Program-made: the position numbers and the translations under genes | Notes under the pieces: model-generated | The model's input: the letters and a program-made list of their open reading frames with translations, nothing else | Told to the model about the DNA's origin: nothing | Databases searched by the model: none | In this document: piece by piece, positions 1 through 64,000 of the stretch | Layout: the number at the start of each line of letters is the position of its first letter | Position numbering within the stretch: the first letter of the stretch is position 1 | Assembly (NCBI GenBank): GCA_021739765.1 | Contig: JAIPBD010000014.1 | Location: forward strand, 59,954 to 123,953 | Source: Melioribacteraceae bacterium | GTDB lineage: Bacteria; Bacteroidota; Ignavibacteria; Ignavibacteriales; Melioribacteraceae | Length of the DNA: 64,000 nucleotides | Direction: 5' to 3'

Positions 1-361
1 TAATCATCACAGGACGAATACCATTCTGCTGCGCATTCATTTCTTCCTGCTGATTTTCGTTCGGGTTAATGAATTCATAAACAACAAGCCCGCCGCTTCT
101 GCTTGCGTATTCCGTGAGAAGATCGCGGAACTCCTGTCGCACTCTTGCAATATCGGGTGGCAAATCTTCCGAGAAGTACGCGGTAACGGTTACCGCATCG
201 TCGAGGTTGGATAAAATATTAATTGTCGCATCACTTAAACTATATCTTTGATCTGCAGTAAAATCCAGACGTAAATAAAGTTTATCGCCGATAAGATTAA
301 CCAGCAGAAGGATACCAAATACAACTGCGACCGAGATTTGTAGTTTTCTTCTTGTTAACAT
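1..361 (-). CDS. gldG: GldG-like ABC transporter auxiliary protein (N-terminal part)
   Basis: This is the first 120 residues of a gene that runs off the left edge of the window. I translated it from the ATG at 361 on the minus strand. It opens with a short basic stretch and one membrane segment (about residues 8-25), then the phrase LRLDFTADQRYSLSDAT, which matches the start of the GldG/ABC-type auxiliary family (usually D-L-T-x-D-x-R-Y-T-L-S). The periplasmic domain begins after it. It lies 9 bp downstream of the gldF-like permease and in the same operon as the gldA-like ATPase, the usual gldA-gldF-gldG order. In Bacteroidota GldAFG is linked to gliding, but homologues occur in non-gliding relatives, so a role in motility is not implied here. 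The C-terminal part is not visible. Confidence 0.8.
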   Translation of the reverse strand, partial: MLTRRKLQISVAVVFGILLLVNLIGDKLYLRLDFTADQRYSLSDATINILSNLDDAVTVTAYFSEDLPPDIARVRQEFRDLLTEYASRSGGLVVYEFINPNENQQEEMNAQQNGIRPVMI

Positions 362-370
362 AATCTTTTC

Positions 371-1096
371 TTACTCAACTATATTTCTTTTGGATAAAAC
401 TGATTCTGCGAGAAATAACCCGAAAAAGGTGATCGAAAGGAAGTAGAATATATTCCTTGTATCAATTACACCTCTTGAAACAGAATCGTAATGGTACGAT
501 AGACTCAAATAATTAAATAACCCGCCTAAATAGCCGGTAAAGTTATTTGCCAGAATATCAAAAATTATCAGAAAAAAGACACCAACAAATAACGATAGTA
601 AAAAAGCCACGATTTGATTATTTGTAATGCTGCTTGCAAATAATCCAATGCTGATAAACGTCATGCTCATTAGCAGCATTCCGAAATATCCTGTTAATAC
701 AGCACCGTGATCAACCGGTCCTATCCCCCAAACGGTAAAATAATAAGGCAAGGTTAAAACCAAAGCAATTGCAATTAGGATAAGACAAGCTAAAAATTTA
801 CCGGTTACAACTTGCCAATCAGTAACAGATTTTGTGAGCAGCAGCTCAATTGTTCCGCTCCTTTTTTCCTCTGCCAGCATTTTCATTGTTAATGCCGGGA
901 TGAAGAAAAAGAGTGTCCAATAAGCAATGCTAAAAAACGGGGAAAGTGTTGCTTGGCCGATAAAAAACACATCGGAACCGAACAACCATGTAAAAAATCC
1001 GCTCAGCCCCAGAAAAACAATTAAAAGGATGTAGGCTATTAACGAATCGAAAAATGATTTAAGTTCTCGTTTTGCGATAATCCAGGTAGTTTTCAT
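371..1096 (-). CDS. gldF: ABC-2 type transporter permease, GldF-like
   Basis: A 241-residue integral membrane protein with about six hydrophobic segments, starting with the cytoplasmic phrase MKTTWIIAKRELKSFF that is typical of ABC-2 permeases. The motif MLAEEKRSGTIELLLTKSVTD (about residues 73-93) is the conserved cytoplasmic coupling region of this family. It sits 2 bp downstream of the ATPase gene and 9 bp upstream of the gldG-like gene, so the three are almost certainly co-transcribed and form one complex. The substrate cannot be read from the sequence. Length is normal for GldF (about 240). Confidence 0.88.
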   Translation of the reverse strand: MKTTWIIAKRELKSFFDSLIAYILLIVFLGLSGFFTWLFGSDVFFIGQATLSPFFSIAYWTLFFFIPALTMKMLAEEKRSGTIELLLTKSVTDWQVVTGKFLACLILIAIALVLTLPYYFTVWGIGPVDHGAVLTGYFGMLLMSMTFISIGLFASSITNNQIVAFLLSLFVGVFFLIIFDILANNFTGYLGGLFNYLSLSYHYDSVSRGVIDTRNIFYFLSITFFGLFLAESVLSKRNIVE

Positions 1097-1098
1097 AA

Positions 1099-2031
1099 TT
1101 AATTAGTCGTTAATTCTCTAAAAATATCTTCAAGTTTAGTCTCTATCGGTGTCATTTGAGTTAACACCCATTTTTTCTCGACACAAAGATTAAACACATT
1201 TCTACTTGATGAAAGGCCATCTTTGCTATTCAAAATAAAAGTATCGTCAACTCCCTCAATCGGATCAACCATTCCAACAGTTTCAATAGATTGAAGCGCG
1301 GTTATTAATTCATCCTTGCTCGAATAATCTGCTATTTGCACTTGTAAAACTTCTTGTCCGTGCGATTGTTTTCGTAACATTTCAGGTGAACCGTCGGCAA
1401 CAATTTCACCGTTATTGATTATCAAAATTCGGTCGCTTATTGCTTCCACTTCAGGGAGAATGTGTGTACTTAAAATCACGGTTTTTTCTTTACCTATTTC
1501 TCGTATGAGTTTACGAATCTCAACAATCTGATTTGGATCAAGCCCGGTTGTAGGCTCATCCAAAATTAATATTTCGGGGTCATGAATCAGGGCTTGAGCT
1601 AATCCGACTCTTTGTTTGTATCCTTTGGAGAGTTCGCCGATTATTTTATGTTTTTCTTTGTTAAGTCCACAAACTTTAACCATCTCAGCAATTCTTAAAG
1701 GAATCTTGTCTCTCCTCACTCCTTGCAATTCCGCTACAAACTGTAAATAATCCAATACAGGCATATCATAATAAAGAGGATTATTTTCCGGTAAATAGCC
1801 GATCAATCTTTTTATCTCATTCTGCTTTTCAAGCACCGAATGACCACTCACTTTTACATCACCTTCAGAAGGCGCCATAAAACAAGTTATAATTTTCATA
1901 GTGGTGGTTTTTCCCGCGCCGTTGGGACCTAAAAATCCAACAATTTCTCCGGTTTCAACTTTGAAGGATATGTTGTTTACGGCTTTTTGTGTACCGTACT
2001 TTTTGGTAAGGTTTTCAACTACTATACTCAT
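1099..2031 (-). CDS. gldA: ABC transporter ATP-binding protein, GldA-like
   Basis: A 310-residue ATPase with all the nucleotide-binding motifs intact: Walker A GPNGAGKT at residues 35-42, the signature LSKGYKQ at 134-140, Walker B ILILDEP at 154-160 and the switch histidine H190 in STHIL. The roughly 90-residue extension after the ATPase core is usual for GldA and other ABC-2 partners. It is the first gene of the gldA-gldF-gldG operon and drives the permease encoded immediately downstream. GldA proteins are about 300 residues, so it is full length. Confidence 0.9.
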   Translation of the reverse strand: MSIVVENLTKKYGTQKAVNNISFKVETGEIVGFLGPNGAGKTTTMKIITCFMAPSEGDVKVSGHSVLEKQNEIKRLIGYLPENNPLYYDMPVLDYLQFVAELQGVRRDKIPLRIAEMVKVCGLNKEKHKIIGELSKGYKQRVGLAQALIHDPEILILDEPTTGLDPNQIVEIRKLIREIGKEKTVILSTHILPEVEAISDRILIINNGEIVADGSPEMLRKQSHGQEVLQVQIADYSSKDELITALQSIETVGMVDPIEGVDDTFILNSKDGLSSSRNVFNLCVEKKWVLTQMTPIETKLEDIFRELTTN

Positions 2032-2177
2032 AATACTAACACAATTATTCTATTGAAGATCGAAATTTATTTGAGAATTTATTTTTTATCAAGTTGCAAT
2101 TGTAGATTTTAGCAACTTCCGCATTTTTACAAACCACTTTAAAAGAAGTTTCAAAAATGTTTATTTTTTTTGTGAAA

Positions 2178-2870
2178 TTATTTTTTAAGAATTTTACTGC
2201 CGCTTTCGGTAGCTACAATTACTTCAGTTGCCAATTGGTAAAAAATTCCATTTTCTACAATTCCGGCACGTGTGTTTATTTTGCTGTTAACTTCATCGGG
2301 ACTTTTAATAATTCCAAAATCGCAATCCAAAATATAATTGCCCTCGTCAGTAACAAAATTGGCTCCGGAAGAATCTTTCCTTAAAGTGACCATCGCGCCT
2401 AAGGATTCAAGATATTTCTTTTCCAAGTTGGATGCGAATTGTAAAACTTCCACCGGGACTTTGTGTTTTTCCCCCAGTAACTTGGAAATTTTAGATTCAT
2501 CGACGATAATAATATTTTCGGCACTTGCTTGCGCGACAACCTTTTCGCGCAACAACGCTCCGTGTCCGCCTTTTATTAAATTCAAATCGTCATCAACTTC
2601 ATCGGCTCCGTCTATTGTTAAATCCACGTAGGGATTTTTATCAAAATCTGTCAGCAATATTCCCAACTCCTTAGCGAGATTGTAACTTTCATTCGATGTA
2701 GGAATACCCAAAATGTTTTTCAAAGTACCTTTTTGTATCAATTCGGCAATTGCGACTATTGCATGTCGGGCGGTTGTTCCCGTTCCTAAACCCACAACCA
2801 TTCCTGATTTAATCTTTTCAACAGCCTTCAATGCTGCACGTTTCTTTAATTTATCTTGCTGATTTGTCAT
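2178..2870 (-). CDS. rpiA: Ribose-5-phosphate isomerase A
   Basis: A 230-residue RpiA, which interconverts ribose 5-phosphate and ribulose 5-phosphate in the pentose phosphate pathway. Visible family motifs are GLGTGTTA (residues 27-34, phosphate binding), TIDGADEVDDDLNLIKGG and the following GALLREK, containing the active-site Asp and Lys region. The usual KGGGGAL reads KGGHGAL here, a tolerated position. The gene is monocistronic: gldA begins 147 bp further on in the same direction, and the galactokinase-like gene diverges on the other side. Confidence 0.95.
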   Translation of the reverse strand: MTNQQDKLKKRAALKAVEKIKSGMVVGLGTGTTARHAIVAIAELIQKGTLKNILGIPTSNESYNLAKELGILLTDFDKNPYVDLTIDGADEVDDDLNLIKGGHGALLREKVVAQASAENIIIVDESKISKLLGEKHKVPVEVLQFASNLEKKYLESLGAMVTLRKDSSGANFVTDEGNYILDCDFGIIKSPDEVNSKINTRAGIVENGIFYQLATEVIVATESGSKILKK

Positions 2871-3049
2871 TTATTAAATACCGAATTTTATTCAGACAAT
2901 ATTATTAATATAAATCGAAGTAACAAAATCGATTTTTTCTAAAAAGGATATTGTGGACATTGTTCACCTATTTTATTAATTTATACGGGATAAAAAGCTT
3001 AATAGCTCTTATTAATCAGACTGCGTATCATCCTATTGGAATATATTTT

Positions 3050-4222
3050 ATGAACGATCATGCAAATACGGTTAAAGATTTTCAAACCTTGTTTCCGGAT
3101 GCCGGGAAAACCGTTTATTCTATTGCTCCCGCGAGCATTGTTTTGCTCGGCGACCACACTCATTACAATGAAGGAATTCAGCTTACTTTCGCGTGTGATA
3201 GATACGTAAAACTTGGTGTTGGTAAAAGGAATAACAGTTTTATTAAAATCAATTTTAGACAAAATAATTATGAGTTTGGAGTTGAAACTATTGAAACTGT
3301 TGGCTCTACAGGAATTTGGACAATTGATTACGCTGTTGGTCTGATTAAAGCCCTCAAGAATGATTTCGGATTTAATTCCGGTCTATACATTTTTCCTCAG
3401 ATCGATGAACCGGAAAGTATCGGACTGGGAATGCGTGTAGCGTTTTTAGTTTCGCTTTTTAAATCCCTCAACGCTTTATTTAAGTTCAAAGTTTCTGTTA
3501 AAGAATCAATCCAATATTGCAGAGAGATTGAGTATAAGCTGATCGGGAAAATATCAAATCATGCACATTTTTTTACTGTAAACTACTCGCAAGCAAAATT
3601 ACTTCAAATTGATCTGCGATCGATGCAGCATAAATCTATCAATGAATTTTTTGGAGATTATGATATTGCCATTTGCGATACGGCACTTCCAATTATAAAA
3701 CCAGAATTAACGTGTAACGAAAGAATAGAGGAATGTGCAATTGGAGTGCAAGGATTACGCTTATACATCTGGGGAATAAAAAGTTTACGTGATGTGAAAG
3801 AAGATTTCCTTAAGCGCCACATAAATATGTTGCCCAGAAGAATTTTCAATCGATGTATATACAATGTAAATGAAAGAGATAGAGTTCTGGACGCCGCGAG
3901 AGCTATTCGTAAGAAATCGACTAATTCAATTGGCGAGATAATGTTCAAATCACATGAAAGTTTATCAACCGATTACGAAATTTCTTCGCCTGAAGTTGAT
4001 TTTGCAGTTAACTTTGCCATGAAATCAGATTATGTAATTGGTGCCAAGCTTATTAGTTGCTCACCCATTAAAAGTACGATAAACATTCTGCAAAAGGATA
4101 CTTTCGAAAAATTCAGCAAATCCTTCAAGAAGAGTTTTCAAGCTGAATTTAAACAGCCGGTAAATGTCTATAAATTGAATCTCGCAAAAGGCTTTGAGTT
4201 TGTGAACAACACGCAAGTATAG
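3050..4222 (+). CDS. Galactokinase-like GHMP protein with degenerate active site (probable pseudokinase)
   Basis: The reading frame is open from a TTG at 2951. The ATG at 3050 gives a 390-residue protein of normal galactokinase length, with the substrate-binding motif at the usual place, so I prefer it. Similarity to galactokinase runs the whole length: SIAPASIVLLGDHTHYNEG resembles the R-x-N-L-I-G-E-H-T-D-Y motif, then RIEECAIGVQGLR, NVNERDRVLDAARAIR, SHESLSTDYEISSPEVD, and GAKLISCSPIKSTIN in place of GARMTGAGFGG. The ATP-binding glycine/serine loop (normally P-x-G-x-G-L-S-S-S-A) reads PESIGLGMRVA. The region of the catalytic Asp (normally G-x-x-D-Q) reads GKISNHAHFF. These losses suggest a non-catalytic homologue. 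No galT or other Leloir gene is nearby. Confidence 0.75.
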   Translation: MNDHANTVKDFQTLFPDAGKTVYSIAPASIVLLGDHTHYNEGIQLTFACDRYVKLGVGKRNNSFIKINFRQNNYEFGVETIETVGSTGIWTIDYAVGLIKALKNDFGFNSGLYIFPQIDEPESIGLGMRVAFLVSLFKSLNALFKFKVSVKESIQYCREIEYKLIGKISNHAHFFTVNYSQAKLLQIDLRSMQHKSINEFFGDYDIAICDTALPIIKPELTCNERIEECAIGVQGLRLYIWGIKSLRDVKEDFLKRHINMLPRRIFNRCIYNVNERDRVLDAARAIRKKSTNSIGEIMFKSHESLSTDYEISSPEVDFAVNFAMKSDYVIGAKLISCSPIKSTINILQKDTFEKFSKSFKKSFQAEFKQPVNVYKLNLAKGFEFVNNTQV

Positions 4223-4332
4223 AACTGTTTTTACATTGTTTTACATTTCTCTTAAAAAAATGCAAAATAAAATCATCTTGATTTTAACTTCCTTTAGTAA
4301 TAGATTTTCGAGCAAACATATACGGGGTATTA

Positions 4333-5745
4333 ATGAGCTATTCCGATGGCTTTTTTGATGATAACGATTTTGTTAGTGACGAAGAAATAAAAAATAGAAT
4401 CAAAAACTGTATAGAATACATTACCGACGAACAAACACTCTTTTTTAGCGATTATATTGAAGAAACCATTCAATTGTGTGTTGAAAACGATTTAAATAAT
4501 GATGGACTTTTCTTGGCAATTGCTCTTGAAGAAGTACAACCATTTAATTCAGAAGTTATTCAGCAAAAAGGCGTTTTTCTTAATAACAATTTTAGATTTG
4601 AAGAAGCATACGATTGTTTCCGGAAAGCATTATCACTCAATCCAAGTGATGTTGAAACCCTAATTAATCTGTCGATCGCGGAAGATAATTTGGGAATGAC
4701 TTCCGAAGCGTCGGAAACATTGCAGAAAGCTCTTGAGTTAGATCCTCAGAATGATGAAGCTTTATTTAGCATTGGTATTCTTTTCGAAAGGCAAGAAAAA
4801 TTTGAAGAAGCGATTTTTTATCTTTCCAAAACAATCGAAATAGATCCGGAATATTCGGACGCATGGTTCGAGTTAGGTTATTGTTACGAAAGTTTGGATC
4901 AGTTGGCCCTCTCTTTAGAAGCATATAATAAATTTATTGATATTGAACCTTATAATCCGAACGGTTGGTACAATAAAGGAATTATTATGCTGCAGTTAGG
5001 TGACCTATCGGAATCTGAGAATTCGTTTGAAATTGCTTTATCACTAAAAGATGATTTTGTAAGCGCGTGGATTTACTTGGGCGTTGTCAGAACAAACTTA
5101 AACAAATTCCAAAGTGCGATAAAAGCTTATTTGCAAGCTGCCGATATTGATCCGATTGATGAGACAATTTGGTTTAATCTTGGCCAAGCTTATGAAGAAA
5201 TGAAATCATTCACCGAAGCACTAAAATGTTATTCAAAAGCAATATCGCTTGATGATGAATATTACGAAGTATTTTTGGCACGTGGATTTTGTTATGACGC
5301 AGCAGGGAAAAAAAGCCTGGCGTTGAAAGATTTTAACAGAGCCTTCACCCTCATCTTTGAGAGAGATCAGGAACTTCCCGGAACGGAAAATGAAAGGACA
5401 TTAATAAAAAGCAGAAAAAGAATGAATGATTTGTATGACCAAGCTTTAGTTAACCCTGCCAGCTTAGAGCTTTGGTTAAAAATTTCGGAAATTCATTCTC
5501 AATTGGGCGAATGGGATTTTGCCTTGAAGGGCTTTAATCGATGCGTTCAAATTGATCCAAAACATGCGGCGAGTTTCTATGGAAAAGCTAAGATGCATTT
5601 TTTGCTAAGCCAAACCAAAGAAGCAATTGAAAATCTTAAAAAAGCATTTATACTCGATCCGAGAATTAGACACAACTTTGAGAAAGAATATCCGGAAGTT
5701 AAAACGTCTAAACTATTCGATAATTTTCTCGGTGAAAACAAATAA
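4333..5745 (+). CDS. Tetratricopeptide repeat protein
   Basis: A 470-residue soluble protein with an acidic N-terminus (SDGFFDDNDFVSDEEIKNR) and then about ten TPR units from residue 75 to the end. Consensus positions are clear, for example FEEAYDCFRKALSLNPSD, ASETLQKALELDPQNDE, FEEAIFYLSKTIEIDPEYS and FTEALKCYSKAISLDDEY. No signal peptide or membrane segment is visible, so it is probably a cytoplasmic scaffold. It is 18 bp upstream of aroE and likely shares its transcript. Its partner is unknown. Confidence 0.85.
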   Translation: MSYSDGFFDDNDFVSDEEIKNRIKNCIEYITDEQTLFFSDYIEETIQLCVENDLNNDGLFLAIALEEVQPFNSEVIQQKGVFLNNNFRFEEAYDCFRKALSLNPSDVETLINLSIAEDNLGMTSEASETLQKALELDPQNDEALFSIGILFERQEKFEEAIFYLSKTIEIDPEYSDAWFELGYCYESLDQLALSLEAYNKFIDIEPYNPNGWYNKGIIMLQLGDLSESENSFEIALSLKDDFVSAWIYLGVVRTNLNKFQSAIKAYLQAADIDPIDETIWFNLGQAYEEMKSFTEALKCYSKAISLDDEYYEVFLARGFCYDAAGKKSLALKDFNRAFTLIFERDQELPGTENERTLIKSRKRMNDLYDQALVNPASLELWLKISEIHSQLGEWDFALKGFNRCVQIDPKHAASFYGKAKMHFLLSQTKEAIENLKKAFILDPRIRHNFEKEYPEVKTSKLFDNFLGENK

Positions 5746-5763
5746 CAATACAGCCATTGTTCT

Positions 5764-6642
5764 ATGAAACCATTTAATAAGTTTAACCATAACACTAAAA
5801 TAGTGGGTGTTATCGGGCGTCCGATAAAGCATTCATTTTCACCTCTGATGCACAATATTTCATTTGAGTTGGCGGGATTGAATTACATCTACCTTCCGTT
5901 TGATTTACCCGGGGAAAGTTTGAAATCCGCAATCAAAGGAATGGTATCACTTGGTTTCAAGGGATTTAATGTAACAATTCCGCATAAAGAAAAAATTATT
6001 GATTATGTAAATGACCTTTCGGAAGAAGCGGGAGTTGTCGGTGCGGTAAATACTGTTGTTATCGAAGAGAACAAATTAAAAGGATTTAATACAGATATCC
6101 ACGGAATCGTTCAGACTCTTGAGCCGGTTCGTGATGATATTAATAATAAAACTGTTACCGTAATTGGTGCCGGAGGTGGTGCAAGAAGTGTTTTGTACGC
6201 TTTGATTCGCCATTTCAAGGTTGATAAGATTAATATCATTAACAGAACAGTCGGAAGAGCGGAATCACTAAAAGAATATTTTTCTGTAAAGATGCATTTT
6301 GAGAATTTTGAAACGTTTGAATTAATCCCACCCGATATAACCGGAATACTTCAAAACTCAAAACTAATAATTAATACAACTTCAATTGGTCTTTCACCGG
6401 ATATTGACGATGCCCCAACCACAATTGCGGATTGTTTCCACAAGGATCAGATAGTCTTTGATCTGATCTATAATCCGTTGGAAACAAAACTCCTTAAGAT
6501 CGCAAAATCAAAAGGAGCCAGAACTTTAGATGGTTTGGGAATGTTTATCGATCAAGGAGCTAAAGCTTACGAATTATGGACCGGGGAAGAAATGCCCCGC
6601 GAAAAAATCTATAAAACTTTAGTCTCTTATCTTTCTGAATAA
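5764..6642 (+). CDS. aroE: Shikimate dehydrogenase (NADP+)
   Basis: A 292-residue AroE, which reduces 3-dehydroshikimate to shikimate in aromatic amino-acid biosynthesis. The shikimate-binding segment GRPIKHSFSPLMHN is at residues 18-31. The catalytic pair is K75 (in NVTIPHKEK) and D111 (in GFNTD). The NADP loop GAGGGARS begins at residue 135. The C-terminal YNPLETKLL and LDGLGMFIDQGAKAYELWTG motifs are also present. It follows the TPR gene closely and ends exactly where the convergent aminotransferase gene ends. Confidence 0.96.
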   Translation: MKPFNKFNHNTKIVGVIGRPIKHSFSPLMHNISFELAGLNYIYLPFDLPGESLKSAIKGMVSLGFKGFNVTIPHKEKIIDYVNDLSEEAGVVGAVNTVVIEENKLKGFNTDIHGIVQTLEPVRDDINNKTVTVIGAGGGARSVLYALIRHFKVDKINIINRTVGRAESLKEYFSVKMHFENFETFELIPPDITGILQNSKLIINTTSIGLSPDIDDAPTTIADCFHKDQIVFDLIYNPLETKLLKIAKSKGARTLDGLGMFIDQGAKAYELWTGEEMPREKIYKTLVSYLSE

Positions 6643-7836
6643 TTAATTCAACTTTGATACGGCGGATTTAATTCTCTGAACCGCGTCCTCTAAACTTTCC
6701 ATTGATGTCGCGTAAGAAAAGCGCATATACCCTTCCGCTCCGAAAGCACTTCCGGGAACAGCGGCAATTCTTACTTCATCCAATAAATACATCGCGATAT
6801 CCAATGATGATTCAATTTTTCGTTCCCCAACCGATTTACCGAATAATCCGCTAACGTCAGGGAAAATATAAAATGCGCCCTCCGGCAGATTGCATTTTAT
6901 TCCATCAATTTTATTCAATTCTTCAGCAAAATAATTTCGTCTTTTTTCAAATTGTAATCGCATAACTTCAACTTCATCCTGAGGTCCGACAAGAGCTTCA
7001 ACCGCGGCTGCTTGGGAAACTGAGGACGCGTTGGAAGTACTGTGACTTTGCACCTTATTCATTCCTTGAATTACATCAGCCGGACCTGCGGTATATCCAA
7101 TTCTCCAGCCGGTCATGGAATAAGCTTTTGATACACCGTTTATAACTATAATTCTATCCTTTAACGAAAGGTCGAGAGAGGCAAAACTCACAAATTTGTA
7201 ATCACCGTAAACTAATTTTTCATAAATCTCATCAACAATTATGTAAAAGTTGAATTCTCTCGAAACTTTCAAAATCTCTTTCATTTCATCCACTGTGTAT
7301 CCGGCTCCGGTTGGATTGGAAGGATTGCAAAAAATGAAGGCTTTTGTTTTTTCTGTAACCGCTTCTCGAAGTTGTTGAGGCGTAATTTTAAATGAAGTTT
7401 CAAGCGAAGTATCAATTACAACCGAGACCCCATCCGCGAGGGTTACCATTTCCGGGTACGAAACCCAATACGGAGCAGGGATAATTACTTCATCCCCGGC
7501 ATTTACTACTGCCTGCAAAGCATTATAAACAGATTGTTTGGCACCGCTGTTTACGGATATTTCGGATAGGTCATAATCAAGATTATTTTCGTTCTTGAGT
7601 TTTTCTTTGATAGCTTGCCTTAATTCAATAGTTCCGGAGTTAATTGTGTATCGGGTTTGATTGTCATTAATAGCTTTAATCGCGGCGTCTTTGATATTTT
7701 GCGGAGTCGGGAAGTCCGGTTCTCCAACGCTAAGATCAATTACGTTTTCACCTTGGGCTCTTAGTTCCTTTGCCTTTGCGGCTACTTTCATAGTTTGTGA
7801 TGCTGTAACTTTTGTAATCCGTTCTGAAACAGGCAT
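6643..7836 (-). CDS. aspC: Pyridoxal-phosphate aminotransferase, aspartate aminotransferase type (class I)
   Basis: A 397-residue class I aminotransferase of the short bacterial AspAT type (subgroup Ib). Motifs: DLSVGEPDFPTP (35-46), NPSNPTG (171-177), the PLP Schiff-base lysine K237 in GVSKAYSMTGWRIGY, and the substrate-binding Arg in MRFSYA near the C-terminus. It probably transfers amino groups between aspartate and 2-oxoglutarate. Related enzymes also use prephenate, and adjacency to aroE makes an aromatic role possible but unproven. The stop codon abuts that of aroE with no spacer, so the two convergent transcripts must overlap. Confidence 0.9.
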   Translation of the reverse strand: MPVSERITKVTASQTMKVAAKAKELRAQGENVIDLSVGEPDFPTPQNIKDAAIKAINDNQTRYTINSGTIELRQAIKEKLKNENNLDYDLSEISVNSGAKQSVYNALQAVVNAGDEVIIPAPYWVSYPEMVTLADGVSVVIDTSLETSFKITPQQLREAVTEKTKAFIFCNPSNPTGAGYTVDEMKEILKVSREFNFYIIVDEIYEKLVYGDYKFVSFASLDLSLKDRIIVINGVSKAYSMTGWRIGYTAGPADVIQGMNKVQSHSTSNASSVSQAAAVEALVGPQDEVEVMRLQFEKRRNYFAEELNKIDGIKCNLPEGAFYIFPDVSGLFGKSVGERKIESSLDIAMYLLDEVRIAAVPGSAFGAEGYMRFSYATSMESLEDAVQRIKSAVSKLN

Positions 7837-7940
7837 TTTCTATCCTTATTAATTAAAAATTGTGCAAATATACCATTTATGAAAATTTATAATTCTACGA
7901 TTCAGTAGTTTGTTACAAGTTTTTACAAACATGCGGAGCG

Positions 7941-9995
7941 TTAATTCGTCCTTTTTATGATCATCATGGTTATATCATCTTCAAGATTTTGACCGCCTCT
8001 CCAATTCTCACCCTCATTTACCAATGTGTCAATAATAAATTGCGGGCTTTGGCTGTAATTGGATTCCACAATTTCTCTTATTCTTGCGAGATCGAACATT
8101 TCCTTACTCTCATTAAAGCTTTCCATTAAACCGTCGGACATTATTAGCAATAGATCGCCTTTTTCCATTTCAAATTGTTCTGTATTGTACGGGAAATTCC
8201 TAAACCCGCCGAGCGGCATTCCTTTAATTAAAATTTCCCGAACTTTTTTTTCTTTACTAGAAAATAGAATTAAGGGCGGCATTCCCGCACAAGAAGCGAT
8301 TATGGTTCTATTTTGCAATCTCAAAAAGGCGAGGGACATAAAAAGATTGCCCAGCCCCATATTTTTTATAATTTCTGTGCAGCGATTGAAAAAATCGGGG
8401 ATTAATAAATTTGATCCGAGAGCGGCAAAGAGACTTTTTACATTCGCCACCATTATTCCGGCTTTCATACCATGACCCGTTGCGTCACCAACTACTATAT
8501 TTAATATATTTTGTCTTGATATATTAAAATCATAATAATCCCCTCCAACTTCCGTCGCGGTTTTATTAAATACGGCAATTTCAAAGCCTTCATAGAAAGG
8601 AACAGTTTTGGGGAGCATAGAAAGTTGTAATTCTCTGGCTTCTTCAAGTTCGTTTGTTTTACGCTCATTATCCGCTTGTAAAACTTTCTGCTCAACTTCT
8701 TTCGCTCGGGCCTCTCTTTCTTGTTGAATTGTTTGTTCGGAAAGTTTTTCTACTTCCGTAAGTTTGATTTCCAAATTTTCCGTAGTAAGCGCAAATTCCC
8801 TTGCGAGCGCAATCGACATAAAAATGAGAAACGCTATAACTCCATAAAAGTAAAGCACATCAAAACCAAAAGGCGCGGCAATTAAATCTTGGGCAATCAG
8901 CATTTGAAGAATACCCGAAATCGACATTATCACGAATCCGATTATTACGATTTTTTTTATTCTAAAATCGACATCCGTTGGTCCGAATAATTTCCTTCCG
9001 GTAAACGCTGAAACTATACCGATAAAAATATATGACAAATATGCGGCCAAATCGCTGCCATCGATATAGCCGTAAATTCCGATTAATATTGCAGCGACAA
9101 CAAATAACCAACTCGCCTTAGGCAATTTATCAACGACCGACCATACAGCAAAGGAAGCTAGTGTAATTGTCAGGTTGAGCGACAAATAAGCAAGTTTATA
9201 CCAAAATATGGACTCTTCGAAGGACTTGACAAATAATCCGGTATTTGCGAGATAAACATAAAATGCAAAACAGAGTAGGAATAAAACATAAATTAAATTG
9301 TGCGTATTAGTCCTGTTAAATAAATACAATGAAAAGTGAATAAGCGCCAGCAACAGAGGAACCGTGATCAGGAAAAGTCGTTCATTCGATTGCATCACAA
9401 AAGCGGATGTGAAATTATCTAAAACTGAATCGTATTTCCCAAAATAGAATTTGAATCCTGCCCACCGTTCATTTTCAAAATATTCTTTGTAAAAATGATT
9501 GGAATATCGAATTGCAATTAGATGGGGCCCGATATTATTAAATTTAATCGGGCGCGGAATACGACCGGCATCTCGAACTTCCCCACCACTATTTTTTGAA
9601 AATGTACCGAGTGAATCATAAAGCACACCATCAATATAGATTTGAGATGCTCCGGCTTGAAATATTCTAAACGAGAGCAATTTGTTAACCAGAACGGAAT
9701 CAAGCAAAAATTCTTTTCTGAACCAGGAAACACCTCTAAATTCAGAAAAATTTGTATCGTTTTTTTCGATCAATGAACTTGTCAACGCCCACGAAGAATC
9801 AACATATTCATTATTTGCCCAATTAATGTCATCACCGGATTTGTATCTCCAGTTTATCGGGTAATAAACTAAAGAATGCTGTTCAAGCAAGGATGCTTCA
9901 ATTTTAGAATAATTGTATTCTTGAGCGGATATGTTTATTTGAATTGAAACAAATAAAAGTGCTGCGAAAAAGATGACGACAACTCTCATAGGCAA
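7941..9995 (-). CDS. 7TM receptor-like PP2C (SpoIIE/RsbU-type) serine phosphatase
   Basis: A 684-residue membrane signalling protein. In order: a signal peptide (1-24); an extracytoplasmic beta-sandwich domain (about 30-200) with the phrase FRGVSWFRKEFLLD seen in 7TMR-DISM proteins; seven hydrophobic helices (about 205-400); a short coiled coil (about 400-455); and a C-terminal SpoIIE-type PP2C domain. Metal-binding motifs are intact: TEVGGDYYDF, VGDATGHGMKAG, MSDGLMES and EDDITMMIIKR. Such proteins usually dephosphorylate an anti-anti-sigma factor. No anti-sigma or STAS gene is adjacent, so its partner must be elsewhere. Confidence 0.85.
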   Translation of the reverse strand: MPMRVVVIFFAALLFVSIQINISAQEYNYSKIEASLLEQHSLVYYPINWRYKSGDDINWANNEYVDSSWALTSSLIEKNDTNFSEFRGVSWFRKEFLLDSVLVNKLLSFRIFQAGASQIYIDGVLYDSLGTFSKNSGGEVRDAGRIPRPIKFNNIGPHLIAIRYSNHFYKEYFENERWAGFKFYFGKYDSVLDNFTSAFVMQSNERLFLITVPLLLALIHFSLYLFNRTNTHNLIYVLFLLCFAFYVYLANTGLFVKSFEESIFWYKLAYLSLNLTITLASFAVWSVVDKLPKASWLFVVAAILIGIYGYIDGSDLAAYLSYIFIGIVSAFTGRKLFGPTDVDFRIKKIVIIGFVIMSISGILQMLIAQDLIAAPFGFDVLYFYGVIAFLIFMSIALAREFALTTENLEIKLTEVEKLSEQTIQQEREARAKEVEQKVLQADNERKTNELEEARELQLSMLPKTVPFYEGFEIAVFNKTATEVGGDYYDFNISRQNILNIVVGDATGHGMKAGIMVANVKSLFAALGSNLLIPDFFNRCTEIIKNMGLGNLFMSLAFLRLQNRTIIASCAGMPPLILFSSKEKKVREILIKGMPLGGFRNFPYNTEQFEMEKGDLLLIMSDGLMESFNESKEMFDLARIREIVESNYSQSPQFIIDTLVNEGENWRGGQNLEDDITMMIIKRTN

Positions 9996-10065
9996 TTAAT
10001 GCTTCTTTTTAGTTCATAACCAATTTACTATTTTGCTTTGATAATTGTAATTAGGTTTTGATTAA
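9996..10065. promoter_or_regulatory. Divergent intergenic region between phosphatase and amino-sugar kinase
   Basis: Only 70 bp separate the divergent starts of the 7TM phosphatase (minus) and the cell-wall recycling operon (plus), so promoters for both must lie here or just inside the genes. The stretch is very AT-rich, but I do not see an unambiguous consensus box. A weak ribosome binding site (TTAGG) lies 13 nt before the kinase ATG. Confidence 0.35.
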
Positions 10066-10962
10066 ATGAACTACTTTATTGGCATCGATGGTGGAGGGAG
10101 TAAAACAAAAGCGATCCTCACAAATCCGGATAATAAAATTGTTGCTACACATACCGGAGATTCATGCAATCCGACTTCGCTTGGAATAGAACATTCAACA
10201 AAATCAATTCTCGATAATATTGAAAGTCTGTTACAGGAATGCCAAATATCCATTTCGGCGGTTAAGGGTATTTGTGTTGGAACTGCCGGAGCTGGTAGTC
10301 AAAACATCGCAAAGCAGTTCGAAGGAATATTAAAAACCGATCTCGGGACTGAAGATCTTTTGGTTACCACCGACGCGCAAATCGCGCTCGAAGGAGCATT
10401 TGATGGTGGAGAAGGTATTATTTTAATCGCGGGAACGGGTTCGATTCTTTATGCAAAAAAAGGCGGTAAAATAAATAGAGTTGGTGGATTTGGAAAAATT
10501 ATGGGTGATGAAGGGAGCGGGTATAAAATTGGACAGAAAACCCTAAATGAGTTCTCGAAATATTTGGATTCGCGAAAACAAAAAGATGACTTCTATTTTC
10601 ACTTGTCTGAATATTTGGGAATTGATTCCACACAGCATTTAATTGAAAAAGTGTATAAAGAATATTTCAATATCGCTTCAATAGCCGGATTTGTTGTTGA
10701 TTTGGCAAACAAAAATGAAACTGCAAAAATGATAATAAATAATGCCGCCGTTCAAATTCTTGAACTAATTTCCCCTATCTTTGAATCTAAAGAAGATAGT
10801 TTACGAATAGTGCTTTCCGGCGGTTTAATCGATAAAGAAAATTATTATTCAAATTTAATAAAGAACTCAATCAATTCGATTTATCCAAACTCGGAAGTGA
10901 TTGATCCCGTTTTTCCACCGGAAATTGGGGCAATTTTAATCGCAAAAAAACATTTCGAATAA
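10066..10962 (+). CDS. BadF/BadG-type amino-sugar kinase (GlcNAc/MurNAc kinase-like)
   Basis: A 298-residue ASKHA-fold kinase of the BadF/BadG/BcrA/BcrD family. The first phosphate loop is GIDGGGSKTKAILTN (residues 6-20). Further motifs are GTAGAG, GEGIILIAGTGSILYA (adenosine side) and GGFGKIMGDEGSGYKIG, typical of N-acetylglucosamine kinase and the bacterial MurK type. It is followed 6 bp later by an AmpG-like permease and then a NagZ-type hexosaminidase. Phosphorylation of amino sugars released from recycled peptidoglycan is therefore the best reading. Exact substrate (GlcNAc, MurNAc or both) is inference. Confidence 0.8.
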   Translation: MNYFIGIDGGGSKTKAILTNPDNKIVATHTGDSCNPTSLGIEHSTKSILDNIESLLQECQISISAVKGICVGTAGAGSQNIAKQFEGILKTDLGTEDLLVTTDAQIALEGAFDGGEGIILIAGTGSILYAKKGGKINRVGGFGKIMGDEGSGYKIGQKTLNEFSKYLDSRKQKDDFYFHLSEYLGIDSTQHLIEKVYKEYFNIASIAGFVVDLANKNETAKMIINNAAVQILELISPIFESKEDSLRIVLSGGLIDKENYYSNLIKNSINSIYPNSEVIDPVFPPEIGAILIAKKHFE

Positions 10963-10968
10963 TCAAAA

Positions 10969-12234
10969 TTGAAAAAAGAACTTAAGACCGGATGGAGTTG
11001 GATTCCAACTCTTTATTTTGCAGAAGGGCTGCCGTACGTTATCGTAATGGTACTTTCTGTAATTATGTACAAAAAGATGGAGATTTCAAACACCGAAATC
11101 GCTCTTTATACCAGTTGGTTATATTTGCCGTGGGTTATAAAACCATTCTGGAGTCCGGTTGTAGATTTAATCAAATCCAAAAGAATGTGGGTACTTTCCA
11201 CCCAACTAATTATTTCAATCGCCCCCGCGGGTGTGGCTTTCACCATTCCGGCAAACAACTTTTTCCAGATCACTTTGGCGTTTTTTTGGTTAATGGCATT
11301 TGCTTCGGCTACACATGATATCGCTGCTGATGGATTTTATATGCTTGCTTTACCGGAAAAGGGACAAGCTTTTTTTGTCGGTATCCGTTCAACTTTTTAC
11401 AGAATTGGAATGATTACCGGGCAGGGATTATTGACAATTCTCGCCGGCAATCTCGAAGAATATTTTGGCGATATTCATAAAGCATGGTCGTACACTATTT
11501 TTACGGCTTCCGCAATTTACTTTTGTGTTTTCATCTATCATTTATTTCAAATCCCAAAACCGGAGGATGATAAACCTAGAGAGAACTTCGGGAAGTTTTG
11601 GGCTGATTTTATTTTCACTTTTAAGAGCTTTTTTCAAAAAAAAGGAATTGTTTTAACTTTATTGTTTCTATTGCTTTATCGATTATCGGAAGGTCAACTT
11701 GTAAAACTCGCCTCTCCCTTTTTATTGGATGAAACTTCCATGGGCGGTTTAGGATTATCCACCGCGAATGTTGGTCTAATTTATGGAACAATCGGAATTC
11801 TGGCATTAGTTCTTGGTGGAATTTTGGGCGGCTGGGCGATTTCTTCAAAAGGTTTGAAATATTGGATTTGGGTTATGCTGGTCGCGATCAATATCCCCAA
11901 TGGTCTGTACGCGTTACTCGCGTTTTTTCAACCCGATTCAATCATCTTAATATCCCTGTCCGTTGCGATAGAACAGTTCGGCTACGGTTTTGGATTTACC
12001 GCATATATGATGTATATGATTTATATCTCTGAAGGTGAGTTTAAAACATCTCATTTTGCGATATCAACCGGGTTAATGGCATTAGGAATGATGATTCCCG
12101 GACTTTTTAGCGGCTGGCTTCAAGAATTATTATCATACAAAATTTTCTTTATTTGGGTGTTGATTTCTGCCGTGCCAATATTTATTGTAACGTACTTCTT
12201 AAAGATTGATGAAAATTTTGGCAAACGTGATTGA
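10969..12234 (+). CDS. ampG: MFS transporter, AmpG-like muropeptide permease
   Basis: A 421-residue major-facilitator protein with about 12 membrane helices. The N-terminus GWSWIPTLYFAEGLPYVIV and the phrase FASATHDIAADGFYM are characteristic of AmpG, which imports anhydro-muropeptides across the inner membrane. The start is TTG at 10969; there is no in-frame ATG until inside the first helix, so TTG is probably genuine and coupled to the kinase gene ending 7 nt upstream. Its position between an amino-sugar kinase and a NagZ-type glycosidase supports the recycling role. Confidence 0.82.
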   Translation: MKKELKTGWSWIPTLYFAEGLPYVIVMVLSVIMYKKMEISNTEIALYTSWLYLPWVIKPFWSPVVDLIKSKRMWVLSTQLIISIAPAGVAFTIPANNFFQITLAFFWLMAFASATHDIAADGFYMLALPEKGQAFFVGIRSTFYRIGMITGQGLLTILAGNLEEYFGDIHKAWSYTIFTASAIYFCVFIYHLFQIPKPEDDKPRENFGKFWADFIFTFKSFFQKKGIVLTLLFLLLYRLSEGQLVKLASPFLLDETSMGGLGLSTANVGLIYGTIGILALVLGGILGGWAISSKGLKYWIWVMLVAINIPNGLYALLAFFQPDSIILISLSVAIEQFGYGFGFTAYMMYMIYISEGEFKTSHFAISTGLMALGMMIPGLFSGWLQELLSYKIFFIWVLISAVPIFIVTYFLKIDENFGKRD

Positions 12235-15124
12235 TGTGAAAAATATTAAAGTATTAAAAATTGCAATTCCTTTTACTGCTGTATTCTTATTGGCTGTTTA
12301 CTTTTTCATGCCGGAAATTATTGGTGGTAATTCAAATCCTTCCCGGAAAGTATTCGAGTTGTCAAGTTCGGAAATGAAATGGGTTGATTCTGTAATGACC
12401 AAATTGACAATCGAAGAAAAATGCGCGCAGCTAATAATTGCAAGCGCTTCAACATATATGCTGGAAGACGGTAACGAAGAATATTTTAGACTGGAGAATC
12501 TGGTTAAAAACACCAAAGTCGGAGGATTAATATTTTTTAAAGGGAATCTAAAAGAGCAAGTTTTGCTTACAAATAAACTGCAAGCTTTTTCTGAAACCCC
12601 TTTAATTATAGCCGCGGATTACGAGCGTGGATTAGGAATGAGGATTGAAGATGCTGTCGAATTTCCTTACAACATGGCCCTCGCTGCCACGGGTGATACA
12701 AACCTTACTTATGAACTCGCAAAATTAACCGCTCAAGAAGCAAGAAAAATTGGTGTTCATTGGAATTTTGCGCCCATAGTGGATGTCAACCACGACTACC
12801 GAAATCCAATCATAAATATCAGATCTTTTTCCGAGAATCCGGAAATTGTCGCTAATCATGCAACAGCATACATTCGTGGAATGAGAGACGGCGGAATGAT
12901 CAGCACCGCGAAACATTTTCCCGGTCATGGCGCGACAGATGTTGATTCACACAACGAAATTCCAACCATCGAACAATCTCTCGATGATCTTGAACTTCTT
13001 GATATTAAACCTTTCGAAGATGCCATTCAAGCCGGAGTTCACTCAATAATGATCGGACATCTGACAATTCCGGCATTGGAGGAGGAAGAGTCGCTTCCTG
13101 CCACATTCTCTAAAAATATAATCACAAAAGTATTGAAGGAAAAGTTAGGATTTCAAGGATTGGTTATCACAGATGCTATGAATATGCATTCCATTACCAA
13201 CAATTATTCACATAAGGAAGCGGCTGTAAAATCGATACTTGCGGGTAATGATGTAGTTTTGTTTCCGGCTGATCCGGTTGAAGCAGCTCAAGGTTTAATT
13301 GAAGCTGTAAAAGATGAAACTCTAAGCCAACAACGAATTGAAACTTCATTGAGAAAATTGTTAATCGCAAAAAAATGGCTGGGACTTGATACACTTAATT
13401 CAGTTGATACAACAATTTTTCAATCCGGTCTAATTTCTGAATATCATAAAAATATCGCGCGGCAAGTTGCACGAAAAGCGATTACTTTGGTCAAAAATGA
13501 AAATAATCTTATCCCTATTAATCCGGAGAAGTATAAAAAAATTGTTTCGATTAGTTTTTTAACATCCTATCGTAAAAAAGATGATTTGTTCTTTGAGAAA
13601 TTTCTTCCCCAAGAAATAGAAGGTGTTGAACAATATCAAATTGTAAGGCGAAGTAAAAAAAGAGATTTTCGAAATGCAAGAGCTTTGGTTGACAAAGCAG
13701 ATCTTATCATTTTGCCTTTGTTTATAAGTGTTCGGTCGTTTGAAGGAAGCGTTGATATTTTTGATGAATACAAAGAACTCCTAAAATACATTTTCAAAAA
13801 GAATAAACCGACGATCACGATTAGTTTGGGCAATCCTTACCTGCTGGCTCAATTACCGGATGTCAAAAATTACATTTGTTCTTTTGGGGCGGTGGATGTT
13901 TCCCAACAAGCTGCTATCGAAGGTGTAATGGGTAAATATAAAATTGACGGAAAACTTCCGGTCAGCATCCCGAATTCAGATTTTAAAATAGGATTCGGCG
14001 AATCGTTGGCTCCGTTTCAATATTCCAAGTTGAATTCCGATTATTCAGACTCGACAATTAATTTTAATGCAGTTGATTCTCTGATGAACAATGCGGTTTC
14101 TGATCGAATCTTTCCGGGCGGCACCTTGTTGGTGGGGAATCAAAACGGAATTGTATATAGTAAATCATTCGGCAATTATGATTATGCTGAGAATTCTAAA
14201 AAAGTGAATGTTAATTCAATTTTTGATCTGGCATCGCTCACAAAGGTTATCGCTACTACATCCGCCGCAATGATTTTAGTCGCTGATGGAAGATTAAAAC
14301 TCGAAGAAAAAGTTGTTGATATTCTTCCCGATTTTGAAAACAACGCAAAAGAACAAATAACTGTTAAAAACTTGTTGCTTCATAATTCCGGACTTCCCGC
14401 ATTTAAACAGTTCTACAAAAATTTCTCATCTTCCGAAGATGTGCTAAACGACATTTTCAATTCAGAACTTGTCGCGTTTCCGGGAGAAAAATATATTTAT
14501 AGTGATTTAGGATTTGTTGTCCTTCAAAAAGTAATCGAACAAAAAGCGATGATGAGTTTGGATTTATTTCTAAAAAACAATTTGTTTGAACCGTTAAATC
14601 TGCAAAGAACCTTTTTTAATCCGAAAAAGGAATTTGTGAATGATTGCCTCCCGACTGAAGTTGACCAATATTGGAGAAACCGCCTTTTACAAGGCGAAGT
14701 ACACGATGAAACTGCTTCGCTACTAAATGGTGTTTCGGGTAACGCCGGTTTATTCTCGTCTTCGATGGATATCGCGAAAATCGTGTATACTTTAATGAAT
14801 AATGGTAGATTCGGCAACGTGCAGATATTTGATCCGAACATAGTAAAAAATTGGACGTCCAAACAATCGGATCAGTCAAGCAGAGGATTAGGCTGGGATA
14901 CTAAATCCGAAATGAACTCTTCTGCAGGAGATTTGTTCTCAATGAACACATTTGGTCACACCGGATATACGGGAACATCAGTTTGGGCAGATAAAGAAAA
15001 TAATACTTTTGTTGTTTTACTCACTAATCGGGTTAACCCGACCAGAGATAATACATCAATAATTGGGTTTCGGCCAAAAATACACAATGCAATTTTTAAC
15101 GCAATCAACAACAAAAAATTTTGA
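12209..15124 (+). CDS. NagZ-type beta-N-acetylhexosaminidase (GH3) fused to beta-lactamase-like serine hydrolase
   Basis: About 970 residues, two enzymes in one chain. A signal anchor (about residues 15-35) is followed by a glycoside hydrolase family 3 domain (about 55-400) with the NagZ motif AKHFPGHGATDVDSH and the nucleophile region VITDAMNMHSITN. A second GH3 alpha/beta domain follows (about 410-590), then a class C beta-lactamase/esterase-like domain (about 600-970) with SLTK (S-x-x-K), YSD in place of Y-x-N, and GHTGYTG. The frame opens at TTG 12206; ATG 12209 is taken, and GTG 12236 is a plausible alternative just after the ampG stop. It overlaps the end of ampG. It probably acts in the periplasm or on the membrane, releasing GlcNAc from muropeptides and perhaps trimming peptides or esters. 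Confidence 0.87.
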   Translation: MKILANVIDVKNIKVLKIAIPFTAVFLLAVYFFMPEIIGGNSNPSRKVFELSSSEMKWVDSVMTKLTIEEKCAQLIIASASTYMLEDGNEEYFRLENLVKNTKVGGLIFFKGNLKEQVLLTNKLQAFSETPLIIAADYERGLGMRIEDAVEFPYNMALAATGDTNLTYELAKLTAQEARKIGVHWNFAPIVDVNHDYRNPIINIRSFSENPEIVANHATAYIRGMRDGGMISTAKHFPGHGATDVDSHNEIPTIEQSLDDLELLDIKPFEDAIQAGVHSIMIGHLTIPALEEEESLPATFSKNIITKVLKEKLGFQGLVITDAMNMHSITNNYSHKEAAVKSILAGNDVVLFPADPVEAAQGLIEAVKDETLSQQRIETSLRKLLIAKKWLGLDTLNSVDTTIFQSGLISEYHKNIARQVARKAITLVKNENNLIPINPEKYKKIVSISFLTSYRKKDDLFFEKFLPQEIEGVEQYQIVRRSKKRDFRNARALVDKADLIILPLFISVRSFEGSVDIFDEYKELLKYIFKKNKPTITISLGNPYLLAQLPDVKNYICSFGAVDVSQQAAIEGVMGKYKIDGKLPVSIPNSDFKIGFGESLAPFQYSKLNSDYSDSTINFNAVDSLMNNAVSDRIFPGGTLLVGNQNGIVYSKSFGNYDYAENSKKVNVNSIFDLASLTKVIATTSAAMILVADGRLKLEEKVVDILPDFENNAKEQITVKNLLLHNSGLPAFKQFYKNFSSSEDVLNDIFNSELVAFPGEKYIYSDLGFVVLQKVIEQKAMMSLDLFLKNNLFEPLNLQRTFFNPKKEFVNDCLPTEVDQYWRNRLLQGEVHDETASLLNGVSGNAGLFSSSMDIAKIVYTLMNNGRFGNVQIFDPNIVKNWTSKQSDQSSRGLGWDTKSEMNSSAGDLFSMNTFGHTGYTGTSVWADKENNTFVVLLTNRVNPTRDNTSIIGFRPKIHNAIFNAINNKKF

Positions 15125-15139
15125 TTTGAGGAAGATGAT

Positions 15140-16063
15140 TTGTCTTACGAAAAAGTAATTGAAGTAAAAGGATTAACAAAAAAGTACAAGGATTTAGTCG
15201 CGGTAAACAATCTCGATTTGAATGTTTACCGTGGTGATGTTTTTGGATTCCTCGGTCCTAATGGAGCCGGTAAAAGTACAACAATCCGGATGTTGCTCAC
15301 ACTGATCGAACCAACCGCGGGAGATATTAAAATTTTCGGGCTTCCGCTTAAAAAAAATCGAATTGAGATTTTGAGCAAAATTGGTGCGATTGTAGAAAAA
15401 CCCGATTTTTACTTGTATTTGTCAGCATATAAAAATCTGGAAATTCTCGGGAAAGTCTCCGGTGCCGATACTTCAAATAAACGTTTGATGGAAATTCTCG
15501 AACTTGTCGGATTAGATAAACGATGGAAAAGCAAAGTAAAAACTTTTTCGCATGGAATGAAACAACGGCTCGGAATTGCACAAGCTTTGCTCCACAATCC
15601 CGAGCTGATAATTCTTGATGAACCGACTACCGGACTTGACCCGATGGGAATCAAAGAGATTCGCGACTTGATAATTCAATTAAGCAGAGACCAGGGCAAA
15701 ACAATTTTTCTTTCTTCGCATATTTTGCGCGAAGTTGAATTGATCGCGAACCGTATGATTATCATAAATAAAGGCGAAAAAAGAATTGAGGGTGAAGTTA
15801 AAAACCTCTTGAATACAGATAAACTACAAGTCACTTTCGAAGTAAGCGATATTCAAAAATCGTTAGAGTTGATCAGAAATTCTCAATGGTTAAACGACGT
15901 AGATTCTGAAGGTAAAAATGAAATTATCTTTAATGTTCACAAAGATTTGATTCACGAAATAAATAAATTCTTCGTCGATAACGGAATTGAAGTCAGCTCA
16001 GTTGTTCCCGTAAGATCACTTGAAGAATATTTTCTAAACATAACCAAAGAAAACATAGAATGA
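15140..16063 (+). CDS. ABC transporter ATP-binding protein
   Basis: A 307-residue ABC-2 type ATPase. Walker A is GPNGAGKST (about residues 36-44), the signature FSHGMKQRLG, Walker B LIILDEPTTGLDP, and the switch histidine in LSSHIL. The start is TTG, supported by a strong ribosome binding site GAGGAAGA at 15128-15135. It lies 15 bp after the NagZ fusion gene, and its last 4 bp overlap the permease start (ATGA). It powers the permease that follows; the substrate is unknown. Confidence 0.9.
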   Translation: MSYEKVIEVKGLTKKYKDLVAVNNLDLNVYRGDVFGFLGPNGAGKSTTIRMLLTLIEPTAGDIKIFGLPLKKNRIEILSKIGAIVEKPDFYLYLSAYKNLEILGKVSGADTSNKRLMEILELVGLDKRWKSKVKTFSHGMKQRLGIAQALLHNPELIILDEPTTGLDPMGIKEIRDLIIQLSRDQGKTIFLSSHILREVELIANRMIIINKGEKRIEGEVKNLLNTDKLQVTFEVSDIQKSLELIRNSQWLNDVDSEGKNEIIFNVHKDLIHEINKFFVDNGIEVSSVVPVRSLEEYFLNITKENIE

Positions 16064-16896
16064 GTTTATTAGTTTCTCTCGAGCTTCAAAAAATATTTAG
16101 TAAATGGCGAACATATATCGGTTTTATCGCAATAGGCGTTTTGATTCCTATCGTACAGATTGCTTTAGTTTACGAAGGCGATAAACTGATTAACTTCGCT
16201 ACACAGGGATTAAAAAACTCCTTTGTGTTCGTGGGGGATTTGTTCAACGGTTATTTGGTCGCACATTTGGTGCAGCAATCGTTAATAATTCACATCCCGT
16301 TTTTGATCGTTCTTGTTGGCGGAGATATTCTTGCCGGCGAAGCAACTGCCGGAACTTATAGAATGATGATGACACGACCGATTACGAGATTTCAATTTAT
16401 TACTTCGAAATTTTTAGCCGGAACGATTTATACAAATTTGCTTCTGTTGTGGATGATGTTTATGGGACTGGTGGTAAGTATAATTATATTCGGAACGGGC
16501 GAACTTCTAGTTTTGAAAGATAAAATTTACATCTTTGCGGCTGATGATGTTTTGTGGAGATTCATTTTGGCTTTCGGATATTCTGCGTTGAGTATGACAA
16601 CTGTTATGGCACTTTCATTTTTCTTTTCATCTCTAGTGGAAAACGCCATCGGACCGATTGTTGCAAGTATGGCTGTGATAATAATTTTTATAATTATTTC
16701 CGCTCTTCCAATTGAAGCCCTGGATGTAATTAAACCCTATTTGTTTACGAATCATATGAATGCTTGGCGTGAGTTTATGAGTAATCCGGTAGATTTACCG
16801 CAAATTGTAAATTCGGGTCTTATTCTCACCGCGCATATAATAGGACTTTATTTATTGACGTTATTCATTTTTAAAAGGAAAGATATTTTATCGTAG
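16060..16896 (+). CDS. ABC-2 type transporter permease
   Basis: A 278-residue membrane protein with about six helices and the ABC-2 coupling phrase GDILAGEATAGTYRMMMTRPITR (about residues 88-110). It begins inside the last codons of the ATPase gene (ATGA overlap), a sign of translational coupling. Together they form an exporter. The following gene encodes a LolA-like periplasmic protein, which suggests handling of a lipid or lipoprotein-like cargo, but this is inference. Confidence 0.87.
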   Translation: MSLLVSLELQKIFSKWRTYIGFIAIGVLIPIVQIALVYEGDKLINFATQGLKNSFVFVGDLFNGYLVAHLVQQSLIIHIPFLIVLVGGDILAGEATAGTYRMMMTRPITRFQFITSKFLAGTIYTNLLLLWMMFMGLVVSIIIFGTGELLVLKDKIYIFAADDVLWRFILAFGYSALSMTTVMALSFFFSSLVENAIGPIVASMAVIIIFIIISALPIEALDVIKPYLFTNHMNAWREFMSNPVDLPQIVNSGLILTAHIIGLYLLTLFIFKRKDILS

Positions 16897-16903
16897 GTGA
16901 TTT

Positions 16904-17611
16904 ATGAAAAAATTAGTGTTGCTTTTTTTGATTGCGGCTACTATTTCGGCGCAGGAAAAAGATCCGTATGAATTGATCGAAAAGGTTAAATCCAAATTCA
17001 ATCAAATTCAAGATTATGTTGTTGATGTTACTATTTCAATAGATGTGAATTTTTTGAATGTTCCGGAATCGACTGCGAAATTGTATTTCAAAAAACCGGA
17101 TTCAGTTCGATTAAAATCTGACGGATTCGCTCTGTTGCCGAAAGAAGGAATGAATTTCTCACCAATAGGTTTGTTCAAAGGTGAATACAATGCGATCTAC
17201 ACCAAAGAAGAAAAATTGAACGGAAGCATGGTCGATGTAATCAAAGTTATTCCGTTGGATGATTCTTCACAAATTATTCTCTCTACCATTTGGATTGACC
17301 AAACGGAACATGTCATCCGTAAATTGGAATCGACTTCCAAAAAAAGCGGGACGCTTTCAATATCACTCTCTTATCAAGATAAAAATCAAAAAATTTTACC
17401 GTCAGAAGTTACTTTCGAATTTAACGTACAAGATTTCCAACTTCCCGCAACCATTACCGGCGAATACAACAACACCGATCCGAAAGATGCCAAAAAGAGA
17501 AAAAACAAATACAGCGGTGAAAATATTACCGGAAGTGTCACAGTCAAATATCAAAACTATGTTATAAATAAAGGAATCGAAGCTTCGATTTTTGAGGATA
17601 ATGGAAAGTAA
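16904..17611 (+). CDS. LolA-like periplasmic outer-membrane lipoprotein-sorting protein
   Basis: A 235-residue protein with a signal peptide (MKKLVLLFLIAATISAQ, cleavage after about residue 16). A LolA/LolB-like half-barrel follows: repeated phrases such as LIEKVKSKFNQIQDYVVDVTI, AKLYFKKPDSVRLKSDGF and TIWIDQTEHVIRKLE are typical of the DUF4292/LolA-like superfamily. It lies 7 bp after the ABC permease and is the last gene of the operon starting at 10066. Members bind acyl chains in the periplasm; whether this one carries lipoproteins or another lipid is not visible. Confidence 0.7.
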   Translation: MKKLVLLFLIAATISAQEKDPYELIEKVKSKFNQIQDYVVDVTISIDVNFLNVPESTAKLYFKKPDSVRLKSDGFALLPKEGMNFSPIGLFKGEYNAIYTKEEKLNGSMVDVIKVIPLDDSSQIILSTIWIDQTEHVIRKLESTSKKSGTLSISLSYQDKNQKILPSEVTFEFNVQDFQLPATITGEYNNTDPKDAKKRKNKYSGENITGSVTVKYQNYVINKGIEASIFEDNGK

Positions 17612-17633
17612 ATTGCATTTTCCGTTATTCGCT

Positions 17634-17790
17634 AAAGTGAAACTTGAATTGAAAATCCTCGTTCACTGAGCCCGTCGAAGTGAACTTGAATTGAAAAACC
17701 TCGTTCGCTGAGTCCGTCGGAGTGAACTTGAATTCAGAAATCGCGTTCACTGAGCCCTACAAAGTCGGGCAGGCTTGTCGAAGCGAACTT
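17634..17790. repeat. REP-like tandem repeat array, 42-nt period, hairpin-forming
   Basis: After the operon end there are three consecutive units beginning at 17661, 17703 and 17745, preceded by a partial unit. Each starts with GTTCaCTGAGcCcGTCGaAG then TGAAC, so GTTCACT pairs with AGTGAAC around a short loop, followed by a spacer ACTTGAATTGAAAAACCTC. The first two units are 42 nt apart. The third carries an extra segment of about 20 nt (CTACAAAGTCGGGCAGGCTT) inside the hairpin loop, so short and long forms coexist. The same core recurs inverted at 18145 and again direct at 18417. Confidence 0.85.
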
Positions 17791-17831
17791 TGGAATCGAT
17801 TAAACATCAAATAAAAACCCAATAAATACTC

Positions 17832-18116
17832 ATGCCAAAAGGATACATGTACATCTTGGAATGCAGTGATGGCAGCTCCTACACCGGTAGCACCAACAAC
17901 CTTGAACGAAGATACGAAGAACATTGTTTGGGAATAGGAGCCAAATATACAATGGCTCGCCGTCCACTAAAACTAATTTATTACGAAGAATTTGATAGGA
18001 TTGAATTAGCTTTTTACAGAGAAAAACAAATTCAAGGCTGGAGCAGAAAAAAGAAAATTGCTCTAATTGAAGGGAAATTTGACGATTTACCGGGACTTTC
18101 GAAAAGTAATAAATAA
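17832..18116 (+). CDS. GIY-YIG nuclease superfamily protein (small, UPF0213/YhbQ-like)
   Basis: A 94-residue stand-alone GIY-YIG domain. Visible: YMYILEC for the GIY strand (residues 5-11), SYTGSTNNLERRYEEH for the YIG strand and the following helix with Arg 26/27 and His31, then YTMARRPLKLIYYEE and AFYREKQIQGWSRKKKIALIEG. This matches the small UPF0213-type nuclease-like proteins, whose substrates are mostly unknown. It is bracketed by identical REP-like sequence (38-nt core at 17749-17786 and 18417-18454), with nothing else in the interval, so it looks like the cargo or motor of a small repetitive element. Confidence 0.88.
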   Translation: MPKGYMYILECSDGSSYTGSTNNLERRYEEHCLGIGAKYTMARRPLKLIYYEEFDRIELAFYREKQIQGWSRKKKIALIEGKFDDLPGLSKSNK

Positions 18117-18468
18117 ATGAGGGGTGGCTGATCGTTCCCCGTTGCTTCGACAAGCTCAGCAACCGATGTTAGTTGATCGCAACCTTATTGGATACTCAAG
18201 CACAGCAACCGATATTAATTATTTCTATTCTTTTTGCTCTCATGCTCAGAAACCGACTATATGTTTTTTCTAACAATTTGAATCCCCCGAGCCGTAATTG
18301 ATTTCGATCCGAATATTTTTAAGATCTTGAAATTTAACTAAACGAATTTAAAAAGAATAGAGAAGAGCTTTGTACTATGCTTGTTTTAACTCAACTTGAA
18401 TTGAAAAACCTCGTTTACTGAGCCCTACAAAGTCGGGCAGGCTTGTCGAAGCGATCAAGGTTTCGATA
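18117..18468. repeat. REP-like repeat remnants downstream of GIY-YIG gene
   Basis: There is no gene in this 350-bp stretch. CTTCGACAAGCTCAG at 18145-18159 is the reverse complement of the REP-like core. It is followed by three decaying copies of a phrase like GCTCAGCAACCGATRTTA at about 18153, 18199 and 18244. At 18393-18415 a 23-nt spacer identical to 17683-17705 recurs. At 18417-18454 the 38-nt long-form core recurs, identical to 17749-17786. The right copy ends 14 bp before the stop codon of the propeller lipoprotein. The middle (about 18260-18390) shows nothing recognisable. Confidence 0.8.
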
Positions 18469-19707
18469 TCAGTACGATTCACCTTTATAGCAGAAAAGGT
18501 AGTTGTGAACCACAAACCATATATTGTTCTTGGAATCAACAGCAATTTGTCCTCTGTAAGCCGATCCGGAAGGATTGAAGTTAGTAATAGATATTTTTTC
18601 CCAAGTGTCCCCATTAAATTTATGTAATCCGTTTTTGTGAGGAACCCATATATTTCCCTTCTTACCTAATGCGATACCAAACCCATATCTTTCATCATCG
18701 ACTTTGTAAATTATCGTATCATTTGGTGAATACATATAAATCGCATCACCGTAATTATTTAAAAATTTTCGTTCGCTACTGTAAAAGGCAACATCTGAAA
18801 AATCCCGGTGGGCTAAATGAACGAAACCGGTTCCATTATAAATCATACCGCCCGAATGGTCGCCAAAAATCCACAATAATCCGTTTTCATCAAATATAAT
18901 GTGTTGAGGATGAATGTTTCTAAAATTACCTGATTGTGCTTCAACTGTTCTCCAATGTGAATTATCTCGATAAACAAGCCTACCATTGTGCGTAATAGCC
19001 CAAAGAGTGTTGTTTTGGTCAAAATTTATTGCGTGAACGTCTCCTCCCAATGAGTCATGCATCGCTATAAATTCTATTGACTCATCCTTTAATGTAGAAA
19101 TTCCCGGGTTCAAGCCATAGCCTATATATAATTTTTGTTCCAATTCATTATAAAATAGGCTCTGAAGAATATTTGAATACAGCCCATCTTCTTCCCGATA
19201 GTTTTTCCATTTGAATCGATCAAAGTAGTATAAACCATCTTCGCTTGAAACTAAATAAATTCGATCTTTAATATCAAGAGTCATATTATAGATATCGCCA
19301 TTAAACTTTATTATATCCCAATCTTTATCAGTATAAACCAAAGGGACACCAATTGAATCCGATATGAATATTATTACGCTATCTCTAAAAATTGTTTCAA
19401 GACATTTCATACTAGCGATTATCTTATGCTTACCGGGTGTCAAAACTTTTTGCCTATTAATAATTCCATCCTCATCAGAAAACCACGTCAGATTACATTT
19501 TACTTGAGAAGTATCTATATCGTTATCCAACAATGCAGAATATTCTATCTTAGAATTGCGTGCAAAAACAGAAAAATTTTCTGGAGATACGATTTTCAAA
19601 TTATTCGGAAGTGTTTCAGGCTCAACGTAGTTATTTTCACACGACATTAAAAAAAGGATCAAGATTGTGAATAGAGGAACAAATTTTCTAAACGTAGAAG
19701 ATATCAT
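18469..19707 (-). CDS. Lipoprotein with beta-propeller (two-component-regulator-propeller-like) repeats
   Basis: A 412-residue protein with a lipoprotein signal peptide (lipobox LMSC, Cys23), then a roughly 90-residue Ig-like region (LKIVSPENFSVFARN onward), then a propeller with repeats such as FDRFKWKNYREEDGLYSNI, NSHWRTVEAQSGNFR and FNGDTWEKISITNFNPS. These resemble the Reg_prop blades of hybrid two-component sensors, but no kinase domain follows. It is probably a surface or periplasmic lipoprotein of unknown function. Its 3' end adjoins the REP-like repeat. The lipoprotein at 62396 has a similar plan. Confidence 0.75.
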   Translation of the reverse strand: MISSTFRKFVPLFTILILFLMSCENNYVEPETLPNNLKIVSPENFSVFARNSKIEYSALLDNDIDTSQVKCNLTWFSDEDGIINRQKVLTPGKHKIIASMKCLETIFRDSVIIFISDSIGVPLVYTDKDWDIIKFNGDIYNMTLDIKDRIYLVSSEDGLYYFDRFKWKNYREEDGLYSNILQSLFYNELEQKLYIGYGLNPGISTLKDESIEFIAMHDSLGGDVHAINFDQNNTLWAITHNGRLVYRDNSHWRTVEAQSGNFRNIHPQHIIFDENGLLWIFGDHSGGMIYNGTGFVHLAHRDFSDVAFYSSERKFLNNYGDAIYMYSPNDTIIYKVDDERYGFGIALGKKGNIWVPHKNGLHKFNGDTWEKISITNFNPSGSAYRGQIAVDSKNNIWFVVHNYLFCYKGESY

Positions 19708-19897
19708 GGCTGATTTTAATTGTTAGTTTAAAATATATAATTTAGCATAGTTACTCAATGGCAAATATACTCTCTTTTATATTCTTCAAATTTATTATTG
19801 CTCAATCATGGAACTTGGAAATACCCGCCCATAAAACTATTTTTCAATAAGAGATTTTGTCTAATATTTTGTTTTTTCAAACAAATTTTGATACCAC

Positions 19898-19904
19898 AGG
19901 AGGT
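19898..19904 (+). promoter_or_regulatory. Strong Shine-Dalgarno site that fixes the pruA start
   Basis: AGGAGGT sits 6 nt before ATG 19911 and no comparable site precedes the upstream in-frame start at 19857, so the shorter product is chosen. Confidence 0.8.
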
Positions 19905-19910
19905 ATAAAG

Positions 19911-21542
19911 ATGTCAAATGCTTATTTCAAAGTTCCTATTCCGGTTAATGAACCTATAAAAAGTTACAAACCCGGAAGTCCGGAAAAGGAGGAATTAAAA
20001 GCAAAAATGCTCGAACTAAAATCCAAACAGATTGAAGTTCCTTTAATTATCGGCGGAAAAGAAATTAGAACCGGAAATACTGCCGAAATGATTATCCCAC
20101 ACAACAAAAAACATGTATTGGGTGTTTATCACAAAGCCGGTAAAGAAGAAGTTGAGGAGGCAATTGAATCTGCCCTAGAAGCGAGAAAAGAATGGTCTGA
20201 GATGCCTTGGGAACATCGTGTCTCAATCTTTCTTAAAGCAGCCGAATTGCTTTCGGGACCATGGCGTTCGACTATTAATGCAACAACAATGCTCAATCAA
20301 TCAAAAACTGCTTTCCAATCAGAAATTGACGCCGCCTGTGAATTAATCGATTTCTGGAATTTTAACGTTTATTATATGACTCAATTAATGTCCGACCAAC
20401 CGATTTCAACAAAAGGAGTTTGGAACCGTTTGGAATATCGTGCTTTGGAAGGATTTGTTTTTGCTGTTTCACCGTTCAATTTTACGTCTATCGGTGGAAA
20501 CTTGGGAACCGCTCCCGCGATGGTAGGAAATGTGGCATTGTGGAAACCCGCTTCGAGCGCGGTGTATTCAGCATACCATATAATGCTTTTGTTAAAAGAA
20601 GCAGGTCTGCCGGATGGAGTTATAAATTTTGTCCCGGGTTCAGGATCGCAAGTCGGAAATCCGGCCATGACGAGCAAACACCTCGCGGGAGTTCATTTTA
20701 CCGGTTCGACTTCCGTTTTCCAAAACATGTGGAAAACTATCGCGGAGAATCTCAGCGAAAGTAATTATTACCCAAGAATTGTTGGCGAAACCGGCGGTAA
20801 AGATTTTATTTTCGCACATCCAACTGCGGATGTTGATGCTTTGGTTTCGGCTACAATTCGCGGTGCCTTTGAATACCAAGGTCAAAAATGTTCCGCGGCT
20901 TCACGAATGTACATTCCTAAATCAATTTGGAGCGAATTCAAAGAAAAGTATGTCGCGGAAGTAAAAGATGTAAAAATGGGTGATGTTGAAGACTTTACCA
21001 ATTTTATGGGAGCTGTAATTGATCAAGGTGCATATGAAACTATTACCGAATACATCAAATATGCCGATGAATCGGATGAAGCTGAATTTATAACCGGAGG
21101 CAAGTATAATGATTCAGAAGGATTTTTCATTGAACCTACGACCATCGTTACAACCAATCCGAACTTCAAAACAATGGTAGAAGAAATATTCGGTCCCGTT
21201 ATGACAATTTTTGTCTATGAAGATGAAAAACTAGACGAAACATTGGAATCTTGTGACACGGCATCTGCTTATGCGCTAACCGGGGCCATTTTTGCTCAGG
21301 ACAGGAAAGCATTGGTTTATATGGCTGACAGATTGAAAAACTCAGCCGGTAATTTTTATTTTAATGATAAACCAACGGGAGCTGTAGTCGGTCAACAACC
21401 TTTCGGCGGCGGAAGAGCTTCAGGCACAAACGACAAAGCCGGAAGCGCAATGAACTTGCTCAGATGGATGTCGGTACGAACAATGAAAGAGACTTTCGAC
21501 CCACCAAAAAATTGGCGATATCCTTTTATGGATGAAAAATAG
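19911..21542 (+). CDS. pruA: L-glutamate gamma-semialdehyde dehydrogenase (1-pyrroline-5-carboxylate dehydrogenase)
   Basis: The frame is open from 19857, but a near-perfect ribosome binding site AGGAGGT (19898-19904) lies 6 nt before the ATG at 19911, giving a 543-residue enzyme. It oxidises glutamate semialdehyde to glutamate with NAD+, the second step of proline catabolism. The general base Glu293 is in VGETGGKDF, and the catalytic Cys327 is in YQGQKCSAASR. Other family motifs (SPFNFTSIGGNLGTAP, EEIFGPVMTIFVY, FGGGRASGTNDKAG) are intact. The length matches the mono-functional form. No putA is adjacent. A terminator follows. Confidence 0.95.
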   Translation: MSNAYFKVPIPVNEPIKSYKPGSPEKEELKAKMLELKSKQIEVPLIIGGKEIRTGNTAEMIIPHNKKHVLGVYHKAGKEEVEEAIESALEARKEWSEMPWEHRVSIFLKAAELLSGPWRSTINATTMLNQSKTAFQSEIDAACELIDFWNFNVYYMTQLMSDQPISTKGVWNRLEYRALEGFVFAVSPFNFTSIGGNLGTAPAMVGNVALWKPASSAVYSAYHIMLLLKEAGLPDGVINFVPGSGSQVGNPAMTSKHLAGVHFTGSTSVFQNMWKTIAENLSESNYYPRIVGETGGKDFIFAHPTADVDALVSATIRGAFEYQGQKCSAASRMYIPKSIWSEFKEKYVAEVKDVKMGDVEDFTNFMGAVIDQGAYETITEYIKYADESDEAEFITGGKYNDSEGFFIEPTTIVTTNPNFKTMVEEIFGPVMTIFVYEDEKLDETLESCDTASAYALTGAIFAQDRKALVYMADRLKNSAGNFYFNDKPTGAVVGQQPFGGGRASGTNDKAGSAMNLLRWMSVRTMKETFDPPKNWRYPFMDEK

Positions 21543-21562
21543 AAAATTCCCCCTTTCATTTT

Positions 21563-21597
21563 AATAACCCGGTACATACGTATCGGGTTATTTTTAC
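21563..21597 (+). terminator. Rho-independent terminator of pruA
   Basis: AATAACCCG (21563-21571) pairs with CGGGTTATT (21584-21592) around a 12-nt loop, followed by TTTT, about 20 bp after the pruA stop. Confidence 0.85.
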
Positions 21598-21635
21598 CCA
21601 AAATTTGCTTGATTGACCAAATTCAGCTAAATTAG

Positions 21636-21681
21636 GTCAACTAACTGACGGTATTTAGCTAAATACCGTCAGTTAGTTGAC
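21636..21681. repeat. 46-bp perfect palindrome
   Basis: The 23 bases 21636-21658 are the exact reverse complement of 21659-21681; the centre reads TATTTAGCTAAATA. A further partial unit (TTGACGGTATT) follows directly, so the element is a palindrome plus a truncated third arm. It lies between the pruA terminator and the start of the DUF4143 ATPase (32 bp before its ATG). It could form a cruciform in DNA or a long hairpin at the 5' end of the ATPase mRNA. Confidence 0.95.
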
Positions 21682-21713
21682 GGTATTCCGATAAACAGAC
21701 AACTTCTACAAAT

Positions 21714-22853
21714 ATGCAAATTGAAAGAATCTTAGAAAAAAGTATTATTGAATCCCTCAAACCGGGCAAAGTATTGCTTTTGTTAGGTCCGCGTCGTGTA
21801 GGAAAAACATTCTTACTTAACAAAATATTTGATGAGAAAAGCGAGAAGGTTGTTTTTTGGAATGGAGAAGATTTTGCGGTTCATGAATTGCTCAAAAGAA
21901 GGAGTATCGAAAATTATAAAAATTTATTTGCGGAAAAAGAATTACTAATGATCGACGAAGCGCAAAAAATTCCTAAAATTGGAGAAGTACTGAAGTTAAT
22001 AGTTGATAACCTGAAATATTTAAAAATAGTTGCTACCGGCTCCTCCGCATTTGACGTCCGCAATTTATCCGGCGAACCCTTAACCGGAAGAAAAGAGGAT
22101 TTATTAATATTCCCGATTTCCGAAAAAGAAATCAGAAAATATGAATCAGTAATTCAGCACAAAGATGCTCTTTTAAATAGATTAGTTTTCGGCAGCATGC
22201 CTGAGTTAATTAATTACTCAACTTTCGATAAAAAAAGTAAATATCTTAAAAATTTAATTAACTCTTATTTACTGAAAGATATCCTGGCTTTTGAAAATAT
22301 CAAAGCATCCGATAAAATATTGAGCTTGCTGAGATTAATTGCTTTTCAAATTGGTTCGGAAGTTTCGCTTTCTGAAATTGGTAACCATTTATCCATGTCG
22401 AAAAATACAGTAGCGCGATATCTCGATTTACTTTCAAAGGTTTTTATAATATTTAAAATCAGCGGTTTCAGTCGAAACCTGAGAAAAGAAGTTACTAAAA
22501 ATTCGAAATGGTATTTTTATGATAATGGAATTCGAAACGCCCTAACAGCAAATTTGGAACCGGTAAGTCTGCGAAACGATATAGGACAATTGTGGGAAAA
22601 TTATACTATTTCAGAGAGAATAAAAACTCAACACTATTTTAACATTACTTCCAACAACTATTTTTGGCGGACATACGATCAACAAGAAATTGATTGGATT
22701 GAAGAAAGGAACGGAAAACTATTCGCTTATGAATTCAAATGGAAGGAAAGTAAGTCTAAGATTCCGCCAGCCTGGAAAAATAATTATCCAAATTCAGAAT
22801 TCAATCAAATTCATCAGAGTAATTTTGATGAATTCCTACTCTTAAACCGATAA
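21714..22853 (+). CDS. AAA ATPase with DUF4143 C-terminal domain
   Basis: A 379-residue P-loop ATPase: Walker A GPRRVGKT at residues 25-32, Walker B LLMIDEAQK with D81/E82, and the sensor-like VATGSSAFDV. A winged-helix/DUF4143 part follows (about 190-370), with ISGFSRNLRKEVTKNSKWYFYDNGIRNAL and a restriction-like end (WRTYDQQEIDWIEERNGKLFAYEFKWK) resembling a PD-(D/E)xK core (E-x-D ... E-F-K). Genes of this family are scattered, strain-variable and of unknown function. It stands alone here, behind a 46-bp palindrome. Confidence 0.88.
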   Translation: MQIERILEKSIIESLKPGKVLLLLGPRRVGKTFLLNKIFDEKSEKVVFWNGEDFAVHELLKRRSIENYKNLFAEKELLMIDEAQKIPKIGEVLKLIVDNLKYLKIVATGSSAFDVRNLSGEPLTGRKEDLLIFPISEKEIRKYESVIQHKDALLNRLVFGSMPELINYSTFDKKSKYLKNLINSYLLKDILAFENIKASDKILSLLRLIAFQIGSEVSLSEIGNHLSMSKNTVARYLDLLSKVFIIFKISGFSRNLRKEVTKNSKWYFYDNGIRNALTANLEPVSLRNDIGQLWENYTISERIKTQHYFNITSNNYFWRTYDQQEIDWIEERNGKLFAYEFKWKESKSKIPPAWKNNYPNSEFNQIHQSNFDEFLLLNR

Positions 22854-22865
22854 TTAGAAAACATC

Positions 22866-22897
22866 TTTGGGCATTAAACCAATTCTTTATAAATTTG
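22866..22897 (+). promoter_or_regulatory. Putative Bacteroidota-type promoter of sucC
   Basis: TTTG (22866-22869) and TAAATTTG (22890-22897) are 20 bp apart, matching the TTTG / TAnnTTTG pattern of the primary sigma factor in Bacteroidota. The distance to the sucC ATG is 30 bp. The match could be chance in AT-rich DNA. Confidence 0.4.
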
Positions 22898-22927
22898 TTA
22901 ACTCGATAATTTAATAAGCAGGTCGAA

Positions 22928-24088
22928 ATGAAAATTCATGAATACCAGGCAAAAGAAATTCTGAAAAAATACAATGTACCCGTCCCCGAGGGTAAAATGG
23001 CTCGTACGGTTGCGCAAGCCTCAAAAGCAGCCGAAAAACTGGGTGGAAAAATTTGGGTGGTAAAAGCTCAGATTCATGCAGGTGGTAGAGGAAAAGGCGG
23101 AGGAGTTAAATTAGCCAAAAGCGCGGAAGACGTTAACTCGTTAGCGAAAGAAATTCTCGGAATGCAGCTAATAACACATCAAACCGGTCCCGAAGGAAGA
23201 AAAGTAAAAAGATTACTCATTGAAGAAGGTGTAAATATCGACCGCGAGTTATACGTCGGAATAACACTCGACCGCGCACAATCCAAAAATGTTGTTATGG
23301 CTTCAACCGAGGGTGGCGTAGAAATAGAAAAAGTCGCTGCTGAAACTCCCGAAAAAATTCTGAAGGTTGCAATTGATCCTGCTGTCGGTATGCAAGCATA
23401 TCAAGCAAGACAGATCGCGTTTGGTTTGGGCTTGGAGGGAACACAGTTCAAAAATGCGGTTAAATTTTTATTGGCTCTTTATCAAGCTTTCGACGCAACA
23501 GATGCCTCGATAGCTGAAATTAATCCGCTTGTCGTAACAAAAGAAGGCTCTGTAATTGCCCTTGACGCTAAAATGAATTTTGATGATAACGCATTATACA
23601 GACATCCGGAAATCGTAAAATACCGCGATCTTGATGAAGAAGAACCGCTTGAAATCGAGGCTTCTAAATTTAATCTGAATTATATAAAATTAGACGGAAA
23701 TGTCGGATGTATGGTAAACGGTGCCGGACTTGCAATGGCAACGATGGATATCATCAAATTAGCAGGTGGCGAACCCGCAAACTTCCTTGATGTGGGCGGT
23801 GGAGCAAACAAAGAAACCGTGGCTAACGGATTCAAAATAATTCTTTCCGATCCAAATGTAAAAGCGATTTTAATTAATATTTTTGGTGGAATTGTTCGCT
23901 GTGACCGTGTTGCTCAAGGTGTAATTGATGCAGTGAATGAAATAGGTGTGGAGATTCCCATAGTAGTTCGTTTGGAAGGGACAAATGCCAAAGAAGCCGG
24001 CGTATTGTTAGAAAAATCTGGTTTAAATTTTGAAGTCGCCGTTGGATTGCAGCAAGCTGCCGAAAAAGTTACCGCGGTGCTTAAGTAA
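22928..24088 (+). CDS. sucC: Succinate--CoA ligase, beta subunit (ADP-forming)
   Basis: A 386-residue ATP-grasp protein of normal SucC length. The start [40 protein letters not shown] (ATP-grasp), [11 protein letters not shown] and the C-terminal ligase domain [18 protein letters not shown] are diagnostic. It forms succinyl-CoA synthetase with the alpha subunit SucD and makes ATP in the TCA cycle. sucD is not adjacent and must be elsewhere. Confidence 0.96.
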
Positions 24089-24222
24089 TTAACTTTGGTC
24101 AAATTATATCTGACTGTTGAAGAAAGTAGGAAAATTCTTATATTTGTTCAGCACAAAGGTGCAAACTTCCATCGATGGAAGTTATGTTTAATTTTTTTTA
24201 TTAATTCTTCACTACTTACATT

Positions 24223-24246
24223 TAAGTCCCGTTTCGGCGGGACTTA
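24223..24246. terminator. Hairpin downstream of sucC
   Basis: TAAGTCCCG (24223-24231) pairs with CGGGACTTA (24238-24246) around TTTCGG. There is no clean T-run after it, so termination is likely but not certain. The rest of the 290-bp gap between sucC and the cytochrome gene shows nothing recognisable. Confidence 0.5.
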
Positions 24247-24375
24247 TAGATTTAAAACTAACCTTGATTGCGCAATTTGTAAATTAGCCGACTCTTACCT
24301 TACATTCACAGCAAGATTTTGAACACTGTAGGGATTCTTACGTCAAACTTATAACCAATAATTAGGAGAATCTAT

Positions 24376-25134
24376 ATGAGGAAAAAATCGCTCCCATTCT
24401 ATACGTTCATTCTCACATTTTTATTTCTTCAAAACCTCTCGGCTCAAAACAAATTTTCATGGAACAATGAAACGAGCAATCTTCAAGTTTTACCGGATTC
24501 GATAACGCCACAACAACTTAAAAATACAATGATGATGTTCACAGCCGGACTCGGAGTAAGATGTAATTATTGCCATGATGACTCGAAAGGAAACACACTA
24601 AATGAAATTAATTTTGCTTCGGATTTAAAAGAAACAAAACTTGTAGCGCGTGAAATGTATAAAATGCTACAATCAATAAATAATGATCATCTCGCCGGAA
24701 TTCAAGAAATTACCGGCAACAAAGGATTTGCAGGGTGCGTAACTTGTCATCACGGCATTCCAAAACCGAAACATCTTTCTCAAGTTATTGAAGAAGAAAT
24801 TGTAAATAAGGGAATTGAAAGCGCTGTAAAAAAATATTATGACTTAAAGGAGCAATTTTATGGAAGCGCTTCGTATGATTTCACCGAAGGTCAATTAAAC
24901 TTTCTCGGCTATAAATATTTGCACAATGGTGATAATAAAATTGCTTTGGAGTTGTTCAAGTTAAATGCCGAAACAAATGGTAAGTCCGCGAATGCATGGG
25001 ATTCACTTGCTGAAGCCTATCTTAAAAACGGTGATTCAGAAAAGGCTATAGAATATTATAAGAAGTCTTTAGAGCTAAATCCGAAAAACAAGAATGCTAA
25101 AAAAATGTTGGAAGAAATTTCAATGGGGAAGTGA
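24376..25134 (+). CDS. Secreted dihaem cytochrome c with C-terminal TPRs
   Basis: A 252-residue protein with a signal peptide (cleavage after LSAQ, residue 24) and two haem-binding motifs, CNYCH (C63-C66-H67) and CVTCH (C121-C124-H125). The arrangement (a leading TMMMFTAGLGVRCNYCH, then GFAGCVTCHHG) resembles half of the photosynthetic reaction-centre cytochrome subunit family, which is common in non-phototrophs. Residues 170-250 form about two TPR units (NAWDSLAEAYLKNGDSEKAI). A good ribosome binding site (AGGAG) precedes the ATG. It stands alone, so its redox partner is unknown. Confidence 0.85.
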   Translation: MRKKSLPFYTFILTFLFLQNLSAQNKFSWNNETSNLQVLPDSITPQQLKNTMMMFTAGLGVRCNYCHDDSKGNTLNEINFASDLKETKLVAREMYKMLQSINNDHLAGIQEITGNKGFAGCVTCHHGIPKPKHLSQVIEEEIVNKGIESAVKKYYDLKEQFYGSASYDFTEGQLNFLGYKYLHNGDNKIALELFKLNAETNGKSANAWDSLAEAYLKNGDSEKAIEYYKKSLELNPKNKNAKKMLEEISMGK

Positions 25135-25149
25135 ATTAAGAGGCAGTTA

Positions 25150-25180
25150 ACTTCCCGGCTGATTAATTCAACCGGGAAGT
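25150..25180. terminator. Bidirectional terminator-like hairpin
   Basis: ACTTCCCGG (25150-25158) pairs with CCGGGAAGT (25172-25180) between two convergent genes; the T-run is weak on either side. Confidence 0.6.
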
Positions 25181-25188
25181 CGTTAAAA

Positions 25189-26859
25189 TTAAATTCCTAC
25201 CGCTACAGAATATCTCATGAAGAAATCCGGGAAACCGTAAACCATAACACCGATGTGAACATTATCAAGAATTGTGTATTGACGCCCTAAGGAGAAGCCT
25301 GTGATCATCCCGGAGCTCAATCCATCTTGGAGATCCTTCTTCATATCATCACCCATACCTTCGGCTATCGCGTCACCGAACATTAAACCAACACCCATTC
25401 TATAATGAGGATTTCGGTAACCGGTTGATTCACCAAATGCTTGAAGAATAATTCCGTCAAAATCCAGATACATTAGTCTAAGCGGCCACAATAGTATGCT
25501 GGAATTTTCAAATTTGTCGGCGGTTTTTATATCCCATCCAAATTTAAAACCGAAACTGGGATCGATTCCAAGTTTGTATTTATCGTATTTATAACTGACT
25601 TCGCTCAAATAACTTACTATGTTGGTTGATAATGTAAAAGAACTAAATGTTAAGTCTGTTCCAAAAGTTACAGATGAAGGGACCGATACAATTACATTGT
25701 CGGAGTGAACATTAAACGCCGGAACAGTTAAATTCGGTTTTGCAAGATCAATGGAATCAACAACAAAATCTACCGGATTCGCGTCATCGCCAAATCGACC
25801 TGTTATAAATTTAGGTTGGTAACTTTCTGAAATCGCGTTCGGATCAGTCATTGTCATTTCGGGTATTTGATCATAAACAAGTGTGAATTTCGCAGAGCTA
25901 ATAAAGAGGTTTTCAAAATTCATTGCATAAGTCGCGGCTAATTTTACACCATATTTATTATCCTTATAATTACCAAACGCATTCCAGTATAGCTTGTTGG
26001 TTTCTCCATCATCAAAGTTTAGATTTTGGTCATTCGGATTATTAAAATAATATTCATTTACATTGCTAAGAATCATCGAGCCTTGTGTGTAATAACCAAT
26101 ATTCAATCTGTTTCTCATTTGATAACGCGTAACTGAAACACCCGCTGTTAATTGGGAGGATTCATTCTTATAAACTTCATAACCGGCACCAAAAGTAATC
26201 TGGTTATAATCAAGCTCCATTTCGGAAATAAAACTGCTAGTAAGATCCATATCAATATTTGTAACATTATTACCGACAGTACGACTGGTTCTCAAAATCA
26301 TCCCGATTCCACTAATTAAAAATTTAGTGGAGTAGCTTAAAGGATTATAATAACCGATAGCAATCGAAAGCCCGTCCATCACGTTCATTCCAATTGTGAA
26401 CGAACTAAGTGCACCGGTCAATCCAAATTCGGCTTCCGAGGCTTTGATATCTTCCCTATAACTTCCATCATTAAAAATGAACGTTCCTTCTTGATTGATA
26501 ATTTCATCGGTGGTTTCTTTGAGAGTACTTTCGGATAAAATGTCATTTGTACCAAGTCCGAAGAGACCGGAAGAAATCGGAAGGCGTGTATTAAAATGAA
26601 TTTGTGTTGATTTCAAGTTTGCAAGTTCTGCCGGATTAGAAAATATTCCCGCAACACCATTACTTACAGTTGGTGATATTATTCCACCATAAGTGCTGGT
26701 GCCAATTCCCGCACCACCAAGATTAAGGCCCATATTTAGACCAAGTTTCATTTTACCGCCGACAAAATACTGCATTACAGGTGTGTCGTCATCTTGTCCG
26801 AACATCATTACCGGGAGTAAAATGAATAAAACTAAATAAAGTCTAGTAAAAACTTTCAT
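25189..26859 (-). CDS. Outer-membrane beta-barrel protein, OmpP1/PorV-like
   Basis: A 556-residue protein with a signal peptide (cleavage near MMFGQ, residue 22). A glycine-rich start (GLNMGLNLGGAGIGTSTYGG) and the phrase GVAGIFSNPAELANLKSTQI recall OmpP1/FadL and PorV proteins. The rest has alternating beta-strand character and ends in an aromatic/hydrophobic strand (FFMRYSVAVGI). It is the last gene of a three-gene minus-strand operon after a shorter PorV/PorQ-like protein and the giant repeat protein. An outer-membrane channel or assembly role is likely; the ligand is unknown. Confidence 0.7.
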   Translation of the reverse strand: MKVFTRLYLVLFILLPVMMFGQDDDTPVMQYFVGGKMKLGLNMGLNLGGAGIGTSTYGGIISPTVSNGVAGIFSNPAELANLKSTQIHFNTRLPISSGLFGLGTNDILSESTLKETTDEIINQEGTFIFNDGSYREDIKASEAEFGLTGALSSFTIGMNVMDGLSIAIGYYNPLSYSTKFLISGIGMILRTSRTVGNNVTNIDMDLTSSFISEMELDYNQITFGAGYEVYKNESSQLTAGVSVTRYQMRNRLNIGYYTQGSMILSNVNEYYFNNPNDQNLNFDDGETNKLYWNAFGNYKDNKYGVKLAATYAMNFENLFISSAKFTLVYDQIPEMTMTDPNAISESYQPKFITGRFGDDANPVDFVVDSIDLAKPNLTVPAFNVHSDNVIVSVPSSVTFGTDLTFSSFTLSTNIVSYLSEVSYKYDKYKLGIDPSFGFKFGWDIKTADKFENSSILLWPLRLMYLDFDGIILQAFGESTGYRNPHYRMGVGLMFGDAIAEGMGDDMKKDLQDGLSSGMITGFSLGRQYTILDNVHIGVMVYGFPDFFMRYSVAVGI

Positions 26860-26873
26860 TGTTTCCTCTTGTT

Positions 26874-27848
26874 TTATAAGCTAACGCTTAATGAAAATCT
26901 TTGAGAATTTGCTATATCTTCAATCATATACCCGTAATCAATCATTATATTCATATCGGTTACGGATTTAAGATTTACGCCCAAACCAAGCACAAGCTTT
27001 TCATCTTCAACTTCATTTAAGAAGTATTGATATCCGCCTCTGAGATATACAATATCATAAATTGCTGTTTGAGCTCCGAATCTTAATTTATCGCTAACAT
27101 CTTCGTATAGTGACGGGTTATAATCAGCAACAAACAACACATCGGGAGTCAAATAAAATGAAGAACCAATAATTAACTCGGTAGGTACATTTTCGGTGTA
27201 TTTGCCTTTAGCCAGATTCTCGGTGTGCGATGTTTCTGAATCCCAACTCAACACTCCGACTAAATCGCGAACAGATAAACCAAATTTCAGAGATTCCGTG
27301 GCTTCGTAGAGCAAGCCGATATCCAAGCCAAATCCGAAAGCTGAACCTTTAACTTGATTGGCAAGTCCCGCCGTAATTTCAGTCTCATCAAAAAGAACGA
27401 AATCAGAAGCGCTCAAACCGTTGTTGCCAAAGGATGCATATCTTAATTTTACGGATGCTCCAACGGCAAGGAAAAACAGTTTTTGCGAATAAGATCCTTG
27501 GAAAGTCCACTCTCTCAATGCTTCATCACCTGATGTAATCAAGCCAATTCCAACAACCCTCTCGTCGTCAAATGGCATTGATGCAGCCAAATAGTGATAA
27601 TCAATCAATCCAAGCTGACTTGTGTAAGTAAACGCAGCTTGCGTTTGACGCTGATTATACAACCCGGCCGGATTCCAAACAACCGCGTTAACGTCATCAG
27701 CCAGACCGACAAATGCGCCTCCCAGACTAACCGGCTTTGCTCCAAACCCAATATCAACGAAAGAGCCTGCAATTCCGGATTTGTCTTGTGCAATTATTGC
27801 AGAAGACATCAGTACGGAGAGAATTATTAGTTTTAGCTTTCTTTTCAT
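26874..27848 (-). CDS. PorV/PorQ family outer-membrane protein
   Basis: A 324-residue protein with a signal peptide (to about residue 20) and the family hallmark GFGAKPVSLGGAFVGLADDVNAVVWNPAGL near the N-terminus (in pieces: GAKPVSLGGAFVGLADD, then NAVVWNPAGL). The remainder reads as beta-barrel strands and ends SQRFSLSVSL. PorV is the outer-membrane shuttle of type IX secretion, and PorQ-like paralogues are common in Ignavibacteriota. It is 14 bp upstream of the larger barrel gene and 20 bp downstream of the giant protein gene, so the giant protein may be its client. Confidence 0.82.
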   Translation of the reverse strand: MKRKLKLIILSVLMSSAIIAQDKSGIAGSFVDIGFGAKPVSLGGAFVGLADDVNAVVWNPAGLYNQRQTQAAFTYTSQLGLIDYHYLAASMPFDDERVVGIGLITSGDEALREWTFQGSYSQKLFFLAVGASVKLRYASFGNNGLSASDFVLFDETEITAGLANQVKGSAFGFGLDIGLLYEATESLKFGLSVRDLVGVLSWDSETSHTENLAKGKYTENVPTELIIGSSFYLTPDVLFVADYNPSLYEDVSDKLRFGAQTAIYDIVYLRGGYQYFLNEVEDEKLVLGLGVNLKSVTDMNIMIDYGYMIEDIANSQRFSLSVSL

Positions 27849-27868
27849 TTTTCCCTCTAATTAAAACC

Positions 27869-30800
27869 TTATTTTATTAGAACTACTTGAATCATGTCAT
27901 CAACGTCATCTTCATTATCTTTCACATTAATTTTGATAATATACCGACCGTTGTTTGCAATAGTACCCCAATCTGTGGTTCCATCCCAGGTTATTTCTTT
28001 TTCGCCGGATGAACTGCCGTATAAGCCTCCAATTTGAAGATCATTATCTAACACAGTTTTTACCAATTCACCTCGTACATTGTAGATTTTAATAGTAACA
28101 TATGCATGAGTATTTTTTGTAGTTAAGAAATATCCGATTTTTAATGGTGCAACTTCAGGTGAGAACGGGCTCGGAAGAACACTGAGGTGTTTCAATCCTA
28201 ATGGTTCGTTTTCAGAAAGAACAGAATATTGACCAAATTTTTGGAATGAATTAGTCAGTTTACTCTTACCGAGTAAATTAGGAATTTCCGCAATCAACCA
28301 TTGTTTTGATTCACTATCGTAATATGCGACAACTTTGTTGCCTACGTTAAATCTTAGTGATTCATCTAAATCAATTTCCATGCTGGCAGGTTTTAATAAA
28401 CTATCACCCACTAAAGCTATATTCGACCTGTATTGAATATTATAAATCAGATCCGAAACTGTGTATGATTTATCGGTACCTAAAGGAGAGAAAAATTTCT
28501 TCGATGGTCCCGATGAACCTTGCGAAATATTTAACTCAATAGGATTTGTTACAGATCCTTTTGAAATCTGAATAGTTAATCCTTTCTTATTTGAGAAAGT
28601 AATACCTGTATTCGCTGTAATTTCAGCAAACATCGAAAGATCGAAAGTACCGAATACCGCGCTTGATGAATCCGTAACCGTAACCGTTACATCTCCGATA
28701 AAACTTGTATCAGTCGGTACGAAGAATCCGGTACCGGATATTGTACCTGATGTTGCAGGATCAATTGACCATTTAAGGTTATTGCCTAAAGTTACCGTTC
28801 TCTTCGCGACATCAACACCGTTGTATACGAACTGAAGTCCGGTTGATCTGTTACTCAATCTTTTTGATGGTGAAGAGACGTTTATTTTTGCGAGCGGAGA
28901 ATCGGTAACAGTCGCATTTATCGTCTTGCTTAATGTAACACCTCGAAGTTGAACGGTAATCTTAATCACAATATTTCCAACTTCATCTGTTCTTATTTTA
29001 GCTCGACTTTTATCGTTTGTACGAGGGAATGTAATTGCCGCCCCGATATCCGATTGCACTTCATACTCAATTGTACCAAGTCCGCCTTCAGCAAACTGAT
29101 CGATCAATGAGTTTGTAACACCATCTCTAATAATAAGATCAATCGTGTATTCATCCCCTTTACGAAGAACGAGATTGTTAATTTGTGGATTTATATCCAA
29201 GTATGAGAGAATTCCTTTAGCTCTCGGAGTAACTGTATATTCGATTGACGAATATGTAATATTATCAACGGTATCATTGACAATAACATAATAGTTTAAG
29301 TCTTCAATACTAAATTGTGCGGGAATTGAGGCAGAAATTACTCCTGTTCCATTATCGGTCATAGGAACCGCTGTGAACTGATTCCCAGAGTTTTTCTTGT
29401 AGTAAAGATTTGCCACCGGATTATTACGATTTACTTTATATGTAATATTAACCGCTTTGGCTTCATCAGCATTCAGAGAATCAATTTGTTTAAATTGATA
29501 TGGTAAATAAATAATTTTCACAACCTTGGAGGTGTCCGCTTCGAGAGAAATTCTTGTTGATAACTCGTCCGGTAACAAATAGCCCGCTTTTGAAACGGCA
29601 ATTTTATACCCACCTTTAATTAGATTTGCGGCTGAGGAATAAGAACCTGTCGTACCGATTATTTTGCTTTCAGTTGTTCCATCCGGTTTTGTTAAACTAA
29701 GTTGAACACCTTCAACATTAGTAACTCCATCAGAGAATTGAAGGATAATCTGTCCACTCGGTACAACGAAATCCGCGATACTGATATCCGCGCCACCAAT
29801 CGCATCAGAAGGAATTCGGATAATTTGACTTAAGCCCGGAAGGTTGTCATCAACTACATTTATCGAGTAGATGGTCGTGTCACCAGCAGCGGGGCTAACC
29901 GGAAGATTGCTAAATGTAAAACGACCGTCTGATCTTGTAATCGCTATATATTGAGCAAGGGATGTTGCTTGAACTTTGATGTTCGATAAACCTTGACCCG
30001 CGTAAAGTAATCTACCACGTACATTAACGGTTGTAGATACAACCTCGATATTTTGAGTTACATTTCCACCTGATCCGAAAGTAACATCTGTGGTATCAGA
30101 TATAAATCCTGATTTCACCGCAAATATTATCGCGTCGCCTCTCGGTACATTTGCGATTGTATAAACTCCGTCAGAACCCGTAACTGCCGTAAATGCTTGT
30201 GCGGTTTCAGAATAAAATAACTTAGCTGTAATTCCTGAAACGGGAGTTAATGTGGTTCCTGATCTTCGATTAACCGTGCCCGTAATCGAGAAATTATTTC
30301 GGGACAGAACAAAATCGGTAGAGAGCGCTCCTTGTGCGGTTATATTAACTTGTCTTGTTGCCGGTGCCGAGGTATAGTTTTCCAAGAAGGCGCGAACAGA
30401 ATATGTTCCAACTCCTAATTCATCAAATAACGCTATACCTTGTGGATTTGTAAATTCATCAATAATTACGGTGGTATCTGAACTAACCACAGTTACCTTA
30501 ACACCTCCGAGAACTGCCCCCGAGGAATTCTTAACACTAACGGTTAAACTTCCACTATTTTTAGTTGCAACAAAATTAGCCGTTACTGAATCTTTTCCAG
30601 TTACTGTTTCTGTTATTGATGAAGGTGAGAATGAATAACCCTCTTTCTGAGGAACTACAATGTACGTTCCTTGCCCGAGAAAACTAAGATTGAAACTTCC
30701 ATTCTGGCTTGATTTTAACACGCCGACTTTTTCACCGGTTGACTGTTTAGTAATATTTACAACCGCGTCACCAATATCCGTATTTCCAATTATTGCCGAT

Positions 30801-33800
30801 TTATTAATTTTTACAACAATTTCATTGTTTGTTGAAGATAGTTGTCCTGAAGCCAATGTTACTTGAATTGAATCATTTATATATCCTTCTTTGAATATAT
30901 CTGAATAAACCAAATATGTTTTTCCGCTTTCGACTTCTACAAGACTATAAGTTCCGTCATCTTTAGTATAAGTTTCATATAATCTTTTGGATAGCGCTCC
31001 GGCAACAACTTTTACGGGGAATGAGAGTGTTTCACCTAATTGATTAACCACTCTTCCGGAGATAACACTGGTATTTTTTATTATTTGAAAATCTTTTGTG
31101 GTTGTGCCGGAAACATCAACTGAATCTGTGAATCCGGTGTATGTAGTTTTACTTGCAGAAATACGATATTTTCCGGGTGACAGATTTCCAATTTCGTAAT
31201 TACCGCTTGAATTTGTAACCGCGCTTCCGGCTCCGTCCAAACTTGATATTGAAATATTCACTCCACTAACAATAGCACCGCTTTGATCAGTAACTTTTCC
31301 GGTGAGAACCGCGTTATTCGCAACCAGGTGAAGAGTATCCGCTACACCTGCCGGTGATATTGCGGAAATAAGAACTTGAACAGTCTCCGACTTTTTGTAG
31401 CCTGATTTTGCTCCTGAAACCGAGTATGTCCCAAATGCAAGACCTTCAAACGAATATGAACCATCATTGGAACTTAGTGTATTTGTAATTCCACCTATTG
31501 AGTTAATCAATGAAATTGAAACACTTCCCAGTAAAAGCCCAACATTGTCCTGAACAACACCGCTGATTGAACCGTTGAGTTGTTTCATTACAATATTGGC
31601 AACTTTTGATTTACCGTCTTCAATCGTGGTTACGAACGAGGTGTCACCATATCCGTCAATACTGAATGAAAGCGTATATTCGCCCCCAATCAGCCTTGAA
31701 AATGAATAAGCACCGCTGGCATTTGATATTACCGTGGATGAATTAGATTCGGAAGTCAAATCAACTCTCACGTTTGCAATACCACTTCCGAAAACATCTT
31801 TAATCGATCCGGTTAAGAAGCCGTAGTTTTCCTTCAATGTGTAATTAACGTTTTGAAGAGATTGTCCTAATCCGACCGTTAGTGAATTTTGACTTGAAAT
31901 ATGTCCCGCTAAACTTGCTGTAATTGTATATGAACCACCCGACAAACCGAGTGAGTATTTTCCCTCGAAATCTGTTGTTGTGGATGTTACAAAACTTGCG
32001 TCACTTGTTTTTCTGACCTCAATTTTTGCTCCCAACAAAGGAGTTTGAGCATCATCACTCACAATTCCCGCAATTGATGAAGGAAGAGCTTTAATTGTTG
32101 CCGTAACAATATTAGAGGATGACACTACCAAGTTATTTAATGTCGTAGTATAATTTGTATAACCGGTTTTACTGACGGTAATATTATAGCTTCGATTAGC
32201 ATCAACAGTAACGGTAAACGAACCGGAAGAATTCGATTGAGAGCTTGATGTATTCTCTGAATCTTCAGTATCAACAACCAGTACAGAAGCATTTTTTACT
32301 GCAAGCCCATTGCTGGTAATAGTTCCGTTAATTGTAGCGATACTTTCCAGTAAGCTAAAATTATTGTTTCCGCTTTTTTGACCCGGTCCAATTGTTACCG
32401 TAATTTCAGAGCTTGTAACAAATCCGGATTTTGCAGCTTTTATTTTCCAATCCCCAGATTGAACATTGAGTGAGTATTTCCCCTCGCTGTTTGTCAATGA
32501 TTGTAATACCGTAGCCCCGGATGTCGCCGTGATTAATGCACCGGAAAGCGCCTGTTGAACCGATTGAACAACACCTTCAATTTGACCCGCGTTTGGTGAT
32601 AATGTCGCGTTAATTCCCGTTAAATTTTGTCCGGGAGTTACTGCAGCTGTTATGGGTGAAGGAGATCCGTAACCACTCTTTGTATATGAAAGGGTTTTTG
32701 TTCCACTCGCAACACTTATGGTATAAGCGCCACTCAAAAGAGATGTTGTTGTTTCACCTTTTAAAGTGCTTATTTTGACTCCGGAAATTCCGACTCCATT
32801 GGGATCTACAATGCTTCCAGAAATAGATGATGGATTTGGCGTTAGAGTAAAATTGACACTTGACAAAGTTTCGGCAACATTCAATGTCAGTTTTACTTGC
32901 TGATCAGTTGTATAGCCAATTTTTGTGATACTTATTATATATGATCCTTTTTTCAGACTTAAGTTATACTGACCGCTTTTATCCGAAACCACACTTATCG
33001 GAGTTCCAACCGAAGGAGTTGCTGTCACCGTCACATTGTCGAAAGGTATTTTACCCTTTGTGCCATCTGTTGCGGTAAAAATTCTATAAACAAAACCGGA
33101 TACTTGATTCGCACGGGGAATCAAAACGATACTTTGATTTTTAAGATTATCACCCGCGCCTAATTCAAAAGTAACCGGATTCGGTGAAATAAATCCGTTT
33201 TTGGAAGCTGATACATTCCAGTTTCCTGAGGATACTGTAAAGTTATAGTTTCCGCTCTGATCCGATTTGGTCGTTTGTGTTACATCACCCTGCGTTGCGG
33301 TTACATTCGTTAAAATAAGAGGCTCAAGATTATCATTAGTCACTTTACCGCTTATATACGCGACGTCATTTTTAATAAGCAGATCAGGAAGAATAACTTG
33401 ATCGGTACTTACCGATTTTGTGATTGTTGAGGATGTCGTATATCCGGGTTTAGATGCAAATATTTGGTATGTCCCTCGTGGAACATAAATACTGTAAGTC
33501 CCTGTTTGATCAGCGGATTCGTTAAATAGTTCTTCCGTTTCAATATTCAGAATCTGAATATTCGCCGAACTGACGCCGGCCCCATTCTCATTTTTAACTT
33601 GACCTGATATTCTCGAAGGTAATGGTGTCATTGATGCTGAAATATTGGTCATTTGACCTTCAACAATTTCGTAAACATCAGAAATTGATTCGTACCCATC
33701 TTTCTCGAAGGTCATCTCATATGTTCCAACCACAAGGCTATCGGTATATGTTGTTGTATTCGTAACTATAATTGGATTGGAGAGTGAGATTCCATCCTTT

Positions 33801-35752
33801 ATCGCACTGACTTGAACCGAAAAACCAACTAAACTTTGATTATTAATTGAAGAAGTAGCCGTAAGTCTGTAAGCTCCGGTTTTTACTACATAATCGAATA
33901 TATTGGACTTACTGGTATTACCCGCGCCTTGATCTGTATTAGCGGTTACGAACCAAACATACTTTCCTTTTGATATAGAAGCACGAGCAGGAAAATCAAT
34001 TTCCGTTTCATTGGTTGTTGAGCTCCATACCGGAACATCCACTTCTTGATCATTGCCGGCAAATGAAGTGATTCTCAAAAACAGATAAACCGAATAATTA
34101 TTAGCCCCCTCAACAGGATCCCAGCGGAATGTAATCGACTCATCGCCAAAATATTCAGAATTTGATGCCGGTTCTACCAATTTAGGAGCATCTATTGTTT
34201 GTTCCGCATCATACGTAAACGAATTTACGCTACCAAAAACACCACTAACATAAGTCGCGTCATTATCATCATACATATTTAGTACAACATAATTGTACTC
34301 GTTTCCGGGTATAAGCGGAGAAGCTTCAACGGAATAAGCTGAGTTTGGATTTAGATCGCCATAAGTTACGGTAGTTTGATCTGTAATTGTTCCCCAAACC
34401 GTATTCACTCCTTTCGCAACGATAGTTCCATCATCAAGAGTCTCTAATTCGAAAGGTGTGCTCGATACAAAAATCCAATAAAACGGCACACCGGGGATCG
34501 GATCCCAAGTAAATTTAGGTGTGGCATCTTCTATTTGTCCAACCGGACTTGTAACTTTTGGAGCCCCTGCCGCTTCCACAATAAATTCCATTTCGTTCGA
34601 AAATTGTACTCGTCCTACATTCTCGTTCGCGTCGTCTAATATATCACTCAAATTATTCTTGGAGGAAGAAGTCATTATGGCGTAATAACGTCCGGTAGTT
34701 AGAGCCGGAGATGTATTTTTGGGGACTATTACTTTTCTTTTACCATCAAACGGCAGAGAGATATAAGTATAATAACCGGGTTGCTTGCCAATTTTGAGAT
34801 AGGCAAGAGTGTCCTCAACCGCATTGTTCGAATTAAATATCACACTATCCGCAGGAGTGAAGAACAACTTAATTTGTTTTTTACCACTTTGGTAACCTTC
34901 AGGAGGAGATAAAATCAATTGGGCATCAGCTGCGGTGATGGTAGCCAATTTACCTCGTCCGCCGGCAAATTTTGAAAGGTGATTTGCACGGTAACCCAAC
35001 TCTTCGATTCCATTATTAACGCCAACAGCAGCGGCAATTTCTTCCGAAGTGAATCCCTTGTTGTCAAGCATATAGGCAAAACCTAAGTAAACGGTCACGG
35101 TTGAATTCAGCGCAAGTCGTATCGCATTCGGGTCTGGTGTGGTAAAAAATGTATTTTGAAGAATGGTAATCATATTAAATAAATACGTCTTCGTTTTTGC
35201 CGTTGGAGTATTGTATTGGAAAGTTTTACCATTCTGGAAATAATAATCACCGTTATCTGAACTGGGATTGAAACTTGGCGCAAAATATTGTCTGAATTGA
35301 GCTTCATTCGTATAGTCAAAATTAACGGGCAAATAAGAAGCAGGAAGATCCCAAACCTCAATATCATATTGAAGAAAAAGTCGATAGCCATAGGCCGGAG
35401 CCGGGTAAACATAATTCCCAACCACCTGTAATGTCGGAACAGTAATTTGAATATAGATGTCGTTTGCTAAAGCACCATTTTCGAAAAGGAAATAAGAACC
35501 GACCGTTATTTCGGAAAAGGTTCTTATGAAAGCATTCGCTAATCCCGATGGTAAAATGGCTCTAATCTGGCTTTCTTGCTCGGAAGAGAGATTTTCAAAA
35601 GCCAATTGTTCTCCTTCAAATACAAATCCGCTCTGGATTGATTCACCCAGAGATTCGTAAATTATATCATAGTAAATCTTGTGTTTCGTTTGCGAGAATA
35701 AATTTGAAGAGACCAATAAAAGCATGGCTAAAGTAGTTAATGTCTTTCTCAT
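27869..35752 (-). CDS. Giant secreted protein with about 16 carboxypeptidase-regulatory-like repeats and a FlgD-like C-terminal domain
   Basis: A 2,627-residue protein. In order: signal peptide (about 1-20); a unique N-terminal region (about 20-395); two FnIII-like domains (about 400-640; APKVTSPVGQIEDATPKFTW and APKLVEPASNSEYFGDESI); then about 16 tandem carboxypeptidase-regulatory/TonB-plug-like beta-sandwiches (about 650-2000), each opening with a phrase like ISGxVxxxNGxGVSGAxI and closing with YSLSVxSGxYTISASKxGY. A further Ig-like region with a GxISGTGFF bacterial Ig phrase follows. The last 100 residues are FlgD-like (VLPSPFSPEVAPLKIGY, IYNVRGELVKTVLD, ITWDGTTDWG). A good ribosome binding site (GATGAGGA) precedes the start. 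It is probably a surface fibre or adhesin. Confidence 0.88.
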   Translation of the reverse strand: MRKTLTTLAMLLLVSSNLFSQTKHKIYYDIIYESLGESIQSGFVFEGEQLAFENLSSEQESQIRAILPSGLANAFIRTFSEITVGSYFLFENGALANDIYIQITVPTLQVVGNYVYPAPAYGYRLFLQYDIEVWDLPASYLPVNFDYTNEAQFRQYFAPSFNPSSDNGDYYFQNGKTFQYNTPTAKTKTYLFNMITILQNTFFTTPDPNAIRLALNSTVTVYLGFAYMLDNKGFTSEEIAAAVGVNNGIEELGYRANHLSKFAGGRGKLATITAADAQLILSPPEGYQSGKKQIKLFFTPADSVIFNSNNAVEDTLAYLKIGKQPGYYTYISLPFDGKRKVIVPKNTSPALTTGRYYAIMTSSSKNNLSDILDDANENVGRVQFSNEMEFIVEAAGAPKVTSPVGQIEDATPKFTWDPIPGVPFYWIFVSSTPFELETLDDGTIVAKGVNTVWGTITDQTTVTYGDLNPNSAYSVEASPLIPGNEYNYVVLNMYDDNDATYVSGVFGSVNSFTYDAEQTIDAPKLVEPASNSEYFGDESITFRWDPVEGANNYSVYLFLRITSFAGNDQEVDVPVWSSTTNETEIDFPARASISKGKYVWFVTANTDQGAGNTSKSNIFDYVVKTGAYRLTATSSINNQSLVGFSVQVSAIKDGISLSNPIIVTNTTTYTDSLVVGTYEMTFEKDGYESISDVYEIVEGQMTNISASMTPLPSRISGQVKNENGAGVSSANIQILNIETEELFNESADQTGTYSIYVPRGTYQIFASKPGYTTSSTITKSVSTDQVILPDLLIKNDVAYISGKVTNDNLEPLILTNVTATQGDVTQTTKSDQSGNYNFTVSSGNWNVSASKNGFISPNPVTFELGAGDNLKNQSIVLIPRANQVSGFVYRIFTATDGTKGKIPFDNVTVTATPSVGTPISVVSDKSGQYNLSLKKGSYIISITKIGYTTDQQVKLTLNVAETLSSVNFTLTPNPSSISGSIVDPNGVGISGVKISTLKGETTTSLLSGAYTISVASGTKTLSYTKSGYGSPSPITAAVTPGQNLTGINATLSPNAGQIEGVVQSVQQALSGALITATSGATVLQSLTNSEGKYSLNVQSGDWKIKAAKSGFVTSSEITVTIGPGQKSGNNNFSLLESIATINGTITSNGLAVKNASVLVVDTEDSENTSSSQSNSSGSFTVTVDANRSYNITVSKTGYTNYTTTLNNLVVSSSNIVTATIKALPSSIAGIVSDDAQTPLLGAKIEVRKTSDASFVTSTTTDFEGKYSLGLSGGSYTITASLAGHISSQNSLTVGLGQSLQNVNYTLKENYGFLTGSIKDVFGSGIANVRVDLTSESNSSTVISNASGAYSFSRLIGGEYTLSFSIDGYGDTSFVTTIEDGKSKVANIVMKQLNGSISGVVQDNVGLLLGSVSISLINSIGGITNTLSSNDGSYSFEGLAFGTYSVSGAKSGYKKSETVQVLISAISPAGVADTLHLVANNAVLTGKVTDQSGAIVSGVNISISSLDGAGSAVTNSSGNYEIGNLSPGKYRISASKTTYTGFTDSVDVSGTTTKDFQIIKNTSVISGRVVNQLGETLSFPVKVVAGALSKRLYETYTKDDGTYSLVEVESGKTYLVYSDIFKEGYINDSIQVTLASGQLSSTNNEIVVKINKSAIIGNTDIGDAVVNITKQSTGEKVGVLKSSQNGSFNLSFLGQGTYIVVPQKEGYSFSPSSITETVTGKDSVTANFVATKNSGSLTVSVKNSSGAVLGGVKVTVVSSDTTVIIDEFTNPQGIALFDELGVGTYSVRAFLENYTSAPATRQVNITAQGALSTDFVLSRNNFSITGTVNRRSGTTLTPVSGITAKLFYSETAQAFTAVTGSDGVYTIANVPRGDAIIFAVKSGFISDTTDVTFGSGGNVTQNIEVVSTTVNVRGRLLYAGQGLSNIKVQATSLAQYIAITRSDGRFTFSNLPVSPAAGDTTIYSINVVDDNLPGLSQIIRIPSDAIGGADISIADFVVPSGQIILQFSDGVTNVEGVQLSLTKPDGTTESKIIGTTGSYSSAANLIKGGYKIAVSKAGYLLPDELSTRISLEADTSKVVKIIYLPYQFKQIDSLNADEAKAVNITYKVNRNNPVANLYYKKNSGNQFTAVPMTDNGTGVISASIPAQFSIEDLNYYVIVNDTVDNITYSSIEYTVTPRAKGILSYLDINPQINNLVLRKGDEYTIDLIIRDGVTNSLIDQFAEGGLGTIEYEVQSDIGAAITFPRTNDKSRAKIRTDEVGNIVIKITVQLRGVTLSKTINATVTDSPLAKINVSSPSKRLSNRSTGLQFVYNGVDVAKRTVTLGNNLKWSIDPATSGTISGTGFFVPTDTSFIGDVTVTVTDSSSAVFGTFDLSMFAEITANTGITFSNKKGLTIQISKGSVTNPIELNISQGSSGPSKKFFSPLGTDKSYTVSDLIYNIQYRSNIALVGDSLLKPASMEIDLDESLRFNVGNKVVAYYDSESKQWLIAEIPNLLGKSKLTNSFQKFGQYSVLSENEPLGLKHLSVLPSPFSPEVAPLKIGYFLTTKNTHAYVTIKIYNVRGELVKTVLDNDLQIGGLYGSSSGEKEITWDGTTDWGTIANNGRYIIKINVKDNEDDVDDMIQVVLIK

Positions 35753-36383
35753 TCCTCATCTCAATGTTTTAATATTTAAATAATTTTGTGTTTTTCAGAA
35801 GGCTACACTTTAGTTTTTATATCCTCAAATGAAATTGGTTAAATCGTGTGAATAAGTCAAGAAAATCCTAATAAAATATCTACTATCTTTTGTTAAGTGT
35901 GATGCTTGGCAATCAATTAAAATATTAACTTTTGTGACAAATGACGGGATTGAATTAACTGTTTTAGATAGAAGTCAGAATCATAAAACTGTATTGTTAG
36001 CGTCATTCGGAGTCCATCTCCATAAAAACGCATCATTCATCCCGGGAATCATAGCATTTAATTTTATCAAATAGTAATAAGCTATAATATAATGTTACAG
36101 CTTCATCATTAATTATTGGAAAAGGTCGATGATAAAGAAAAGTATTTTACAAACTTGTTCATTCTATATTTTTCCCGGTAATTTGAGCCGGTTTTATGAT
36201 GTGCTTCTCCTGCCTGAAAGAGAAATCAAAAGTGGAGAAAATAAATATTTTACGAGCCCGATGATTTCGGAAGTAATAGAAATATCATGACTAAATGTTT
36301 AGAGCGGTTATTAATAGAATGAAATTCGGATGGCATTTTCAGGGCATCAATCTGCTGATGCCCTGAATTCTTGTAGAACTTAG
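35753..36383. other. Intergenic region of 630 bp with a hairpin and one weak short ORF
   Basis: The left part holds the promoter and leader of the giant protein gene. An ATG at 36129 opens a 53-codon frame (MIKKSILQTCSF start) to 36290, with AAAGG three bases upstream, but it has no recognisable domain and I doubt it is a gene. A clean hairpin, CAGGGCATCA (36340-36349) with TGATGCCCTG (36356-36365), lies just beyond the end of the MBOAT gene and may be its terminator, although no T-run follows. The sequence about 36000-36030 (CGTCATTCGGAGTCCATCTC) may be a decayed repeat. Confidence 0.5.
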
Positions 36384-37859
36384 CTAAAATTGGAAATAAA
36401 TAAATGGTTGAATATCCGCAGATTTAAATTGTGCAACAATAAAAATCATTAAAGCAAGTAATATGGCTTTGGCCAATAACGGTAACCGTGTAATTAATCC
36501 TTCAAATTTCACTTCAGCCGATCTTGGCATAAAATGAAGAATATATCCGATAATAATTAAAACAAATACAGTTGTATAACCGCCAATAAATTGCATGAAA
36601 ACTTCGGGTTGGAAAAATGTAAAAATTTGCTCCAACATATCCATTCCCATTTCAAACGATTGAGCGCGGAAAAATATCCAGCACAAATTCGCGATATGAA
36701 ATGTGATTAGAAATCCCACAAATTTTGTCCAACGATTCTTCATCACCCATTCAGGGAATCCAAACAGTTTTTCCAACGCGAGAGCAGCGCCGTGAATTGC
36801 TCCCCAAACTACAAACTTCCATGAAGCACCGTGCCACAAACCCCCGAGAAGCATAGTCAACAGTAAATTTACATACTGCCTCTCCTTCCCTTTTCTATTT
36901 CCACCGAGTGGAATGTACAAATAGTCTTTCAACCAACTTGAAAGCGAAATATGCCATCGCCGCCAAAACTCGGTGATAGATTTCGCCTGATAAGGAGAAT
37001 CAAAGTTAATCGGCAGTTTGAAGCCGAGCAATAAAGCCAATCCGATTGCCATATCTGAATAACCTGAAAAATCGCAGTATATTTGAAGCGCATATCCGTA
37101 AAGAGCAAGTAAATTTTCAACGCCGGTATAACGCAACGGCATTTCAAAAACGCGGTCAACAAAATTTATACTGATATAATCTGCTATCACTGCTTTTTTA
37201 AATAATCCGCCGACAATTAAAAACACGGCTCTGCCAATATCCGCTTGCGAAACAACCGGCTTTACATGAATCTGAGGCAAAAATGTGGATGCTCGCACTA
37301 TCGGACCTGCAACAAGCTGTGGGAAAAATGAGACAAAAAACAAGAAGTCGAAAAAATTTTGTTCGGGATCAAGTTTGCCTCTGTAAACATCGATGGTGTA
37401 ACTCATAGATTGGAACGTAAAGAATGAAATTCCTACAGGAAGGAAAATATCCATTATATCCAATGAGGCAATTCCCATCGAATTTACATTATCAATAATG
37501 AAGTTTGTATATTTGAAATACCCCAGCAATCCCAGATTCGTAATCAAACTCAATATCAGGAAAAATTTCTTCTTTAAAGGTGATTTCGCGTTGTGAATTA
37601 CATGACCGGCGATAAAATCAATTATAGATGAGATAATTACCAGGACAAAGTAAAATCCGCTTGATTTATAATAGAAGTAGAGAGAAAGAGTGAGAAGAAA
37701 AAATACCTTTGCGCGTTGGTTTCTGTAAATGAACTGGTAAAAAAGTATGCAGAAAAAGAAGAAGAAAAGAAAAAATCCGCTGTTAAACAGCATAGGGGCC
37801 GCTTTATCGTACTGAAGCAGCCCCATCAATTGATCAAAAATGCCAGATTCCATGGGCAC
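36384..37859 (-). CDS. MBOAT family O-acyltransferase (AlgI/PatA-like)
   Basis: A 491-residue polytopic membrane protein with about 11 helices. The family signature MLLGGLWHGASWKFVVWGAIHG contains the invariant catalytic histidine (about residue 340), and SITEFWRRWHISLSSWLKDYLYIPLGG matches the AlgI/PatA motif. It moves acetyl groups from the cytoplasm to a periplasmic acceptor. Two SGNH-hydrolase-fold genes lie immediately upstream in the same operon and are the expected partners that place the acetyl on a polysaccharide or peptidoglycan. Confidence 0.92.
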   Translation of the reverse strand: MPMESGIFDQLMGLLQYDKAAPMLFNSGFFLFFFFFCILFYQFIYRNQRAKVFFLLTLSLYFYYKSSGFYFVLVIISSIIDFIAGHVIHNAKSPLKKKFFLILSLITNLGLLGYFKYTNFIIDNVNSMGIASLDIMDIFLPVGISFFTFQSMSYTIDVYRGKLDPEQNFFDFLFFVSFFPQLVAGPIVRASTFLPQIHVKPVVSQADIGRAVFLIVGGLFKKAVIADYISINFVDRVFEMPLRYTGVENLLALYGYALQIYCDFSGYSDMAIGLALLLGFKLPINFDSPYQAKSITEFWRRWHISLSSWLKDYLYIPLGGNRKGKERQYVNLLLTMLLGGLWHGASWKFVVWGAIHGAALALEKLFGFPEWVMKNRWTKFVGFLITFHIANLCWIFFRAQSFEMGMDMLEQIFTFFQPEVFMQFIGGYTTVFVLIIIGYILHFMPRSAEVKFEGLITRLPLLAKAILLALMIFIVAQFKSADIQPFIYFQF

Positions 37860-37886
37860 CTATAAAATAGTTAGATTGATTCTCAA

Positions 37887-39353
37887 TTATTTATTTGAAT
37901 TATATGCGTCAATCAATGCATCGCTAAAAAGTTCTGCGACTTTTTCAGCGCCTTGATTATTAAAATGAGTGTAATCACCCCATGCGAGAGGTGGATTTGC
38001 TTTCACCCATTCTTCCATTGAATTCTCGCCGCCCATGGCTTCAAATAAATTCCAGAATGCAATGTTAGTTTTTTTAACAACATTCATTTGTATTGAGAGC
38101 AATCTTTTAACACTTGGATCGGTGGTAATTTCGGTTCCTTTTTTGAATCCTTTATCATTTACGCCCATAAGAACGATTCCGGTTTTTGGGAAAGATTTTT
38201 GAAGATGTTCGACAACTTCAATCATATCTTTTTCATACCGTTTTGGATCTTTTTCAATTTTACCGATCACATTTAAGCCGAATTGCAGTACAATAAGATC
38301 GTAGCCAAGATATTTATCGAATTGTTCAAATTGCTCTTGCGGTATTTTTACCAATGTAGCACCGGAACGACCTTGCATCGAGAAATTATCGATATAAACG
38401 CCATTACCGTTTTCAAGACTTACACCATAAAAGTATGCTTGATCTTTTTGAGTAATTTCGATCCTTATTTTTTTTGCAATTCCATTCGATTTCAGCACTA
38501 ATTCTTGAACATCCGAGCCCTCTTTCAATTTAACTACTTCCGTTTTATTGTTATCGAACTTGTAATTAATTGAAGACGCTTGGGCATCACTATAATAAAG
38601 TTTAACTTCAGTAAAACCATTCAATCGTGGGAAATGATTTGTAATTTCGTACTCAATTGCAGTTTTACCTTTTGGAGTATAAACATTGGTGTTTATTCCA
38701 ATAGGTAATTTTCTAAGATTGCTATAGACTTTTACTGTTTTCCAATCATCTTCGTCGAATGTGTGTTTTGTAGTCATCCGAAATTTTACATCTTCGGAAG
38801 CAATCGCTAAAAATCCTGCAGCGTCACCACCGAATTTCTTTTGCAGATTGTCGCGAATATTTTGGGTAATCAAGTCACCACCAATAATTGAATCACCATA
38901 ATGGGCAATTCTAACTTGTTCTTTGTTCGATTTTTTTAAAGCATCAAAAAATGGTTTTAACTGCTTAGTATTACCGGATAATTTTTCATGCTTAATTTGC
39001 GCGGTAAATGAACCCACTTTATCTACAACAGCATTTTCCCCTGTGAAAAAATAACCATATAAATTTGCGGCGGCAGATTCAAATCCCAATGAAGCTTGAT
39101 TGATTTGATTTTGCTCAAAAATCATCGATCCGTCATTATTCCAGAAATCATCATCTTCAATCATTTCTTCATAATCATACTCATATTCATCTGATGAGCT
39201 TTCTTCGGGTTTGAGTTCCCCGAGAATATCGAATTCTTTAATCTCAACTCCAAATACCGAACTCTTGGCAGGTATATAGGATGCAGCGATTAAAATTATT
39301 ATTGTAAAAAACACCATCAATACCGGCTTCCGAATTTGGTTTTGTTCCGACAT
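37887..39353 (-). CDS. Membrane-anchored SGNH/GDSL-like protein (AlgX/PatB-type acetyltransferase partner)
   Basis: A 488-residue protein with an N-terminal membrane anchor (about residues 10-28), an acidic linker (about 45-75), and an SGNH fold. Catalytic blocks: IAHYGDSIIGGD with the nucleophile Ser in GDS, DLIVLQFGLNVIG as block III, and WGDYTHFNNQGAEKVAELF with the Asp-x-x-His pair. A carbohydrate-binding-like insert (about 200-330) splits blocks I and III. It is 27 bp upstream of the MBOAT gene and likely accepts acetyl from it on the periplasmic side. Confidence 0.78.
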   Translation of the reverse strand: MSEQNQIRKPVLMVFFTIIILIAASYIPAKSSVFGVEIKEFDILGELKPEESSSDEYEYDYEEMIEDDDFWNNDGSMIFEQNQINQASLGFESAAANLYGYFFTGENAVVDKVGSFTAQIKHEKLSGNTKQLKPFFDALKKSNKEQVRIAHYGDSIIGGDLITQNIRDNLQKKFGGDAAGFLAIASEDVKFRMTTKHTFDEDDWKTVKVYSNLRKLPIGINTNVYTPKGKTAIEYEITNHFPRLNGFTEVKLYYSDAQASSINYKFDNNKTEVVKLKEGSDVQELVLKSNGIAKKIRIEITQKDQAYFYGVSLENGNGVYIDNFSMQGRSGATLVKIPQEQFEQFDKYLGYDLIVLQFGLNVIGKIEKDPKRYEKDMIEVVEHLQKSFPKTGIVLMGVNDKGFKKGTEITTDPSVKRLLSIQMNVVKKTNIAFWNLFEAMGGENSMEEWVKANPPLAWGDYTHFNNQGAEKVAELFSDALIDAYNSNK

Positions 39354-39373
39354 GATTTCTCCTTCTGTTCTTG

Positions 39374-40057
39374 TTAGATTCCTAATTCTTTAATTGTTTT
39401 TTCGACTCTTTCCGCCCAAATCTTAAAACCATTCGCGTTAAGATGTATTCCGTCATAGGTTAAATTTTCTTTTAAGTATCCTAAAAAACTCATTTCACTA
39501 TTTAAATCTACGAAAACCAACTTTTCTTGTTTTGCGTAATTTTCAAGAAGCGAGTTGAATTTTTTCACTTCCTGATTCCTGTCATCCGAACTTGGCCATT
39601 TTTTACCGACATATAAAGTCGATTGAATTACAGGTTGTATCCCTCTGATTTTCAATCTAATTATTAATTTTTTATAATCCTCGAAAATTTGTTCAACAGG
39701 CCGCCAGTTATAAATATCGTTAATTCCGCCCATAACAAAACATACTTTGGGGTTTAAATCTGTTACAAACTCTAATCGGTTCAGATAACCAAGAAGAATA
39801 TCGCTTGTAATTCCACGTTCAACAACATCGGTGCGTCCTAATAATTCATTCCAATTTGCACCGTGAGTAATTGAGTTACCCAACATAACAATATTTGCCG
39901 ACTTCAGCTTATAGATTTTGTATAAACCCATCTGTTGAACATAATTAGGGTTTTTTTCGAATATCTTTGGATTGTTTTGAGCCGAGACCGACAAAGTAAT
40001 TCCGCAAAATATAGTAATCAATATGTAAAATTTTATTCTATACATAGTTTCCATCAT
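39374..40057 (-). CDS. Secreted SGNH/GDSL hydrolase family protein
   Basis: A 227-residue protein with a signal peptide (to about residue 27). The four SGNH blocks are clear: IVMLGNSITHGANW (Ser in GNS), RGITSD, VCFVMGGINDIYN and YDGIHLNANGFKIWAERV. This is the shape of platelet-activating-factor acetylhydrolase-like esterases that act on acetylated sugars. It is the first gene of the three-gene O-acetylation group and may remove or transfer acetyl groups; direction of the reaction cannot be decided from sequence. Confidence 0.82.
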   Translation of the reverse strand: MMETMYRIKFYILITIFCGITLSVSAQNNPKIFEKNPNYVQQMGLYKIYKLKSANIVMLGNSITHGANWNELLGRTDVVERGITSDILLGYLNRLEFVTDLNPKVCFVMGGINDIYNWRPVEQIFEDYKKLIIRLKIRGIQPVIQSTLYVGKKWPSSDDRNQEVKKFNSLLENYAKQEKLVFVDLNSEMSFLGYLKENLTYDGIHLNANGFKIWAERVEKTIKELGI

Positions 40058-40141
40058 TTTTTCGGCTGATTAAAAAGAGGGTGGGTCTTTTATTATGTTA
40101 AATATAATGCTAATACCAGTAAAACTAAAGCAAGGTTCCAA

Positions 40142-41809
40142 TTATTTTGTTTTTTCGTCTTCTCCTGTCCTGCTATTAAAAAACTGTCCGGGAGTAGAAT
40201 TACGGAGTTCTGGGTTCCGGACATCCATCCTTTTTTCTAACGCAACCAAGTGTGAAATCTTTGCAGTGTACTCTTCTTTCTGCAATTCAATTTTAGCGGT
40301 TTCTTCTTTTAATTTATTTAATTCCTCGCTAGCGGAATTAATTTTAGTATCAAGTTGATCAAGGATACTTTCGCTCTGATTGATTTCCTCTTGTATTGAA
40401 TTCTTACGACCTTCCGATTTGGAGTAGTTTTTGTTTATATCATCCAGCAATTCACTCAATTCTTTCTCAAGCAAGTTTTTCTTGGAGAGCAAATGTTCGC
40501 TTTCAATTTTAAGATCATTAATGTAATTCTTTTGTTGATTTTCTTTTAGTTTTAAGTTTGTCAAAAGTTCATTGAGCGAATATTTTTGTTGATTAAGGTT
40601 GTCGATCGCTTCTTCGGTCTTCTCTTTTTCTTTAATAAGAACTCTTTTTATACCCTCATATTCCGCTACATTGCTCGATGTTTCAAAATAAAGTTTTTCT
40701 TTTTCATGCAAGGCTTTTTCTTTTTCTAATAATTCTTGTTTGATTTCTTGAAGCCTTTGTTTGCTGAGATCAACTTCTTCTGCAAATGATCTTATCGTGC
40801 TCGAAAGTTTCGATTCAATTCCGATGTACAATTCTTCAAATTCATACTTCCGTTTTTCAAGTTCATCAAGTTGCGATTTTACGGAATCAACTTTTCCGTT
40901 TAATTTTTCTTCAGAATCTTTGAGTTGAATAATCTCCGAGTTAATTTCTTTTTTTAAACCTTCATATCGTTTAACATCTTCCATCATTTCAACTTTTTGT
41001 TCCCGCATTACCGCAAGCTCTTCTTCCATCGCTGCGACTTTTTTCTTTCCGAAATCAACATCTTCCTGCATAGATCTGAGTTCAACAACTTTTCCGGAAA
41101 TCTCGTTATCGATAGTTTCCCTTTTTGTATTGAATTCATTATAGAGTTTATCTTTTTCGGCAAGCTGGGAAACAAGTGCGTTAAAATTATCTTCAAGATT
41201 TGATTTAACTTGTTCCGAAACAGAAATTTTCGTTTCCAATTCATTTAATCTTGATTTAAATTTCTCTTCCTCATCTTTCAGTTTCTTTATTGAATCATTT
41301 AAAGATTTTTCCGTATCGCGGGATTTTAGAATATTTTCTTCAGCTTTAGCAAGTTGTTGAGTTATTGATTCGTTTCTCGATTCTTTTTCGCTGATAGTCT
41401 CGTTTAAATTTTTCAGTTCCTCATTTCTATCTTCTATCTCTTTCTTTAAGTCATTATTAACCGAGGTGTTTGCATCCAAATCGGTTGTTATCGATTTAAC
41501 GGATGCGTTTAATTCTTCGACCTTCTTTTCAAGAAAATCACGATTATTGGTAAGACTTTCTACTTCGGATTTTAAGTCTTTTACTTTAGTTGTATTCGAA
41601 TCAATTTCATTGTTGGTTATTAGAAGTGTATTTTCGGTAATTTTCTGTTCTTCAATTAAGTCGTCTAATTTATCGTGAGCATCTTGAATGTGGGTTTCGA
41701 GATCTTCAATATCACGGTACTTTTCGAGCAACGAATGAAGTTTATTCTTTAACTCATCATTTTCGTTTTCGAGTTCAATTTCTAATTTAGTTTTACCGAA
41801 TATTCCCAT
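40142..41809 (-). CDS. Long coiled-coil protein, unknown function
   Basis: A 555-residue protein that is almost entirely heptad-repeat coiled coil from about residue 10 to 530, rich in Glu, Lys, Leu, Asn and Ser (for example ELENENDELKNKLHSLLEK and LEKELSELLDDINKNYSKSE). It lacks the ABC heads of SMC proteins, a signal peptide and membrane segments. The start MGIFGKTKLEIE is short and basic. It is likely a cytoplasmic filament or scaffold. It diverges from the TRAP genes and lies 84 bp upstream of the O-acetylation genes. Confidence 0.75.
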   Translation of the reverse strand: MGIFGKTKLEIELENENDELKNKLHSLLEKYRDIEDLETHIQDAHDKLDDLIEEQKITENTLLITNNEIDSNTTKVKDLKSEVESLTNNRDFLEKKVEELNASVKSITTDLDANTSVNNDLKKEIEDRNEELKNLNETISEKESRNESITQQLAKAEENILKSRDTEKSLNDSIKKLKDEEEKFKSRLNELETKISVSEQVKSNLEDNFNALVSQLAEKDKLYNEFNTKRETIDNEISGKVVELRSMQEDVDFGKKKVAAMEEELAVMREQKVEMMEDVKRYEGLKKEINSEIIQLKDSEEKLNGKVDSVKSQLDELEKRKYEFEELYIGIESKLSSTIRSFAEEVDLSKQRLQEIKQELLEKEKALHEKEKLYFETSSNVAEYEGIKRVLIKEKEKTEEAIDNLNQQKYSLNELLTNLKLKENQQKNYINDLKIESEHLLSKKNLLEKELSELLDDINKNYSKSEGRKNSIQEEINQSESILDQLDTKINSASEELNKLKEETAKIELQKEEYTAKISHLVALEKRMDVRNPELRNSTPGQFFNSRTGEDEKTK

Positions 41810-41989
41810 TAATATATTCCGGGCGAGTTATATTTGACAGATTTTAATCATTGGTTCTCAATTTAACAAATCTATCTGATTAAGGCTATATGTTTATCAT
41901 ATTGTCCGTTTTCTAAATTAAATCATATTTACCGAGTTCGAACAATTATGAAATTTTCTTAACTTAGCCGAAAAGTAATATTTGGAAAT

Positions 41990-42508
41990 ATGAATCAATA
42001 TTTGTCATCACTAAAAAAGAAAATAGATCAGTTTAATGAAACTATCGGAAAAGCAACCTCGTGGCTTACTTCCTTTCTGGTAGTTCTTGTTTGTTTCGAT
42101 GTTTTTACCAGATACATTTTAGAAGATAGCAGCATTGCGGTGCAAGAATTGCAGTGGCATATTTTCGCCATTATTTTTTTGCTGGCGGCAGCTTATACAT
42201 TGCACGCCGATGAACATGTTCGGGTTGATTTATTCTACTCAAAGTTGAATGAACGAAATCAAGCAATAATAAATCTTCTTGGTGTTCTATTTTTTCTGCT
42301 CCCATTCTGCATTGCTATTATTATTTCCTCTCAAGATTTTGTTTTGAACTCATTTAAATACGGTGAAACCTCACCCGATCCGGGTGGTTTACCAGCGCGA
42401 TATATTTTGAAAGCAATTTTACCCTTTTCGGCTTTTTTAATTTTACTGCAAGGAATTTCACTGTTGCTAAAATCCTTCATGAAACTATTCCCCGGAGAAA
42501 GTAATTAA
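41990..42508 (+). CDS. dctQ: TRAP transporter small permease subunit (DctQ type)
   Basis: A 172-residue membrane protein with four helices. FVVLVCFDVFTRYILEDSS-like and VQELQWHIFAIIFLLAAAYTLHADEHVRVDLFY phrases are typical of DctQ (read here in parts: LVVLVCFDVFTRYIL, then QELQWHIFAIIFLL and ADEHVRVDLFY). Its TAA stop overlaps the dctM ATG by one base. It partners DctM in a sodium- or proton-driven importer fed by a periplasmic binding protein. Confidence 0.92.
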   Translation: MNQYLSSLKKKIDQFNETIGKATSWLTSFLVVLVCFDVFTRYILEDSSIAVQELQWHIFAIIFLLAAAYTLHADEHVRVDLFYSKLNERNQAIINLLGVLFFLLPFCIAIIISSQDFVLNSFKYGETSPDPGGLPARYILKAILPFSAFLILLQGISLLLKSFMKLFPGESN

Positions 42509-43821
42509 TGGATGCTCTTCCACTTATTTTCTTCTTTCTCGTTTTAATTCTTTTAATGGCAGGATTTCCGGTCGCTTTTACGCTTGGCGGAGCATCGGTG
42601 ATTTTTGGGTTATTCACTTTTGGATTCAATTTTTTCAATCTCCTTCCCCTCAGAATCTGGGGAATAATGAGCAATTACATTTTAATGGCTGTTCCACTTT
42701 TCATTTTTATGGGTGTGATGTTCGAAAAATCCGGTTTGGCAGAAGAACTGCTCGAAACAATGGCTTTGTTATTTGGGAAATTACGAGGCGGACTTTCAAT
42801 TTCGGTTTTACTCGTCGGAGCGATGTTAGCGGCGGCTACCGGAATTGTAGGCGCAACTGTTGTAACGATGGGCGTTTTGAGTTTACCGACAATGTTAAAA
42901 CGAGGCTACGATCCGAAAGTAGCTACCGGAATTATATCTGCATCGGGCACTTTGGGCCAAATTATCCCGCCGAGTATTGTTCTTGTTCTGCTCGGATCAG
43001 TCCTCAACATTTCGGTCGGTGATTTATTTATTGCCGCGGTTATTCCCGGATTTGGTCTCGTAGGACTTTATCTATTGTGGATTATTTATCTCGCGATTTT
43101 TAAGAAAGAAACTTCACCCGCAATGCCAGCTGAAGAGTTGAAAGAATTTGCTTCTCATAATAGAACCAGACAAGTCGTAACCGCTTTCATAGCACCATTT
43201 GTTTTAATTCTGGCGGTTCTCGGTTCGATTTTCGCCGGAATCGCGTCACCGACCGAAGCCGCGGCAATCGGCGCTTTCGGTGCGACTTTACTTACTGTTT
43301 TGAAAGGGAAGTTCAACATTTCAATTCTACGCGAAGTTTCTCAAACTACGACGAAGCTAACAAGCATGGCTTTTATGATTTTGGTTGGGGCATCCGCATT
43401 CGGTTTGGTTTTTCGTGGGATGGGCGGCGACCGTTATTTAACCCAACTTATTACATCGGCAAATTTGGATGCCATGCACTTCCTCGGGATTGTGATGGTT
43501 ATAATTTTCGTCGCCGGATTTTTTATCGACTTTATCGAGATTACATTTATAATTGTTCCGGTTGTCGCGCCGATTTTCGTTCACTTTGGCATTGATTTAT
43601 TGTGGATAGGAATTCTAATCGCGGTAAATCTTCAGACTTCGTTTCTAACACCGCCTTTTGGTTTTGCTCTTTTTTATTTGAAAGGTGTTGCTCCAAAGGA
43701 AATAACAACAAATCATATTTATCGAGGCATTTTACCTTACGTGGTAATTCAATTAATAATGCTTCTGTTGATTTTTTTATTTCCTCAAATTACTCTTTGG
43801 CTACCTGGAGTTTTTAAATAA
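42508..43821 (+). CDS. dctM: TRAP transporter large permease subunit (DctM type)
   Basis: A 437-residue protein with about 12 helices. VPLFIFMGVMFEKSGLAEEL, GATGIVGATVVTMGVLSLP-like and SGTLGQIIPPSIVLVLLG are DctM landmarks, and IASPTEAAAIGAFGA is the conserved second-half motif. It is translationally coupled to dctQ. The third component, dctP, is convergent 113 bp away rather than in the operon, which is less common. Confidence 0.94.
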   Translation: MDALPLIFFFLVLILLMAGFPVAFTLGGASVIFGLFTFGFNFFNLLPLRIWGIMSNYILMAVPLFIFMGVMFEKSGLAEELLETMALLFGKLRGGLSISVLLVGAMLAAATGIVGATVVTMGVLSLPTMLKRGYDPKVATGIISASGTLGQIIPPSIVLVLLGSVLNISVGDLFIAAVIPGFGLVGLYLLWIIYLAIFKKETSPAMPAEELKEFASHNRTRQVVTAFIAPFVLILAVLGSIFAGIASPTEAAAIGAFGATLLTVLKGKFNISILREVSQTTTKLTSMAFMILVGASAFGLVFRGMGGDRYLTQLITSANLDAMHFLGIVMVIIFVAGFFIDFIEITFIIVPVVAPIFVHFGIDLLWIGILIAVNLQTSFLTPPFGFALFYLKGVAPKEITTNHIYRGILPYVVIQLIMLLLIFLFPQITLWLPGVFK

Positions 43822-43864
43822 CGGGAAATCCAATTTTGTAGATATCGGCAACCCTATTCCATCA

Positions 43865-43905
43865 TTGTACGGGTTTTGAACAATTTCATCCGTTTTTTCG
43901 TACAA
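43865..43905. terminator. Hairpin between convergent dctM and dctP
   Basis: TTGTACG (43865-43871) pairs with CGTACAA (43899-43905), with a CCGTTTTTT run inside the loop; a plausible two-way terminator between convergent genes. Confidence 0.45.
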
Positions 43906-43934
43906 ATCGGGAATTCAATTCCATATATGTACAG

Positions 43935-45017
43935 CTAGACTAATTCACTCCAACCGGAAATTTTTTTCATAAATGAAGAGTATGAATCATAAACTTTTCT
44001 GCTGAATGCATCAGATTCGGCAATCTCTTCAACTGATTCGCCGGCATATTTTTGAAATGATCTCCAAACTTCTTCTGGAAATCGAATAATTTCCGCATCG
44101 GATTCGGTCTTCATCTTCTGTAAATATTCGCTGTTTTTTGTGTTGAATTCAGTCAACATTTTCAAATTTTCATGTTCCGCGGCAATTGCTACAATTTGCT
44201 GTAAATCTGCCGGAAGGCTTTCAAATGCGGATTTGTTGATGATTAATTCCATTACTCCTTGTTTCTCTGAGAAGGAAGGATAATAATAATACTTGGCGAT
44301 TTTGTGAAAACCCATTAACCAATCGTGATACGGGCCGATCCATTCCGTTGCGTCAATAACTCCGCGCTCAAGATTCGTATAAATCTCTCCGGCTGCCGAA
44401 AGCACAGCGGTTCCTCCGCTTTTATTTATAATTTTCGCTCCGATTCCGGGAATTCGGATTTTCAATCCTTGCAAATCGGACACAGACTCTATTTTGCGAT
44501 TATACCAACCGCCCATCTGTTTTCCGGTATTCCCGCACGGAAATGGAACAAGATTAAACTGTAGGTAAAGTTCCTTCCACAATTCCATTCCACCGCCAAA
44601 ATTTAACCATGCGTAAGTTTGTTCTGCATCCATTCCGAAAGGAATGCTTGTAAAAAATTGAGTCGCCGGTGCTTTGCCTGCCCAATAATAAGAAGCACCA
44701 TGACCGCATTCGGCAACACCTTGACTCACGGCGTCAAAAACTTCGAGCGACGGGACTAATTCTCCACCGCCATAGACTTGAATTTTTAATCTGCCGTTCG
44801 ACATTTCTCCCACCACTTTTGCGAATCGGTCGGCGCCTTCTCCTAAAATCGGATAATGCGGAGGCCAAGTTGTCACCATTCGCCACTCGTAATTTTGATT
44901 CGAAATGGCGGAAGGCGAACTTTTTGAATTTTCTGATGAACACGCACCTAAAATTCCGGTTGCGGCAAATGCAAGACTTCCTTTCTTTAAAAACTCCCTG
45001 CGGGTTTTTTCCTTCAT
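43935..45017 (-). CDS. dctP: TRAP transporter substrate-binding protein (DctP type), Tat-exported lipoprotein
   Basis: A 360-residue DctP/TAXI-fold protein. The N-terminus has twin arginines (R6-R7 in TRREFLKKG) and a lipobox LGAC with Cys26, so it is predicted to be exported folded and then lipid-anchored. Family motifs follow: WRMVTTWPPHYPILGEGADRF-like start, PFGMDAEQTYAWLNFGGG, and GLKIRIPGIGAKIINKSGG with the carboxylate-binding Arg. The DUF72 gene ends 1 bp upstream of its start. Close relatives bind 2-oxo acids or lactate, but the ligand is not readable. Confidence 0.92.
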   Translation of the reverse strand: MKEKTRREFLKKGSLAFAATGILGACSSENSKSSPSAISNQNYEWRMVTTWPPHYPILGEGADRFAKVVGEMSNGRLKIQVYGGGELVPSLEVFDAVSQGVAECGHGASYYWAGKAPATQFFTSIPFGMDAEQTYAWLNFGGGMELWKELYLQFNLVPFPCGNTGKQMGGWYNRKIESVSDLQGLKIRIPGIGAKIINKSGGTAVLSAAGEIYTNLERGVIDATEWIGPYHDWLMGFHKIAKYYYYPSFSEKQGVMELIINKSAFESLPADLQQIVAIAAEHENLKMLTEFNTKNSEYLQKMKTESDAEIIRFPEEVWRSFQKYAGESVEEIAESDAFSRKVYDSYSSFMKKISGWSELV

Positions 45018-45018
45018 A

Positions 45019-45882
45019 TTATTCTCCGTAAATCATTTTCTCAATTTTTTTGATTGTTAACGGTGCGCAGCCTTCGTAGTGATTATTTACATTCAGATAA
45101 ACATCCACCTCTTTCGATAAAAGATCTTCAATAATTTTTACGATTCCGGGGAGTTCGGAATCCTTTGGTTCGACAATTTTATCCCAATTCCCTCCCGTTT
45201 TATTTTCAATTCCTTTTCGATCGAGTCCGTGCAATCGGATAACTGTGGTTGAGTTTATTTGCGATTTATACTTCCCGTAAAGATCAATTATGGAAGGCAT
45301 AAAATAGCCTTGGATAAATGTTACTCCCAAATTGTTTTGGGCAAGTAAATTTAAGTATTCTTCACTCAAATAATTCGGGTTACGGATCTCGAATGAATAT
45401 TGATAATCTTTATCCAAGCCGGAAGCGAATTTTTCCACTTCTCCGAAAAAGTGTTGTTGTGCCGGCATTTTCTGCTTGTTCAAATATTCGAATTGAAAAA
45501 TGAGCGGCCCGAGTTGTTTTTTAATCGGATCGAGACTTCGTAGAAATTCATCAAACAATTTATTTGAAAAGAAATGTTTGTTTTCAATTAGCGGGTCGGA
45601 TTTTTGCTTTTTGTAGAAATGAGTAAGAGTGATACTATTCGGTACTTTGACAGTGAATTTGAAATCTTCCGGCACCGAGTTTTTGTAGGAATTAACAACA
45701 TTGAAGAAAGGAAGCGTTATTTTGTTTTCAGCGTGCAATGACCAAAACCATTGGTCAATTTCAACCGAATTATAAAATTGCGAATATTCGTTTAGGTAGT
45801 TTATTTCTTCACTATTTGAATAAACAATTCCTTTCCAGGAATCGTATTTCCAACTGCAAGTCCCGATTCGTAATTCTGCCAA
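45019..45882 (-). CDS. DUF72 family protein (YecE-like TIM barrel)
   Basis: A 287-residue DUF72 protein. The start ELRIGTCSWKYDSWKGIVY and later FNSVEIDQWFW-like, FKFTVKVPNSITL, PLIFQFEYL and YQYSFEIRNPNYL are the family's usual strands. Function is unknown across the family (a TIM-barrel resembling sugar isomerases or endonuclease IV). It is next to dctP in the same direction with no spacer and is probably co-transcribed, perhaps by chance. Confidence 0.88.
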   Translation of the reverse strand: MAELRIGTCSWKYDSWKGIVYSNSEEINYLNEYSQFYNSVEIDQWFWSLHAENKITLPFFNVVNSYKNSVPEDFKFTVKVPNSITLTHFYKKQKSDPLIENKHFFSNKLFDEFLRSLDPIKKQLGPLIFQFEYLNKQKMPAQQHFFGEVEKFASGLDKDYQYSFEIRNPNYLSEEYLNLLAQNNLGVTFIQGYFMPSIIDLYGKYKSQINSTTVIRLHGLDRKGIENKTGGNWDKIVEPKDSELPGIVKIIEDLLSKEVDVYLNVNNHYEGCAPLTIKKIEKMIYGE

Positions 45883-45968
45883 AAGACCACTCTCCTTTTT
45901 GAACGAATTTACGAAATATGATTGGTTTTATGAACTTATATGAAATCGGAGATGGGATCGTTTGGTTT

Positions 45969-46220
45969 TCAAATAATCGAAATGAGTGGATATTTTTCTA
46001 GATTGTCCAGCGATTCAAGATGAAGATCAACGTCAAGTTCCGGCCAATAAAGATGATCTTCATGATGCAATTCAATATTAAATATTTTGGATGCAGCCGA
46101 ATTTTTGAACCAAGGAAATTCCTCATAAGGCAGAAAATGCTCAACCTCATTTACAATTAACCACAAACCATGCGGTGATATATTTGTCACCTCAATTTTC
46201 GAACTGTCTATTCCATGCAT
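45969..46220 (-). CDS. DUF2442 domain protein (possible antitoxin-like partner)
   Basis: An 83-residue protein with the DUF2442 pattern: ISPHGLWLIVNEVEHFLPYEEFPWF then HEDHLYWPELDVDLHLESL (given in parts). It starts inside the 3' end of the DUF4160 gene (29-bp overlap) and is co-translated with it. DUF4160/DUF2442 pairs are widespread and have been suspected of being toxin-antitoxin modules, with DUF2442 in the DNA-binding role, but no activity is visible from sequence. Confidence 0.82.
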   Translation of the reverse strand: MHGIDSSKIEVTNISPHGLWLIVNEVEHFLPYEEFPWFKNSAASKIFNIELHHEDHLYWPELDVDLHLESLDNLEKYPLISII

Positions 46221-46431
46221 TTTCTATCTCCGACCGATTTTCGTTCACTATCCTTATGATTTCATTGATTTGTTGGGAGCTAAGTTTATAATTTCTTGCT
46301 AATTCAACTTTCGGTTCAATCCACACTTTAGCTTCACCTTCTGAGCAATAAACATGTATATGCTTTCTGTTTTCCTCACGTGAGAAGAAAAAAAATCTGA
46401 ATTGTTTATATCTGAAAACAGTTGGGCTCAT
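46192..46431 (-). CDS. DUF4160 domain protein (possible toxin-like partner)
   Basis: A 79-residue protein matching DUF4160: SPTVFRYKQFRFFFFSREE, then HIHVYCSEGEAKVWIEP, then a helical end LSSQQINEIIRIVNENRSEIENAW. It is the first gene of the overlapping pair with DUF2442. Both are small and isolated between the DUF72 gene and the lpd gene. Confidence 0.82.
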   Translation of the reverse strand: MSPTVFRYKQFRFFFFSREENRKHIHVYCSEGEAKVWIEPKVELARNYKLSSQQINEIIRIVNENRSEIENAWNRQFEN

Positions 46432-46558
46432 TAAATTGAATCACATCAATAAATCTCAGGAAGGATAAAAAAATGTTTACATGAAAACAAGATTAAAATT
46501 ATTTATCCGGACTGAGTAATCACAATTTGCATGAAAACCCAGTCCAAAAATTCAAAGC

Positions 46559-47980
46559 TTATTTGCGTTTCGGTCGATAAATATGAGTAGCTTCACCGAA
46601 AAATGCTTCGGCTGATTCCATAACTGTTTCGGATAAAGTCGGATGAGGATGAATACTCATCGCAACATCTTTTGCCAGGGCCGACATTTCAACTGCCAAG
46701 ACACCTTCCGCAATCATTTCCCCTGCTCCCGCACCAACGATTCCCATTCCCAAAATTCTTTCGGTTTCGGGATCGATTATTAATTTCGTCATTCCATCAT
46801 TTCTACCGATGGTTGTCGCTCTTCCACTGGCTCCCCACGGGAATTTCGCTACAGAAACTTTGATTCCTCGTTCTTTTGCTTCAAGTTCAGTTAATCCGGC
46901 CCAAGCTAATTCGGGATCAGTAAAAACTACGGCGGGAATTGCGTTTGGTTCGAAGACCGCTTTGTGTCCGGCGATTACATCAACGGCAACTTTTCCTTCA
47001 GCCGACGCTTTATGCGCTAACATTGGCTGCCCGACAATATCACCAATCGCGAAGATATTTTTATCGTTTGTTCTTAATTGTGCATCAGTTTCGATAAATC
47101 CTTTATCTCCGATTTTTACCGATGTATTCTCCAATCCGAGTCCTTGGGTAACCGGCTTTCTTCCCACCGAAACTAAAATTTTATCGAATTCTTGCACTTT
47201 CTCTTCAACTTTTTCACCCTCAAATGTAACTTTGAGTTTCCCTTTTTTAGTCTCTTCAACTGAGACAACTTTTGTTTTCAAATAAACATTTTCAAATTTT
47301 GGCGTGATCGATTTTGATAATACAGCAACCATATCCTTATCCGCACCAGGGAGTAATGACGGCATCATCTCAACGACTGATACTTTACTTCCTATTGAAG
47401 CGTAGACAGAGCCAAGTTCTAATCCAATGTAACCACCGCCAACAACGAGCAATTTTTTAGGAATCTCTGAAAGTTCAAGAGCTCCGGTTGAATCCCAAAC
47501 ATGCTCGGAATCAATTGATACTCCGGGCACTTTAACTGGAACCGATCCGGTTGCAATTATTGCATAATCGAAGGCAATTTCTTGAGAACCGCCGGTAACC
47601 AAATCGACATGGATCGACTTTGAATTTAGAAATTTTCCTCTTCCTTGCACATAATTTACCTTGCGTTGCTTCGAAAGAATTCCAAGTCCTCCGGTCATTT
47701 TATTAACAACAGATTCTTTGAACTCCCTCAACTTTTCCAATTCAATTTTGGGTTTGCCAAAAGTAACACCCCATTTTGAGGACTCTTCAGCTTCACTAAT
47801 TAATTTTGAAATGTGCAACAGGGCTTTTGAAGGGATACAGCCACGGTAAAGGCAGACTCCGCCGGGATTATCTTCAAGATTAATGAGTGTAACATCCAAT
47901 CCCAAATCAGCGGCATAAAACGCTGCCGCGTATCCTCCGGGTCCTCCACCTAAAACTGCCAGTTTAATGTTTTCAGCCAT
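46559..47980 (-). CDS. lpdA: Dihydrolipoyl dehydrogenase (E3)
   Basis: A 473-residue flavoprotein. FAD loop GGGPGG at residues 11-16; redox-active disulfide C43-LYRG-C48 in GGVCLYRGCIPSK; NAD loop GGGYIGLELGS; FAD site FAIGDIVGQPMLAHKASAEG; and the active-site His-Glu in SIHPHPTLSE. It reoxidises dihydrolipoamide on E2. It is the last gene of the pyruvate dehydrogenase group, separated from aceF by an inserted four-helix-bundle gene. Confidence 0.95.
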   Translation of the reverse strand: MAENIKLAVLGGGPGGYAAAFYAADLGLDVTLINLEDNPGGVCLYRGCIPSKALLHISKLISEAEESSKWGVTFGKPKIELEKLREFKESVVNKMTGGLGILSKQRKVNYVQGRGKFLNSKSIHVDLVTGGSQEIAFDYAIIATGSVPVKVPGVSIDSEHVWDSTGALELSEIPKKLLVVGGGYIGLELGSVYASIGSKVSVVEMMPSLLPGADKDMVAVLSKSITPKFENVYLKTKVVSVEETKKGKLKVTFEGEKVEEKVQEFDKILVSVGRKPVTQGLGLENTSVKIGDKGFIETDAQLRTNDKNIFAIGDIVGQPMLAHKASAEGKVAVDVIAGHKAVFEPNAIPAVVFTDPELAWAGLTELEAKERGIKVSVAKFPWGASGRATTIGRNDGMTKLIIDPETERILGMGIVGAGAGEMIAEGVLAVEMSALAKDVAMSIHPHPTLSETVMESAEAFFGEATHIYRPKRK

Positions 47981-48018
47981 AACTATTTAATATCTCCTAA
48001 AAAATTTCAATTCATTCT

Positions 48019-48056
48019 AATCTTTTTCTTTAGTCTTAGTCTTAGTCTTAGTCAAG
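48019..48056. repeat. Left inverted repeat of four-helix-bundle cassette: tandem TAGTCT hexamers
   Basis: TAGTCT is repeated almost four times (48031-48053) just downstream of the four-helix-bundle gene. Positions 48037-48053 are complementary to 48490-48506 at 15 of 17 bases, so the transcript could fold into a stem enclosing the whole gene. Confidence 0.8.
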
Positions 48057-48064
48057 ATAAATTA

Positions 48065-48466
48065 TTAAATATCTAAACTCCCAACAGAATATTCAAGATC
48101 CCCATCATGAACACGAGTCGAAACACTTTTTATCAATCCGACTAACATCGAAACAATTTCATGCAATATCATTTTACCCTGAAGGACAGCAGATTCATCC
48201 AACATTGTACGAATTAACATTACATCTAGACAACTTGCACACTCGAAGGCAGATCCTCTTGCAATATCAAAAAACCTTGCTTTATCCTTTGGTGTAAGCT
48301 TTCCATTTCCTTCGGCAATATTTAGAGGAATGGAATTAGATGCTCTATTAATTTGGTCTATAATATTATTAGACTTTGGCAAATCCTTCGTATGCTGATA
48401 AACAAAATCAACAAATTGGAGAGAGGATTGATAAACTTTTAGCTTTTCGTGACCAAATATTTCCAT
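48065..48466 (-). CDS. Four-helix-bundle protein (S23/IVP family, PF05635-like)
   Basis: A 133-residue all-helical protein with the family pattern: HEKLKVYQSSLQFVDFVYQ, then INRASNSIPLNIAEGNGKLTPKDKARFF, then IARGSAFECASCLDVML (in parts: NRASNSIPLNIAEGNG is the hallmark). The family was first found as ORFs inside intervening sequences of 23S rRNA in Leptospira and relatives. Here it sits inside the aceF-lpd spacer of the pyruvate dehydrogenase operon, same strand, between inverted repeats of TCTTAGTC-like hexamers. It has no evident link to pyruvate metabolism. Confidence 0.9.
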   Translation of the reverse strand: MEIFGHEKLKVYQSSLQFVDFVYQHTKDLPKSNNIIDQINRASNSIPLNIAEGNGKLTPKDKARFFDIARGSAFECASCLDVMLIRTMLDESAVLQGKMILHEIVSMLVGLIKSVSTRVHDGDLEYSVGSLDI

Positions 48467-48483
48467 TTGTATAACTTGCTTTA

Positions 48484-48517
48484 GAAAAAGACTAAGATCA
48501 AGACTATGACTAAGATT
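48484..48517. repeat. Right inverted repeat of four-helix-bundle cassette
   Basis: GACTAAGATCAAGACTA (48490-48506) followed by TGACTAAGATT, a degenerate hexamer array in the orientation opposite to that at 48031-48053. It ends 3 bp before the stop codon of aceF. Confidence 0.8.
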
Positions 48518-48520
48518 TAA

Positions 48521-50191
48521 TTACAAAGACATCAAAAACGGATTTTCCAGTGCTTCGATAACCCATCTCAAAAATCTGATTGCATCAGCTCCATCGATAA
48601 TTCTATGATCGTATGAAAGAGATAGAGGCATCATCAACCTTGGTTTAAATTCTCCGTCAATGTAAACCGGCTCCAATGCAGATCTTGAAACTCCAAGAAT
48701 AGCAACTTCAGGCGTATTTACAATCGGTGTAAAATACGTTCCACCAATTCCACCAAGATTACTAATTGAGAAATTCCCACCCTGCATTTCCGCGAGTGAG
48801 AGTTTTCCGTCACGTGCTTTCTTGGATAACTCCGTCATTTCAACTGAAATTTCTGTTATGCCCTTTTTGTCAACATCCTTAATAACCGGAACCAATAGCC
48901 CTTTTGGGGTATCAGCAGCAATCCCGACATTGTAATATTTTTTTAATATTACCTGATTGTTTTGCATATCAACACTAGCATTAAATTGAGGGAACTCTTT
49001 TAACGCCGCAGCAATAACTTTAACAAGAATTGATGTAATCGTTAATTTTCCACCAACAGATTCAACTCTTCCTTTGAATTGTTTTCTTACTTCTTCAAGT
49101 TCGGTAATATCAGCTTTATCAAATTGAGTTACATGAGGAACAGTAGCCCAAGCGTATGAAAGATGATTCGCGGTTGTTTTACGAATTTTAGACATTGGTT
49201 CCGCTTCGATTTCGCCCCATTTTGAAAAATCGGGAAGAGGTTCCTGAGAAACAAATCCACCGACTGCCCCGCCTTTTTCAATTTTTTCATTAATTGATTT
49301 GGCATATTTTTTCACATCGTCATGCGAAATACGACCTCCGGGACCATTGCCCTTCACATTTGAAATCTCAACACCGATCTCTCGTGCAAATCTTCTTGTT
49401 GAAGGAGCTGCCGGAACAATTCGTTTCGCAATTTCTTCTTTCGACGGAAGAATACCGGATGACAAAGTTCGGGAAGGCATTGTGTGTGTTGATTCAGATT
49501 CAATTTTAGATTCAACTCTTACTTCTTTTTCGGGGGGAGTTGATACTTTCGCAACCTCTTTCTTCGGCTCAACTTTTTTTGTCGGAACTTCCGAAGATGT
49601 AGTAATCGATAAAACTACATCACCAATTTTTACCGAATCTCCATCCTTGTAATTAATTTTAAGGACTTTTCCGGAAACTTCACTGGGGACTTCAACCGTT
49701 GCTTTGTCGGTTTCCAACTCCATCAATATTTGATCCTTTTCAATTTCGTCGCCTTCGGAAACAACAATTTTCGAGATTTCCGCGGAAGTAATATTTTCGC
49801 CCAATTCAGGGAGTCTAAAATCAAAGACTCCACTTTCGATCTGAGCCGATTCTTCCTCAACCGTCTCCGTCTCATTCGGCGATTCAGTTTCTGTAACTTC
49901 CTCAGCAACAGATTCTGTTTCTTCGGGTTCGGAACTTGCTTCCGACTCAATCCCGGATTCTTCAAAAGTGATCATAACTTGTCCCACTTTTGCCGTATCA
50001 CCCTCGCTTACTAAAACTTCTTTAACAATTCCATCAACTTCACTGGGAACTTCTACGGTTGCTTTATCGGTTTCGATCTCGAACAATACTTGATCCACTT
50101 TAACTTTATCGCCGGGTTTCACTAAAACTTTGGATATATCCGCAGATGTAATATTTTCACCCAATTCGGGTAATTTAAATTCAATAGCCAT
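48521..50191 (-). CDS. aceF: Dihydrolipoyllysine-residue acetyltransferase (pyruvate dehydrogenase E2)
   Basis: A 556-residue E2 with two lipoyl domains (residues 1-77 and 122-197; lipoyl lysines K43 and K163, both in ETDKATVEVPSE), separated by Glu/Ser/Thr-rich linkers. An E3/E1-binding domain follows (about 265-305; PSTRRFAREIGVEISNVKGN), then the catalytic acetyltransferase core ending with SYDHRIIDGADAIRF (His and Asp of the active site). It transfers the acetyl group to CoA. It lies 22 bp downstream of aceE. Confidence 0.95.
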   Translation of the reverse strand: MAIEFKLPELGENITSADISKVLVKPGDKVKVDQVLFEIETDKATVEVPSEVDGIVKEVLVSEGDTAKVGQVMITFEESGIESEASSEPEETESVAEEVTETESPNETETVEEESAQIESGVFDFRLPELGENITSAEISKIVVSEGDEIEKDQILMELETDKATVEVPSEVSGKVLKINYKDGDSVKIGDVVLSITTSSEVPTKKVEPKKEVAKVSTPPEKEVRVESKIESESTHTMPSRTLSSGILPSKEEIAKRIVPAAPSTRRFAREIGVEISNVKGNGPGGRISHDDVKKYAKSINEKIEKGGAVGGFVSQEPLPDFSKWGEIEAEPMSKIRKTTANHLSYAWATVPHVTQFDKADITELEEVRKQFKGRVESVGGKLTITSILVKVIAAALKEFPQFNASVDMQNNQVILKKYYNVGIAADTPKGLLVPVIKDVDKKGITEISVEMTELSKKARDGKLSLAEMQGGNFSISNLGGIGGTYFTPIVNTPEVAILGVSRSALEPVYIDGEFKPRLMMPLSLSYDHRIIDGADAIRFLRWVIEALENPFLMSL

Positions 50192-50213
50192 TATAATTCT
50201 TCCTTGTCCTTAA

Positions 50214-52889
50214 TTAAGATTTCAAGGGATTTAATTTATTCGGATTTATACCCAATGATTTTTGGGCTTTTTTCAACACTTCTTTTTTCAACGATCCATC
50301 CTGGACCAATTCGTATAATGCAGCGTAAACTATATGTTTTGCGTCGACCTCAAAGAAATCCCTCAAAGATTCTCTGCTTTCGCTTCGTCCGTATCCATAG
50401 GTTCCTAAACTTCTATGTCGACCGGGTAAATATTTAGAAATCGAATCACCGAGAATTTGCACATAGTCCGATGCTGTAATAAATATACCCTTTTCTTTTG
50501 CAGTAACAGATTTGATGTAAGGGATTTTTGCTGTTTTATCAGGATTAAGCAGATTAAAACGTTCAACATCCATTGCGTCTAATCGAAGATTCTTATAACT
50601 GGTTACACTCCAAATATCTGCAGCGACATCAAAATCTTTTTCAAGAATTTCGCCTGCTTTAATAGCTTCATTTAGAATTGTTCCGCTTCCCAACAAATGA
50701 GCTTTCGCTTTCACTTTTTTGGAAGAAGATTTGAATTTGTACATTCCTTTTAATATTCCATCCTTTACACCTTTTGGCATTGCCGGTTGAGGATAGTTTT
50801 CATTCATAACCGTTATATAATAAAAGATATCTTCTTGTTTTTCATACATTCTATAAATACCATCACGAATAATGACAGCCAATTCATAAGCAAACGCAGG
50901 ATCGTACGCTACCAGGTTCGGAATCGGATAAGATAAAAGATGACTCTGACCGTCCTGATGCTGCAAACCTTCACCGGCAAGAGTTGTTCTGCCCGCGGTA
51001 GCGCCAAGCATAAATCCTTTGGTTCGCATATCACCTGCGGCCCAAGCCAGGTCACCAATTCTTTGGAATCCGAACATTGAGTAATAAATAAAGAAAGGAA
51101 TCATATTAATTCCATGATTCGCGTATGAGGTTCCTGCGGCGATAAAAGACGACATTGAGCCGGCTTCCGTAATACCTTCTTCAAGAATTTGACCGTTTTT
51201 TGCCTCTTTATAATAAAGCAAACTATCGCTATCAACGGGCTCATAAAGCTGACCCGAATGCGCATAAATTCCGACTTGGCGGAAAAGGGTTTCCATTCCG
51301 AAAGTTCTTGCTTCATCAGGAACGATAGGAACTATTCTGCTTCCCATTTCTTTATCTTTTAACAGTTTGGTTAAAATTCTAACAAAAACCATTGTAGTCG
51401 AAACTTCCCGGTCATCTGTTCCTTTATAAAATTCCTCAAATAATTGTTCCGAAGGAGTTTGAAGTTTGTTTGCTCTAACAACACGTTTTGGAACATAACC
51501 GCCAAGCGATTTTCTTCTTTCTTTGATATATCTGATTTCCGCAGATTCTTCGTCAGGTCTGTAAAACGGCGCTTCGGCAATTGCCTCATCCGAAATCGGG
51601 ATACCGAATCTCGTACGGAAAGTTTTTAATTCATCTTCATTCAATTTTTTCTGTTGATGCGTGATGTTTTTACCTTCACCTGCTTCACCAAGTCCGTAAC
51701 CTTTAACAGTCTTCGCAAGAATTACCGTTGGTTGACCATTGTGTTCAGTAGCTGCTTTATAAGCCGCGTAAACCTTCTCCGGATCATGACCACCGCGTTT
51801 CATTTTATCGAGCATTTCATCGCTAAATTTACTTGCGAGTTCTTTCAATTCAGGATATTTGTTAAAGAAATGTTCTCTAAAATATTTACCGCCTTCGGTT
51901 GTATATTTTTGGAACTGCCCGTCAACAACTTCGAGCATCCTTTTTTGTAAATAACCAAGTTTATCTTCTTCAAGAAGTTGATCCCAGTCAGAACCCCAAA
52001 CGACTTTGATTACATTCCAACCGGCTCCTCTAAATACCGCTTCCAATTCTTGAATAATTTTACCGTTTCCACGAACAGGGCCATCAAGTCTTTGCAGGTT
52101 GCAATTAATTACAAAAATCAAATTGTCTAATTTTTCACGTGCGGCCAGTGAAATAGCGCCCAAAGTTTCCGGCTCATCAGTTTCACCGTCACCAAGAAAT
52201 GCCCAGACTTTGGTATTCATATCTTTTTTAAGTCCGCGATCCTCAAGATATCTGTTGAATCGGGCTTGATAAATAGCTTGAATCGGACCCAAACCCATCG
52301 AGACAGTTGGAAATTCCCAGAAATCGGGCATTAACCAAGGGTGGGGATAAGATGATAGTCCGCCTCCCGGTTTCAATTCTCTTCTAAAATTCGCCAGTTG
52401 CTCTTGTGAAATTCTTCCTTCAAGAAATGCGCGAGCATAAATTCCGGGAGCCGCATGACCTTGAAAATAAATAATATCTCCATCCGAGTTATGGTCTTTG
52501 CCTTTGAAAAAATGGTTAAATCCAATTTCGTATAGTGTGGCGGCGGAGGCAAAAGTTGAAATATGTCCTCCAATTCCGGCTGATTCGCGATTAGCTCTTA
52601 CAACCATCGCCATTGCGTTCCATCTTACAATACTTTTGATCCTTCTTTCAATCTCTCTTCCGCCGGGGAAAGGTGGCTGTTTATCTTTAGGGATTGAATT
52701 GATATAAGGTGTATTGGCAGTAAAGGGGAGTTCAACTCCTGCCTCATGCGCATAAGTATCGAGATCGTGAAGTAATTCCTTCACTTTCTCCGGTCCGCCT
52801 TCCTGAAGCACATACTCTAAAGATTCCAACCACTCTCGCAGTTCAACTTCATCGATTCCGTGCGTACCGTTATTTCTAATTTCTTCCAT
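50214..52889 (-). CDS. aceE: Pyruvate dehydrogenase E1 component, homodimeric type
   Basis: An 891-residue single-chain E1 of the E. coli AceE type (887 residues in E. coli), not the alpha/beta type common in related phyla. The thiamine-diphosphate motif is FLGDGETDEPE...NLIFVINCNLQRLDG (read in two parts). GHAAPGIYARAFLEGR, AGRTTLAGEGLQHQDGQS and SYGYGRSESRE-like GTYGYGRSESRESLRDFF are diagnostic. It decarboxylates pyruvate and acetylates the lipoyl groups of E2. First gene of the operon. Confidence 0.95.
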   Translation of the reverse strand: MEEIRNNGTHGIDEVELREWLESLEYVLQEGGPEKVKELLHDLDTYAHEAGVELPFTANTPYINSIPKDKQPPFPGGREIERRIKSIVRWNAMAMVVRANRESAGIGGHISTFASAATLYEIGFNHFFKGKDHNSDGDIIYFQGHAAPGIYARAFLEGRISQEQLANFRRELKPGGGLSSYPHPWLMPDFWEFPTVSMGLGPIQAIYQARFNRYLEDRGLKKDMNTKVWAFLGDGETDEPETLGAISLAAREKLDNLIFVINCNLQRLDGPVRGNGKIIQELEAVFRGAGWNVIKVVWGSDWDQLLEEDKLGYLQKRMLEVVDGQFQKYTTEGGKYFREHFFNKYPELKELASKFSDEMLDKMKRGGHDPEKVYAAYKAATEHNGQPTVILAKTVKGYGLGEAGEGKNITHQQKKLNEDELKTFRTRFGIPISDEAIAEAPFYRPDEESAEIRYIKERRKSLGGYVPKRVVRANKLQTPSEQLFEEFYKGTDDREVSTTMVFVRILTKLLKDKEMGSRIVPIVPDEARTFGMETLFRQVGIYAHSGQLYEPVDSDSLLYYKEAKNGQILEEGITEAGSMSSFIAAGTSYANHGINMIPFFIYYSMFGFQRIGDLAWAAGDMRTKGFMLGATAGRTTLAGEGLQHQDGQSHLLSYPIPNLVAYDPAFAYELAVIIRDGIYRMYEKQEDIFYYITVMNENYPQPAMPKGVKDGILKGMYKFKSSSKKVKAKAHLLGSGTILNEAIKAGEILEKDFDVAADIWSVTSYKNLRLDAMDVERFNLLNPDKTAKIPYIKSVTAKEKGIFITASDYVQILGDSISKYLPGRHRSLGTYGYGRSESRESLRDFFEVDAKHIVYAALYELVQDGSLKKEVLKKAQKSLGINPNKLNPLKS

Positions 52890-53177
52890 TTGTTGTATCC
52901 TTTATTTCTTCTAATTTCAAAACGTAATAAATAAAGACAGGATGTAGAATTATCCAGATCGCTAATTTAACAAAAAATTGTCAAATTATTGTTTTATCAT
53001 ATCAAAATGATATTTATTCATCAATTAACCAACAGATTAAAACCCCTATTAATTCCTTATTAGATTAGGATAAAGTTTTTCTTCGAAATGATGTGAAAAA
53101 CGAGTTTAATTTTCCAAAATGGAACGAAGTTTTTCAAAATTATGTATTAGTTTTATTATTAAACAATTTCAGAAAAA
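52890..53177. promoter_or_regulatory. Divergent control region of aceE and metallophosphoesterase
   Basis: A 288-bp AT-rich gap between divergent genes. It contains an odd palindrome ATATCA-AAA-TGATAT at 52999-53013, a possible operator. A purine-rich AAAGGA site lies just before aceE. No other gene is visible. Confidence 0.4.
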
Positions 53178-54401
53178 ATGTCCTTTTACCTCAGATTATT
53201 AATCCTATCCGCGATAATTCTATTATTGGAATTTTATTTTTACAAAAGATTTTTTGGTTCGTTAAAAAAATTAGCTCCGAAGTTAAAATTTATACAATCC
53301 CTTAAGTTCAAAATTCCATTGTTGATTTACCAAAATCTATATTTAATTATAGTGGTAATTTATTTGATAACACTGTTGATTTATGGCGGATGGCTCTCAA
53401 CCCCTCCCGAATCAAGACTATTTGATTATCTGATACTCTATCCTTTTTGGGCCGGAATAATGATCATTATCCAATCTGTGATTTTTTTACTTCCGATCGA
53501 TATTTTAAGAATTCTGGCAAAGATGGCAGTAAAACCCAAAAAAGTAATAATCGACAGAGTATCCGATTTTATAGTTGTTAGTATGATTAGCTTTTTTGTC
53601 CTGTACGTCCCGATCCGACTTTATTATGATTTTAACGTGGTAGATGTAAATAAAATCGAATTAGATATTGAAGATTTGCATCCGGATTTAAAAGGATTCA
53701 AAATCGCTTTTATTTCGGATATTCAAGCTGATTGGTACACAACAACCAATAAAATCGCCAACTATTTGAACGAAGTAAATAATTTGGAACCCGATTTAAT
53801 TCTAATTGGAGGCGATTTAATTACTTCCTCTCCTCAATACATTCAAAAAAGTGCCGATTTGCTAAAGACGCTTAAATCGCAATTTGGGGTTTATTCTACG
53901 GTTGGGGATCACGATAATTGGGCTTATAGAGATGATAATGACCGAAGCAGAAATGAAATAAAGGATGCTTTATCCAAATACGCGATTAATTTTATTGACG
54001 ATCATAATATAATTATTCCGGTTGATTCGGGAAAAATTGGAATTTCGTTTATTACCGATACATACTCTAAACGAATCTCGAACGAAAAATTGACGGATTT
54101 AACAAATTCGCTCTCAGCGGATTTTAAAATCATGCTTGCCCATCAACCCGTTCAGAAAATAATCGACAAGGCATCCTCTAAAAATTACAATCTGATGTTG
54201 GCAGGACATACGCATGGCGGACAAATAACATTTTTATTTCCATTTGTTTATTTGGGTCCAACATTGATCGAAACGAATTATGTTCGCGGTGAGTTTTGGT
54301 TTGGCGACTTGTTAATGTACGTGAATAGAGGTTTAGGCGTTTCGCTTGCACCAATTAGGTATAACTCTACTCCGGAAGTTACTTTGTTTATTCTGAAATG
54401 A
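53178..54401 (+). CDS. Membrane-anchored metallophosphoesterase
   Basis: A 407-residue protein with about four N-terminal helices (residues 5-25, 48-70, 85-110, 130-150) and a calcineurin-like phosphoesterase domain (about 170-407). Metal-site motifs: SDIQAD (D181, with Gln183 where the usual motif has His), GGDLIT (211-216), GDHDNW (243-248, with Asp in place of the usual GNHD Asn), LAHQP, and AGHTHGGQ. Relatives of the YkuE/YaeI type act on UDP-sugar lipids or similar. The two substitutions may change metal use or activity. It is a single gene. Confidence 0.82.
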   Translation: MSFYLRLLILSAIILLLEFYFYKRFFGSLKKLAPKLKFIQSLKFKIPLLIYQNLYLIIVVIYLITLLIYGGWLSTPPESRLFDYLILYPFWAGIMIIIQSVIFLLPIDILRILAKMAVKPKKVIIDRVSDFIVVSMISFFVLYVPIRLYYDFNVVDVNKIELDIEDLHPDLKGFKIAFISDIQADWYTTTNKIANYLNEVNNLEPDLILIGGDLITSSPQYIQKSADLLKTLKSQFGVYSTVGDHDNWAYRDDNDRSRNEIKDALSKYAINFIDDHNIIIPVDSGKIGISFITDTYSKRISNEKLTDLTNSLSADFKIMLAHQPVQKIIDKASSKNYNLMLAGHTHGGQITFLFPFVYLGPTLIETNYVRGEFWFGDLLMYVNRGLGVSLAPIRYNSTPEVTLFILK

Positions 54402-54419
54402 TGATTAACAATTAAGGAA

Positions 54420-54449
54420 TGAGGCGACAAATTTATTTTTATCGCCTCA
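54420..54449. terminator. Hairpin terminator between convergent genes
   Basis: TGAGGCGA (54420-54427) pairs with TCGCCTCA (54442-54449), with an AT-rich loop; it lies between the phosphoesterase and peptidase stops. Confidence 0.65.
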
Positions 54450-54460
54450 GTTCAAAACTT

Positions 54461-56632
54461 TTAATCTATTTTCCCATTTAACAGTTCATTCGCCAATCGT
54501 TTGGCTTTTACCAGATCGTTTAAGATTTCATGAATACCTTGTGAACTGACAGATACCATACGATTTTGGGATGGATTGTAGAGAAAATTTCCAACGATAC
54601 TTTCAATATTGCCATCGAATGCTAATCCGACTAATTCTTTATTTTTGTTAATCACAGGACTGCCCGAACTTCCGCCCGTAATGTCGTTGGTAGAGATAAA
54701 ATTATATGGAGTAGAAAGATCGAATTCGGGACCCGGATTTTGCCAATTTTCCGGTAAATCCCAAGGATATTCTTTCATGTGTGAAAAATAACGGTCGTAC
54801 ATCCCATAAAATGTTGTGTAAACCGGAGCTTCAGTGCCGTTATATTCATATTTTTTCAACTGTCCATCGTTTATACGTAATGTAAATGTAGCATCGGGTG
54901 GAATTGAATCTCCGTAAACTTTGTAAAGAGTCAATCCAAGTTCATCAACCAACGAATTTTGTGTTTCAAGAATCCCGGTTCGTTTAGCGGATATATTTGC
55001 CAACTGTTCCAAAGCGTGTTTTCTAAGTTGTATGATCGGATCGTCTGATTCTGTAATGGCTCCGGGACCTGAATTTGCGAGTGCTGTCACTTTGTCCTTA
55101 GAAGACAAATATGACTTTGACAATAATTCATTTACAGCATCTTCAGAAGACTTGCCATTTTTTAATAATTTAACCCATCGATTATCAGTTCCAAGATTCA
55201 GCTCCATAAAATCGATTGCTAAAACAAGTTTTACTTTCTCCAAATCTTCATCAAAATTATCAGGCCAAATCGTTTCGATAGTAGATTGCAAGGATTCGCC
55301 TTTATATTGTTCGTCGCGTTCGCTTTCCGGTTTAGCCAATTGGTCGGCTAAATTTAGTAAGGCATCGGCCATGTTAAAGTAACCGGGTTTTGTTTGATTC
55401 GATAAAGTAAATGCGCTGTATTCGGCGGCTGTTTTTCTTAGTTGTTGATTCGATTCATCGATAGCCCTCCAAATATGTCCGAAGCGGCTTTTTAGTCCAG
55501 GATTGGAATTTACTTTTGAAACAAACTCATCCTCAAAAACTTTTTTCCTTTGAATAAAATACGGGTTACGCAATCCAGCTAAATATTCTCGATAAACTTT
55601 GGCGCTGTTAGATACAAAAAACGCAGTGCCTTCATAAACTTCAGCTTTTTCGGGAAATTTATTCATTAAGTAGTAAAGCTTAACAAGATATTCATTCAAC
55701 AAAAATGAGGTGTTTCGGAAAGTGAAGTCTCTCATAAATTCGAGCTGGGAAACTGTTTGTAATCGTTGTGTGCTTCCGGGATTTCCGACAACAAAAAGAG
55801 GCTCTTCTAATTGCGCACCTTCTAAACTCCATTTAAAATAGTTTTCAGTTTTTAACGGTTTTCCGGTTTCATCATAAACCCTTAAAAATGCGAAATCCGC
55901 ATTATATCTCGGATATGTAAAATTATCGGGATCACCACCGTACAATCCGACACTTCTCGGATTAAAATAAACCACTCTTACATCGGTATATCTTCGGTAG
56001 CAATACATCGAATAAGAGCCGCCATTATAAAGCTCAGTTACAGTGCAATTCAATCCGGTTTCTTCCGAATATTGTTTTTCTAGCGCTGATATTGCATCAT
56101 TCTTATTTTTTTGTTTTTCATGGTCAGTTTTTCCAAGCTCGTACGCTTCAAGAATTTGATCACTTACATCCTCAGCAATTACCAGTTGATCGACATAAAC
56201 GTTTGCGATTTTCCTTTCGTCTTCGAGGGTTTCGGCATAAAATCCGTTTTCTGCAATATTTTCACCTTGCTCCTGAATTAAAGATGAAACAAAATCGATA
56301 CAATGGTGATTTGTCATTATCAATCCGTCCTCGGAAACAAAAGAGGCGGTGCACCATGATGCGAACTTCAAAGTTGACATTTGCACATCCAGCAACCAAT
56401 CTTCATCAGCTTTAAAACCGTATGTTTTTTGCCAATAGTCAATCGGCGCATGTTCAAATGTCCACATTTTCCCGGTATCGAATTTACCGGCTTTAACAGT
56501 GTCAAGATTTAGCCATTCTTCATTAGATGAGTTTTGTTGTAAAAATTGATTTTGTGTTACTTCTTGTGTTGTCGCGCATGCATAAATAAATAGGAGCGAC
56601 ACAATTAATAATGATCTGTTGATTTTTAGCAT
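54461..56632 (-). CDS. S46 family dipeptidyl-peptidase (DPP7-like), lipoprotein
   Basis: A 723-residue S46 serine peptidase. The signal peptide ends in a lipobox YAC (Cys19). The chymotrypsin-like catalytic His is in LIMTNHHCIDF (residues 105-113), and the Ser is in ITGGSSGSPVINKNKELVG (about residue 655). Further family motifs are GGDPDNFTYPRYNADFAFLRVYD and FDLSTPYNFISTNDI. The S1 position after GLAFD is Gly, as in DPP7 (broad hydrophobic P1), rather than the Arg of DPP11; this assignment is from memory of the family. It releases dipeptides from peptides in the periplasm. Confidence 0.92.
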   Translation of the reverse strand: MLKINRSLLIVSLLFIYACATTQEVTQNQFLQQNSSNEEWLNLDTVKAGKFDTGKMWTFEHAPIDYWQKTYGFKADEDWLLDVQMSTLKFASWCTASFVSEDGLIMTNHHCIDFVSSLIQEQGENIAENGFYAETLEDERKIANVYVDQLVIAEDVSDQILEAYELGKTDHEKQKNKNDAISALEKQYSEETGLNCTVTELYNGGSYSMYCYRRYTDVRVVYFNPRSVGLYGGDPDNFTYPRYNADFAFLRVYDETGKPLKTENYFKWSLEGAQLEEPLFVVGNPGSTQRLQTVSQLEFMRDFTFRNTSFLLNEYLVKLYYLMNKFPEKAEVYEGTAFFVSNSAKVYREYLAGLRNPYFIQRKKVFEDEFVSKVNSNPGLKSRFGHIWRAIDESNQQLRKTAAEYSAFTLSNQTKPGYFNMADALLNLADQLAKPESERDEQYKGESLQSTIETIWPDNFDEDLEKVKLVLAIDFMELNLGTDNRWVKLLKNGKSSEDAVNELLSKSYLSSKDKVTALANSGPGAITESDDPIIQLRKHALEQLANISAKRTGILETQNSLVDELGLTLYKVYGDSIPPDATFTLRINDGQLKKYEYNGTEAPVYTTFYGMYDRYFSHMKEYPWDLPENWQNPGPEFDLSTPYNFISTNDITGGSSGSPVINKNKELVGLAFDGNIESIVGNFLYNPSQNRMVSVSSQGIHEILNDLVKAKRLANELLNGKID

Positions 56633-56694
56633 TTGTGTACCATTTATTGATATTGAAATACAAAATTAGAATAATTTATTGAGGTGTGGTAATA

Positions 56695-56976
56695 TTAAAT
56701 ATACTTTTCCATCCGATATTCAGTTATGCCCGATCTGAATCGGGGTTGATCTGTTTTACAATTTGAACAGCTCTTTGTGCTGAGTAGAACCGGATATTCA
56801 TCAAGATGGATAGGAATTAATTCAACTACGGTTTGGCATTTTTCACATTGAACAATATGGTGAGTTGAGAATTTACCTCGGCAGCGAGGGCAAATATATT
56901 TTTCTCCTCCGGTTATTTTATCGTCAAAGCCGAAGAAAGATTTACAATTATTATTACTACATTGAATGAAATGCAT
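56695..56976 (-). CDS. Small multi-zinc-ribbon protein, unknown function
   Basis: A 93-residue protein with eight cysteines in four knuckles: CSNNNC (6-11), CPRC (about 30-33), CEKC (about 45-48) and CSNC (about 71-74). This arrangement would form two zinc ribbons. The N-terminus has no signal peptide, so it is cytoplasmic. It lies 62 bp upstream of the peptidase gene and diverges from the phosphohexomutase gene. No specific family is recognised. Confidence 0.7.
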   Translation of the reverse strand: MHFIQCSNNNCKSFFGFDDKITGGEKYICPRCRGKFSTHHIVQCEKCQTVVELIPIHLDEYPVLLSTKSCSNCKTDQPRFRSGITEYRMEKYI

Positions 56977-57104
56977 TTTTCTCTTTTAATTAATTGTTAA
57001 AAATAGTCGTAAAATCTTTTCATGGATATGTAAAAAGTAGTGCATAGTTATTATCTTCAAAGAATAAAATGGAAATTTAATCGTGAAAAAACTGGAGTTA
57101 AATA

Positions 57105-58451
57105 ATGAGTAAAATACCGGGATTCAAGGCCTATGATATTCGAGGTAAAGTTCCCTCTGAATTAAATGTTGATCTGGCTTATAAAGTTGGAAGAACACTC
57201 GTGAAATTTTTAAATGCAAAAAGTGTTGTTATTGGTCATGATGTTCGGGAATCTTCCGAGGCCATTTCCGAAGCATTGGCAAATGGCATAACAGACGCCG
57301 GAGCAGATGTTAAAGATTTAGGTTTATGCGGAACTGAAATGATTTATTTCGGAACACCGCAACTTGACGCGGATGCCGGGGTAATGATAACCGCAAGCCA
57401 CAATCCACCGGAGTATAACGGATTAAAGTTCGTTAAAAAGGGATCCGTTCCAATGGGATATGATTCCGGTCTGAGTACAATCGAAGAAATGATATCTAAC
57501 GATAATCTTGGCAAGGTTTCGGTTACTAAGGGAAATGTTGAAAATGTTGATTTAATGGATTCATTTATTAAATCATTAGACAGATTTTTTGATAAAGCAA
57601 CGATGAATTCTTATAAAGTGGTTGTAAACTCAGGGAACGGATGTGTCGGTCCCGCGCTCGATAAACTTGAACCGAACCTGCCTGTTGAGATGATAAAAGT
57701 ATTTCATGAACCGGATTCATCTTTCCCGAATGGTGTGCCGAATCCGTTACTTGTTGAAAATCGACAACCGACAATTGATGCAATTTTAAAGAATAATGCC
57801 GATTTGGGAGTCGCTTGGGATGGCGATTATGACCGTTGTTTCTTTTTCGATGAAAACGGAGAATTTATTGAAGGATATTATATTGTTGGATTGTTAGCAA
57901 AATCAATTTTGAAAAAACATCCGGGCGAGAAAATTGTTCACGACCCTCGTTTGGTTTGGAATACTATCGATGAGGTTAAAAAAGCTAACGGTAAAGCTGT
58001 TCAATCGCAAAGCGGTCATGCATTTATTAAACAAAAGATGAGAGAAGTAAACTCAATTTACGGCGGTGAAATGTCCGCTCATCACTATTTCAGAGAGAAT
58101 TATTATTCAGATAGCGGATTGATTCCTTTCCTTTTAATCCTTCAGTTAATGTCAGAAGAAGGGAAAAAGCTTTCCGAATTAGTGAATGAAATGATTTCAA
58201 GCTACCCGTGTTCCGGAGAAATTAATACAACTTTGGAAAATCCGACCGCAAAATTAGAAGAAATAAAAGTAAAATATTCGGATGGTGTAACCGAATATGT
58301 GGATGGAGTTAGTGTTTCCTACGAAAAATGGAGATTTAACGTAAGATTGAGCAACACTGAACCATTAATTAGACTGAATGTTGAAAGCAAAGGCGATATT
58401 GAGTTAATGAATAAAAAAACTGAAGAACTGCTTGCGCTAATTAGAAATTAG
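57105..58451 (+). CDS. manB: Phosphomannomutase/phosphoglucomutase
   Basis: A 448-residue alpha-D-phosphohexomutase of the AlgC/ManB type. The phosphoserine S98 is in TASHNPPEYNG, the metal loop is D239-G-D241-Y-D243-R, the sugar-binding GEMSAHHYFRENYYSDSG and the phosphate-binding RLSNTEPLIRLNVE are intact. It interconverts the 1- and 6-phosphates of mannose or glucose for polysaccharide or lipopolysaccharide synthesis. A ribosome binding site (GGAG) is 9 nt before the ATG. Confidence 0.94.
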   Translation: MSKIPGFKAYDIRGKVPSELNVDLAYKVGRTLVKFLNAKSVVIGHDVRESSEAISEALANGITDAGADVKDLGLCGTEMIYFGTPQLDADAGVMITASHNPPEYNGLKFVKKGSVPMGYDSGLSTIEEMISNDNLGKVSVTKGNVENVDLMDSFIKSLDRFFDKATMNSYKVVVNSGNGCVGPALDKLEPNLPVEMIKVFHEPDSSFPNGVPNPLLVENRQPTIDAILKNNADLGVAWDGDYDRCFFFDENGEFIEGYYIVGLLAKSILKKHPGEKIVHDPRLVWNTIDEVKKANGKAVQSQSGHAFIKQKMREVNSIYGGEMSAHHYFRENYYSDSGLIPFLLILQLMSEEGKKLSELVNEMISSYPCSGEINTTLENPTAKLEEIKVKYSDGVTEYVDGVSVSYEKWRFNVRLSNTEPLIRLNVESKGDIELMNKKTEELLALIRN

Positions 58452-58455
58452 GTAA

Positions 58456-58484
58456 TTGACAAAAGGATTATTATTTGTTAAAAT
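58456..58484 (+). promoter_or_regulatory. Sigma-70-like promoter of the 72-residue gene
   Basis: TTGACA (58456-58461) and TAAAAT (58479-58484) are separated by exactly 17 bp, a near-consensus housekeeping promoter. It starts 5 bp after the manB stop and lies 67 bp before the small gene's ATG. Confidence 0.5.
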
Positions 58485-58550
58485 CATAAGTTATTTACTG
58501 GAACCAATGCGAAATGGTACCGTCTAATCTGTCAAATCTAGGAGTTAAAG

Positions 58551-58769
58551 ATGGCTGACAATAAAGAAAAAACATTTGATGTTGATAAGCTTCTCAAGAA
58601 TAAACTAAAAACAATTAGCGTTGGAGACTTGGAAGCCGGCATTTCGAAAGCTGTGAGCGATTTGGTTGGCGAAGATTATAAATGCACAATCGGCGAAATT
58701 AAATATACTTTGTTTAGCGGTGCCGATTTCCATGTAAAGGTCGAACTTACGTACAACAATAATGATTAG
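58551..58769 (+). CDS. Conserved-looking small protein, unknown function (72 aa)
   Basis: A 72-residue soluble, mildly acidic protein (MADNKEKTFDVDKLLKNK start; then SVGDLEAGISKAVSDLVGED and a beta-strand end YTLFSGADFHVKVELTYNNND). An AGGAG ribosome binding site is 8 nt before the ATG. With its own near-consensus promoter and a strong terminator it looks like a well-expressed single gene. I do not recognise a family. Confidence 0.7.
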   Translation: MADNKEKTFDVDKLLKNKLKTISVGDLEAGISKAVSDLVGEDYKCTIGEIKYTLFSGADFHVKVELTYNNND

Positions 58770-58780
58770 CTTTCAAATTC

Positions 58781-58865
58781 AATGAGGTTATTCTAAAAGT
58801 GTTTTGTTTTTAGCTTATTACCGAACAATAAAACACTAAAAATGAAGAATAACCTCATTTTTCTA
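58781..58865 (+). terminator. Strong rho-independent terminator with nested stems
   Basis: AATGAGGTTATTCT (58781-58794) is the perfect complement of AGAATAACCTCATT (58846-58859), followed by TTTTT. Inside, AGTGTTTT and AAAACACT form a second stem. It terminates the 72-residue gene. Confidence 0.9.
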
Positions 58866-59005
58866 AATATAAACCTAATCTCATTCAAATCACACCTCCA
58901 CTCTTTTTATCTAAAACACTTGAAATAAACACCATTTTATCATATCATAAGTTTGATAATAGATATCATAACTCATCATGTACCTGATTAATTTACGGAA
59001 CCTAT

Positions 59006-61756
59006 ATGCCATCAAGCAAAATTGTAACTTCGGACTCCAAACCCGAAAAAGAAGTTTTGTGGTTTAAAAAGAGTATAACCGATACACTTAAACTTAACAA
59101 CACAACCTCCGATGGTCTTTCTGCTCAAGAAGCGACAAACAGACTAGAAAAATATGGTGAGAATAGGATTGAATTGGAGGAAAAAACTTCTCCCTGGAAA
59201 TTACTTTGGGAGCAATTTAGCAGCCTTCTTATTGTTATTTTAATTGTTGCGGCAATTATTTCCGCAAGTATAGGTCAAGCTGTAGAAGCCATCGCAATTA
59301 TAATAATTGTAATCTTAGCCGGATTTTTGGGGTTCATCCAAGAATTTCAAGCTGGAAAAGCGATTGATTCCCTCAGAAAAATGGCCGCGCCGCATGCAAC
59401 TGTTCTGCGAAATGGAATTGAAAGCATTGTTTTTGCACATGAAGTAGTTCCTGGTGATATTGTATTGTTAGCTACCGGTGACAAAATTCCCGCCGATTGT
59501 AGATTGCTCGAAGCAAAAAATTTACGAATCGATGAAGCAGCTTTAACCGGTGAATCTCTGGCTGTTGAAAAAGTTGATACAACCCTCGAACAAGATGAAT
59601 TAGCCTTAGGTGACAGAATAAACATGCTTTATATGGGAACCTCCGTTACTTACGGAAGGGGGAAAGCAATTGTTGTCGGAACAGGATTAAACACTGAATT
59701 TGGCAACATCGCAAAATTATTATCAACTACCGAATCCCGTAAAACTCCTCTACAAGAAAATTTAGATCAACTCGGGAAAAAAATTGGGGTTTTCTCGATT
59801 GCTTTGGCTGCAATTATGAGCATTATTGGAATTTTCCGCGGATATGAAATAATTGAGATGTTTGTTTGGGGTGTGGCTGTTGCTGTGGCTGTAATTCCCG
59901 AAGCGCTTCCGGCTGTTGTAACTATCAGTATCGCACTCGGTGTACGCAGAATGGTAAAACGAAAAGCGTTGATAAGAAAGTTGCCTGCTGTTGAAACACT
60001 CGGCGCGACGAGTATAATTTGTTCGGATAAAACAGGGACTTTAACTCAAGATCAAATGACGATTAGAAAAATTTTTACGGGTAACACGGAATATGATGTT
60101 GAAGGTTCCGGATATACTCCTGAAGGGAATATTACTGCTGACGGAAAAATTGTTGAAATTGATAAACACACAGAATTGGAAAAGCTGCTCATCGCCGGAA
60201 ATCTTTGTAACGATACTATACTTAAAAAAGAAGATGGGAAATGGGTAATTATTGGCGACCCGACTGAAGGAGCAATAGTTGTAGCCGCTGCAAAAGCGAA
60301 ATTAGTTGTTGACGAACAAAGGCAAATTTATCCCCGTTTAAAAGAAATTCCATTTTCTTCCGAATCGAAACGTATGACAACCGCTCACGATATTGGAGAT
60401 GAGCATTATGCCTTCAGTAAAGGCGCCGTTGAGGTAATTCTCGATTCTTCTTCAACAATTTTACTAAATGGAAATGTTGAAGAATTGACTCAAGAGATGC
60501 GTGACAAAATCCTTGAAAATGCTACAAGATTTGGGGAAGACGCGCTTCGCGTTCTAGCCGTTTCGCAAAAAAAGTTGAATAGTTTAGATGAATTGGACGA
60601 AAATCACCAAGACGGAATGACATTTATTGGAATCGTTGGTATGATAGATCCTCCGCGCCCGGAAGTGAAACAAGCTATAAACACTTGCTTCGCTGCCGGA
60701 ATAAAACCGATTATGATTACCGGTGATCACAAAATAACAGCTGTTGCAGTCGCTAAAGAATTGGGAATCAAGAAAGACGGCGGTGTGGTAATCGGTACCG
60801 AAATTGAAAAAATGACTGACGAAGAAATTGAGAATGTTGTTGATCATACTGATGTTTTTGCGAGAATTTCGCCCGGTCATAAATTAAAAATTGTTTCCGC
60901 ATTAATGAAAAAAGGCAAGATTGTAGCCATGACCGGCGATGGAGTAAATGACGCTCCTTCATTAAAAAAAGCCGACATCGGTGTTGCAATGGGTATTAAA
61001 GGGACTGATGTAAGTCGTGAAGCAGCGGATATGATTCTGACGGATGACAACTTCGCTTCGATTGTTTCAGCAGTGGAGGAAGGAAGAAATATTTTTGAAA
61101 ATATCCGAAAGTACCTTGTTTATTTGTTGAGCGGAAATCTCGGAACTGTATTTGCTCTTGTTGTTGCATTATTTGCTTCGCTTCCTCTTCCTCTCGAGGC
61201 CGTTCAAATTTTATTCATAAATTTTATTATGGATGGATTGATGGCAATTGCCCTAGGTGTTGAACCGGGCGAAGATGGAGTAATGAACAACAAACCGAGA
61301 ACTGTAAAAGAGGGTATCTTAAATTCTTATTCACTCGGTTTTATTTTCTTTGTTGGAGTTCTAATCGGTGCCGTTACACTTGGAATATTCTACGCAGTAC
61401 TACCGGAAAATGTTGTTGCTGATTCAATTGAGGAAAAAAGAGCGGTTACAATATTTTTCGCAACTTTAATCGTTGCAAGATTATGGAACGCGCTTAATTG
61501 CCGTTCACTAAAAGGTGTTTCAATTCGCTTAAATCCATTCAGTAACAAAGCGCTTTTTGTAAGCACATTGTTCTCTTTAGCAATGACGTGGATAGTTATT
61601 TATGTAGATATATTCAACGTACCGTTTCACACAATTCCCTTAGCGGCATCTGATTGGTGGTTGATACTCGGTTATTCATCACTCGTTTATATCGTGGTGG
61701 AATTGTGGAAGTTAGCGAAAAACACGTTTATGAAAACAGAAGGAAGCGCAGCTTAA
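59006..61756 (+). CDS. Cation-transporting P-type ATPase, Ca2+ type (P2A)
   Basis: A 916-residue P-type ATPase: N-terminal cation ATPase domain, actuator motif LTGES, phosphorylation site D341-KTGTLTQD, hinge MTGDGVNDAPSLKKADIGVAMG, and about ten helices. Ion-site residues: TM4 AVIPEALPAVV with Glu299; TM6 NFIMDGLMAIALG, keeping the Asn and Asp of the calcium site; TM5 SGNLGTVFAL lacks the Glu of SERCA site I. One-ion transport as in PMR1-type pumps is therefore likely. It exports Ca2+ (possibly Mn2+). Confidence 0.9.
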   Translation: MPSSKIVTSDSKPEKEVLWFKKSITDTLKLNNTTSDGLSAQEATNRLEKYGENRIELEEKTSPWKLLWEQFSSLLIVILIVAAIISASIGQAVEAIAIIIIVILAGFLGFIQEFQAGKAIDSLRKMAAPHATVLRNGIESIVFAHEVVPGDIVLLATGDKIPADCRLLEAKNLRIDEAALTGESLAVEKVDTTLEQDELALGDRINMLYMGTSVTYGRGKAIVVGTGLNTEFGNIAKLLSTTESRKTPLQENLDQLGKKIGVFSIALAAIMSIIGIFRGYEIIEMFVWGVAVAVAVIPEALPAVVTISIALGVRRMVKRKALIRKLPAVETLGATSIICSDKTGTLTQDQMTIRKIFTGNTEYDVEGSGYTPEGNITADGKIVEIDKHTELEKLLIAGNLCNDTILKKEDGKWVIIGDPTEGAIVVAAAKAKLVVDEQRQIYPRLKEIPFSSESKRMTTAHDIGDEHYAFSKGAVEVILDSSSTILLNGNVEELTQEMRDKILENATRFGEDALRVLAVSQKKLNSLDELDENHQDGMTFIGIVGMIDPPRPEVKQAINTCFAAGIKPIMITGDHKITAVAVAKELGIKKDGGVVIGTEIEKMTDEEIENVVDHTDVFARISPGHKLKIVSALMKKGKIVAMTGDGVNDAPSLKKADIGVAMGIKGTDVSREAADMILTDDNFASIVSAVEEGRNIFENIRKYLVYLLSGNLGTVFALVVALFASLPLPLEAVQILFINFIMDGLMAIALGVEPGEDGVMNNKPRTVKEGILNSYSLGFIFFVGVLIGAVTLGIFYAVLPENVVADSIEEKRAVTIFFATLIVARLWNALNCRSLKGVSIRLNPFSNKALFVSTLFSLAMTWIVIYVDIFNVPFHTIPLAASDWWLILGYSSLVYIVVELWKLAKNTFMKTEGSAA

Positions 61757-61775
61757 ACCAAAGCTGCGATTTCTT
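61747..61775 (+). terminator. Terminator overlapping the P-ATPase stop
   Basis: CGCAGCTT (61747-61754) pairs with AAGCTGCG (61761-61768) followed by ATTTCTTT; the stop codon lies within the hairpin. Confidence 0.55.
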
Positions 61776-61807
61776 TAATAACTTTATCAAATTCATCTTT
61801 TCTTGAC

Positions 61808-62010
61808 TGTCACAGCTTGTCCCGGTGCTTCGGGAGTCATAATGGCTAATTAGGAATAATAACCGTGACACAACTACATAGAACTTTACACAAAACACAA
61901 ACCGCAAACCATTCCATGGGTGTCAAGGTCATAGTAGCCGGCTAGGGATTAATAACCTTGACACAACCACCTCTATCTTAAAACAAACCATAAATACAGA
62001 GCAAAACATG
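61808..62010. repeat. Dispersed repeat family 2: two copies (long and short form)
   Basis: Copy 1 (61808-61870 plus tail to about 61910): TGTCACAGCTTGTCCCGGTG, CTTCGGGAGTCATAATGGC, AATAATAACCGTGACACAAC. Copy 2 (61921-61964 plus tail to about 62005): TGTCAAGG, TCATAGTAGC, TTAATAACCTTGACACAACC. The ends are inverted (TGTCA ... TGACA), and copy 1 has an extra stretch of about 20 bases (CTTGTCCCGRTGCTTCGGGA) that copy 2 lacks. A tail rich in CAAACCA follows each. A third copy lies at 63701. Confidence 0.85.
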
Positions 62011-62395
62011 TTCAAAAATATTATCATTTATCAAATACTTCAGCACGGTCGCGGCTGCAGTAGATTAGCTATGCTCGGATAATAACTGGCGCCAAAAGAA
62101 CATTCTGTGGTTATTGTGTGGAAGAGTTTTAGTCCGCCACAAAGTTCAACTTTTGGAGAATAAGAACCAGATTGGAAAAGTTGAACTTTTTATCACCTTT
62201 ATGAATATGAACGGATGAATGCTTTTCATTCAATCATATTATTGTGATAATTTGCTTCCGGCTTGACCAGGTTAGAAATGGTCATATTAATTTGGAGAAT
62301 TCTTTGTGTTTAGAGAAAGTTAATTATACAGAACTTTAAGAATGGAATTGGTAGTTTGAACTATATAATTAATTTTGCAATTCAGATCAAAAATT
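62011..62395. other. Intergenic region with an extended hairpin
   Basis: No gene. AAAGTTCAACTTTT (62141-62154) is the exact complement of AAAAGTTGAACTTT (62176-62189), followed by TTATC, a likely terminator or structured leader element. The portion 62045-62090 (ACGGTCGCGGCTGCAGTAG) resembles 63837-63870 after copy 3, so the family-2 repeat may extend further than its core. Confidence 0.55.
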
Positions 62396-63682
62396 ATGAC
62401 TAACAATAACATTTCCAAAATACACGATCTCCGGTTTCCCTTCACCCGTCTTCTCCTTCTACTTTTTACTTTCTCCTTTCTACTTGTTTCTTGTGACACA
62501 ACCGAACCCGGGAATAACGGCGTTTTAACCCTCACCGCGCTTGATGCTTCTTGCACCGAAGTTTGGCTGAAAGTGGAAACCGAACCCAACCTTATTGGTA
62601 CCGAACTAACTCTTTTCCGTGATAAGCAAGAATACGGCAGTTTTACTCTTGCCGAAACAGATACTGTTCTTTTCTCCGATGGACTTATACCATCAACTAA
62701 TTACTCCTTCTTTGCGCAGATTAACGGTATTCCTTCCAACACGGTTAACATTACCACAATGGATACAACAAGCCATGATTTTAACTGGCAGACTTTCACT
62801 TTCGGGGAACCCGCGACAAGTGAATTGTGGGATGTTGCCATTGTACACGAGAATGATATTTGGGCAGTTGGCGAGATTTACGAAAATGGAGAAAAGTACA
62901 ACGCCGTTCATTGGGATGGGAGTGAGTGGGAGTTAAGGAAAATATTGTTTTATACCTTTTGCAATCAATCACATCAAGCTCCATATCCCGCAAGAGCTAT
63001 TTTTGATTTCGAAGATCGCACAATTGCTATTACAAGTGGTTCACAAATTGCGTATTTAGAAAATGGTGTACAAAAGAGAACCGAATGCATCCCTGTTTCT
63101 GTAAACGCCATGTGGGGCGAATCGAGTGATGATTTTTATGTTGTTGGCAATGGAGGGAATATAGCTCATTACCAAAACGGATACTGGACGAAGATTGAGA
63201 GCGGAACGACGGAAAATATATCTTCTATCTGGTATAAGCTGGATGAAGAGATACAACAAGCATCTATATTCTACACCATTCCATCCGAAAATAGACTTTT
63301 AAGAATCAAAAATGGGACGATTATCGATAATACCGGATGGGATCAGAACTTATCTCCAAGAAGTATCTATGGTATTGGTTCTGAATCAATCTTCGCAGTT
63401 GGGGAGCGAGGTGTCTACGAACAAAAAGGGAATGGTTGGAAGCATGAGGAAAGCGCGGGAGAATATTACCTTACGAGTATAGCAGCTAATAATCTAAATG
63501 ATATTGTGAGTTGTGGATTGAGTGGAGCGGTAATACACTTTAACGGCAAAAATTGGAATACTTTCTCTGCTCTTCAATCCCCATCCCTTTGGTTGAGAAA
63601 GGTAAAAATTTTTAATAATACAATTGTGTCTGTCGGTATAGATGCGCTCTATGGAGTGATTTTGGTTGGAAGAAGAAATTAA
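62396..63682 (+). CDS. Lipoprotein with FnIII-like and beta-propeller domains
   Basis: The frame is open from TTG 62375; the ATG at 62396 gives 428 residues. A lipoprotein signal follows (lipobox LVSC, Cys33), then a FnIII-like domain (about 40-125), then a propeller of WD/kelch-like blades: SELWDVAIVHENDIWAVGE, NAVHWDGSEWELRKI, AMWGESSDDFYVVGNGGN, YGIGSESIFAVGERG and AVIHFNGKNWNTFSA. It is a likely surface lipoprotein of unknown role. It is bracketed by family-2 repeats (61808-62010 and 63701-63815). Confidence 0.78.
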   Translation: MTNNNISKIHDLRFPFTRLLLLLFTFSFLLVSCDTTEPGNNGVLTLTALDASCTEVWLKVETEPNLIGTELTLFRDKQEYGSFTLAETDTVLFSDGLIPSTNYSFFAQINGIPSNTVNITTMDTTSHDFNWQTFTFGEPATSELWDVAIVHENDIWAVGEIYENGEKYNAVHWDGSEWELRKILFYTFCNQSHQAPYPARAIFDFEDRTIAITSGSQIAYLENGVQKRTECIPVSVNAMWGESSDDFYVVGNGGNIAHYQNGYWTKIESGTTENISSIWYKLDEEIQQASIFYTIPSENRLLRIKNGTIIDNTGWDQNLSPRSIYGIGSESIFAVGERGVYEQKGNGWKHEESAGEYYLTSIAANNLNDIVSCGLSGAVIHFNGKNWNTFSALQSPSLWLRKVKIFNNTIVSVGIDALYGVILVGRRN

Positions 63683-63700
63683 ATCTAACAATTCCAAGGC

Positions 63701-63815
63701 TGTCACAGCTTGTCCCGATGCTTCGGGAGTCATAGTAGCAATCTAAGAAATAATAACCGTGACACAACTACCTCAATCTTAAATCAAACCACAAACACAT
63801 AACAAAATAAATTCA
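63701..63815. repeat. Dispersed repeat family 2, copy 3 (long form)
   Basis: TGTCACAGCTTGTCCCGATG, CTTCGGGAGTCATAGTAGC, AATAATAACCGTGACACAAC at 63701-63770, then a CAAACCACAAACACA tail. It matches copy 1 closely and carries the inserted CTTGTCCCGATGCTTCGGGA stretch. It begins 18 bp after the lipoprotein stop. Confidence 0.85.
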
Positions 63816-64000
63816 ATAATCTCGTAGTTTGTCAAACGGTTCCGGTTGCAAGGATTTAATTAGGTAGTGTAAAAACATTTGTGTAAATGGTTAAAGAAGA
63901 AATTGAAGCTAAGTTGCGTGCAGCGTAGCGGAACGCAACTTAGCTTCGCAAAAATCGATCTTGAAAAGGTCGATTATTTTTAACAATTTCTTTAATCAAC
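63816..64000. other. Non-coding end of window with a long hairpin
   Basis: No gene. GAAGCTAAGTTGCGT (63905-63919) is the perfect complement of ACGCAACTTAGCTTC (63933-63947) around a 13-nt loop. AATCGATC and GGTCGATT then form a second short stem followed by ATTTTT (about 63953-63981), which may be a terminator. Confidence 0.6.

Follow-up and report, generated by a model that had tools for sequence, protein, structure and literature searches.

The window, by which we mean the whole 64-kb stretch of DNA analyzed, carries a GIY-YIG single-domain nuclease gene at 17832..18116 on the forward strand, identified from its open reading frame and a Pfam match. Its 94-residue product had been read as a GIY-YIG protein from the sequence alone, and the Pfam scan agrees, with PF01541 as the sole family found (residues 3-75, E 2e-19). 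Residues Y7, Y17, G19, R27, H31, and E64, which we take to be the GIY-YIG catalytic positions, are unchanged in 35 of 35 aligned relatives, with all three protein clades described below represented. The solved structures matched by the protein, 1zg2 and 1ywl, are both UPF0213 proteins. YhbQ presumably belongs with the same UPF0213/YazA proteins, to which the window protein is alike in being a single-domain GIY-YIG protein of clearly similar sequence. Two other assignments were rejected: a group I intron endonuclease (TIGR01453), with 17.3 bits against the NCBIfam cutoff of 56.05, and a known antiphage defense system, with no PADLOC-DB family up to E 1.

A 42-bp unit occurs three times in forward orientation before the gene (17641..17786, with starts at 17641, 17683, and 17725, the last copy with an insert) and a fourth time beyond it (18393..18454, forward), where it is 92% like 17725-17786. 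The gene therefore sits between the third and fourth copies. This arrangement contains a 62-nt repeat (17725-17786 and 18393-18454, copies 92% alike), which encloses a 38-nt direct repeat that is identical at 17749-17786 and 18417-18454. The 23-nt repeat at 17683-17705 and 18393-18415 is likewise identical, and an inverted CTGAGCTTGTCGAAG is located at 18145-18159. These two identical repeats and the inverted core were the features first noticed at this locus, and each is present in the sequence at the position originally given.

The core of the 42-bp unit is an imperfect hairpin consisting of an outer stem, a tandem G·A mismatch (GAG...CGA), a closing G-C pair, and a short loop. The sequence, together with the hairpin search, places hairpin 1 at 17662..17684 on the forward strand (TTCACT-GAG-CCCGT-CGA-AGTGAA, with 6/6 outer pairs around the tandem G·A mismatch core). 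Hairpin 2 (17704..17726, forward) is a decayed copy, identified from the sequence and the motif scan, with CTGAGTCCGTCGGAG at 17708-17722. In hairpin 3 (17746..17787, forward), recognized from the sequence, the repeats, and the hairpin search, a second palindrome, CCCTACAAAGTCGGG (17755-17769), is inserted in the loop; the DNA fold of this hairpin including the insert was not better than that of shuffled sequences. Hairpin 4 lies just 3' of the gene in the opposite orientation (18141..18163, reverse strand; GTTGCT-GAG-CTTGT-CGA-AGCAAC, 6/6 outer pairs). Hairpin 5 (18413..18454, forward) is a copy of hairpin 3 in which the inserted palindrome is also found (18423-18437); it falls below the threshold of the hairpin search because its outer arm is decayed. 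With up to two mismatches, CTGAGCYYGTCGAAG was found three times in the window against 0.14 expected, and none of 100 shuffles reached three. The whole window holds six hairpins by our definition, a number within chance (mean 3.75 and highest 9 in 20 shuffles); three of the six lie in the gene interval, including both with a perfect 6-bp outer stem. A known RNA element at the interval was rejected, as the Rfam search of 16800-19300 gave no match at the gathering score.

The genome from which the window comes contains 18 exact copies of CTGAGCNNGTCGAAG and none of the reversed control pattern. Two of these copies flank the window gene, eight lie in a MITE-like repeat, four in open frames of at least 150 aa, and four elsewhere. 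The gene stands among its repeats, yet the repeats are not confined to the gene. The MITE-like family is about 115 bp long, has ends like gcgtgttgcataact...agttctgcaacgcgc with two inverted motif copies or near copies, and was seen at L020, L021, L023, L025, L033, L035, L037, and L038. At five places (L006, L026, L027, L029, and L022, the last with one mismatch), the motif lies inside open frames of 373-675 codons, and at L022 it appears as a run of related tandem units. The same genome has 11 PF01541 matches, of which only that of the window has the motif (up to two mismatches) nearby, in surroundings of up to about 1.5 kb per side. Judging the association from this genome alone was dropped, since one case in 11 is too few.

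These copies invite the explanation that the palindromes are spread by some other enzyme, that the GIY-YIG genes are small accessory genes, and that both passively collect at tolerant places. The eight of 18 motif copies that sit in a MITE-like family, which has ends of its own, and the four inside open frames fit such hitchhiking, which we nevertheless disfavor as very improbable in view of what is found at homologous loci. When the window protein was used to scan the genome collection, 228 matches resulted; the 80 loci considered are the best 80 of these and hence close relatives of the window protein. Going by record titles, they come from Bacteroidota, Neomarinimicrobiota, Cyanobacteria, Spirochaetes, Chloroflexi, and others. 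Across these best 80 of 228 loci, the density of CTGAGNNNNTCGAAG is 2.43/kb up to 250 bp from the genes, compared with 0.035/kb at 2-6 kb, and its reversed control pattern is absent. The words enriched near the genes reveal palindromes that vary in stem and loop and keep GAG...CGA inside the stem. The hairpin definition was chosen after viewing the sequences, control cores were passed through the same search, and overlapping hairpins were counted singly. With this definition, 261 GAG..CGA hairpins lie within 250 bp of a gene, in 79 of the best 80 of 228 loci, giving 6.59/kb against 0.085/kb at 2-6 kb, a 78-fold difference. The clustering of repeat copies beside homologous GIY-YIG genes, predicted from the window sequence, is thus seen far beyond the window. 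In intergenic DNA only, the densities at the same best 80 of 228 loci are 7.85/kb and 0.36/kb, and this 22-fold enrichment argues against hitchhiking to tolerant places. Nine control cores, including a perfect palindrome, gave only 3-7 hairpins each within 250 bp (0.08-0.18/kb) and were present within 500 bp at 4-7 of these 80 best of 228 loci.

The orientation of the hairpins on the two sides of the gene is not strictly inverted. The window gene has a plus hairpin nearest upstream and a minus hairpin nearest downstream. Over the best 80 of 228 loci, the nearest downstream hairpin is minus in 55, plus in 14, and absent within 500 bp in 11; the nearest upstream hairpin is plus in 39, minus in 25, and absent within 500 bp in 16; and the plus/minus pair occurs in 25 of the 80. 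Inverted flanking appears to be a tendency rather than a rule. Among plasmid-borne relatives, hairpins within 500 bp accompany three of six genes (Methylobacterium, Sphingomonas parapaucimobilis, and Planktothrix), and no such hairpin was found within this distance of the other three (Sphingomonas paeninsulae, Sinorhizobium, and B. subtilis yazA). The yazA gene, from a B. subtilis plasmid record, also differs from the window gene in lying in a housekeeping cluster. On Sinorhizobium pSymB (L294), the GIY-YIG gene has copies of ctcatccctgtgctcgtcacaggga, by eye a different palindrome, on both sides. Phage or plasmid cargo was rejected as an origin, as the relatives in 44 plasmid and 23 phage records are all below 60% identity.

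The relation between the gene and the abundance of its palindrome was examined by scanning 296 genomes of the phylum for CTGAGN{4,5}TCGAAG. Thirty genomes have at least 30 copies, a cutoff set after viewing, with the tally made by eye. A homologue at E 1e-18 or better is found in 15 of these 30 motif-rich genomes and in 34 of the 266 others (Fisher p 6e-6); the remaining 15 of the 30 have no homologue at that E value. Palindrome abundance consequently tracks the presence of the gene, though not tightly, and the effect is moderate, with a post hoc cutoff.

The gene and its hairpins are patchily present at orthologous sites. For the window's own site, we followed family orthologues of the upstream gene in 29 of 36 matched relatives; it is preceded by the same permease gene in every one. 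The GIY-YIG gene is found in none of the 29 orthologues in the stretches examined, and no hairpin occurs within 1 kb after the upstream gene (the stretch reaches 325 bp in L302 and about 700 bp in L310); L304 has one hairpin at +1062. In the nearest relative, L295, the permease, LolA-like, and aldehyde dehydrogenase genes are in the order of the window, with 194 bp between the last two, compared with 2.2 kb in the window, where a 412-aa gene is included. The difference from L295 thus takes in this neighbor gene besides the GIY-YIG unit. No aldehyde dehydrogenase gene was seen in the stretches examined of the other 28 orthologues. The differences at this site lie between species and genera, not strains, and no recent exact insertion is visible at that depth.

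A second site, the junction of the HMG-CoA reductase and GHMP kinase genes, gives a similar picture at the level of species and genera. Seven GIY-YIG carriers (L136-L153) were spotted by eye among the best 80 of 228 loci, and carriers among 30 loci were checked by HMM, with three loci giving no reductase end and four no kinase start (these four include L209, the one carrier of the 30). The carriers are Flavobacteriaceae, judged by record titles, and L209. Hairpins occur in 8 of 8 carriers, and the gap, measured in seven, is 386-551 bp. The gap was also measured in 23 noncarriers: it is 14-184 bp in 22 and 512 bp in one, and just one of the 23 (L226) has a hairpin. We looked for a lack of gene association and for a lack of presence/absence variation in this way and found neither. 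The interval's variable presence among relatives, anticipated by the sequence-only reading, is accordingly observed, and its proposal of a nuclease-driven REP element is partly supported: the clustering of repeats with the gene and the patchy presence speak for it, whereas the copies in the window's own genome are not generally tied to the gene, 16 of 18 being elsewhere. Its central idea largely holds, with cutting by the nuclease and movement of the element as its putative parts; the tandem G·A hairpin core and two sister clades with other targets are additions.

PF01541 is found in all 59 genomes of the window's order, with up to 20 matches per genome, UvrC-like proteins counted. The own-order places, taken from the matches listed, comprise 29 new loci, 20 regions, and 40 further places, with about 35 more listed places left out; in the loci examined, 119 small-type GIY-YIG ORFs were found. 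The protein tree was built from 125 of 178 rows and used every third of the 80 loci (best 80 of 228). Before the 178 rows were assembled, ORFs below 60 aa were dropped, as were tandem copies that agreed over their first 60 residues; rows with no recognised target (U), some of them at contig ends, were kept in the tree.

The tree splits by flanking target. The GAG..CGA hairpin clade, which includes the window gene, has 43 H rows and 3 unassigned rows (support 88). A clade with dRS3-like or related palindromes has 12 D, 2 C, and 2 H rows and 5 unassigned (support 97), and a tRNA clade has 48 T rows and 10 unassigned (support 98). The flanking-target labels require 20 changes on the 125-row tree, compared with a shuffled mean of 61.3, and 0 of 200 shuffles were as low. 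PMC3898611 gives the dRS3 pattern as ATTCCC(N8)GGGAAT. Repeat crossing was counted in hand-picked lists from the tree (17 D/C loci, 18 H loci, and 27 of 40 T loci). Within 400 bp of the gene, ATTCC..GGAAT occurs 27 times in D/C (8 of 17 loci) and not at all in the 18 H or 27 T loci, and CTGAG..CGAAG occurs 31 times in H (14 of 18 loci), 4 times in D/C, and not at all in T. Crossing of repeat types between clades is rare, and enzyme and palindrome vary together between the three clades. That target type follows protein clade with so little crossing is again at odds with passive hitchhiking. At L076, two GIY-YIG genes that match in length and score (2524-2811 and 8975-9262) lie 6.45 kb apart, the first of them labeled D.

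In the tRNA clade, the gene adjoins a tRNA gene on its own strand. The ORF-tRNA pairs within 130 bp in the window's order are all on one strand (44/44, in 39 of 40 loci); outside the order, a tRNA gene lies within 150 bp in 27 of 33 loci, with 30/30 pairs sharing a strand. In 70 of 73 loci, another tRNA copy, whole or partial, is found within 700 bp of the tRNA. When near-full copies are excluded, a tRNA piece lies near 41 of 46 own-order tRNAs within 150 bp of the gene, compared with 8 of 25 control tRNAs, namely 18 farther ones in the same loci (6 with a piece) and 7 elsewhere (2 with a piece). Since 8 of 25 controls have one, a short tRNA match alone is not rare. Among 3'-terminal pieces (up to 60 nt), the commonest length is 17-18 nt (13/43), which by our reckoning corresponds to a break inside the T loop, and the next peak is at 31 nt (6); 5' pieces end most often at 21-22 (8/31). 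Two near-exact arrays stand out: five 315-bp units after an intact tRNA-Asp gene (L069, 2985-4627, 99% matches) and 5.3 units of 450 bp after an intact tRNA-Leu gene (L068, 3015-5459, 98%). The units of both contain the GIY-YIG gene and the 3' part of the tRNA, with the T arm broken by a palindrome.

The tRNA isotype requires 13 changes over 41 T rows of the tree (least possible 10, shuffled 28.6). The flanking gene family is shared in 28 of 28 pairs for tRNA-Cys, 6 of 10 for Pro, and 1 of 1 for Gly; for other isotypes the numbers are Asn 1/15, Arg 0/6, Ser 3/21, Lys 1/3, and Asp 0/1. The isotype specificity of this clade is therefore partly shared ancestry of place. At L101, a tRNA-clade GIY-YIG gene (2813-3055) lies 15 bp after a tmRNA gene, and a copy of the tmRNA 3' end is present, broken 18 nt from its end. 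Unrelated small palindromes (e.g., cctgcctgccgtcaggcagg) occupy loop positions of tRNA-derived or REP hairpins in L068, L069, and the window (17755-17769). Such palindromes may quite generally insert into hairpin loops, and the loop-position gaps of L073, L079, and L107 may be further cases.

Tandem arrays and direct repeats flanking the gene are also what a homing-type endonuclease could leave, if it made double-strand breaks at or near its cognate site and recombination copied and tandemly amplified the gene. Phage homing enzymes have a separate DNA-binding domain; proteins of about 80-95 aa are too small to hold one, and the sites here are short hairpins, not long unique sequences. A precedent is SegB of T-even phages, a GIY-YIG endonuclease next to tRNA genes that drives tandem amplification of the tRNA-Tyr/segB segment (PMC13096335). 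The likeness lies in the GIY-YIG nuclease beside tRNA genes and in the tandem amplification; the differences are that the genes described here are on a bacterial chromosome, with tRNA fragments or hairpins as flanks, and encode a protein smaller than SegB. On balance, we regard a homing mechanism of the SegB type as somewhat unlikely.

In arrangement, the nearest known system is RAYT/REP. As described in PMC2817692, it likewise combines a small enzyme gene with short imperfect flanking palindromes, co-variation of enzyme and palindrome, and palindrome abundance that follows the gene. The enzyme there is an HUH/Y1 transposase of the IS200/IS605 kind, and here it is a GIY-YIG protein, with inverted flanking apparently only a tendency. 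Because the enzyme is different, PF01541 being its only Pfam match, the window is not a RAYT/REP member. Among the literature matches listed, titles and abstract beginnings do not link GIY-YIG genes with REP-like palindromes or bacterial tRNA-fragment arrays.

The closest kind known to us is the GIY-YIG Ssn nucleases. In a 2025 Nat Commun study of Neisseria meningitidis, Ssn reportedly cuts ssDNA at a site repeated around its gene; this recognition site is said to occur through the genome as well, and Ssn to have thousands of homologues, many with their own sites. The window protein shares with Ssn, as reported, the single-domain GIY-YIG architecture with conserved core residues and a repeat found both close to the gene and scattered through the genome, here a putative cognate site. 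The system described here may differ from Ssn in its G·A-mismatch hairpin site, in its presence/absence at orthologous sites, and in having a sister clade that is bound to tRNA genes and forms tandem arrays. Because of Ssn, we do not call the finding categorically new. It is conceivable that the protein serves its host as an Ssn-like ssDNA nuclease that shapes natural transformation or recombination, the repeats being regulatory or a by-product and the gene not a mobile unit. The enzyme fold and the arrangement of gene and repeats match Ssn as reported, and the dRS3-like repeats at 8 of the 17 D/C loci point the same way. However, the patchy presence at orthologous sites, the near-exact tandem arrays of the tRNA clade, and the multiplicity of PF01541 matches (up to 20 in one genome, UvrC-like proteins included) look like a self-copying element, and we consider a purely host-serving role unlikely.

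We propose that the interval is probably a small mobile or recently mobile unit, composed of a single-domain GIY-YIG gene and the hairpin sites that its protein recognizes. The probabilities attached to this proposal and to its rivals overlap, and the readings are not mutually exclusive. The proposal starts from what is observed, namely the association, the G·A-mismatch hairpin specificity, the co-variation of target and clade, the conserved GIY-YIG core residues, and the patchy presence; binding, cutting, the single-strandedness of the substrate, and movement of the unit are what we infer. Hairpins, palindromes, and tRNA genes can all fold as single strands, and the substrate is thus probably single-stranded or extruded DNA. 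Each protein would recognize the folded DNA beside its own gene, binding its cognate hairpin when this is single-stranded or extruded, as at forks, in repair, or in taken-up DNA. The bound hairpin would then be nicked or broken by the protein. In the repair of the broken hairpin, either the gene with its flanking hairpins or a different hairpin would act as template or partner. Hairpins, and occasionally the gene, would in this way be copied to further places that bear a hairpin. Unequal exchange between the flanking direct repeats could yield tandem copies. The overall working would resemble that of RAYT/REP with another enzyme.

In many other bacteria, close relatives of the gene lie beside the same kind of hairpin and more distant ones beside tRNA genes. 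This pattern points to a widespread family of tiny mobile units, each made of a nuclease and the DNA structure paired with it. A broader and more tentative reading, to which we give somewhat less than an even chance, is that single-domain GIY-YIG proteins drive a large and for the most part unrecognised class of micro-elements targeting folded DNA, with hairpin, dRS3-like, and tRNA branches. In such a class, the REP-like palindrome families of Bacteroidota, Cyanobacteria, and Alphaproteobacteria may go back to the G·A-hairpin branch. As part of the same tentative reading, the tRNA branch would use mostly one isotype per protein subclade and leave an intact tRNA plus a broken copy at each step; in the arrays analyzed, a unit spans about 315-450 bp.

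REP-like palindromes are among the commonest bacterial repeats, and RAYTs account for some of their families; for many others, we know of no enzyme behind them. Given the tight, clade-specific bond between GIY-YIG genes and palindromes in several phyla, the origin of REP-like repeats can be tested directly, using small proteins together with synthetic hairpins. Nucleases that act site-specifically on single-stranded or hairpin DNA would also serve as useful tools. The tRNA branch, in which an intact tRNA is left in place, would add a second, independent example of tiny elements that live on tRNA genes, and if single-domain GIY-YIG proteins do drive a class of micro-elements, the units of this branch would be among the smallest self-spreading DNA known.
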